The notes below the pieces were generated by a model. The model worked only from the letters and a program-made list of their open reading frames with translations, made no database searches and was not told where the DNA came from. Positions 1 through 33,178 of a DNA stretch of 33,178 nt are shown here, piece after piece; the stretch's first letter is position 1; each line of letters begins with the position of its first letter. The DNA lies in NCBI RefSeq assembly GCF_025384765.1, contig NZ_VHLL01000014.1, positions 1 through 33,178 of the forward strand, read 5' to 3'. Origin of the DNA: Methanoculleus formosensis (lineage in GTDB: Archaea; Halobacteriota; Methanomicrobia; Methanomicrobiales; Methanoculleaceae). A program made the position numbers and the translations under genes.

Positions 1-63
1 TCAGTACTTCGCTAAATCTCCCTCACCTCTCCTTCTGTTTGACCTTGTTCTACCATCCTTTCT

Positions 64-1224
64 CTAAACCCGTTGCCGTAACACCGTAATTCCTTTCACC
101 ATCCCCATCGATGCCCGGATCGCTTCCCAGATTATGAGTCGAAAAGCATCGAATCGAAACGCGCGCATTTCAATCGTTCGCGGTCCCTGCTTCACCGGCG
201 AGAAATGTATCCATAAGAGAGCGATCCAGACGTTTTTCAGCAGAAACGAGATGATTGCATAGAGATACCGAATCACGGGGTTTCTTGTGCTCGTCCTGGG
301 TTTCACCTGGTTGCGCATCCGGTAGGATGCCTCGATCGAGAACCGTGATCGGTAGATCCGGTGCACCCGGAGCGGATGCCAGGCAATACCGCCGACAACG
401 TAGCCCAGATTCTCAGCGCCGTATTTTCCTCGTCTCCCCTTCGCATACTTCACGGCAATGGCAATCGTCAGGGGAAGTGATGGTTTTCCTCTCATCCGGT
501 ACTCGGCATACCGGGACTGCGTCCCCTGGAGCAGTGCTTTCATGCGGTTGCTCTGCTTCTTGACGGGAACGATGAACGGTACCTGCACCTGGGTCAGAAA
601 CCCGAAGACCTTCCGGGTATAGAACTCCCGGTCCAGGCAGAGGACCTCGACCTTGAGCCCGAGTTCGGCAATCCGGTCGAGGCACCGGGCGATGTACCCA
701 ACCTTTGCGATCCCCTGCCGCACCGGATACACGGCCAACGTCACCTGCCGGTCTCTGGTGGTCACGTAGAGGGTGATGTAGGAGTAGAATTCGTTCGTCG
801 ATTGCTTGCGTTTGCTTCGGAGGATATATGATTCGTTCTCGTCGGAAGTCTTCCCGTAGTACGGATCGTTGGTGTAGTCAATCGCAAACTGATACGCGTT
901 CCCGGGTTTCAGGACGTGGTGCACGAGGTGGGTGAGGATAGCAGTGCTCTTCTGCTCCAGATCATCCATAGCCAGTTTGTTGAGATGATAGCGAAATGAC
1001 GTCTCACAGGGTACATGCTCCAAAAACCCGGTGATCGAGTGAATCGATTGTTGCATCGCGGCCATGCCGACCAGAGCCTGAAACAGGTCGGTCTGGGTGA
1101 GCCGACCCTGGATCGGGATGGTGAGGTGCTGGTCCAGCGCCGCAATGGCGTGAGCACAACATTCTTTCGGCTTGAGGTCGTTACTCTTTCTGCAGGTCGT
1201 CTTCTTGCTTTTGGCAAAAGGCAT
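64..1224 (-). CDS. ISH3-like DDE transposase (copy 1)
   Basis: This 386-residue protein fills nearly the whole IS. It looks like a DDE/RNase-H-fold transposase of the ISH3 branch of the IS4 superfamily. Candidate catalytic residues are D116 (AIDYTNDPYYG), D198 (CLDREFY) and E298 in the YRSRFSIEASYR segment, which resembles the Y-R-E signature of IS4-type enzymes. The N-terminus is basic with a few cysteines, suggesting DNA binding. A TATA-like sequence at about 1246-1254 on the minus strand lies some 25 bases before the ATG, so the transcript may be leaderless. The frame is intact and the translation equals that of copy 2, so both are probably recent and possibly active. The family is assigned from motif memory, without a search. 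Confidence 0.9.
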   Translation of the reverse strand: MPFAKSKKTTCRKSNDLKPKECCAHAIAALDQHLTIPIQGRLTQTDLFQALVGMAAMQQSIHSITGFLEHVPCETSFRYHLNKLAMDDLEQKSTAILTHLVHHVLKPGNAYQFAIDYTNDPYYGKTSDENESYILRSKRKQSTNEFYSYITLYVTTRDRQVTLAVYPVRQGIAKVGYIARCLDRIAELGLKVEVLCLDREFYTRKVFGFLTQVQVPFIVPVKKQSNRMKALLQGTQSRYAEYRMRGKPSLPLTIAIAVKYAKGRRGKYGAENLGYVVGGIAWHPLRVHRIYRSRFSIEASYRMRNQVKPRTSTRNPVIRYLYAIISFLLKNVWIALLWIHFSPVKQGPRTIEMRAFRFDAFRLIIWEAIRASMGMVKGITVLRQRV

Positions 1225-1243
1225 GAGGGGACGCCTGCAAACG

Positions 1244-1254
1244 ATATAAATCTT
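1244..1254. promoter_or_regulatory. two-way TATA-like element at the IS end
   Basis: The sequence gatataaatc reads as a TATA box on both strands. On the minus strand it is placed to start the transposase mRNA at about its ATG (1224). On the plus strand it points out of the IS into the truncated sensor gene, with a predicted start near 1274. The outward activity is an inference. Confidence 0.4.
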
Positions 1255-1262
1255 TCGTTTTT

Positions 1263-2765
1263 GTGCGGGTTTCCGGGTTCGGCAGAGAATATGCTGGTTC
1301 GAAAATTAGCGAAGTACTGGGGATCTGCATCGTCGATCAGGAGGGGTGCATCGCCTTTGCCAACGCTTCGCTGCTTGCCCTGTGGGGGTACGATCTCTCC
1401 GAGGTGGTTGGAGTACCGGTGACCCGCCTCTGGCTCTCCCCCGAAGAGGGGCAGGACTGCATCGACCTCGCGCTCTCCACCGGACAGTGGACCGGGACGG
1501 TCGCTGCCCGACGGCGGGACGCCACCTCGTTTTCCTCCCGGATAGCGCTCAGCACCGTCCGCGACCCCGGGACCGCCGACGTCTGGCTCCTCCTCTCCTG
1601 CATCGAGGCCGGCGTGGAGCGCGGGGCTAGCGTAGCATCCTATCCGGATAGCGGCCTCGAAGCGGCGGTCGCGGCGATGCCCGCCCGATTCATGGACCCA
1701 GCGGCGATCGATCCGGCGATCGACGACTCGCTCGAGGATCTCGGCCGCGCCTGCGAGGCGTGCAGGGTCTATCTCGCTCTCTTCAACGGTCCGCGGACGC
1801 ATCTCGGCGCAACGCACGAGTGGTGCCGGACGGGGCAGGTCCCGCTGCGGGGCGAGTTGCGCACCCTCCTCAAGGGCGATCCGCCCGGGTGGGCCGTGCG
1901 GGTTCTCGACGGCGAGACGGTGATCGTGGACGGGGGGAGCGGCCGGCCGGACAGGGTGGAGCGCGAGTTGCTGGAGCGGCACGGCGCTACGGCGGCCCTG
2001 ATGATCCCCCTTCGGCTGCACGGAGCGGTCGTCGGCTTTGTCGGTTGCGATCTGGATTCCGGCGGCGCCCGGTTTGGGGGCGACGATGTGGCTCTTCTCT
2101 CTGCGGCCGTCCATATCATCGCGGGCGCCCTCGACCGGAAACAGTCCGAATACGTCTTCCGGGAATCTGAGGGCCTCTACCAGGTCGTCCTCGACGCGAT
2201 CACCGACACCGTCACCGTCGTCGACACCCATCTCACCGTTCTTCTTGCGAACGACGCCTTCATCGCCTGGTGCGAGGACCTCGGGCTCGAGACGGACGTT
2301 GTCGGAAAGGATCTCTTCACCGTCGTGCCGTTCCTCCCTCCCGCGACGCGGCAGCTCTACGAGCGGGTCGTCCGGACCGGCCGGCCGCTGACGTCGGAGC
2401 GGTCTCTCTCTTCGGGCGACCGGAAGATGGTTCTGCGGGAGATGCGGATCCCGATCATCGAGCACGGCGAGGTCGCCAGGGTCGTCACCGTCGGAAGAGA
2501 CGTCACCGCCCAGAAAGAGCTCGAAGACCTGAAATCAAAAGCCTACTCCCAGATCGAGCGGAACATGGAGCAGTTCGCCCTGCTGGCCGATCATATCAGA
2601 AACCCGCTCCAGGCGATCATGGGGCGTGCCGAACTGCTCGACGATGCCGAGACGAGGGAGAAGATCCGCTTGCAGGTGCAGCGGATCAATGGGATCATCG
2701 ACCAGCTCGATGAACGGTGGGGCGAGTCGAGGAAACTCTCCACGTTCTGGCGGAAGTACTCCTGA
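1263..2765 (+). CDS. PAS-GAF-PAS sensor protein, N-terminus lost to IS insertion
   Basis: The native part begins at 1320, directly after the IS. The open frame continues back into the IS to a GTG at 1263, giving a 500-residue hybrid whose first 19 residues are IS-encoded. Visible domains are PAS (about 20-118), GAF (about 140-290), a second PAS (about 308-425) and a C-terminal helix pair with an H-box-like motif LADHIRNPLQ (H444). The protein ends about 55 residues later with no HATPase catalytic domain. Methanogens often encode such kinase-like proteins without an ATPase. The first PAS starts almost at the IS junction, so upstream sensor domains were probably lost. It would act as an intracellular redox or ligand sensor if expressed. 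The GTG is a formal start only and no ribosome binding site supports it. Confidence 0.75.
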   Translation: MRVSGFGREYAGSKISEVLGICIVDQEGCIAFANASLLALWGYDLSEVVGVPVTRLWLSPEEGQDCIDLALSTGQWTGTVAARRRDATSFSSRIALSTVRDPGTADVWLLLSCIEAGVERGASVASYPDSGLEAAVAAMPARFMDPAAIDPAIDDSLEDLGRACEACRVYLALFNGPRTHLGATHEWCRTGQVPLRGELRTLLKGDPPGWAVRVLDGETVIVDGGSGRPDRVERELLERHGATAALMIPLRLHGAVVGFVGCDLDSGGARFGGDDVALLSAAVHIIAGALDRKQSEYVFRESEGLYQVVLDAITDTVTVVDTHLTVLLANDAFIAWCEDLGLETDVVGKDLFTVVPFLPPATRQLYERVVRTGRPLTSERSLSSGDRKMVLREMRIPIIEHGEVARVVTVGRDVTAQKELEDLKSKAYSQIERNMEQFALLADHIRNPLQAIMGRAELLDDAETREKIRLQVQRINGIIDQLDERWGESRKLSTFWRKYS

Positions 2766-2770
2766 TATCC

Positions 2771-3248
2771 CAATACTTCACTAATTTTGATACCTGACAT
2801 CAAACGATGCAGTCTCACGCAATGCCGTAATGAAGAGCTGGTGGTAACCCTGATACTGGCCTTCGCGCTCTTCGCGGCTCGAAGCCTACGGCTTCTCACG
2901 CTCTTGTCCTGCGGACAGTCGCGGCTCGCGCCTACGGTGCTCAAGCTCGCTTCGCTCGCACTTCGCGTGAGTTACTCGCTGGGGATTAGTAATACAGTCT
3001 CACGCGAAGAACGCGAAGCCGCGAAGGGAGTTACAGGTAATTACACCGATCTTCGCGTCCTTCGCGGCTTCGCGTGAGTCAACAGGTGCAGATAATGATA
3101 CTGCCTCACGCGAAGGACGACTTTCCCGAAGGGTGCGACGATTCGTAAGAACCGGAGCATGAGCACCGCAGGTGCGATGTGCGACTGGCCGATGGGCAGG
3201 TCGATGGTTTGGCCTTCGGAGGGTCCTCAGAACTGTAGCAAAGTGCTG
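2771..3248. mobile_element. decayed element with degenerate ISH3-like ends
   Basis: The left end CAATACTTCACTAATTTT matches the reverse complement of the IS right end at 16 of 18 positions. The right end GTAGCAAAGTGCTG (3235-3248) matches the IS end at 11 of 14. They face each other as inverted ends 478 bp apart, but no transposase frame lies between and the flanks (TATCC, ATACC) are not a clear target duplication. It may be an old internally deleted relative or a large MITE. The interior is the repeat-rich region described separately. Confidence 0.4.
2810..3114. repeat. cacgcgaag / cttcgcg palindromic repeat cluster
   Basis: This stretch between the sensor gene and the DUF45 gene has no credible gene. 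The unit cagtctcacgc occurs at 2810-2820 and 2995-3005, each followed by a segment ending in a cttcgcg-rich block, so there appear to be two diverged direct copies about 185 bp apart. A perfect 16-bp inverted repeat, cgcgaagccgcgaagg (3012-3027) with ccttcgcggcttcgcg (3059-3074), can form a strong hairpin with a 31-base loop. Another tcacgcgaagga unit follows at about 3099. Such REP-like words are common between genes in GC-rich environmental microbes. The remainder to 3255 shows nothing recognisable. Confidence 0.75.
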
Positions 3249-3255
3249 ATACCCC

Positions 3256-3939
3256 TCACCCCGTCTCTCCGAGCGCCTTCCAGACCCGGTTCCGCTCGAG
3301 GATGATCCAGTAGCGGCGCAGTTCGGCCTCCGCCGCCCGGTGATCGGGGTAGTGCTCGCCGATGAGGTGCCAGAACCGTTTCGAGTGGTTCTGCTCGCGG
3401 AGGTGGGCAGCCTCGTGGACGACGACGTACTCCCGTAGCGTCGCCGGGAGGGCTACGACGCGCAGGTTGACGTTTATGTTCCCGAGCGCCGAGCAGCTCC
3501 CCCACCGCGTCTTCTGCAGCTTCACCGCGATCCGCCCCCGCCGCCGGCCGGCGAGATCCGGGCAGGCCTCCAGCCGGTCGAGAACCTCCTCCTTCAGCAT
3601 CCGGGAGAGCCCTCTTCGGAGAGCGGGGACGGACGGAGAGGCGACGGTTCCCGCATCCTCGTCGACCGCGAACCGCGCACCCGGGATCACGCGGCAGAAC
3701 CGCCCGTGCAGGAGGAGCATCTCCTCCCGCCCGCACCCTTCAGCGGCCAGCCTGTCGAGTTCACGGCGCCGCTTCTCTATCCAGGCCGCGTTGCGTTGGA
3801 GGAACCCCCCGACGTCGAACGACGGGGGGGCGACCACACGCAGGGTCCCGTCCGGCCGCACCTGAAGCCGGGCGGTGCGCACCCGCTTCAGAATAATGGT
3901 CGTTTTGCCCGCGAAACTCTCCCTCTCTCCCCGGTTCAT
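3256..3939 (-). CDS. YgjP-like (DUF45) zinc metallopeptidase
   Basis: The protein has the DUF45/YgjP hallmarks: an N-terminal beta-rich half, a basic RWGSCS motif, then VVVHEAAHLREQNHSKRFW with the HExxH zinc site and a third-ligand histidine six residues after it. Family members are soluble SprT/WSS1-like putative proteases whose substrates are mostly unknown. Two starts are possible. The chosen ATG at 3939 gives 227 residues; an upstream ATG at 3984 would add 15 residues (ending in TGI) that look non-conserved, and a weak TATA-like ggtatagg around 3994 fits the shorter start. It is divergent from the MerR-like gene at 4062. Confidence 0.85.
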   Translation of the reverse strand: MNRGERESFAGKTTIILKRVRTARLQVRPDGTLRVVAPPSFDVGGFLQRNAAWIEKRRRELDRLAAEGCGREEMLLLHGRFCRVIPGARFAVDEDAGTVASPSVPALRRGLSRMLKEEVLDRLEACPDLAGRRRGRIAVKLQKTRWGSCSALGNINVNLRVVALPATLREYVVVHEAAHLREQNHSKRFWHLIGEHYPDHRAAEAELRRYWIILERNRVWKALGETG

Positions 3940-4061
3940 GATACCAGTACTGGGGCGCCGGCGGGAAAAAACGTGATCCGGCATGTACCTATACCTGATG
4001 ACGACAAAGAATTACGTAGGGTTCCCGCCCTGGGGCGCGGGCGGGCGCGGAGGATGGCAGC

Positions 4062-4661
4062 ATGCATGAGAAGGAACTGAAGATCGGCGATATCGCGAGT
4101 CTCACCGGGCTCTCGGAGCAGGATGTCCGGGCGCTCATCCAGACCTACGACAGTCTTTTCACCTACCGGACGATCGGGCCGGTCAGGCTCTTCCCGCAGA
4201 AGGCGGCAAAGATCGTCCGGGAACTCGCGGATCTCTCCGGGCGGGGATTCTCCCCCGACGAGATCGCCGAGGAGGTCAGGTCCGGGAAGAAGCAGGCCGC
4301 CCCGGCGGAACCGGTCGAAGAGATCGATCGGACCGCCGCCCCGCTCCCCCCCGAGGTGGTGATCGAGTTCGGGGTGATGCGGGACACGCTGGCCCGGCAG
4401 GAGCGTCGGATCGTAACCCTGACCGAAGAACTCGAGCAAGAGCGGGAACTGAGGGCGAGGGAGGCCGAACGGTTCCAGAAAGCCGTCAATGACCTCGAGG
4501 ATCGCCTCTCCGCGCAGCAGGAGCACCTTGCCCTCGTCGCAGAGTGGGTGAACTACTTCGATCGGCAGATGGATGAGGTCACCCGCCCGGTGTTTGAGCG
4601 GTTCCGGAGGACGGCCGGGAAGAAGGGCGATTCCGGCCAGTCCCCGGGCCGTTCTGGCTGA
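4062..4661 (+). CDS. MerR-like helix-turn-helix protein with coiled coil
   Basis: The 199-residue protein starts with a winged-helix segment resembling MerR regulators (about residues 5-75: KIGDIASLTGLSEQDVRAL, later a YRTIGPVRLF wing). A charged linker and a long heptad-rich coiled coil (about 100-165, rich in E, R, L and Q) follow, then a basic tail. It is probably a DNA-binding protein that dimerises or assembles through the coil; the target is unknown. A good ribosome binding site, ggagg at 4049-4053, supports the start. A TATA-like cctatacc at about 3988-3995 lies in the intergenic space shared with the divergent DUF45 gene. The fold is inferred by eye. Confidence 0.7.
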   Translation: MHEKELKIGDIASLTGLSEQDVRALIQTYDSLFTYRTIGPVRLFPQKAAKIVRELADLSGRGFSPDEIAEEVRSGKKQAAPAEPVEEIDRTAAPLPPEVVIEFGVMRDTLARQERRIVTLTEELEQERELRAREAERFQKAVNDLEDRLSAQQEHLALVAEWVNYFDRQMDEVTRPVFERFRRTAGKKGDSGQSPGRSG

Positions 4662-4671
4662 TGCCCCTCCC

Positions 4672-4809
4672 CAGTACTTCGCTCATAACAGCCTCTCCAA
4701 TCGACCCATGCAGCCTCGCACAGCGACCTACACCGGGATCGGCAGCACCCGGACGAGGTCGATGGATTGACCTCTTGAAGATCACTTCAACTGTTTTAGC
4801 GAAGTACTG
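4672..4809. mobile_element. 138-bp MITE related to the ISH3-like element
   Basis: A short non-coding element with inverted ends CAGTACTTCGCTCATAACAG (4672-4691) and CTGTTTTAGCGAAGTACTG (4791-4809). The outer 12 bases equal the IS terminal repeat on both sides, and the right end matches all 14 IS bases. It is flanked by a perfect 5-bp direct repeat CTCCC at 4667-4671 and 4810-4814, the duplication length expected of ISH3-type transposition. It has no open frame and no obvious internal similarity to the IS. The transposase encoded at both window edges is the obvious candidate to have moved it. Confidence 0.88.
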
Positions 4810-4845
4810 CTCCCTCTCTCTGGTACCTCACGCAAAATATGTGCC

Positions 4846-4872
4846 AATATATATTATTCTATAGTATAATAA
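4846..4872 (+). promoter_or_regulatory. AT-rich TATA region
   Basis: A strongly AT-rich run (aatatatattattctatagtataataatc style) stands out in GC-rich sequence and contains two TATA-like cores at about 4846-4855 and 4864-4872. Predicted transcript starts fall around 4877-4895, before the small gene at 4936. The MITE right end is only about 40 bp upstream. Confidence 0.55.
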
Positions 4873-4935
4873 TCACAAATTTTAAGTAAGATCCCCGCCT
4901 CCGGCACGCGGGGTGATAGAATCTCCCAGCAGAAG

Positions 4936-5202
4936 ATGGCCATACTATTGATCGCCGGCATCCAGGTTCTGGTTGTCGGCGGGTTGGTTGCCTGTATCGT
5001 CGTTGGAGCACAGGATCGGCCGTCTCCCGAAACCCCGCCCATCACCGAGGCCCGGTATATGGGTGATTGGCCGGCGAGCGCCTCCGCGGCCGCGTATCCG
5101 ATCGCCGGCCACCAGGCTGCGGGTATCCTCTCGGGCGCCGGGGAGACGTTCATCCTCTTTGCGGTAGGGGACGATCCCCCTACCCCATCACGATCTGCAT
5201 GA
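4936..5202 (+). CDS. small single-pass membrane protein, unknown
   Basis: An 88-residue frame begins with a hydrophobic helix (about residues 2-24, MAILLIAGIQVLVVGGLVAC) followed by an outward-facing Pro/Ala-rich tail with no recognisable domain. A strong TATA region upstream supports transcription, but no clear ribosome binding site is visible. The 3' end overlaps the 3' end of the convergent UPF0216 gene by 23 bases, which weakens the case for the last residues. Function is unknown. It could be an exported or anchored small protein, or a chance frame. Confidence 0.45.
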   Translation: MAILLIAGIQVLVVGGLVACIVVGAQDRPSPETPPITEARYMGDWPASASAAAYPIAGHQAAGILSGAGETFILFAVGDDPPTPSRSA

Positions 5203-5611
5203 CCGTCGGGTATCGGTTCATGGCGGCGTAGACGAGGGGTTTTGCGATCCAGACCCTCCCGCCCTGCATCCTCCGAAGGCTACTGATCTCCCCGAGGTCC
5301 TGGAGAGCCTGCACCGCGGCCTCGTCCGCGAGGAAGAAACTGTTTGGAACCGTCGAGTCGAAGTAGAAGAGGATCGGGACCCGGAGCCGTCTCTGCAACT
5401 CTCCCGGGAGCGCCTGCTCGAGCCGGAGGAGAGTGTCCCGGTCGAAGTCGTAGCGGTCGCCTCCTTTCGTGACGGACGACGGGTGCTCCTCCCGAAGAAG
5501 CCGGGAGAGTCGCTTGCGCTCCGCAACAACCCCGTCGTTGATCCTGCCGAGTTCAAGCCGCATCCATCGTAAGAGGGTCGACTCGTCGCTTGCTGATGGT
5601 CGGTCGGGCAT
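5180..5611 (-). CDS. UPF0216 (DUF61) family protein
   Basis: The 143-residue product matches the archaeal UPF0216/DUF61 pattern: an N-terminal helix LLRWMRLELGRIND, a basic segment KRLSRLLREEHPSSVTKGG, a core RLRVPILFYFD, and a C-terminal half ending near YPTVMQIVM. The family is archaea-specific and has no firmly known function. The frame is open to an ATG at 5659, but a TATA-like aatatatacc at 5658-5667 lies almost on top of that ATG, so transcription should start near 5636. The ATG at 5611, preceded by gagag, is therefore the likely start. Confidence 0.82.
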   Translation of the reverse strand: MPDRPSASDESTLLRWMRLELGRINDGVVAERKRLSRLLREEHPSSVTKGGDRYDFDRDTLLRLEQALPGELQRRLRVPILFYFDSTVPNSFFLADEAAVQALQDLGEISSLRRMQGGRVWIAKPLVYAAMNRYPTVMQIVMG

Positions 5612-5655
5612 CTCTCTCGTCCGCCTCCAGGCCGGTCGTGAACTCTCTACGCCAT

Positions 5656-5667
5656 GCAATATATACC
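5656..5667 (-). promoter_or_regulatory. TATA box for the UPF0216 gene
   Basis: On the minus strand this reads ggtatatattgc. Its position excludes the ATG at 5659 and favours the one at 5611. Confidence 0.6.
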
Positions 5668-5777
5668 TGGCCCCGGAACCTGCGTTTCCCTCCCGGGGAT
5701 TCCCGGAGCGTTTTCGGGCCGTTCCGGCCGGAGGCGCCTCTCTTCTCCGATCGTAACCCCCTCTTTGCCCGGGAGAA

Positions 5778-5787
5778 AGTATATATC
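5778..5787 (+). promoter_or_regulatory. TATA box for the M28 peptidase gene
   Basis: The core agtatatatc sits about 43 bases before the ATG at 5825, giving a predicted transcript start near 5810 and a short leader. Confidence 0.6.
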
Positions 5788-5824
5788 TCCCCCTCCCCTT
5801 TCGACGTCTCCTGCGTGATCACCC

Positions 5825-6832
5825 ATGAAACAGGATTCAGTGCACGGAAAGCAGACCGGGCGGCATGCTCGCTCTCATGGAGCGCCGCTCACTCTCCCGC
5901 TCCTCGCCGGCGTAGCGGTTCTCCTTGCGGTCGCCCCGGCAGCCGCCACCGGTACATCCGGGGGTGAGTACGATCCCGGGATCGCCGCGATGCTCAGCGA
6001 GATCAACGAGTCGGAACTGGAGAACACGACCTACGACCTGCAGAACTTCTCGACCCGGGTCTACGGCACCGACGGCAACCGGGAGGCGGGCGAGTACCTC
6101 TCCGAGAGACTTGCGGCCATCCCCGGGCTCGAGGTGGAGTTCCAGGGCGGGGATATCAGGAACATCGTCGCCACGCTCCCGGGAAGCGACACCGCCTCCG
6201 ACGGGGTCGTGGTGGTGGGAGCACACTACGACAGCAGGTCGTTCGACCCCGGCCGGGCGCCCGGGGCTACCGACAACGGCTGCGGCGTCGCGATCGTCCT
6301 GGAACTCGCCCGGGTGATGAGCGGCCACTCGTTCGACCGGACGGTCGAGTTCGCGTTCTGGAACGGCGAAGAGGTCGGGCGTCTCGGCAGCGCCGACTAC
6401 GCCGCCGATGCGGCCGCCCCGATCGTCCTTTACCTCAACTACGACTCGTCCTGCTACGATCCCCTCAACCGCTCCGTCCTCGATATCGTCTACGACGAGC
6501 AGTCCGGGGATATCGCGGCACTCATGGCCGACTGCAACACCCGTTACTCCATGAACTTCACCCTGACCGAGAACGTCCATTCCTGCACCTCAGATCACGT
6601 ATCCTTCCGCGACCGGGGTTACCCGGCCGTGACGACCCACTCTGAGGAGCACGGCCCGGCCCATACCCCGGACGACACCGTCGACCATGTCTCGTCCGGG
6701 TATGCCGCGAGGAACGCCCGGCTCGGTCTTGCGGTGCTCGCGGAGGTGGCGGGGTTCCGGGGAGAGGGTGACGCCATCCCGAAGGCCCCGCTACGCTGGG
6801 ATCTCTCCGGGCATCTGGACACCGCGGGCTAA
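5825..6832 (+). CDS. secreted M28-family zinc aminopeptidase
   Basis: This 335-residue protein has a basic N-terminus and a hydrophobic signal segment (about 21-42) followed by an Ala-rich region typical of export. The M28 metal ligands are visible: H134 (GAHYDS), D150 (PGATDNG), E182-E183 (WNGEEVG, catalytic Glu and ligand), D207 (LNYDSS) and H280 (AHTPDDT). The expected activity is release of N-terminal amino acids from peptides outside the membrane with two zinc ions. Six cysteines occur in the mature part, possibly as disulfides. It appears monocistronic with its own TATA box and has no functional link to its neighbours. Confidence 0.92.
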   Translation: MKQDSVHGKQTGRHARSHGAPLTLPLLAGVAVLLAVAPAAATGTSGGEYDPGIAAMLSEINESELENTTYDLQNFSTRVYGTDGNREAGEYLSERLAAIPGLEVEFQGGDIRNIVATLPGSDTASDGVVVVGAHYDSRSFDPGRAPGATDNGCGVAIVLELARVMSGHSFDRTVEFAFWNGEEVGRLGSADYAADAAAPIVLYLNYDSSCYDPLNRSVLDIVYDEQSGDIAALMADCNTRYSMNFTLTENVHSCTSDHVSFRDRGYPAVTTHSEEHGPAHTPDDTVDHVSSGYAARNARLGLAVLAEVAGFRGEGDAIPKAPLRWDLSGHLDTAG

Positions 6833-6997
6833 CGATCAAAACGGCGCCGTTATTCGTCGCGCGGGCGGTGTGAGACGATTTTGCTGTCTTATTTAACCCT
6901 CGTGCGGCTGCTCACATCCTTGATCCGGCTCTCCGCCCCTCGTAAATCCGGAAGTCCGGTCTCTTCGGCGGACCGGGTCCGGCGAGGCGGAGACTCA

Positions 6998-7006
6998 TTT
7001 TTATAC
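6998..7006 (+). promoter_or_regulatory. TATA box for the glutamine-synthetase-family gene
   Basis: The core tttttatac lies about 29 bases before the ATG at 7031, predicting a nearly leaderless transcript. It rules out the longer frame that opens at 6881. Confidence 0.6.
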
Positions 7007-7030
7007 GGTCGAAGACAACGTAAAAAAAAT

Positions 7031-8536
7031 ATGAACGATTCTGAGATCCTGATGAACCCCAACGAGCTGGTACGTTTTTTCAAGAAGAATCCAGCGGAAT
7101 TTACGAAAGAGGATATCATACGGTTCTGCGAGGCGAACGGGATCGAGATGGTCAACTTCCGCTACGCCGCCGAGGACGGAAAACTCAAGACCCTCAATTT
7201 TGTCATCTCCTCAAGGGAACACCTCGATACCATCCTCTCGGACGGCGAGCGCGTCGACGGCAGCAACCTCTTCTCGTTCATCGAGGCGGGGAGCAGCGAT
7301 CTCTACGTCATCCCCCGCTACCGCACGGCGTTCGTGAACCCGTTTGCCGAGGTGCCGACGCTTGAGTTCCTCTGCTCGTTCTACGACAGCGACGGGAAAC
7401 CTCTCGAGAGCGCCCCCGAGTACGTGCTCCGCAAGGCGAACGAGGAGTTCACCCGCCGGACCGGCTGCACCTTCAAGACCCTCGGCGAACTCGAGTACTA
7501 CGTCGTCAGCCCGCGGGACGACCTCTACCCCGGCCGCGACCAGAGGGGCTACCACTCGGCCGAACCCTTCGTTAAGTTCGCGGATCTCCGGGACGAGGCG
7601 ATGCGCCTCATTGCCCGTGCCGGAGGCAGGATCAAGTACGGCCACTCTGAGGTCGGGTGCTTCTATAACGGCGACACCTACTACGAGCAGCACGAGATCG
7701 AGTTCCTGCCGATGCCGGTGGAGCAGGCGGTCGAGCAGTTGGTCGTCGCGAAGTGGGTCTTGCGGATGCTCGGCAACCGGTACGGCGTCGAGATCAGCTT
7801 CGCCCCGAAGATCACCGTCGGCAAGGCCGGGAGCGGGATGCACTTCCATATGCTCGTCGAGAAGGACGGCAAAAACCTGCTGGTCGAGGGTGGTAAGTTG
7901 AGCCCGCTCTCCCGGAAGATGATCGCCGGCATCCTCGACGCCTCCGACGCCCTGACCGCCTTCGGCAATACCATCCCGACATCCTACCTCCGTCTCGTCC
8001 CGCACCAGGAGGCGCCGACGACGGTCTGCTGGGGCGACCGCAACCGCTCGGTCGTGGTCCGGGTTCCTCTCGGCTGGGTCGGCGCGGACGGCATGACCCG
8101 CGACGCCAACCCCGGCGAGAACGGTCATCGGCAGAACCGCCCATCGAAGCAGACGTTCGAGTACCGGGTCGCCGACGGTTCGGCCGATCCCTACCTGATC
8201 GTCGCCGGTCTCATCGTGGCGGCGCTCCGGGGGATCGAGATGCCCGACGCGCTCGATATGGCCGAGAAACTCTACGTCAGCGGGAACATATTCCGCCCCG
8301 AGTTCAAGGAGCGGCTCGCGGAGTTCCGGCAGCTCCCCGCCTCCTGTGTCGAGTCGGCCGAGGCACTCGAGGCGAAGCGTGCGATCTTCGAGGCAAGCGG
8401 GATCTTCCCCGCGGGGATGATCGGGAGCCGGATCGATACCCTGAAGGCCTTCGGCGACCGTGGCCTGAGCGAGAGGCTCTACGGCAACAACGACGCGATC
8501 CGGGAACTGGTCGAGCGGTACATCCACGTTGCGTGA
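7031..8536 (+). CDS. glutamine synthetase family protein
   Basis: The 501-residue protein has the GS layout: an N-terminal beta-grasp part with VDGSNL (76-80 region), then the catalytic domain with E-rich metal sites (LGELEYY near 154, HSEVG near 207, YEQHEIEF near 219-224), the ammonia/glutamate-site motif GSGMHFHM (267-274), NRSVVVRVP near 338-346, and ADPYLIVAGLIVAALRGIE near the end. These residues support ATP-dependent amide ligation to glutamate or a related substrate. It is longer than usual GlnA (about 440-470 residues), has insertions between the motifs, and lacks a clear adenylylation-loop tyrosine. It may be a true glutamine synthetase or a GlnA-like ligase with another amine. No PII gene is adjacent. 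Confidence 0.85.
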   Translation: MNDSEILMNPNELVRFFKKNPAEFTKEDIIRFCEANGIEMVNFRYAAEDGKLKTLNFVISSREHLDTILSDGERVDGSNLFSFIEAGSSDLYVIPRYRTAFVNPFAEVPTLEFLCSFYDSDGKPLESAPEYVLRKANEEFTRRTGCTFKTLGELEYYVVSPRDDLYPGRDQRGYHSAEPFVKFADLRDEAMRLIARAGGRIKYGHSEVGCFYNGDTYYEQHEIEFLPMPVEQAVEQLVVAKWVLRMLGNRYGVEISFAPKITVGKAGSGMHFHMLVEKDGKNLLVEGGKLSPLSRKMIAGILDASDALTAFGNTIPTSYLRLVPHQEAPTTVCWGDRNRSVVVRVPLGWVGADGMTRDANPGENGHRQNRPSKQTFEYRVADGSADPYLIVAGLIVAALRGIEMPDALDMAEKLYVSGNIFRPEFKERLAEFRQLPASCVESAEALEAKRAIFEASGIFPAGMIGSRIDTLKAFGDRGLSERLYGNNDAIRELVERYIHVA

Positions 8537-8558
8537 GAGCCGGCCTCCCGTAGAATAC

Positions 8559-8564
8559 TTTTTT
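8559..8564 (+). terminator. T-tract terminator after the GS-family gene
   Basis: A run of six T begins 23 bases after the stop codon, typical of archaeal oligo-T termination. Confidence 0.5.
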
Positions 8565-8641
8565 CCGGCAGCGTACCGCCAGCACCGAACCCCTCGCGGG
8601 GTGCGCCTCATCTCCCTGCCTGAGGCGCGGCAGGGGCAAGG

Positions 8642-8651
8642 TATTATAACC
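8642..8651 (+). promoter_or_regulatory. TATA box and structured leader of the small gene
   Basis: The core tattataacc predicts transcription from about 8672. The roughly 90-base leader contains a perfect ccggcg-tgg-cgccgg hairpin at about 8677-8691. Confidence 0.5.
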
Positions 8652-8764
8652 CCGAGGTCCAGAGGAGGTGGCTCTCCGGCGTGGCGCCGGGCTCCCGGGG
8701 GAGGAGGGGAGTGGCCTCTTCGACCTCGCGGGGCCGCGCACGTCCGGGTGATGGAGGAACGCGT

Positions 8765-9079
8765 ATGAGAGGTGGAGCAGAAGAGAGTATGGAAGGAGAA
8801 GCGGCCCCGGTCACGTTTACCTGTTACCGTATCACCCCGGGGGAGGAGGAGGGTACTCCTGAGGAGGGCATGAGCACCTACAGCGTCGTGGTGCTGCTGC
8901 CTGACGGTGACGTCAAGCACCAGGTCGTCTGGGCGCTGGCCCCGGAGGATATCGGCGACGCGATCCGGGTTCCCCCCGGCTCACGGGTGATCATGACCGA
9001 GATGAAGAGCCCCATGGTCTGGGACAGCCAGGCGATGGAAGAGGAGGAGGTGGCTGTGGAGGCCACACCCGCCTCCTGA
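8765..9079 (+). CDS. small acidic hypothetical protein
   Basis: The 104-residue frame has a clear ribosome binding site (ggagga at 8753-8758) and its own TATA box. The middle (MSTYSVVVLLPDGDVKHQVV, then a PEDIGDAIRVPPGSRVIM segment) looks like a small globular beta-rich domain. Both ends are rich in Glu and Ala. No cysteines beyond one, no membrane segment and no recognised family. A T-tract follows directly after the stop, so it is probably a single-gene transcript. Confidence 0.65.
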   Translation: MRGGAEESMEGEAAPVTFTCYRITPGEEEGTPEEGMSTYSVVVLLPDGDVKHQVVWALAPEDIGDAIRVPPGSRVIMTEMKSPMVWDSQAMEEEEVAVEATPAS

Positions 9080-9081
9080 CC

Positions 9082-9087
9082 TTTTTT
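9082..9087 (+). terminator. T-tract terminator
   Basis: Six T residues two bases after the stop codon of the small hypothetical gene, in the gap before the convergent DedA gene. Confidence 0.5.
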
Positions 9088-9105
9088 GAGAGAAGAATCC
9101 GGGTC

Positions 9106-9741
9106 TCACACCTTCCTGACATCGAGGACCATCGAACCCACGCCGACGAACGAGACCGCGATGATCGCGAAGATGACGATGTTAAAGTGCTCGGCGACGA
9201 TGGGAATGTTCCCGAAGAGGTAACCCGCGAGGATGAAACTCGTGACCCACAACACCCCTCCGGTCGCATTGAAGAGGATAAACCTGGAGTAGTCCATCTT
9301 CCCGGTTCCCGCGAGGAACGGCGCCAGAGTCCGGACGAAGGGAGCGAACCTGGCTATCACGATGGTCTTTGCGCCGTATCTCTCGAAGTACGACTCCGTC
9401 TTCCTGATATGGTGCGGTCTGATGAACGGGATCCCCCGGGAGAGGAACCGGCTGCCGAATCCTCTCCCGATCCAGTAGTTCAACGTGTCCCCCGCAATCG
9501 CCGCCACCACGAGAAGCGCGAGGGCGGGGAAGAGGCTGAGGCCGCCCTGTGCGGCGATTGCGCCTACAAGGAAGAGGAGCGAATCGCCTGGAAGGTAGGG
9601 GGTGACGACGACCCCCGTCTCGAAGAAGATTATGAGGAAGAGGAAGAAGTAGACGAATATCCCGTACTCCTCAATAACGAGCGGCAGGAAGTCATCGAAG
9701 TGTATGACGACGTCGATGAGATTCCCTATCTGTTCAAACAT
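9106..9741 (-). CDS. DedA-family (SNARE-associated) membrane protein
   Basis: The 211-residue protein has five to six hydrophobic segments and the DedA signatures: FFETGVVVTPYLPGDSLL (about 40-57, the ETG...PGD motif) and RFAPFVRTLAPFLAG (about 140-154, the F.R..P..R motif). DedA proteins are inner-membrane transporters or lipid scramblases, implicated in undecaprenyl- or polyprenyl-phosphate recycling and in membrane homeostasis. The length is typical. It is convergent with the small hypothetical gene and appears monocistronic. Confidence 0.9.
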   Translation of the reverse strand: MFEQIGNLIDVVIHFDDFLPLVIEEYGIFVYFFLFLIIFFETGVVVTPYLPGDSLLFLVGAIAAQGGLSLFPALALLVVAAIAGDTLNYWIGRGFGSRFLSRGIPFIRPHHIRKTESYFERYGAKTIVIARFAPFVRTLAPFLAGTGKMDYSRFILFNATGGVLWVTSFILAGYLFGNIPIVAEHFNIVIFAIIAVSFVGVGSMVLDVRKV

Positions 9742-9870
9742 CTACCTCTGGTGCACACCGGCACCTGATATACCTGTTGTACCGGTATAACTCGATCCCG
9801 GTCGGGACTATTCCCGGTCGCGGGTGTTCCCTCCCGCAAGTTAGATACCGGGGTTTTGTCCACTCAGATC

Positions 9871-10446
9871 ATGGATCGGTCTCCCGACAGCCTGCCCGAT
9901 GCGGTGCCGGTGGTCACCTGGTTTGCGACGGCGTTCGGCAAGGTTCGCCTCGTCTGGGTCGACTCCCGCCCCGGGCCGAGGGTGCAGAGAATCCTCCTCC
10001 CCTGCGACCCGCGAACCGACGCGGCGATGATCGAGGCCGTGCCTTCCGTCGATGAGCCCCGCGAGATCCGGACGCTGGTCGCCGGGATACAGTCCTTCGT
10101 TACGGGAGACGACGTGCGGTTCGATACCGGCCTCCTCGACCTCGACCGCTGTCCGCCCTTCCAGCGGCGTGTCCTCCTCGCCGAGTACGGTATACCCCGG
10201 GGATACGTCAGCACCTACGGGCGCATCGCCCGGCACCTCGAAAATCCGTCCGCCTCCCGGGCTGTTGGGAGTGCCCTCGCGAGGAACCCCTTTCCTCTCG
10301 TCATCCCCTGCCACCGGGCGCTACGCTCGGACGGATCTCTCGGCGGGTTTCAGGGCGGCCTCGATATGAAACGGAGGCTGCTTGAGATGGAGGGGATCCG
10401 GTTCCGGGAGGACGGTCGGGTGCTCATGGAGCGCGTCTGGTATTGA
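9871..10446 (+). CDS. ogt: methylated-DNA-protein cysteine methyltransferase
   Basis: This is an O6-alkylguanine-DNA alkyltransferase that transfers the alkyl group to its own cysteine in one suicidal reaction. The active-site motif VIPCHRA puts the acceptor at C147. The helix-turn-helix region has RGYVSTYGRIARHL, and the expected C-terminal FQGGLDMKRRLLEMEG follows. The frame is open to a TTG at 9856, but no ribosome binding site is seen there, and a TATA-like ttagatac near 9841 would place transcription at about the ATG at 9871, suggesting a leaderless start there. The length of 191 residues is somewhat above the usual because the N-terminal domain is retained but diverged. Confidence 0.88.
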   Translation: MDRSPDSLPDAVPVVTWFATAFGKVRLVWVDSRPGPRVQRILLPCDPRTDAAMIEAVPSVDEPREIRTLVAGIQSFVTGDDVRFDTGLLDLDRCPPFQRRVLLAEYGIPRGYVSTYGRIARHLENPSASRAVGSALARNPFPLVIPCHRALRSDGSLGGFQGGLDMKRRLLEMEGIRFREDGRVLMERVWY

Positions 10447-10505
10447 GACCCCGATGACCCAGAGGTATATGTGGGATGACATACCTCCGGGGGGAGGGTG
10501 ATCCT

Positions 10506-11201
10506 ATGGCAGATCTTACCGGCCAGCAGATGGCAAAACCCACCGAGTACAGTACGGTCAACCTGGCAAAGGATGCCGGGGTGGACACGGAACGGTGGAA
10601 CCGGGTACCGAATGAGGCGACGATCAAAAGAACGGCCGAAGCGGTTGAAGCCCGGAATGTGAAGGTGATCCTCGTGGATACGGCCGAGGATGGGCTCCGG
10701 GCGCTCGTCGACCTGATCCCGGAAGGGGTCGAGGTCATGTTCGGCTCCTCGACGACCCTCGCCGAGATGGGGTTTGACCGGGTGATCGAGGAGAACCCGA
10801 AGGGGTGGCGCGACTACCACGCGACCATCACGGCCGAGAACGACACTGAGAAACGGCACGCGCTTCGCAGAAAGAGCGTGGCCGCCGACTACTACCTCTC
10901 CGGGGTGCAGGCGATCGCCGAGTCGGGCGAGGTCGTCGGGTGCGACAAGACCGGGAGCCGGATGGGGGCCTGGCCTCACGCGGCGGCCCATCTCATCCTC
11001 GTCTCGGGGGCGAACAAGATCGTGCCGACCGTCGACGATGCCCTCCGGCGGTGCCGGGAGTACTGCCTGCCGCTCGAGAACCAGCGGTCACAGCGCGTCT
11101 ACGGCATGGGAAGTTACATCGGCAAGCACGTGATCCTCGATAAGGAAGACACCGACGGGCGGGTGTCCCTCGTCTTGATCAAGGACCGGCTTGGGTATTG
11201 A
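10506..11201 (+). CDS. LUD-domain (LutC-like, DUF162) protein
   Basis: The 231-residue protein carries the LUD fold seen in lactate-utilisation proteins: VKVILVDTAEDGLRAL, FGSSTTLAEMGF, then the conserved GVQAIAESGEVVGCDKTGSR and a C-terminal AAAHLILVSGANKIV with a DDAL segment. LutC-type proteins act with iron-sulfur partners in lactate oxidation, but no lutA or lutB partner lies here, so the substrate in this organism is unknown. A strong ribosome binding site (ggggaggg, 10491-10498) and a TATA-like ggtatatg at 10464-10471 support the start. The alternative start at 10476 is upstream of the predicted transcript start. Confidence 0.85.
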   Translation: MADLTGQQMAKPTEYSTVNLAKDAGVDTERWNRVPNEATIKRTAEAVEARNVKVILVDTAEDGLRALVDLIPEGVEVMFGSSTTLAEMGFDRVIEENPKGWRDYHATITAENDTEKRHALRRKSVAADYYLSGVQAIAESGEVVGCDKTGSRMGAWPHAAAHLILVSGANKIVPTVDDALRRCREYCLPLENQRSQRVYGMGSYIGKHVILDKEDTDGRVSLVLIKDRLGY

Positions 11202-11225
11202 ATCCGGCTGCCTATCTCCGCGCGG

Positions 11226-11275
11226 CCCGGCGGCATGAGCCGGGAGACCCCCTGCGTAAGCGGGGGGTAGTTCAC
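11226..11275 (+). ncRNA. orphan TnpB-type right-end hairpins (omega-RNA-like remnant)
   Basis: Two adjacent hairpins follow the LUD gene. The first pairs cccggc (11226-11231) with gccggg (11239-11244). The second pairs ACCCCCTGC (11247-11255) with GCGGGGGGT (11260-11268) through a GTAA tetraloop, with one G-U-type pair, and is followed by agttcac (11269-11275). This layout, a GC hairpin ending in a ggggGTAGTTCAC-type tail, is typical of the 3' ends of archaeal IS200/IS605-IS1341 elements, where it forms the scaffold of the TnpB guide RNA. No tnpB frame is present, so this is probably a solo end or remnant. The assignment is from memory of such ends. Confidence 0.5.
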
Positions 11276-11432
11276 CTCTCTTGCGAGTCAACCGTATACC
11301 CTCTCCTTAGCTCCGCCGTCTTTCTGTCCAGCCATGCAGGAGCGGTGCGGTCACGGCTGTAGCGGTGCTCCCCTCCTTCTTTTCATCTCTTTGGGGGTTC
11401 GGTATATCTGAACTCCCGTGCCATTTTAATGC

Positions 11433-12254
11433 ATGGAGATTGCAGAAATCCTCAACGTCACCGTTCCGCTCTCCGACATCACGTTCGAGAGCGTTGTCCT
11501 CGCTGTACTTGTCGCGATCATCGGGTGGATCGTGGTGAAGGTGCTCACGGCCGCCTTCACACAGATGCTCTCCCGGGTCTCGAAACTGCCCGACCTGGTC
11601 GTCGAGTTCCTGGTCCGGTTCTTTGCGATCCTGCTCTACGTGCTCCTCACCCTCATCGTCATCGCGACGATCGGGTTCGACATCTCCTCTGTGGTGATCG
11701 GGCTCTCGGCGGTGATCGGGCTCATCCTCGGTTTCGGCCTGCAGGACACCGTCACCAATCTCGCTGCAGGGGTCTGGTTGGCAGCGTTCCGCCCCATCGA
11801 TAAGGATGAACTCGTCGAGGTCAACGGCATATCCGGGACGGTCGTCTCGGTCGGCATCATGGCAACAGAACTCGTGCGAGCCGACAACACCTACATCACC
11901 ATCCCGAACTCCCTCGTCTGGGGAAGCCCGGTGATCAACTCTACCCGGATGGAAACCCGCCGCGTCGAGGTCAAGGTCAGGGTCCCCTATGACAGCGACC
12001 TCGATGTGGCGATCCGGGTTGCCACCGAACTGATGACGGCCCACGAAGGGGTGCTCCCATCGCCGAAACCTGCGGTTGTCGTCACCGAACTCGCTGACTC
12101 TTCGGTGAACCTCGCCCTGCGTGCGTGGGCGAAGACGCCCGATATGTGGGACGTGCAGTGGGATCTGAACCGTGGCGTTGTTCAGGCGTTCAGGGTGGCC
12201 GGCATCGCGATCCCCTTCCCGAAGGTGGACGTCCACCTGGAAAGGATACACTGA
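11433..12254 (+). CDS. MscS-family mechanosensitive channel
   Basis: The 273-residue protein has three N-terminal membrane helices (about 20-45, 65-90 and 90-120) and the MscS pore signature: SAVIGLILGFGLQDTVTNLAAGVWLAAFRPI followed by the beta domain with a FRPIDKDELVEVNGISGTVVSVGI segment. It should open under membrane tension to release solutes on osmotic downshock. The C-terminal alpha/beta domain is present and the length is normal for small MscS proteins. It starts at an ATG 13 bases after a TATA-poor stretch; ggtatatct at about 11401-11409 is the likely promoter, with a short leader. Confidence 0.9.
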   Translation: MEIAEILNVTVPLSDITFESVVLAVLVAIIGWIVVKVLTAAFTQMLSRVSKLPDLVVEFLVRFFAILLYVLLTLIVIATIGFDISSVVIGLSAVIGLILGFGLQDTVTNLAAGVWLAAFRPIDKDELVEVNGISGTVVSVGIMATELVRADNTYITIPNSLVWGSPVINSTRMETRRVEVKVRVPYDSDLDVAIRVATELMTAHEGVLPSPKPAVVVTELADSSVNLALRAWAKTPDMWDVQWDLNRGVVQAFRVAGIAIPFPKVDVHLERIH

Positions 12255-12262
12255 ACCCCTTC

Positions 12263-12268
12263 TTTTTT
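12263..12268 (+). terminator. T-tract terminator after the MscS gene
   Basis: A run of six T begins nine bases after the stop codon, in the 40-bp gap before the convergent RNB gene. Confidence 0.5.
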
Positions 12269-12294
12269 CTGCGTCGATCTGCCGGAACCGCTCC

Positions 12295-13761
12295 TCACCC
12301 GGTGCGTGCGAAGTCGATGAAGCCTTTGTAGGGGTCTGTCGCGAGCAAGCGGACGCGGACTTTCTGGCCGACCCGGAGTCCCTCCTCGCCGATAACCACT
12401 TTTCCTTCCGCCGGGGGATCGATCAGCCGGACATAGGTCCCCTTCTCCGAGGCGCCGGTGACGAACGCTGCGAACGTCTCGCCGATCCGCTCCCGGAGGA
12501 GGACCGCGGCCGCGGCCTTTCGCACAAAGCGTTCGGCCTTCTGCGACGCCTTCTCCCGGTCGGTCATCCGGTCGGCGAGGGCGTCGAGTTCCTCGCAGGT
12601 GTACGGGCATCCACCCCCATCGATGACCGATTTTACCAGCCGCTGGATGACAATATCGACGTAGCGCCGGTTCGGGGCGGTGCCGTGGGTGTAGTCGGTG
12701 ACGGCGAGGGCGAAGTGGCCGACCGGCTCGTCTCCCGGCCGGAACGCCACGTACTCCCCTGCACCCATCAGTTTCACGATCGTGAGGGAGAGGTCGGGGA
12801 ACCGGTCGGGGTCGGCCGCCTTCTGCCGGATCAGGAACCGGGTGAGCGCTTCGGCGTCCGGCCGGTCGGGCAGGGTCTCGCCGAGCTCAGCGGCCTCGCG
12901 GACGATCCCGTCCCAGTTCCTCGGGATGCGGACGACCCGGTGGATCATGGGAAGACCGGCGGCGGCGAGGAACGCCGTCAGGGTTCCGTTCGCAGCGACC
13001 ATGAACTCCTCGATGAGGCACCGGGCGAGGTTCTGCTCCTGGATGACGAGAGCCATCACCCGGTTCTCCTCGACGACCGGCTCGGCCTCGATCGTCTCGA
13101 GAGCGAGCGCTCCCTGTTCCGTCCGGCGCTTCTTCATCCGCATCGCGGCCTCGTGCTGGAGAGCGACCTGCTCCGCGAGGCCCGGTGTCTCCTCAACCGT
13201 CCCCGGGACCGGCCCGCTCCCCTCCAGCCAGTCGCTGACCTCCTCGTAGACGAGTTTCGCGTGGTTCCTGACGAGCGCGGGGTAGATCTCGCCGGGCCGC
13301 GTCCTTCCATCGGCAAGGACGCTATACTCGATGACGATCGCCATCCGATCACGGTCGGGGAGGAGCGAGGTAATGCCCGCCGAGAGGCGGAGGGGGAGCA
13401 TGGGAAACGTCGTAACGCCGGTGTAGACCGATGTCCCATTATGGGCGGCGTGCCGGTCGGTCGCCGAGCCTTTCGGGACGCGGGAGTCGACGTCCGCGAT
13501 CGCGACCCTGACCCGGATCGCGCCGTTCTCTTCCCGTTCACAGACCTCGATCTGATCGAGATCCTCTGAGTCGTGGTTGTCGATCGATGACCAGAGGAGC
13601 GACCGGAGATCGAGGGGACCTGTGGGGGTATCCGGGAAGACATTCTCGCTGAGAGCGCCGACTTCCCGGGTGACGGCCGGTGGGAAGGCAGGGATGAAGC
13701 CGTACTGCTGCATCGCCGACCACGCGATGCCTTTCAGGTTGACGGAGGGCTCGTTCTGCAT
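12295..13761 (-). CDS. RNB-domain (RNase II/R-like) exoribonuclease
   Basis: The 488-residue protein has the RNB catalytic domain: the acidic cluster LLWSSIDNHDSEDLDQ near the N-terminus for metal binding, VRVRVAIADVDSRVPKGS, and the C-terminal APNRRYVDIVIQRLV motif. A short S1/OB-like tail with GTYVRLI and VGQKVRVRLL follows. It should degrade RNA 3'-5' processively. It lacks the N-terminal cold-shock domains of bacterial RNase R, as is usual for the small archaeal forms. The frame is open to 13776, but a TATA box at 13783-13793 predicts transcription at 13761, exactly at the second ATG, so the mRNA is probably leaderless. Confidence 0.88.
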   Translation of the reverse strand: MQNEPSVNLKGIAWSAMQQYGFIPAFPPAVTREVGALSENVFPDTPTGPLDLRSLLWSSIDNHDSEDLDQIEVCEREENGAIRVRVAIADVDSRVPKGSATDRHAAHNGTSVYTGVTTFPMLPLRLSAGITSLLPDRDRMAIVIEYSVLADGRTRPGEIYPALVRNHAKLVYEEVSDWLEGSGPVPGTVEETPGLAEQVALQHEAAMRMKKRRTEQGALALETIEAEPVVEENRVMALVIQEQNLARCLIEEFMVAANGTLTAFLAAAGLPMIHRVVRIPRNWDGIVREAAELGETLPDRPDAEALTRFLIRQKAADPDRFPDLSLTIVKLMGAGEYVAFRPGDEPVGHFALAVTDYTHGTAPNRRYVDIVIQRLVKSVIDGGGCPYTCEELDALADRMTDREKASQKAERFVRKAAAAVLLRERIGETFAAFVTGASEKGTYVRLIDPPAEGKVVIGEEGLRVGQKVRVRLLATDPYKGFIDFARTG

Positions 13762-13782
13762 CGTTGAGTAATTCATCCGCGG

Positions 13783-13793
13783 GTATAAATACC
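13783..13793 (-). promoter_or_regulatory. TATA box for the RNB gene
   Basis: On the minus strand this reads ggtatttatac, centred 27 bases before the ATG at 13761. It fixes the start and excludes the ATG at 13776. Confidence 0.65.
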
Positions 13794-14115
13794 GCTTGGA
13801 AATGTCCGGCGATCACCCGCCCGGGCGCTGCCCCCCGCAGGAAGGGGTGGAGTGGAGGCTATCCCCCTGTAATGGACCTGGGAATAACGCCTCGCCGGGT
13901 GCGGTCTTCCCTCCACCCCACCCGCGCTTCGCGCTCCTCCTCTGGAGAGCCGTGTCCCGGACCGGCATGCGAGCGGGAACATCCAAAGGGAATCTCGGAT
14001 GACCGGTTGTTTCGTAGAGCGCTACCCTGCCCCCTACATAAAGGATGCCCGTATGCCTTTCAACCGAGCGCGTCAGGCTCATAGAGGAGGATGAAAAAGG
14101 ATTTTTTTCGCCGTC
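13794..14115. other. 322-bp gene-free interval between rnb and phoU
   Basis: No frame here looks coding. It holds a 9-bp inverted repeat, ggggtggag (13844-13852) with ctccacccc (13911-13919), a small cgcgcttcgcgc palindrome near 13923, and a weak plus-strand TATA-like ctacataaag near 14035. T-tracts on both strands close the phoU side. No RNA gene was recognised. Confidence 0.5.
14094..14098 (-). terminator. T-tract terminator of the pst-phoU operon
   Basis: On the minus strand the operon is followed within 20 bases by TTTTT. A further run of seven T on the plus strand lies at 14102-14108. Confidence 0.45.
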
Positions 14116-14766
14116 TCACCGTATCTCGATCCGGTCGCCCGTCACCATGTAGTGCACCTTCTCCGCGATCCTGCAGGCGTGGTCCCCGCAACGTTCGAAG
14201 TATCGGGCGATCATGACGTAGTTCGTGCACCGGGTGATGTTTCTTGGGTCTTCCATCATGTAGGTGAGCGACTCGCGGAATATGGAGTACCTGAGGGCGT
14301 CGACGACCTCCTCCCGGCTCTGGATATCGGCTATCACGCTGAGGTCTTCACGCTCGAACGCGACCAGCACATCCGTTATCATCCCGTCGACGACCTCTCC
14401 CATGTGGGGGAGGCTGACGAGGTTTCCCACGTGCGGCGCCCCGGCGAGTTCAGGTACAATGATGGCGATGTCTTTCCCGTAGCGACCGATGCGGTAGAGG
14501 CTCGTGGTCACCTTCATCGAGGCTGCGATCGTCCGGAGGTCTTTTGCCATCGGCTGGTTGAGGGCGATGAGTCTCAGGCATTTCTGCTCGATCCCATCAT
14601 CGTAATCCGCGAGTTTCTGCTTCTCCTCGCCGATCGTCTCGGCGAGCGTCACGTCCTGGGCCTTCAACGCTACCATCGACTGCCGGAGCATACCCTGTGC
14701 GAGGCGGCCCATCGCGAGAACATCCCCTTTCAGGGACGCAATTTCCGTATGAAATTTCGTTACCAT
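14116..14766 (-). CDS. phoU: phosphate signalling protein PhoU
   Basis: The 216-residue all-helical protein has two PhoU repeats, with the conserved segments MAKDLRTIAASMKVTTSLYRIGRYGKDIA and CTNYVMIARYFERCGDHACRIAEKV. PhoU restrains the Pst transporter and phosphate signalling when phosphate is plentiful. Its gene is the last of the operon, 9 bases after pstB, with a ribosome binding site (gggag) in that gap. No PhoR/PhoB two-component pair is visible here, so the signalling partner is elsewhere or different. Confidence 0.95.
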   Translation of the reverse strand: MVTKFHTEIASLKGDVLAMGRLAQGMLRQSMVALKAQDVTLAETIGEEKQKLADYDDGIEQKCLRLIALNQPMAKDLRTIAASMKVTTSLYRIGRYGKDIAIIVPELAGAPHVGNLVSLPHMGEVVDGMITDVLVAFEREDLSVIADIQSREEVVDALRYSIFRESLTYMMEDPRNITRCTNYVMIARYFERCGDHACRIAEKVHYMVTGDRIEIR

Positions 14767-14775
14767 TGGTTCTCC

Positions 14776-15537
14776 CTACCCGAACCGCCCGGTGATGTAG
14801 TTCTCCGTCAGTTCTTCACCGGGATCTTCGAAGATCTTCGTGGTTTTGTCGAACTCCACCAGTCTTCCCAGGTACATGAACCCGGTGCAGTCGCTGGCCC
14901 GTGCCGCCTGCTGCATGTTGTGCGTGACGATGACGACCGTGTAGTCCCGGGCAAGCCGGACGATGAGGTCCTCGATCTTTGCCGTAGCGATGGGGTCGAG
15001 GGCGGAGCATGGCTCGTCCATCAGGATCACCTCCGGCCCGACCGCAAGGGATCGCGCGATGCAGAGCCTCTGCTGCTGTCCGCCCGAGAGGGAGAGCGCG
15101 GGTTCGTGGAGGCGGTCCTTCACTTCGTCCCAGAGCGCGGCCCCCTTCAGGCTCTCCTCGACGGTGCGGTCGAGTTCCTTCTTATCGCCCACCCCGTGAA
15201 TACGGGAGCCGTAAGCGACGTTCTCGTAGATGCTCTTCGCAAATGGGTTCGGTTTCTGGAAGACCATGCCGATCTTCTCGCGGATCGCGTATACGTCCAC
15301 ATGGGGATCGTGGATATCGTTCCCGTTAAAGAGAATCTCTCCGGTGATCCTTGAGGAGTCGATGAGGTCGTTCATCCGGTTGAAGCACCGGAGCAGGGTC
15401 GATTTCCCGCATCCCGACGGTCCGATCAGCGCCGTGACCTTATTCTTCGGGATCTGGAGCGAGATATCGATGAGGGCATGTTTCTGCCCGTACCAGAGGT
15501 TGAGGTTTGTCGTCTCGAGGATCGTGGATCCAGTCAT
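14776..15537 (-). CDS. pstB: phosphate ABC transporter ATP-binding protein
   Basis: The 253-residue ATPase shows Walker [10 protein letters not shown] (39-47), the signature LSGGQQQR (150-157), Walker B VILMDEP (170-176 region) and the switch histidine in [13 protein letters not shown]. The phosphate-specific [14 protein letters not shown] segment and a C-terminal [10 protein letters not shown] are typical of PstB. It powers the PstCA permease. The ATG follows the permease stop codon with no gap, so translation is probably coupled. Confidence 0.97.
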
Positions 15538-17481
15538 TTACATCACCGTTGCCCGGTGGTATCGCCGCCGAACCAGGATCGCGGCGAGATAGATCGTGAG
15601 GACCAGCAGCAGGAGCACGAACGCGGTCCCGTAACTCTGCGTGGCCGCCCCCGGAATGGTTGTGGTGAGGACGAAGAGGTGGTATGGGAGCGCCATCACC
15701 GGTTCCGTGAGCGACGACGGCAGGAATCTGCTGCTGAAGATCGCTGCCGTGAACATGATGGGGGCCGTCTCGCCTGCAGCACGCCCGATGGAGAGGATCG
15801 CTCCGGTGAGGATCCCGGGGAGTGCCGGGGGAAGGACCACCCGCCAGATCGTCTGCCACTTTGTGGCGCCGAGAGCGTAACTTCCCTCCCGGAGGGAGCC
15901 GGGGATCGACCGGAGCGCCTCTTCGGTCGTCCGGATGATCATCGGGAGGATCATCAGGCCGAGGGTGATCTGTCCGGCGATCAGCGAGACCCCGAAGCCC
16001 ATAAAGAGCACCAGGAACGCGAACCCGAAGAGTCCGAAGACGATGGACGGCGTTCCGTTCAGCAGGTCCACCGCGGTCCGGATGGACCGTGTCAGCGCCG
16101 TGTCGGCGGTGTACTCGATCAGGTAGATTGCCGTCGCGATCCCGAGGGGGAGGGCGACGGCGAGGGCTCCTCCCACGAGGTAGAACGTCCCGACGATCGC
16201 GGGGAATATTCCTCCTGCTCTCCCGAGATCTCTCGGCGACCCGGTCAGGAACTCCCAGGAGATCGCTCCGGCTCCGTTGACGACGATCTCGAAGAGGATC
16301 ACCCCGAGAGCCGCGATCACGATCGCGACCGAGAGCGATACCAGGAGGAACGCGCATCGCTGCGAGGCCCTCGGGGGGAGAAGCCTTCCGAACGGCGCCG
16401 ATATGGCGTGGGTTATGCGTGAGGCCGCCCCGGTAATAGCCTGATACGGCGTGGAGTGCAGGATCGCGGCCTTCACCCGCCCGGACGGCGTGGGCCGTGC
16501 CGTACCCTGTGTTCCCTGTATCCGGGTGATGATGACCCGTGCCGCGCTGTTGATCGCGAGCGTGGTGAAGAGCAGGACCACCGCAACACCGAAGAGCGCA
16601 TGGTAATGCGTGCTTCCGAACGCGACCTCGCCCATCTCGATGCCCAGCGTCCCGGTCAGCGTCCGTACGGGGGAGAAGACGTCGTAGATCGGGTCCGGGA
16701 TGACGGCGGCGTTCCCCGTGACCATCAGCACCGCCATCGTCTCGCCGATGGCGCGCCCCATCCCGAGGATGATCGCTGCGCTGATGCCGGAGAGCGCGCC
16801 GGGTACGATGACGCGCCGGATTGTCTGCCAGTGGGTTGCCCCGAGGGCAAGGCTGCCCTCTTTGAACTCTTTCGGGACCGAACTGATGGCGTCCTCGGCG
16901 ACGCTCGTGATCGTCGGTATGGACATGATCGCGAGGAGGATCGAGCCCGCGAGCCAGCTCGACCCCGACGGCTGGTCGAAGGTGACGCGTATCCAGTCGG
17001 TCAGGAGGATCAGGCCGAAGAACCCGTAGACGACGGAGGGGATGCCGGCCAGCAGTTCGATAGCGGGTTTTATGACCGATTTCATCCTCGGGGAGGCGAT
17101 CTCTGCGATGAAGACGGCGCTCCCGATGCTGAGCGGGACGGCGATGACCATCGCGAGCGCCATGACCAGGAGCGTCCCGGTGATGAGCGGGAAGACCCCG
17201 TAGGCCGGGTTCCTGCCGGTCGGATTCCATTCCGCACCGGCGAGGAAGTTCCAGAAGCCCGTCTCGAGAACGATCTGGTAGCCGTCACGGAGCAGGAATA
17301 TGATGATGAAGAAGACTGCGACGATCGCGGCCAGTGCGCCAACAAAGAGCAGTTTGCCGACAGCCCAATCGACGAACTGTCTCTTTGTTCCGGTGGCCGG
17401 CCCGCCGATCTCCGGCGTTCCGCGGTCTCGCGGCCACCCGAAGTTCTGGCATCGAGCCCGTATACTGAAATCTCTTGCCAT
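15538..17481 (-). CDS. pstC-pstA: fused phosphate permease PstC-PstA
   Basis: A single 647-residue frame contains both permease subunits. The N-terminal half (about 25-330) is PstC-like with the EAA loop LALGATHWQTIRRV and GMGRAIGETMAVLMVTGNAA. After a cytoplasmic linker (about 330-380) the C-terminal half is PstA-like, with GSYALGATKWQTIWRVVLPPALPG and SIGRAAGETAPIMFTAAIF. Each half has about six membrane helices. In most organisms these are separate genes. The ATG at 17481 is chosen over a GTG at 17487 because ggcggag is correctly spaced for the ATG and touches the GTG. Stop and pstB start are adjacent. Confidence 0.92.
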   Translation of the reverse strand: MARDFSIRARCQNFGWPRDRGTPEIGGPATGTKRQFVDWAVGKLLFVGALAAIVAVFFIIIFLLRDGYQIVLETGFWNFLAGAEWNPTGRNPAYGVFPLITGTLLVMALAMVIAVPLSIGSAVFIAEIASPRMKSVIKPAIELLAGIPSVVYGFFGLILLTDWIRVTFDQPSGSSWLAGSILLAIMSIPTITSVAEDAISSVPKEFKEGSLALGATHWQTIRRVIVPGALSGISAAIILGMGRAIGETMAVLMVTGNAAVIPDPIYDVFSPVRTLTGTLGIEMGEVAFGSTHYHALFGVAVVLLFTTLAINSAARVIITRIQGTQGTARPTPSGRVKAAILHSTPYQAITGAASRITHAISAPFGRLLPPRASQRCAFLLVSLSVAIVIAALGVILFEIVVNGAGAISWEFLTGSPRDLGRAGGIFPAIVGTFYLVGGALAVALPLGIATAIYLIEYTADTALTRSIRTAVDLLNGTPSIVFGLFGFAFLVLFMGFGVSLIAGQITLGLMILPMIIRTTEEALRSIPGSLREGSYALGATKWQTIWRVVLPPALPGILTGAILSIGRAAGETAPIMFTAAIFSSRFLPSSLTEPVMALPYHLFVLTTTIPGAATQSYGTAFVLLLLVLTIYLAAILVRRRYHRATVM

Positions 17482-17527
17482 CAGCACTCCGCCGCTGTAG
17501 CACTAAAAATTGGGGGTGCTGCCCCGT

Positions 17528-18379
17528 TCATCCCCGTACCGGGATATAATCTTCGCTCGCTACGATCTCCTGTCCTTCGGCGCTCAGGATGAACTCGATG
17601 TACCGCTGCGCAAGCCCCTCGGGCTCCCCGTTCGTCAGCATGTAGAGCGGCCGGCTGATGGGATACGTTCCGGCGGTGATGTTCTGGAGCGTGGGCTCAA
17701 TGTCGGTCCCGTCGACGTCCAGCGCGAGCGGCTTCACGCCTTCGGTGTAGCCGAGGCCGACGTAACCGATCGCGCCCGGTGTCTGCGATACCTTCTGCTG
17801 GATGCCGCCGTTCGAGTTAAACTCCTCCTGAGTCCTGACGAAGTCCTCCTCGTCCATGACAAACTCGGAGAAGAACTCCCGCGTCCCCGAAGCACTGTCT
17901 CTCCCTACAACGACGATCTGCGCCTCAGACCCGCCAACCTGGTTCCAGTTCGTGTAGGTACCGTTGTAGATGCCCCGTATCTCACCAGGTGTGAGGCTCT
18001 CGACGCTGTTTGCCGGGTTGACGACGAGGAGGATCGCGTCATCGGCGATGTGGTGCTTGACGAGACCCGGGTAACCTGCGGTCTCTGCGGGTTTGAGGTC
18101 CCGTGAGGAGATGCCGATGTCTGCGGTGCCCTCGCCGGCGGCCTTGACCCCGACGCTCGAGCCCCCTCCGCTCACCATGATCTCCGCGGAGGCGTCCTGT
18201 GCCTCGAACGCTTCTCTCGCCTGCTCGGCGATGGGGAGCACCGTGGTCGACCCTGTTACCGTGATCCGCTCCGGCGTGGTTGTCTGATCGTTACCAAGAC
18301 ATCCTGCCACCATCAGAAGAACCACGAGAGTGCCGACGACGGCAACCGTGGACATCCTTGACAGACTCATTCCTGTCAT
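17528..18379 (-). CDS. pstS: phosphate-binding lipoprotein
   Basis: The 283-residue protein begins with a hydrophobic segment ending in a lipobox (VAGC, C27), so it should be anchored to the outside of the membrane. Phosphate-binding signatures are VTGSTTVLPIAEQ, VSGGGSSVGVKAAGEGTADIGISSR and VVVGRDSASGTREFF. It delivers phosphate to PstCA. It is the first gene of the pst operon and 46 bases upstream of the permease start. A TATA box at 18403-18410 lies 28 bases before the ATG, so the mRNA is probably leaderless. Confidence 0.95.
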   Translation of the reverse strand: MTGMSLSRMSTVAVVGTLVVLLMVAGCLGNDQTTTPERITVTGSTTVLPIAEQAREAFEAQDASAEIMVSGGGSSVGVKAAGEGTADIGISSRDLKPAETAGYPGLVKHHIADDAILLVVNPANSVESLTPGEIRGIYNGTYTNWNQVGGSEAQIVVVGRDSASGTREFFSEFVMDEEDFVRTQEEFNSNGGIQQKVSQTPGAIGYVGLGYTEGVKPLALDVDGTDIEPTLQNITAGTYPISRPLYMLTNGEPEGLAQRYIEFILSAEGQEIVASEDYIPVRG

Positions 18380-18402
18380 GGCAAAATTGAAGGAGATGAG
18401 TT

Positions 18403-18410
18403 GATATATG
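18403..18410 (-). promoter_or_regulatory. TATA box for the pst operon
   Basis: Minus-strand core catatatc, 28 bases before the pstS ATG. A second TATA-like tatatac at about 18452-18459 may add another start or serve the opposite strand. No known Pho-box consensus could be identified. Confidence 0.55.
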
Positions 18411-18598
18411 GATTCTCGACATTGAATACGTCCGTGAATGGTGAGACAATAGCGGTATATACTCTATTGGAGGGCCAACGTTTTTGTCCAGAATCTCAGT
18501 CCGCCATCTCTCTTTCCCGGGAATGGGTTCACGGATGCGGGCTCCCGCTTTGCCGGATAGTGCCGATGCCGATCGCACCGCTGATGTGGTTGCCTGCC

Positions 18599-19438
18599 TC
18601 ACTTCCCTTCTTTCTCCCACCAGACCGCCGCGGTCGGCCGCACCGTCGTCTCGACATACTTCCCGGACCCGTCTTCGCGGAGCGTCCGCGAAAAGTAGTC
18701 CCTGACCGGCGAGAGATCCTCCATCCCGGGGTTGTGCATCGCTGCCCAGGCCCGGGCGGCATCTTCGACCGAGTCGTAGATCGCGTCCCAGAAAGCGTGG
18801 TAGATCCGGACGTTCGGGTAGACCCCGGCGTCGTGGAGGATGTTGACCGGGTAGATGTAGTCAGGGTAGCCCTTGCGCATGGTCGCTTCTTCCCCGAAGA
18901 CCGCCCGGTAGAGCGCCATCTCGTCGGGGTCCCGCCACTCGCCCGCGTGCCAGAAGAGGTAGACCGCCCGGCGAGCCGCGGCGTCGAGTTTCTCGAGTGC
19001 GGCGGCGAGGTCGTAGAACCCGAGCGAGAACGCCGCGATGACGACGTCGTGCGGCTCGATGTCCCTGCCGATGACGGTATCCTCCCAGCGTTTCCGGAGA
19101 CAGGAGTAGTTCGTGAGCCCCTCCGCCGCCATCCGCTCCCGGAGGGCGGCGAGCATCCCTTCCGAGGGGTCGAGGGCGGTGACGTGGGCGGCGGTCCGGG
19201 CGACCGGCACGGCCAGCCTCCCTGTTCCGGCACCCACATCGAGTACGGTCTCGCCCTGCCGTGCATCCAGGATCGCGAGTTCCTGCTCGGTCGCCCGTCT
19301 CTCGTCACGGGTGGCCCGGCGGTAGGCGGCGGCGCGTTTGTTCCAGTGAGCGGCCGGATCGCGGCCTTTCTCGACGCGGTCGGGAGAACTTGCGTATACC
19401 GCCTTCCAGAGCTCGTTCCAGTCGATGATCCGCTGCAT
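18599..19438 (-). CDS. class I SAM-dependent methyltransferase
   Basis: The 279-residue protein shows motif I VLDVGAGTGRLAVP (about 65-78) for SAM binding and an acidic ALDPSEGML motif II, followed by a substrate domain ending with WWEKEGK. The region after motif II (FWHAGEWRDPDEMALY and YPVNILHDAGVYPNV) is typical of a methanogen-specific group near the type-11 methyltransferases; the substrate is unknown. The start at 19438 is chosen because of its ribosome binding site (ggagaggg) and TATA-like gtatatac near 19461, rather than the open ATG at 19543. A fragment of a second copy lies beyond the pit gene. Confidence 0.85.
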   Translation of the reverse strand: MQRIIDWNELWKAVYASSPDRVEKGRDPAAHWNKRAAAYRRATRDERRATEQELAILDARQGETVLDVGAGTGRLAVPVARTAAHVTALDPSEGMLAALRERMAAEGLTNYSCLRKRWEDTVIGRDIEPHDVVIAAFSLGFYDLAAALEKLDAAARRAVYLFWHAGEWRDPDEMALYRAVFGEEATMRKGYPDYIYPVNILHDAGVYPNVRIYHAFWDAIYDSVEDAARAWAAMHNPGMEDLSPVRDYFSRTLREDGSGKYVETTVRPTAAVWWEKEGK

Positions 19439-19641
19439 GGAAGTTCCCTCTCCCCGGTGCGGTATATACTGTTCTGTTTCCGGCCGACCGGTCTGGATGA
19501 ACTCCCGTATCCGAACGAATGAAAACTCTATTGAAGATCTCATATTTCTGTATTTTTGCGGCTAACTCTATGGTGATCCATATTCTCTATCGAAAACGGC
19601 TATGCCTGCTGCGCCTCTATTATTACCTACCTGATACTCCC

Positions 19642-20673
19642 ATGCTCGACGTTACCATGCTCTTCATCGTGGGCATCATCATCATCGCGCTCATCTTTGA
19701 TTTCACCAATGGTTTCCACGACTCAGCAAACGCTATATCGACCGTTGTCTCGACGAAGGTCCTTTCCCCGAAGAACGCCGTGATATTTGCCGCGTTCTTC
19801 AACTTCATCGCGGCCTTCGGGTTCGGTGTCGCAGTCGCAAGCACCATCAGCAAGATCATCAAACTCGATCACGTCGAGACCTCGATCATCCCTTTTATTG
19901 TGCTCTGCGGTCTCATTGGAGCGATATCCTGGAACATCATAACCTGGTACTTCGGTCTGCCGACATCGTCGTCGCATGCGCTCATCGGGGGATTGATGGG
20001 CGGGGGCCTGGCCGCAGCCGGTGTTGCGGCGATTGAGTTCTCGACCATACAGACCATCGTCGTCTTTATGGTCGTATCGCCTATCATCGGGTTCCTCATG
20101 GGCCTGCTCTTCATGAGCGTCTCGATCCGGGTCTCCGGGGACACCCCGCGAACCGCGGCCGATCGGCGCTTCAGGCGTCTCCAGCTCATATCGGCGGCGG
20201 CGTACAGTTTCAGCCACGGGACCAACGATGCGCAGAAGACCATGGGGATCATCACGCCGCTCCTCTTCTCCATCGGCTACTTTGGAGCTGGCGTCGATCC
20301 GAATCATCTGCCAGTCCCGATCTGGGTGATCCTCGCCGCCCACGCGGCCATCGCCCTCGGCACCCTCTTCGGGGGATGGCGGATCGTGAAGACGATGGGT
20401 TATGGGATCACGAGGCTCCGGCCGGTGCATGGGTTTTCGGCGGAGACGGCGGGTGCCGCGACGATCATCGGGGCATCGATTGCAGGAATCCCCGTGAGCA
20501 CGACGCATATCATCTCCTCCTCGATCATGGGCGTCGGCGCCACCAAAGGGGCGAGAGCCGTGAAGTGGGGGGTTGCGCGCCGGATCGTCACGGCGTGGGT
20601 CCTCACGATACCCCTCAGCGCGCTGATCGGGTTTCTGGCGTTCACGCTGCTTCACCTGATGCTGGGGGTATAA
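19642..20673 (+). CDS. pit: PiT-family inorganic phosphate transporter
   Basis: The 343-residue membrane protein has about ten helices and both PiT signatures: DFTNGFHDSANAISTVVSTK near the N-terminus and SFSHGTNDAQKTMGIITPLL in the second half. It is a low-affinity, ion-coupled phosphate permease, so this locus combines high-affinity Pst and low-affinity Pit uptake. The usual DUF47/PhoU-like accessory gene is not adjacent. The start at 19642 is chosen over 19519 because the extra 41 residues are not conserved-looking and lie upstream of an AT-rich promoter region. It is divergent from the methyltransferase. Confidence 0.93.
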   Translation: MLDVTMLFIVGIIIIALIFDFTNGFHDSANAISTVVSTKVLSPKNAVIFAAFFNFIAAFGFGVAVASTISKIIKLDHVETSIIPFIVLCGLIGAISWNIITWYFGLPTSSSHALIGGLMGGGLAAAGVAAIEFSTIQTIVVFMVVSPIIGFLMGLLFMSVSIRVSGDTPRTAADRRFRRLQLISAAAYSFSHGTNDAQKTMGIITPLLFSIGYFGAGVDPNHLPVPIWVILAAHAAIALGTLFGGWRIVKTMGYGITRLRPVHGFSAETAGAATIIGASIAGIPVSTTHIISSSIMGVGATKGARAVKWGVARRIVTAWVLTIPLSALIGFLAFTLLHLMLGV

Positions 20674-20691
20674 CTCCCCCACAGCAGGACG

Positions 20692-20877
20692 GCTAGCATG
20701 CCCTCCGAGGAGTCGAGGGCGGTGACGTGGGCGGCGGTCCGGGCAATCGGCACGGCCAGTCTCCCCATTCCGGCACCCAGATCGAGCACGGTCTCGCCGG
20801 CCGAGGGATCCAGGATCGCGAGTTCCTGCTCGGTCGCCCGTTTCTCGTCACGGGCGGTCCGGCGGCAGGCAGCGGGG
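20692..20877 (-). pseudogene. fragment of a duplicated methyltransferase gene
   Basis: This 186-bp stretch is colinear with 19149-19334 inside the methyltransferase gene, roughly 85 percent alike by eye and in the same orientation. On the minus strand it still encodes the SAM-binding part (ILDPSAGETVLDLGAGMGRL and a TALDSSEGML motif), but there is no start, no stop in the right place, and neither flank is homologous. It lies between the pit gene stop and the DUF1722 gene stop. It is the leftover of a tandem or dispersed duplication with the pit gene now between the two copies. Confidence 0.8.
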
Positions 20878-20883
20878 ATGCAG

Positions 20884-21888
20884 TTACGGTGGCGGGTCTT
20901 CTCCGGCGTCCCAGAGATCCCGTCCGCGATCGGTGGCGTCTCCCGGCAGATCTACGAGTTCGATGGGGTACGGGGCGAAGAACGACTGATTCATCAGGTA
21001 CGGCTCCCGGAACCGGATAGCCCACGACCGGAGCAGGCTGCGGGGTTCGGCCAGCGTGGCGCGGCCGTGCCTGTAGCGCTCGATCATTTCGATGCCGTAT
21101 GCCTTCTCCTCGTCTGAGATACGGTCGCTGAAGTACCCCAGGGCGTGCTGGAGGACGTTGACGTTGCCGGTATGCCGGGGAGCCCGTACGAGCGCGATAG
21201 AGAGCATCCGGCGGTATTGTTCATACAGCGCTTCCGGCTCAACCGCTGCCCGGGATGCGACAAGCTGTCCCATCTCGCGTAGCATCTTCTGGCTGCAGGC
21301 AAGCAGGAGGAGTTTGTTTTCCGCGTGGAACTGCACGAGGGCTTCCCGGTCCAGGGTTCCCTCGACGCCCCGGAACGCCGTCAGGGTAAAGACCGCGGAG
21401 AGGAAGTGATCGCGGATCCGTTGATTGTTCAGGCGCAGTTCGTCTTCTACGGGGAGTTCCGGGTACCGCTTCAGCACCTCGCGGGCGAAGAAGCCCGCAG
21501 ACTTCGCTATCGCCGCGGACTTCTCCACCGACGGGTAAACCCGCACGTTCCGGGTTCCGGAGGTGGGCGAGCCCCCTTTGAGGATAAAACCGTCGACAGC
21601 GTGGAGTGCGTCGAGAAACCTGGCTGCAAAGGCGGACATCTCGGCGGTAACGTCCCGCCCGGTGGCCGGCTGCATGAGGCGATCGGAACCGCCTGTCCGG
21701 ACGATCCTGACGGTTGAGCGAGGGATCCCGAGTCCGATCTCGACCTCCGGGCAGACCGGGATGCAGTCAGCATACTCCCGCAGGCGTGCCACCGTGGGGG
21801 AAGGTATCTTCGAGCCGTCGTAGCGGCACGGGTCGAACTCGATGCAACGGCTGACGACGAGGCGGGGGCGCGGGTACTCCCGGGTCAT
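20884..21888 (-). CDS. DUF523-DUF1722 fusion protein (YbgA-like)
   Basis: The 334-residue protein joins two domains. The DUF523 part (about 10-150) has VVSRCIEFDPCRYDGSK and CPEVEIGLGIPR, with paired cysteines that could bind metal, and ends with FILKGGSPTSG. The DUF1722/YbgA part (about 180-300) is helical, with HAENKLLLLACS and GNVNVLQHALGYF. Function is unproven, and some members sit near photolyases or thiol-related genes. The start at 21888 is supported by a TATA-like gatatgcatcc around 21905-21917, which predicts transcription at that ATG; the ATG at 21918 is inside the TATA. Confidence 0.87.
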   Translation of the reverse strand: MTREYPRPRLVVSRCIEFDPCRYDGSKIPSPTVARLREYADCIPVCPEVEIGLGIPRSTVRIVRTGGSDRLMQPATGRDVTAEMSAFAARFLDALHAVDGFILKGGSPTSGTRNVRVYPSVEKSAAIAKSAGFFAREVLKRYPELPVEDELRLNNQRIRDHFLSAVFTLTAFRGVEGTLDREALVQFHAENKLLLLACSQKMLREMGQLVASRAAVEPEALYEQYRRMLSIALVRAPRHTGNVNVLQHALGYFSDRISDEEKAYGIEMIERYRHGRATLAEPRSLLRSWAIRFREPYLMNQSFFAPYPIELVDLPGDATDRGRDLWDAGEDPPP

Positions 21889-21950
21889 GGGGCCATGGTA
21901 CGGCGGGATGCATATCAACCTTCGGATCGCGGTGGGGGAGAGGCGTATGC

Positions 21951-22040
21951 CACCTCCATGACCCCGCAGCGCGAGGGGAACACTGCCCGCCTCCTCGCGG
22001 AGGTTCTCCGCGGAGTCTCCGGTGCGGCCGGGACCTTGCG
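21951..22040 (+). pseudogene. N-terminal fragment resembling an NADPH-dependent FMN reductase
   Basis: Forward frame MTPQREGNTARLLAEVLRGV at 21958-22017 resembles the flavin-phosphate loop of NADPH-dependent FMN reductases (GSPRREGNTARLL style) followed by its first helix. The homology stops after about 28 residues and the rest is GC-rich noise. No functional gene remains. It could also be a chance match; the GNTARLLAEVL run is the main support. Confidence 0.35.
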
Positions 22041-22085
22041 GCGGCGCTCTCCGGGGCCTGAGGGGGACGCCGGACCGCCGGGATC

Positions 22086-22092
22086 AAAAAAA
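22086..22092 (-). terminator. T-tract terminator after the UPF0210 gene
   Basis: Seven T on the minus strand begin 20 bases after the stop codon of the ACT-UPF0210 pair. Confidence 0.5.
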
Positions 22093-22111
22093 GGACGAAC
22101 TCCCCGCCGGC

Positions 22112-23476
22112 TCAGTTCTTGAAACTGTGAATCGGTGCGGGGATCCGTCCGCCGCGGTTGATGAAGTCGGCGCAGCAAAATCCGTTCACCCTCTGCACCG
22201 GCGCATGCCCGAGGAGGCCGCCGAACTCGACGGTATCGCCGACGTCCTTTCCGATCACCGGGATCAGCCGGACGGCGGTCGTCTTATTGTTGATCATCCC
22301 GATAGCGGCCTCGTCCGCGATGATGCCCGCTATCGTCGAAGCGGGCGTGTCACCCGGGATCGCGATCATATCGAGCCCGACCGAGCATACGCAGGTCATC
22401 GCTTCGAGCTTCTCGATGGTGAGGGCACCGCGGTTCACCGCATCGATCATCCCCTGGTCCTCGCTGACCGGGATGAACGCGCCCGAGAGTCCGCCGACAA
22501 ACGAACTCGCCATGATCCCGCCCTTCTTCACCTGGTCGTTCAAGAGCGCAAGAGCGGCCGTCGTCCCCGGGGCGCCGACCGACTCGAGCCCCATCTCCTC
22601 GAGGATCCCGGCGACGCTGTCCCCGACGGAGGGGGTGGGGGCGAGAGAGAGATCAACGATCCCGAAGGGGATCCCGAGCCGCTCCGAGGCCTCCTGGGCG
22701 ACGAGCTGCCCGGCGCGGGTGACCTTGAAGGCCGTCCGCTTGACCGTCTCACAGAGTACCTCGAAGTTTTCTCCCCGGACGCCCTCGAGCGCGTGCTTGA
22801 TGACGCCCGGGCCGCTTACGCCGACGTTGACGACCGCATCGGCCTCGGAGACGCCGTGGAACGCCCCGGCCATGAACGGGTTGTCGTCGGGGGCGTTGCA
22901 GAAGACGACCAGTTTCGCGCAGCCGATGGAGTTCCTCTCCTTCGTCGCCTCGGCTGTCTCCCGCACGATCTCCCCCATCAGTTTGACGGCGTCCATGTTG
23001 ATCCCGGTCTTTGTAGAACCGACGTTCACCGAGCTGCAGACCCGGTCGGTCGCGGCGAGGGCCGCGGGGATCGAGCGGATGAGCGCCTCCTCGTTCGGGG
23101 TCATCCCCTTCGAGACGATCGCCGAGTACCCGCCGAGGAAGTTGACCCCGGTATCCCGTGCCGCCCGGTCAAGCGTCTCTGCGATCGTTACGAAATCCGC
23201 CGGCGACCTGCAGGCCCGCCCGCCGACGAGCGCGATGGGGGTTACCGCGATTCTCTTGTTCACGATGGGGATCCCGTAATCGAGCTCGATCTCCCTCCCG
23301 GTCGAGACGAGGTCTCTTGCGAGCCCCGTGATCTTCTCGTATATGTTCCGGTTCAGAGCATCGAGATCGGCGTCGCAGCAGTCGAGGAGGCTGATGCCGA
23401 GCGTGATCGTCCGGACGTCGAGCTTCTCCTGCTCGATCATCTTGTTGGTCTCGTTCACCTCGAGGATGTTGATCAT
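22112..23476 (-). CDS. UPF0210 (DUF711, PFL-like) protein
   Basis: The 454-residue protein matches the UPF0210 family: an N-terminal [13 protein letters not shown], a repeated glycyl-rich core with [16 protein letters not shown] and [15 protein letters not shown], and a C-terminal [21 protein letters not shown]. The fold resembles glycyl-radical PFL enzymes, but no glycyl-radical loop is obvious, and the biochemical role is unknown. It is the second gene of a two-gene unit, 9 bases after the ACT protein gene, with gaggtgg in the gap as ribosome binding site. The pairing is conserved in many prokaryotes. Confidence 0.92.
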
Positions 23477-23485
23477 GACGCCACC

Positions 23486-23758
23486 TCAGATGCGGTGCAT
23501 CTTCGTGAAGATGTCCTCGCGCTGGCACCGGATCCTGACGCCGATCGCACCGCCGAGTTCGTCGAGTTCGGCCGCCATCTCTGCATACGGTTTTGTCGAT
23601 CCGCTGGTGTCGACGATCATCATCATGTTGAAGTAGTCCTGCACGATCGTCTGCGAGATGTCCTCGACGTTGACCTCGTTCCCGGCAAGGTAGGTGCAGA
23701 CCCTCGCGATGATCCCCACGGTATCCTTCCCGACAACGGTAATGATAGTCTTGCTCAT
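23486..23758 (-). CDS. ACT-domain protein (UPF0237)
   Basis: The 90-residue single ACT domain has the expected beta-alpha-beta-beta-alpha-beta rhythm: KTIITVVGKDTVGIIARVCTYL, then VNVEDISQTIVQDYFNMMMIVD. ACT domains bind small ligands, usually amino acids, and here probably modulate the UPF0210 partner. The ATG at 23758 follows ggagaaggg and is preferred over the open ATG at 23848. Confidence 0.92.
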   Translation of the reverse strand: MSKTIITVVGKDTVGIIARVCTYLAGNEVNVEDISQTIVQDYFNMMMIVDTSGSTKPYAEMAAELDELGGAIGVRIRCQREDIFTKMHRI

Positions 23759-23933
23759 GCCCTTCTCCCGTCCTTGTGTAGGTAAGGATTGGATGTGCCG
23801 GTGATTCAAGGTTTGCCGGGGAGCGTCGTCGCAAGATCGTTCACCCACGATCCCCGGTCGCGGACGGTGTTACCCGGTCTCTTCCGGAGCCTCTTGAGTA
23901 CGCCCGAAGACGACCATGAGCGGGAGAATACCG

Positions 23934-24497
23934 CTACCCATATGCAATTTCCAGCGACCGGATCCATTCTGCGGTCGTCATCACCCGCGAGAATCGCATC
24001 TGCTGGGTCACGAGCACCGCCCGGTGAAGGTCGGCATCGGAGATCGTCCCGGCCCTGTTGGTGACGGAGATCGTCCCGGTGGCATCCGAGAGGAACTTCA
24101 CGCCGTACCCGTTATGGAACGCCTCCCGGGCGGTCGAATCACAGCACATCTGGCTCATGTAGCCGGAAATGGTCACTGAATTGACGGAACGATCTCTAAG
24201 CCAGGCATCAAGGCCGGTATCGGTGAAGCTCCCGGGCAGGGCCTTCTCGACGAGCAGATCATACGGCCGCTTCTTCACCTCGGGATGGAGCTCCCATGCC
24301 GGGGTTCCAAACCGGAACGACAGGGCATCCGGAACAGTGCTGGTGTGCCGGATCACCACGACCGGGATCTCTGCAGCACATGCGGCATCCATTGCCTGAA
24401 GGATGCTGATTAAGCTCGTCTTCGGGTATGTTATCGGCAGATTGCCGGAGAAATATTCGTTCTGGACATCGATGACCAGTAATGCTTCCTTCATCAT
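23934..24497 (-). CDS. isochorismatase-family cysteine hydrolase
   Basis: The 187-residue protein carries the family triad: D10 ([10 protein letters not shown]), K85 (VEKALPGSF) and C118 ([15 protein letters not shown]). Members hydrolyse isochorismate, nicotinamide or carbamoyl-type amides; the substrate here is unknown. Its ATG overlaps the stop of the preceding acetyltransferase gene in an ATGA tetranucleotide, so the two are translationally coupled and likely act in one process. Confidence 0.9.
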
Positions 24498-24976
24498 GCA
24501 TCAGCCCCGTAAAATGCAATCCTGTTGATCTCCATCCGATAGAACTCCACAGGTTTTCCCTGGATCTCCTCTATGCACTCGCCGGTATTTCGGAAGTGCA
24601 TCTCTTCATACAGTCTTTTTGCACGCGGATTATTCTTCCTTACAATAAGCCGGACGGTGCCGGTTGTAGTATCGGAAAATCCGTGCACAAGTGAGAGGTA
24701 TGCGACGGTTCTCCCGAACCCTCGCCCGCATCTCTCCGGGTGGAGTGCGATCCGGAACTCGGCAATGCCGCCGGGCTCGCGTGCAATGATCGAAAGACCG
24801 GCAATCGTCCCTTCGTCGTCGGCGATAAGGATATCCGCGTCGGGTTTTTGCGAGTATTCATCCAGCCAGCCCCCGTCTCTGAGCGCGTAATCGAGATCGC
24901 CGAATTCAGCAGGGTAGGGAGGCCATCCTTTGATGACAGCGATGTCATCCTGAGTGATTTGACGAAGGAAAATCAT
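24494..24976 (-). CDS. GNAT-family N-acetyltransferase
   Basis: The 160-residue protein has the GNAT core: [16 protein letters not shown], the acetyl-CoA loop [18 protein letters not shown] (Q/RxxGxG/A-like), and the C-terminal [22 protein letters not shown]. The substrate cannot be told. A TATA-like gaataaaataag at about 24993-25004 lies 25 bases before the ATG, consistent with a leaderless mRNA. It starts a two-gene unit with the isochorismatase-like hydrolase. Confidence 0.9.
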
Positions 24977-25246
24977 TCTCGGTAGAACGTAATCTTATTT
25001 TATTCGTTATTAGAGGTGACGGCGAATAACCATAACAATCGGCGTACGAAGAGAAATTCTCGACGCGATTACAGGAAGAGTGAAAAACTGGAAATATTCA
25101 AGGGATTCAGGAAAACTGAAGTAATTCCGTCTCACAACCCCTCTCCAAGGCCCGTTTGCGGCCGTGGTGCCGGCCGGGGGATGGTCGTCCTGTAGGAGGA
25201 CCGGTCTGTTCTCCGTTGCGGTGCTCATGGGTGAGGCGGGTCTGTG

Positions 25247-25307
25247 TAAGTCAACTTGCGTTGACTTAGAAGAGGGGTGTCGGTGTAAGTCAACCTATGT
25301 TGACGTA
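25247..25307 (+). promoter_or_regulatory. paired operator-like dyads upstream of the Imm-5-like gene
   Basis: Two near-identical dyads stand 39 bp centre to centre. The first has perfect 9-bp arms taagtcaac (25247-25255) and gttgactta (25260-25268) around ttgc. The second has taagtcaac (25286-25294) and gttgacgta (25299-25307) around ctat. This arrangement suggests binding of two dimers of one regulator. A TATA-like caaaatactgg at 25326-25336 follows, which places the dyads just upstream, as for an activator or upstream repressor site. The protein that binds them is unknown. Confidence 0.65.
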
Positions 25308-25355
25308 GCCTTCCCTGTGGCATCTCAAAATACTGGAAGCTCATACTACCTGTTC

Positions 25356-25847
25356 GTGAAAAAATACAGCAAACAGGACCAGATAAAGATGGCAGCCTGG
25401 GCCGCGGACTGCGCCGAGCGGGTGCTCCCGCTCTTTGAAGCGGCATACCCGGAGGACGACCGGCCGCGGAGGGCCATCGAGACAGGCAGGACGTGGGTCA
25501 GGACGGGCGTCTTCCGGATGGCCGAGATCCGCGGGGCGTCCCTTGGGGCTCATGCCGCGGCCCGCGATGCGAAAGAGGGGAGCGCGGCTCACTTCGCTGC
25601 GCGAGCCGCGGGCCAGGCGGTGGCGACCGCTCACGTCCCCCAGCACGCCTACGGAGGGGCTTACTATGCTTTGAAGGCCGTCGCGGCGGCCGACCCGGCG
25701 AATGCCGTGGTGAATGTTGCTACGGAGCGGGAGTGGCAGGCGGAAAGGCTCCCGGAGGGGCTCCGGGAGGAGATCATGGGGAGGATTGTTGTTGTGGAAC
25801 GCGGGGGTGGGGTTGTTATCAAACTGCGGAAGGGGGAGGGGTTTTGA
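25356..25847 (+). CDS. Imm-5-like putative immunity protein
   Basis: The 163-residue protein resembles the Imm-5-like family: KKYSKQDQIKMAAWAADCAERVLPLFEAAYPEDDRPR, then AIETGRTWVRTG, repeated Ala-rich helices (AHAAARDAKEG, AARAAGQAVATAHVPQHAYG) and a basic tail. Such proteins are annotated as immunity proteins of polymorphic toxins by domain class, but no toxin gene is visible nearby. The GTG at 25356 is chosen because it gives the family-typical N-terminus and lies about 25 bases after a TATA-like sequence. The frame is open to 25164 but that part runs through the operator dyads and is not protein-like. Confidence 0.75.
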   Translation: MKKYSKQDQIKMAAWAADCAERVLPLFEAAYPEDDRPRRAIETGRTWVRTGVFRMAEIRGASLGAHAAARDAKEGSAAHFAARAAGQAVATAHVPQHAYGGAYYALKAVAAADPANAVVNVATEREWQAERLPEGLREEIMGRIVVVERGGGVVIKLRKGEGF

Positions 25848-25962
25848 GGGTTTATACCGTTCGTGCCACACCTCACTCCGCACCCCGAAGGGTGCCACCG
25901 CCCGGGTGCTTAAATAATCCCGGCGCCAACGCAGTACAACCATCCGGCAACACCCTCCTCAT

Positions 25963-26571
25963 ATGACCGACCTGAGCATCTTCCTTGCAGAGCATCCCTG
26001 CATCGATTACTCGTCCCCGATTATCCGGGCGAAGGCTGAAGAGCTGTTCCCGGGAGCCGATAGCCCTCTTGAAAGGGTTCGGATCGCATACGAGTTCGTC
26101 CGCGACGAGATCCCGCACTGCTTCGATATCGGCTCGGACGTCATAACGGCGAGAGCCTCCGACGTACTCGCCAGGAAGACGGGGATCTGCCACTCCAAGG
26201 CAAACCTGCTCGCGGCCCTGCTCCGCGGGATCGGGATCCCCGCCGGATTCTGCTACCAGCACATCACCCTTGCGGACGACGACTCGCTCGGCTACTGCGT
26301 CCACTGCTACAACGCGGTGTATCTGGACGGCCGCTGGATCTTTCTTGATGCACGCGGGAATACGGGCGGCAGGCGTGCGCTCTTCTCGGTGGAGGAGCCA
26401 ATCCTCGCGTATCCCAACCGGAGCGATTACGACGAATACTTCTGGAAAGGGATCTACGCATCGCCGCAGATGGGCGTCATGCGGATGCTCGCCGCCGCCA
26501 CGACACGGCAGGACGTCATCGAGAACCTGCAGGACTATATCGAGGGCGAGCCCGATATCCTCGACTGGTGA
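25963..26571 (+). CDS. transglutaminase-like cysteine protein
   Basis: The 202-residue protein has the transglutaminase-like triad: C76 (TGICHSKANLLAALLRG), H114 (VHCYNAVYLDGRW) and D129 (FLDARGN). Such proteins are usually thiol proteases or amidases, not true cross-linking enzymes. No signal peptide is visible, so it should act in the cytoplasm. A TATA-like cttaaataat at about 25908-25917 gives a short leader. Its length is typical for the single-domain archaeal form. Confidence 0.88.
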   Translation: MTDLSIFLAEHPCIDYSSPIIRAKAEELFPGADSPLERVRIAYEFVRDEIPHCFDIGSDVITARASDVLARKTGICHSKANLLAALLRGIGIPAGFCYQHITLADDDSLGYCVHCYNAVYLDGRWIFLDARGNTGGRRALFSVEEPILAYPNRSDYDEYFWKGIYASPQMGVMRMLAAATTRQDVIENLQDYIEGEPDILDW

Positions 26572-27166
26572 CGCGAGAGGCGAAGGTGCCTCTCCTCTGC
26601 CCTCTGCCTGGGCGGGTTGGGTACAATGGTTAGATCGATGGAAACGCCCCGCAAGAGAGTGTATAATGGGACAATCCGGTATGCAGGGAGCGGAGCAGGA
26701 GGCGGCGGAGCACGGTCGAGCGCCGGAATCTATCATCCTGTGTGTCGCCTTCCGCACCACCGGCGCATATACCACTCCATCGCCACGCCCAACGTATAGC
26801 AAACCGGATTGACCGGCACATCCACATGGTGGCGCCTCCCCTTATCGAGCCAGTCCTGATTCTTCCAGTAGGCGTGGCCCGCGGGGGTCTGTCACCCGAC
26901 TTGCTGCAGGGGTCCGGTTAATTGGAACGCTATCACATCAAAGAGCCCGAGTCTCGCATGGGTTCCCATCCGGTGGGCAGCGCGGGGTTTCTATCAAATT
27001 GCAGAAGGGCGAGGGTTGTAAGAACCATCAAGTTCTCTGTATCCGATCCCTCCATAGATTGATCGGCACGACACCGTTCAGGATCGAAGAAACCTCTATA
27101 TGCTCCTGGTTATACACAGGCTCGCCTGGGAATACTTACTTGTTGAAGTCTCCCGGGGAGGTTGTC
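26572..27166. other. 595-bp interval without an intact gene
   Basis: No frame here looks coding on either strand. It contains the Imm-5-like remnant at 26979-27018 and two TATA-like sites near 27095 and 27112 that serve the ABM-domain gene. The remainder (26600-26960) shows no repeat, RNA or protein signal that could be named, and may be a decayed gene. Confidence 0.5.
26979..27018 (+). pseudogene. 3' remnant of a second Imm-5-like gene
   Basis: This segment reads RGVSIKLQKGEG in one frame, closely matching the last residues GGVVIKLRKGEGF of the intact Imm-5-like gene, and the DNA agrees through most of about 40 bases. The stop has been lost and nothing upstream is recognisable. It suggests a former tandem pair with a decayed downstream member. 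Confidence 0.5.
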
Positions 27167-27454
27167 ATGTTCGTCAATATCGTGGAGTTCCCGCCGATCA
27201 AGAAAGGAAAAGACGAGGAGTTTAAGGAATGGTTCAAGGAGTCCAACGCGAGTTTCATGAAACACGACGGGTTTATTTCACGAAGGCTCCTGGTCTCGGA
27301 TAAGGGATCGTACGCGGCGATCGTCGAGCACCTGAGTAAGGACACGTTCATGAAGATGCATACGAGCAAGGAGCACGAGGTTCTGCGCGCGAAAGGTGAT
27401 ATCCTGATGGACGGGAATCCGAAACCACACTTCTACGACGTTGTCGACCTGTAG
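27167..27454 (+). CDS. ABM-like (antibiotic biosynthesis monooxygenase) domain protein
   Basis: The 95-residue protein has the small dimeric alpha/beta-barrel pattern: MFVNIVEFPPIKKGKDEEFKEWFKES, FMKHDGFISRRLL, and AAIVEHLSKDTFMKMHTS. Members include monooxygenases and heme-degrading enzymes, but many have unknown roles and the ligands are not visible. A strong ribosome binding site (ggggagg at 27155-27161) supports this ATG; the frame open upstream to 26999 runs into the Imm-5-like remnant. Confidence 0.78.
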   Translation: MFVNIVEFPPIKKGKDEEFKEWFKESNASFMKHDGFISRRLLVSDKGSYAAIVEHLSKDTFMKMHTSKEHEVLRAKGDILMDGNPKPHFYDVVDL

Positions 27455-27596
27455 CCCGGGTGCGGTGGCGTCTGTGGTTGTTCAGTATACGGTATCGATG
27501 TGAGGGTTGTAAAAATCGCAGATCTCTATTACCCCGGAGACCGTGCGAGGGGGAGGGATAATCTCACCCGGCGCCGAAGGTGCCGGTCGATCGAGC

Positions 27597-27827
27597 ATGA
27601 AAGCCAAACACCTCGTCGGCGCACTCATAGGAGCATTTGTGGGGATAATCGGCCTGCTCTGGCTCCTGCAGGGCATGGGCATCCTCCGGATACGCCCCAT
27701 ACTCTGTATCGCGAACTGTGAGGAGATCGTCGGCCCGTCCCCGGTATGGGCGGTATCCGGGCTGATCGCCCTCGTCATCGGGGCTATCCTCGTCTTTGTG
27801 AGTATGAGAGGCGTCAGAAGATTCTGA
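27597..27827 (+). CDS. small two-helix membrane protein
   Basis: The 76-residue protein has two membrane helices: about 5-25 (LVGALIGAFVGIIGLLWLLQG) and about 50-70 (AVSGLIALVIGAILVFVSM), joined by a short loop with two cysteines (ILCIANCEE). The start is preceded by gaaggtg, a modest ribosome binding site. Glycine-spaced helices suggest tight packing. Function unknown. A possibly related small frame, broken, lies at 29337-29493. Confidence 0.6.
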   Translation: MKAKHLVGALIGAFVGIIGLLWLLQGMGILRIRPILCIANCEEIVGPSPVWAVSGLIALVIGAILVFVSMRGVRRF

Positions 27828-27970
27828 GCGTCTGATCAACCTGCTGGCCGCCCAGCGGTATGAACATGACCCGGGCGGGGGCACATTTTTGGGCAAAACC
27901 TTCATCCGCCCCGGAATCCCACCAGAGTATCAACAAAGAGCCCTTCTCGCCGTCGGGCTCCGGGAGCACC

Positions 27971-28471
27971 ATGCACCACCACGAAAACATCGTCCTCATC
28001 GGCATGCCCGGTGCGGGGAAGAGCACCGTGGGCGTCGTCCTTGCGAAGACGCTCGGGATGCAGTTCATCGACACGGATATCCTGATCCAGGAACGGACCG
28101 GGAGGATGCTGCAGGAGATCCTTGATGCGGACGGGCCGGATGCGTTCAAGCGGATCGAGGAGGAGATGATCCTCTCCCTCCACCCCCACCGTGCCGTGAT
28201 CGCGACGGGCGGGAGCGTGGTCTGCAGCGAGGCCGCGATGGCGCACCTGAAGTCCGAAGGAGTGGTCGTGTATCTCGAGATCGCGTACGAGGAGATGACG
28301 GCGCGGCTCAAGAACATCACGACCCGGGGGATAGTCCTCCTCCCGGGCCAGAGCCTCCGCGGGATGTACGACGAGCGGGTCCCGCTGTATGAGAGGTATG
28401 CCGATCTCACCGTCGCGTGCTCGGGTAAGGATCTTGAGTCTGTGGTCGGGAACGTGATCGAGGCGTTGTGA
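27971..28471 (+). CDS. shikimate-kinase-like P-loop protein
   Basis: The 166-residue protein follows the bacterial AroK layout: Walker A GMPGAGKST (about 11-19), DTD (about 35-37) for magnesium and substrate, FKRIEEEM, GGSVV (about 78-82), and a lid region with RLKNITTRGIVLLPG, then DERVPLYERYADLTV. Bacterial shikimate kinases phosphorylate shikimate with ATP. Most archaea use an unrelated GHMP-type shikimate kinase, so this protein may be an acquired enzyme or a paralogue with another substrate. The ATG at 27971 follows cgggag; the longer frame from 27860 has no support. No other shikimate-pathway gene is adjacent. Confidence 0.8.
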   Translation: MHHHENIVLIGMPGAGKSTVGVVLAKTLGMQFIDTDILIQERTGRMLQEILDADGPDAFKRIEEEMILSLHPHRAVIATGGSVVCSEAAMAHLKSEGVVVYLEIAYEEMTARLKNITTRGIVLLPGQSLRGMYDERVPLYERYADLTVACSGKDLESVVGNVIEAL

Positions 28472-28678
28472 GGGGGTCCGGGAATACACGCGGGGACGCC
28501 CGGCCGGAAGGCAGAGATCCGGGTTTGGGATAACCCCGGGGTTCCGGAAACCCTCTTCGAGCCCGGTTCACGGCCGGCGATCCGCCTCCGGAGCTGTTGA
28601 ACACGGCCCCGATTGAGACCTACAGAACTCCCGCTACCATAAAAGATATCCGGCGAGATATCGCAGATAACAACGATC

Positions 28679-29233
28679 ATGCACATCGAATATCCCGATA
28701 TCGGTATCTGCGGACTCTCCTGTCGGCTCTGCCCCATGTACAACACCGGCGCAGAGAGCAGATGTTCGGGATGCAAGAGTTCACCCAGAATGGCTGTCGG
28801 CTGCCCGTTCATCACGTGCGCTGTCAAGAGAAAGGGGATCGAATTCTGCTGGGAGTGCGAGGAGAGCGAGACGTGCGAACGATGGAAGAACCACAGGGAA
28901 GCCGGTAAAGAACGCGATTCTTTTAAGTGCTACCAGACGCTTGAGGAGGATATCTCGTTTATCTCCCGGTACAGTGTATCCGAGTTTCAGCAGATACAGG
29001 AGCGGCGGGGGTTCTTACTCCGGGAGATGCTGAACAACTTCAACGAAGGCCGTTCGAAGAGTTATTACTGCATCGCTGCAACCGTTCTGGAACCCGGAGA
29101 ACTCGAGGAAGCGCTCTCCCAGGCAAAAGAAGAATCCGGGGGGCTTGACGTCAGGGCAAGGTCGAAGGCTCTTCACCGGATTCTTGATGAGATTGCTTCA
29201 AAGAGACAGTATCGCTTAAAACTGAGGAAGTAG
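28679..29233 (+). CDS. DUF3795 cysteine-rich protein
   Basis: The 184-residue protein begins with the DUF3795 pattern: cysteines at 11, 15, 18, 29, 32, 42, 47, 57, 60 and 66 (ICGLSCRLCPMYN, CSGCK, GCPFITC, FCWECEES), which probably bind zinc or an iron-sulfur cluster. The C-terminal two thirds are helical and charged. Function is unknown. A TATA-like ataaaagat at about 28638-28646 precedes the ATG by about 35 bases, giving a short leader. Confidence 0.85.
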   Translation: MHIEYPDIGICGLSCRLCPMYNTGAESRCSGCKSSPRMAVGCPFITCAVKRKGIEFCWECEESETCERWKNHREAGKERDSFKCYQTLEEDISFISRYSVSEFQQIQERRGFLLREMLNNFNEGRSKSYYCIAATVLEPGELEEALSQAKEESGGLDVRARSKALHRILDEIASKRQYRLKLRK

Positions 29234-29336
29234 GTGCGGTGGCAACATCTCGTTTCATACTCCCTTAAACTTCTGACCAACCTGCATTACCATTCCGATT
29301 GCCCTTTCTGCTCTTGAGTGCAAGGCTCTCGTACCT

Positions 29337-29493
29337 ATGCTCAAGCGGGTAGCGTTTACGCTCATAGGAGCACTTTTCGGAGTTACCACACATGGGCATC
29401 CTGGGCTCCGGTGAAGTTACCAGATTCCTGTTCAGCGGGCTGTTGGGAGCGCTTGTGGGAGGATACATCGGCTATAGGATTGCGATTCGATAA
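29337..29493 (+). pseudogene. broken small membrane protein gene
   Basis: The frame from ATG 29337 reads MLKRVAFTLIGALFGV and then goes out of frame to a stop at 29412-29414. A second frame, offset by one base, reads MGILGSGEVTRFLFSGLLGALVGGYIGYRIAIR from 29392 to the stop at 29491-29493. Together they look like one two-helix membrane protein of about 52 residues split by a frameshift near 29390. Alternatively the second part is a separate 33-residue peptide. Confidence 0.4.
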
Positions 29494-29617
29494 ACCGGTA
29501 CGAGAGATACCTTCTCGTTTCTTTTCCTTCGCCTCCTGCAGCAGAGACACCCCGGCAAAATGTATACTCTCCCGGATGGTGTCCCGCGTCCCGGTCATCC
29601 GGAGGAGGCAGTCCCGT
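29494..29617. other. short gene-free interval
   Basis: Nothing is recognised here except a TATA-like atgtatac near 29560. The whole 29234-29617 stretch holds only the broken small membrane protein. Confidence 0.4.
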
Positions 29618-30279
29618 TCACCTCGATCCCGCCTCTGAGACCAGTAACTGCTCTTCCTCATCCTCGACGAAGTTCACCGTAACAAGCTCCCTTCGTGCAC
29701 GCCGAAGTCCGAGTAGGGTTCGTTCAGGAGCGTTCCCCGCAATGACGCGCCGTCGTCCGACTGGCTTTCCAGGCGGACCCAGACTCCTTTGGGGATCAGT
29801 TCTCTTTCTTTTGAGTACAGGATCACCGATACGTCGTCGAAATACCCCGGAGCCCTGAACCTGTCGAGGTCGACCCTCTTTCTTACTGCCTGGAGCGGTT
29901 CCGGTTCATAGTAGATCCGCCACCGCTGTTCTTCGAGCAGCGAGAGGCGGTTCGCTTCATCGTTCGAGAGGAGCGTATACGTCCCCACCTCATCGGCGTG
30001 GAGTATCAGCCCCTCGCCGTGGTTCTCGAAGTCCATGACGATCTCCGGCGGCTTTCCGGCCCCGGTCCGGCAGAGGGAATGGATGCGGAAAGTGATGCCC
30101 TCTTCGTGGTCGATGTAGAAGAAGCCGATGCACCTCTTCGCATCTGGGCGCATCAGTCCCTTCGCGGAGAGGAGGTCGGAGATGGCGGGGCCCAGCTCTG
30201 CGATTGCCCACCTGTCGATGATCTCGCGATCGGGGTAGGGTGCAGTTTCGTCGTTCATGGTTATGTACAGGGTTCTCAT
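29618..30279 (-). pseudogene. DUF2314-like protein gene, frameshifted near its 3' end
   Basis: The unshifted frame runs from a start near 30279 (or 30258) to a stop at 29674-29676, about 200 residues. The C-terminal half (GVWVRLESQSDDGASLRGTLLNEPYSDFGVHEG) resembles DUF2314/YegJ-type domains, which normally continue after HEGD with a beta strand. Here the frame ends in SLLR and stop. One base lost near 29692-29696 would restore ELVTVNFVEDEEEQLL and continue to a stop at 29618, so the 3' end is probably frameshifted. The N-terminal half (IGFFYIDHEEGITF...HSLCRTG) is unassigned. If read as is, the truncated protein could still be made. Function unknown. Confidence 0.55.
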
Positions 30280-30569
30280 GTGAGCATGAAAGAGGTTTTG
30301 GATGTTCATGGGAGGTTTTTGATTTGCCAGGTGGGTCAATCGGGTGTGGGAGTTTGGGGTGGGGTGGTGGTTCTGGTTGGGGATTGGAACCTTTGCATAT
30401 CCCACTGTAGGAATAGAGCGATTGGCTTTGTGAACAGACCTGAGTATATTCTTTGTCGCATGATCGCCTCAGATGTACCTTCCTGTAGGATTTAGATACT
30501 GGAATTGAACCATGTGATGAAGTCTTAGTTCCTATTTACTATCGAAGCCTTATCGAAGGCGATAGAAAA
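30280..30569. other. AT-richer interval before the zinc-ribbon gene
   Basis: No convincing gene. The first part is low-complexity, with long G/T-rich runs such as gtgggagtttggggtggggtgg near 30344-30370. The last part carries the dyad described separately. Confidence 0.45.
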
Positions 30570-30579
30570 CTAAATAAAC
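30539..30579 (+). promoter_or_regulatory. dyad and TATA box before the zinc-ribbon gene
   Basis: An imperfect dyad pairs ctatc (30539-30543) with gatag (30561-30565) and gcctt (30548-30552) with aaggc (30556-30560). It ends five bases before the TATA-like ctaaataaac at 30570-30579. The TATA predicts transcription near 30602, just before the ATG at 30610. A regulator binding here would block or recruit the TATA-binding machinery. Confidence 0.5.
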
Positions 30580-30609
30580 CGCTGATCGACTAGTATGTGT
30601 GAGGGCACT

Positions 30610-31023
30610 ATGGGTGCAGAATTTAGGTACATTTGCTCCAAATGCGGATATTCTATAGTGACATCGGGACCCTGGGAGTTTTATCGGGATAGATTGGGAA
30701 ACCGCCGTCCCGCTGGACATCCTGTCCCTCTATTCTGTCTAGAGGGGCCGGGAATTTTTGGGCTGTCTGGAGAAGTCTATTGTCCAACATGCGATGAGGT
30801 ATTTGATGTAGTTCTTGTAGAATTCAAGGAGCCGACTCTGGATACCTATGCTGTATGGTCTGGTCAATGTGAACCTACAGAGGAGTTCAAGAAGAAGGAC
30901 GCTGTCCGATGTCCCCAGTGTGGGAATCCTCATCTAATTCTGGGACCTGATGAGGAAACAAAAACCCGCTGCCCTCGATGCCAAAACGGGGTTCTTAAAG
31001 GCAGAGTGGAGTGGATATCGTGA
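30610..31023 (+). CDS. zinc-ribbon protein, AT-rich and probably acquired
   Basis: The 137-residue protein has three CxxC pairs and one more: C9/C12 (ICSKCGY), C58/C61 (YCPTCDE), C101/C104 (RCPQCGN) and C121/C124 (RCPRCQN), giving likely two zinc ribbons. The N-terminal part has FYRDRLGNRRPAG. No enzymatic motif is seen. The start at 30610 is preferred over 30595 because gaggg precedes it and a TATA box at 30570-30579 predicts the transcript start at about 30602. The gene and its flanks are clearly lower in GC than the rest of the window, suggesting horizontal transfer. Confidence 0.75.
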   Translation: MGAEFRYICSKCGYSIVTSGPWEFYRDRLGNRRPAGHPVPLFCLEGPGIFGLSGEVYCPTCDEVFDVVLVEFKEPTLDTYAVWSGQCEPTEEFKKKDAVRCPQCGNPHLILGPDEETKTRCPRCQNGVLKGRVEWIS

Positions 31024-31294
31024 TGAGGAGTCTCCTTTTTCTCTCCCCCCTACGTTTTTCCAGGTCTTCTTCCTTGGCTTTTACTGGGGAGAAAACTATT
31101 TTCCCTGTCTACCATTAAGAGCGGGAGACTGCATACGGGGTAGAGCGCACCGTTGGCAGGATGCTCTGTTTTACTACTTATCTTCCCTTTGTTGGAGCTT
31201 TTTCTGTATCTTCCCGGTGAATACGTATTCTAAATAGTACTACTATTGGGAAAGGGGGAAGAACATATTCAAGATCTGTCTCCTTTATGATCTT

Positions 31295-31734
31295 CTAATT
31301 TAATCGCCTCGCAGGATACTCTTTCATTATTGCTCGGTTGGTGATCTTGGTCCCGGTACTGTCAACGGCGATGTCCCCGGCAAAGAGCTCTGAAACGACT
31401 CTGAGCGGGAGATCCAGGCGTTGGATCCGAGGAAAGAGAGTGATATAGTCGGCTGCTTAGAGTGCGGGAGGAAATGTCGCAAGTTTCCGGGCAAACCTCT
31501 CCATCTGACAGTAGGGTATCTGCATGAAGACGCGAATACCGGCCATCCAGGTAATGAATCAGGTATTGATACGGCCGACCGCGTTTTCCGGCGTTTATCT
31601 GGGCAAGGATTTCATCTACTGGTCGATGAAGTCAGGTGGGAGGTAGAACACCCCGCGTCGCACCAAGCGTTCTTATATATACTCCAATCACAAGTGTCAG
31701 GGTACGGGCGGCCCCAGCGTTCTTTCTTGGTCAT
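31295..31734 (-). pseudogene. decayed DDE transposase of another IS family
   Basis: Reading the minus strand across frames gives MTKKERWGRPYPDTCDWSIY, then LVRRGVFYLPPDFIDQ, NAGKRGRPYQY, FMQIPYCQMERFARKLATF, ADYITLFPRIQRLDLPLRV and finally GDIAVDSTGTKITNRAI. The last part is the typical D-S-T-G motif of IS5-like DDE transposases. The gene is broken by at least two frame changes and an in-frame stop, and its 3' end is missing at about 31295. The second ISH3-like copy sits 125 bp upstream of it, so the region is a small nest of insertions. Confidence 0.8.
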
Positions 31735-31859
31735 GAGAGGGCGGAAGGGGCATTCGTCTTCATTTTTGTGGTCGAAAGACTGGATTTGTTCAATACAGCA
31801 GGATTTTATTGGTCGTATGAAGGAATGACCTGCTAGGCACTGCGCGAAAGTTCCATGTA

Positions 31860-33177
31860 CAGTACTTCGCTAAATCTCCCTCACCTCTCCTTCTGTTTGA
31901 CCTTGTTCTACCATCCTTTCTCTAAACCCGTTGCCGTAACACCGTAATTCCTTTCACCATCCCCATCGATGCCCGGATCGCTTCCCAGATTATGAGTCGA
32001 AAAGCATCGAATCGAAACGCGCGCATTTCAATCGTTCGCGGTCCCTGCTTCACCGGCGAGAAATGTATCCATAAGAGAGCGATCCAGACGTTTTTCAGCA
32101 GAAACGAGATGATTGCATAGAGATACCGAATCACGGGGTTTCTTGTGCTCGTCCTGGGTTTCACCTGGTTGCGCATCCGGTAGGATGCCTCGATCGAGAA
32201 CCGTGATCGGTAGATCCGGTGCACCCGGAGCGGATGCCAGGCAATACCGCCGACAACGTAGCCCAGATTCTCAGCGCCGTATTTTCCTCGTCTCCCCTTC
32301 GCATACTTCACGGCAATGGCAATCGTCAGGGGAAGTGATGGTTTTCCTCTCATCCGGTACTCGGCATACCGGGACTGCGTCCCCTGGAGCAGTGCTTTCA
32401 TGCGGTTGCTCTGCTTCTTGACGGGAACGATGAACGGTACCTGCACCTGGGTCAGAAACCCGAAGACCTTCCGGGTATAGAACTCCCGGTCCAGGCAGAG
32501 GACCTCGACCTTGAGCCCGAGTTCGGCAATCCGGTCGAGGCACCGGGCGATGTACCCAACCTTTGCGATCCCCTGCCGCACCGGATACACGGCCAACGTC
32601 ACCTGCCGGTCTCTGGTGGTCACGTAGAGGGTGATGTAGGAGTAGAATTCGTTCGTCGATTGCTTGCGTTTGCTTCGGAGGATATATGATTCGTTCTCGT
32701 CGGAAGTCTTCCCGTAGTACGGATCGTTGGTGTAGTCAATCGCAAACTGATACGCGTTCCCGGGTTTCAGGACGTGGTGCACGAGGTGGGTGAGGATAGC
32801 AGTGCTCTTCTGCTCCAGATCATCCATAGCCAGTTTGTTGAGATGATAGCGAAATGACGTCTCACAGGGTACATGCTCCAAAAACCCGGTGATCGAGTGA
32901 ATCGATTGTTGCATCGCGGCCATGCCGACCAGAGCCTGAAACAGGTCGGTCTGGGTGAGCCGACCCTGGATCGGGATGGTGAGGTGCTGGTCCAGCGCCG
33001 CAATGGCGTGAGCACAACATTCTTTCGGCTTGAGGTCGTTACTCTTTCTGCAGGTCGTCTTCTTGCTTTTGGCAAAAGGCATGAGGGGACGCCTGCAAAC
33101 GATATAAATCTTTCGTTTTTGTGCGGGTTTCCGGGTTCGGCAGAGAATATGCTGGTTCGAAAATTAGCGAAGTACTG
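31860..33177 (-). mobile_element. ISH3-like insertion sequence, copy 2
   Basis: A second complete 1318-bp copy with the same 14-bp inverted ends (31860-31873 and 33164-33177) and the same orientation as copy 1. The left flank is ATGTA (31855-31859); the only visible right-flank base (33178, A) fits the first base of a 5-bp duplication. It lies beside an older decayed transposase. Confidence 0.93.
31922..33082 (-). CDS. ISH3-like DDE transposase (copy 2)
   Basis: Its 386-residue translation is identical to that of copy 1, with the same D116, D198 and E298 candidate catalytic residues. The frame is intact, so both copies could supply transposase, including to the MITE at 4672-4809. The minus-strand TATA-like sequence before its start is the same as in copy 1. 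Confidence 0.9.
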   Translation of the reverse strand: MPFAKSKKTTCRKSNDLKPKECCAHAIAALDQHLTIPIQGRLTQTDLFQALVGMAAMQQSIHSITGFLEHVPCETSFRYHLNKLAMDDLEQKSTAILTHLVHHVLKPGNAYQFAIDYTNDPYYGKTSDENESYILRSKRKQSTNEFYSYITLYVTTRDRQVTLAVYPVRQGIAKVGYIARCLDRIAELGLKVEVLCLDREFYTRKVFGFLTQVQVPFIVPVKKQSNRMKALLQGTQSRYAEYRMRGKPSLPLTIAIAVKYAKGRRGKYGAENLGYVVGGIAWHPLRVHRIYRSRFSIEASYRMRNQVKPRTSTRNPVIRYLYAIISFLLKNVWIALLWIHFSPVKQGPRTIEMRAFRFDAFRLIIWEAIRASMGMVKGITVLRQRV

Positions 33178-33178
33178 A

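Follow-up and report, generated by a model that had tools for sequence, protein, structure and literature searches.

A minimal 138-bp MITE with ISH3-type ends and its palindrome-bearing relatives in Methanoculleus

Introduction

MITEs whose likeness to an IS partner is confined to the terminal repeats are an established kind of element in archaea, and the partner itself is sometimes lost (PMC3852290; PMC3718332). The archaeal MITEs that PMC3852290 reports from de novo methods resemble the family reported below in being short and gene-less, in their moderate to high copy number, and in an IS similarity limited to TIRs of less than ~20 nt. There are differences as well: none of those listed there comes from Methanoculleus or is labelled ISH3, and a variable-length, modular middle palindrome like that of the present family is not among the structures described in the passages considered here. 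Reliance on a transposase supplied in trans is also known from the archaeal MITEs SMN1 and SM3A of Sulfolobus, although their IS partners are ISC1733 and ISC1058, and although the mobilization of SMN1 has been observed whereas that of the Methanoculleus MITE is one that we infer (PMC3718332).

Insertion sequences of the ISH3 family have CRGT ends, a length of 1225 to 1500 bp and a Y-2-R-3-E-3-R motif, and they generate duplications of 4 to 5 bp that are usually flanked by A and T (PMC2266710). The element described here resembles this family in its CAGT ends and 5-bp duplication, but differs in having no transposase gene and in sharing only 12 to 18 terminal bases with the IS. We found no description of a Methanoculleus MITE in the literature that we searched. 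The analysis below follows a MITE family of the ISH3 type across a methanogen genus, in which both the target duplications and the empty sites are clear.

Results

A 138-bp element with perfect inverted ends

The window, by which we mean the entire 33,178-nt stretch of DNA analyzed, carries a 138-bp element at positions 4672 to 4809 of the plus strand, which starts with CAGTACTTCGCT and ends with AGCGAAGTACTG. Its terminal inverted repeats are perfect over 12 bp, the left one occupying 4672 to 4683 on the plus strand and the right one 4798 to 4809 on the minus strand, and the element is bracketed by two copies of CTCCC (4667 to 4671 and 4810 to 4814, unstranded). Coordinates, length, inverted ends and the perfect CTCCC repeat had all been given in the original prediction, and all were exact on recheck. 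That prediction also held that the ends share 12 to 14 bases with the terminal repeat of the resident IS; we measured identity over 12 bases at the left end and over 15 at the right (4795 to 4809). No ORF with both start and stop lies inside the 138 bp, in line with the predicted noncoding interior. In terms of the family structure described below, the copy consists of a left arm (4672 to 4752) and a right arm (about 4755 to 4809), with no palindrome between them.

When the whole window was scanned for any 12-bp perfect inverted repeat with a spacing of 60 to 400 bp and flanks that form a perfect direct repeat of 5 bp, the element at 4672 to 4809 was the single match, and the same structure was found in none of 20 mononucleotide shuffles of the window. 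With IS-like TIRs, a duplication of the IS length (5 bp), a short body devoid of a transposase gene, multiple dispersed copies and empty orthologous sites, the element is a true MITE whose ends are of the ISH3 type, and as such a new member of the already established kind of archaeal MITEs.

The resident IS belongs to the ISH3 family

Two identical IS copies of 1318 bp are found in the window, both on the minus strand, at 2 to 1319 (transposase 64 to 1224, 386 aa) and at 31860 to 33177 (transposase 31922 to 33082). Their TIR is perfect over 14 bp, CAGTACTTCGCTAA, and the transposase gene is intact. Length and CAGT ends fit the ISH3 range, the transposase scores 269.5 bits against the NCBIfam ISH3 profile NF033541 (cut-off 225), and the Y-(2)-R-(3)-E-(3)-R motif is present as YRSRFSIEASYR at residue 291. 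While the window copies adjoin the contig ends, copies of the IS in two other genomes of the genus (G029 and G027) are flanked by the 5-bp duplications AATAG, ACGCA and GGTGT, which bears out the earlier statement that ISH3-type elements duplicate 5 bp. The window IS is an ISH3 element by every published criterion that we tested. The contig starts and ends in identical full copies of this IS (1 to 1319 and 31860 to 33178), which probably means that the assembly broke at this repeat on either side.

A dispersed family of variable length

In the 2.65-Mb host genome, the 138-mer has a single further match over its full length, at 88% identity, plus about 20 further places in which the two halves lie apart or only one half is found. 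The family is also present in other Methanoculleus genomes, the same repeat occurring in sequence records from M. sediminis and M. chikugoensis, and in genomes of one related family of the order. From Methanoculleus and this related family we assembled a set of 39 copies, representing 33 distinct insertions. Exact 5-bp duplications flank 17 of the 33, as against 0.85 expected by chance when flanks are re-paired at random, and the flanks of 28 insertions match at 4 or 5 of the 5 bases (chance, 4.4). Agreement between left and right flanks was 0.85 at length 5, compared with 0.41 at length 4 and 0.29 at length 6, and the target consensus is roughly RGNCY. Of the multiple copies with 5-bp duplications for which the original prediction asked, the copies are borne out by the host genome and its relatives, and the duplications by the assembled set.

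Most copies are 200 to 370 bp long and carry a palindrome between a left arm of ~81 bp and a right arm of ~54 bp; full lengths with palindrome range from about 200 to 478 bp. The earlier idea of a non-autonomous family holds in that the family is real, but its members are not uniformly 138 bp, which is a rare short form. Among the matches listed for the genus, the exact 138-bp junction occurs only in the two host-genome copies, which have identical junctions and different duplications (CTCCC in the window, GGCCA at the second site). A further palindrome-less copy, of 141 bp, is found in G025.

A second window copy represents the expanded form. This 478-bp member (2771 to 3248, plus strand) follows immediately on the stop codon that closes a PAS/HisKA gene and has the ends CAATACTTCACT and AGCAAAGTGCTG, with flanks ATATCC and ATACC. 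Family arms were detected at both of its ends by BLAST and by profile HMM (profile E values of 8e-14 and 3e-8), and it holds two inner palindromes with unstranded cores at 2964 to 3006 (CGCGTGAG..CTCACGCG) and 3071 to 3112. The insertion has an orthologue in G003, and six other species show a clean empty site that is resolved to the base.

A second repeat, with the end GAGGTCATCCCAAAAAGAT, is nested in several MITE copies; we observed it in L088, L089 and L097 and at 16 places of the host genome, and it is probably another IS or MITE family.

Empty orthologous sites and the downstream promoter

The genes flanking the 138-bp MITE are syntenic across the genus, and the MITE itself had no match at any of 29 orthologous loci. 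An alignment of ten relatives shows the conserved AT-rich promoter of the downstream gene in the absence of the MITE. Among the genomes examined, the insertion is private to the host. Most relatives have a longer spacer on the left side of the MITE position than the window does, and this locus therefore does not define the empty target to the base. Absence from 29 of 29 loci agrees with the empty sites expected at the outset, and nothing that the original prediction had named as speaking against a MITE was found.

Downstream, the AT-rich run begins ~25 bp from the MITE. The conserved TATA-like box TTTTAAGTAA (4880 to 4889, plus strand), aligned in the ten relatives, lies ~70 bp from the MITE and is intact, as is the start of the downstream small gene, with its ATG at 4936. 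With these distances, the "about 40 bp upstream" of the original prediction is approximately right. An effect of the MITE on expression of this gene is possible.

Origin of the element

On the reading that we favor, with a probability of roughly 0.9, the sequence at 4672 to 4809 is the minimal form of a non-autonomous ISH3-type MITE that was inserted in trans by an ISH3-family DDE transposase, duplicating the 5-bp target CTCCC. Common ends and an equal duplication length point to such mobilization. Members of the family comprise conserved left and right arms, mostly parted by an independently changing palindrome, and the window copy most likely lost this palindrome to leave the 138-bp form. 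The family itself would have been built by an earlier ISH3 element rather than by the present IS. No parent IS with a longer similarity to the MITE arms was found, the ISH3 copies of the genus sharing termini only.

It is hardly credible that the sequence instead serves the downstream gene, which encodes a small membrane protein, as a conserved element of a regulatory or RNA kind. Its position upstream of the TATA-like box and a single-sequence fold z-score of about -5 would fit such a role. Yet none of the 29 orthologous loci has it although they retain the promoter, which refutes a conserved feature, and its copies sit at unrelated sites. We also rejected a conserved structured RNA, since an Rfam search gave no match up to E = 1 and no consensus structure remained beyond the terminal repeats (z-score of +1.0 without TIRs). 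More serious, albeit still quite improbable, is the possibility that the MITE was put in place by the very IS that occupies the window edges, as the original prediction proposed. This IS has an intact transposase, a TIR in common with the MITE and the same duplication length, and the insertion is private to the host among the genomes examined. The two have diverged to very different degrees, however: the IS differs by 1 nt from both copies in G029 and by 3 nt from that in G027, whereas no other host-genome copy exceeds 88.4% identity to the window MITE, and the host copies are at most 90.5% identical to each other over the arms. Moreover, no ISH3 transposase was detected in five MITE-bearing genomes (G003, G014, G030, G004 and G015). 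With an IS nearly identical across species, diverged MITEs, and MITE-bearing species that have no detected ISH3 transposase, it is unlikely that the family was built by the window IS, and on this point the earlier proposal found no support as it was stated. The window IS copies, identical to each other and 1 to 3 nt from those of two other species, are evidently recent arrivals. Some MITE copies are found at orthologous sites common to more than one species, implying that the family predates several species splits. The age of the MITE can in this way be separated from that of the neighboring IS. An earlier ISH3-family transposase would be the better candidate for building the family; the window IS may be able to move the surviving copies.

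It is also rather unlikely, though less so, that the 138-bp form is ancestral and that a palindrome was later inserted into one lineage, which then amplified. Such an order of events could account for the identical junction of the two 138-bp copies, for the 141-bp palindrome-less copy in G025 and for palindromes at places where no MITE arms are detectable. The arm tree argues otherwise, in that the 138-bp copies nest among palindrome-bearing ones with moderate support (95/76 and 94/54), which makes palindrome loss likelier than short-form ancestry. The deep branches hold palindrome-bearing copies, some of them from a different family within the order (G039 and G044), and short copies are scattered over different tree positions; interiors also change in place at orthologous insertions, as described below. 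We conclude from the tree that the window copy most likely became the minimal form through loss of the palindrome rather than representing a state before its gain. Since the two 138-bp copies occupy different sites with different duplications, the palindrome appears dispensable for transposition, which suggests that the short form can transpose without it. Alternatively, the junction that these two copies share may have arisen by two independent deletions.

The inner palindrome as a variable module

The least expected part of the analysis is the changes within the palindrome at fixed insertion sites. At one orthologous insertion, the copies measure 274, 273 and 366 bp, with near-identical flanks and arms and a differing interior; at another, flanks and arms are again near-identical and the lengths are 214 and 267 bp. 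In the orthologous copies L160 and L169 (G030 and G014, respectively), the loop has been replaced while the arms and the right flank stayed nearly identical. Generally, the palindrome is modular and consists of TTCGCG-type units that enclose a loop of ~22 to 28 nt, and the 138-bp form is free of any such module. The loop has one orientation in most copies and is inverted in six (L094, L160, L162, L166, L168 and L176), three of which represent a single orthologous insertion.

A search with strict palindrome arms located the core at 24 places in the host genome. Seven of these lie in described MITE copies, including the two in the 478-bp window copy. At least four more (L234, L240, L243 and L245), considered as free-standing palindromes, proved on recheck to be within diverged MITE copies, and L233 has a TIR-like end. 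At about ten loci (L232, L235 to L239, L241, L242, L244 and L246), TTCGCGTGAG..CTCACGCGAA palindromes were observed with no detectable MITE arms.

REP and REPIN palindromes are mobilized by RAYT transposases. The inner palindrome resembles them as a short dispersed hairpin repeat but differs in that it often lies inside a MITE and in that the host genome has no RAYT (Y1) transposase; PF01797 was absent there, while 5 of the 14 genomes used as controls gave a hit, and we therefore rejected a RAYT-driven palindrome. A tentative reading, which we hold to be possible but doubtful, is that the palindrome evolves as a separate module that is gained, lost, extended, or swapped or inverted in its loop while the MITE stays put. 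If true, the MITEs would be carriers of a hairpin repeat spreading by gene conversion or hairpin processing. This separate behavior is worth following up, and orthologous copies with differing interiors offer a natural experiment on long-hairpin change in archaeal DNA.

Elsewhere in the window, a 201-nt direct repeat with 86% identity links positions 19132 to 19332 and 20675 to 20875. The latter stretch lies at the end of a putative phosphate-permease-like ORF and resembles a fragment of the putative methyltransferase-like ORF that holds 19132 to 19332.
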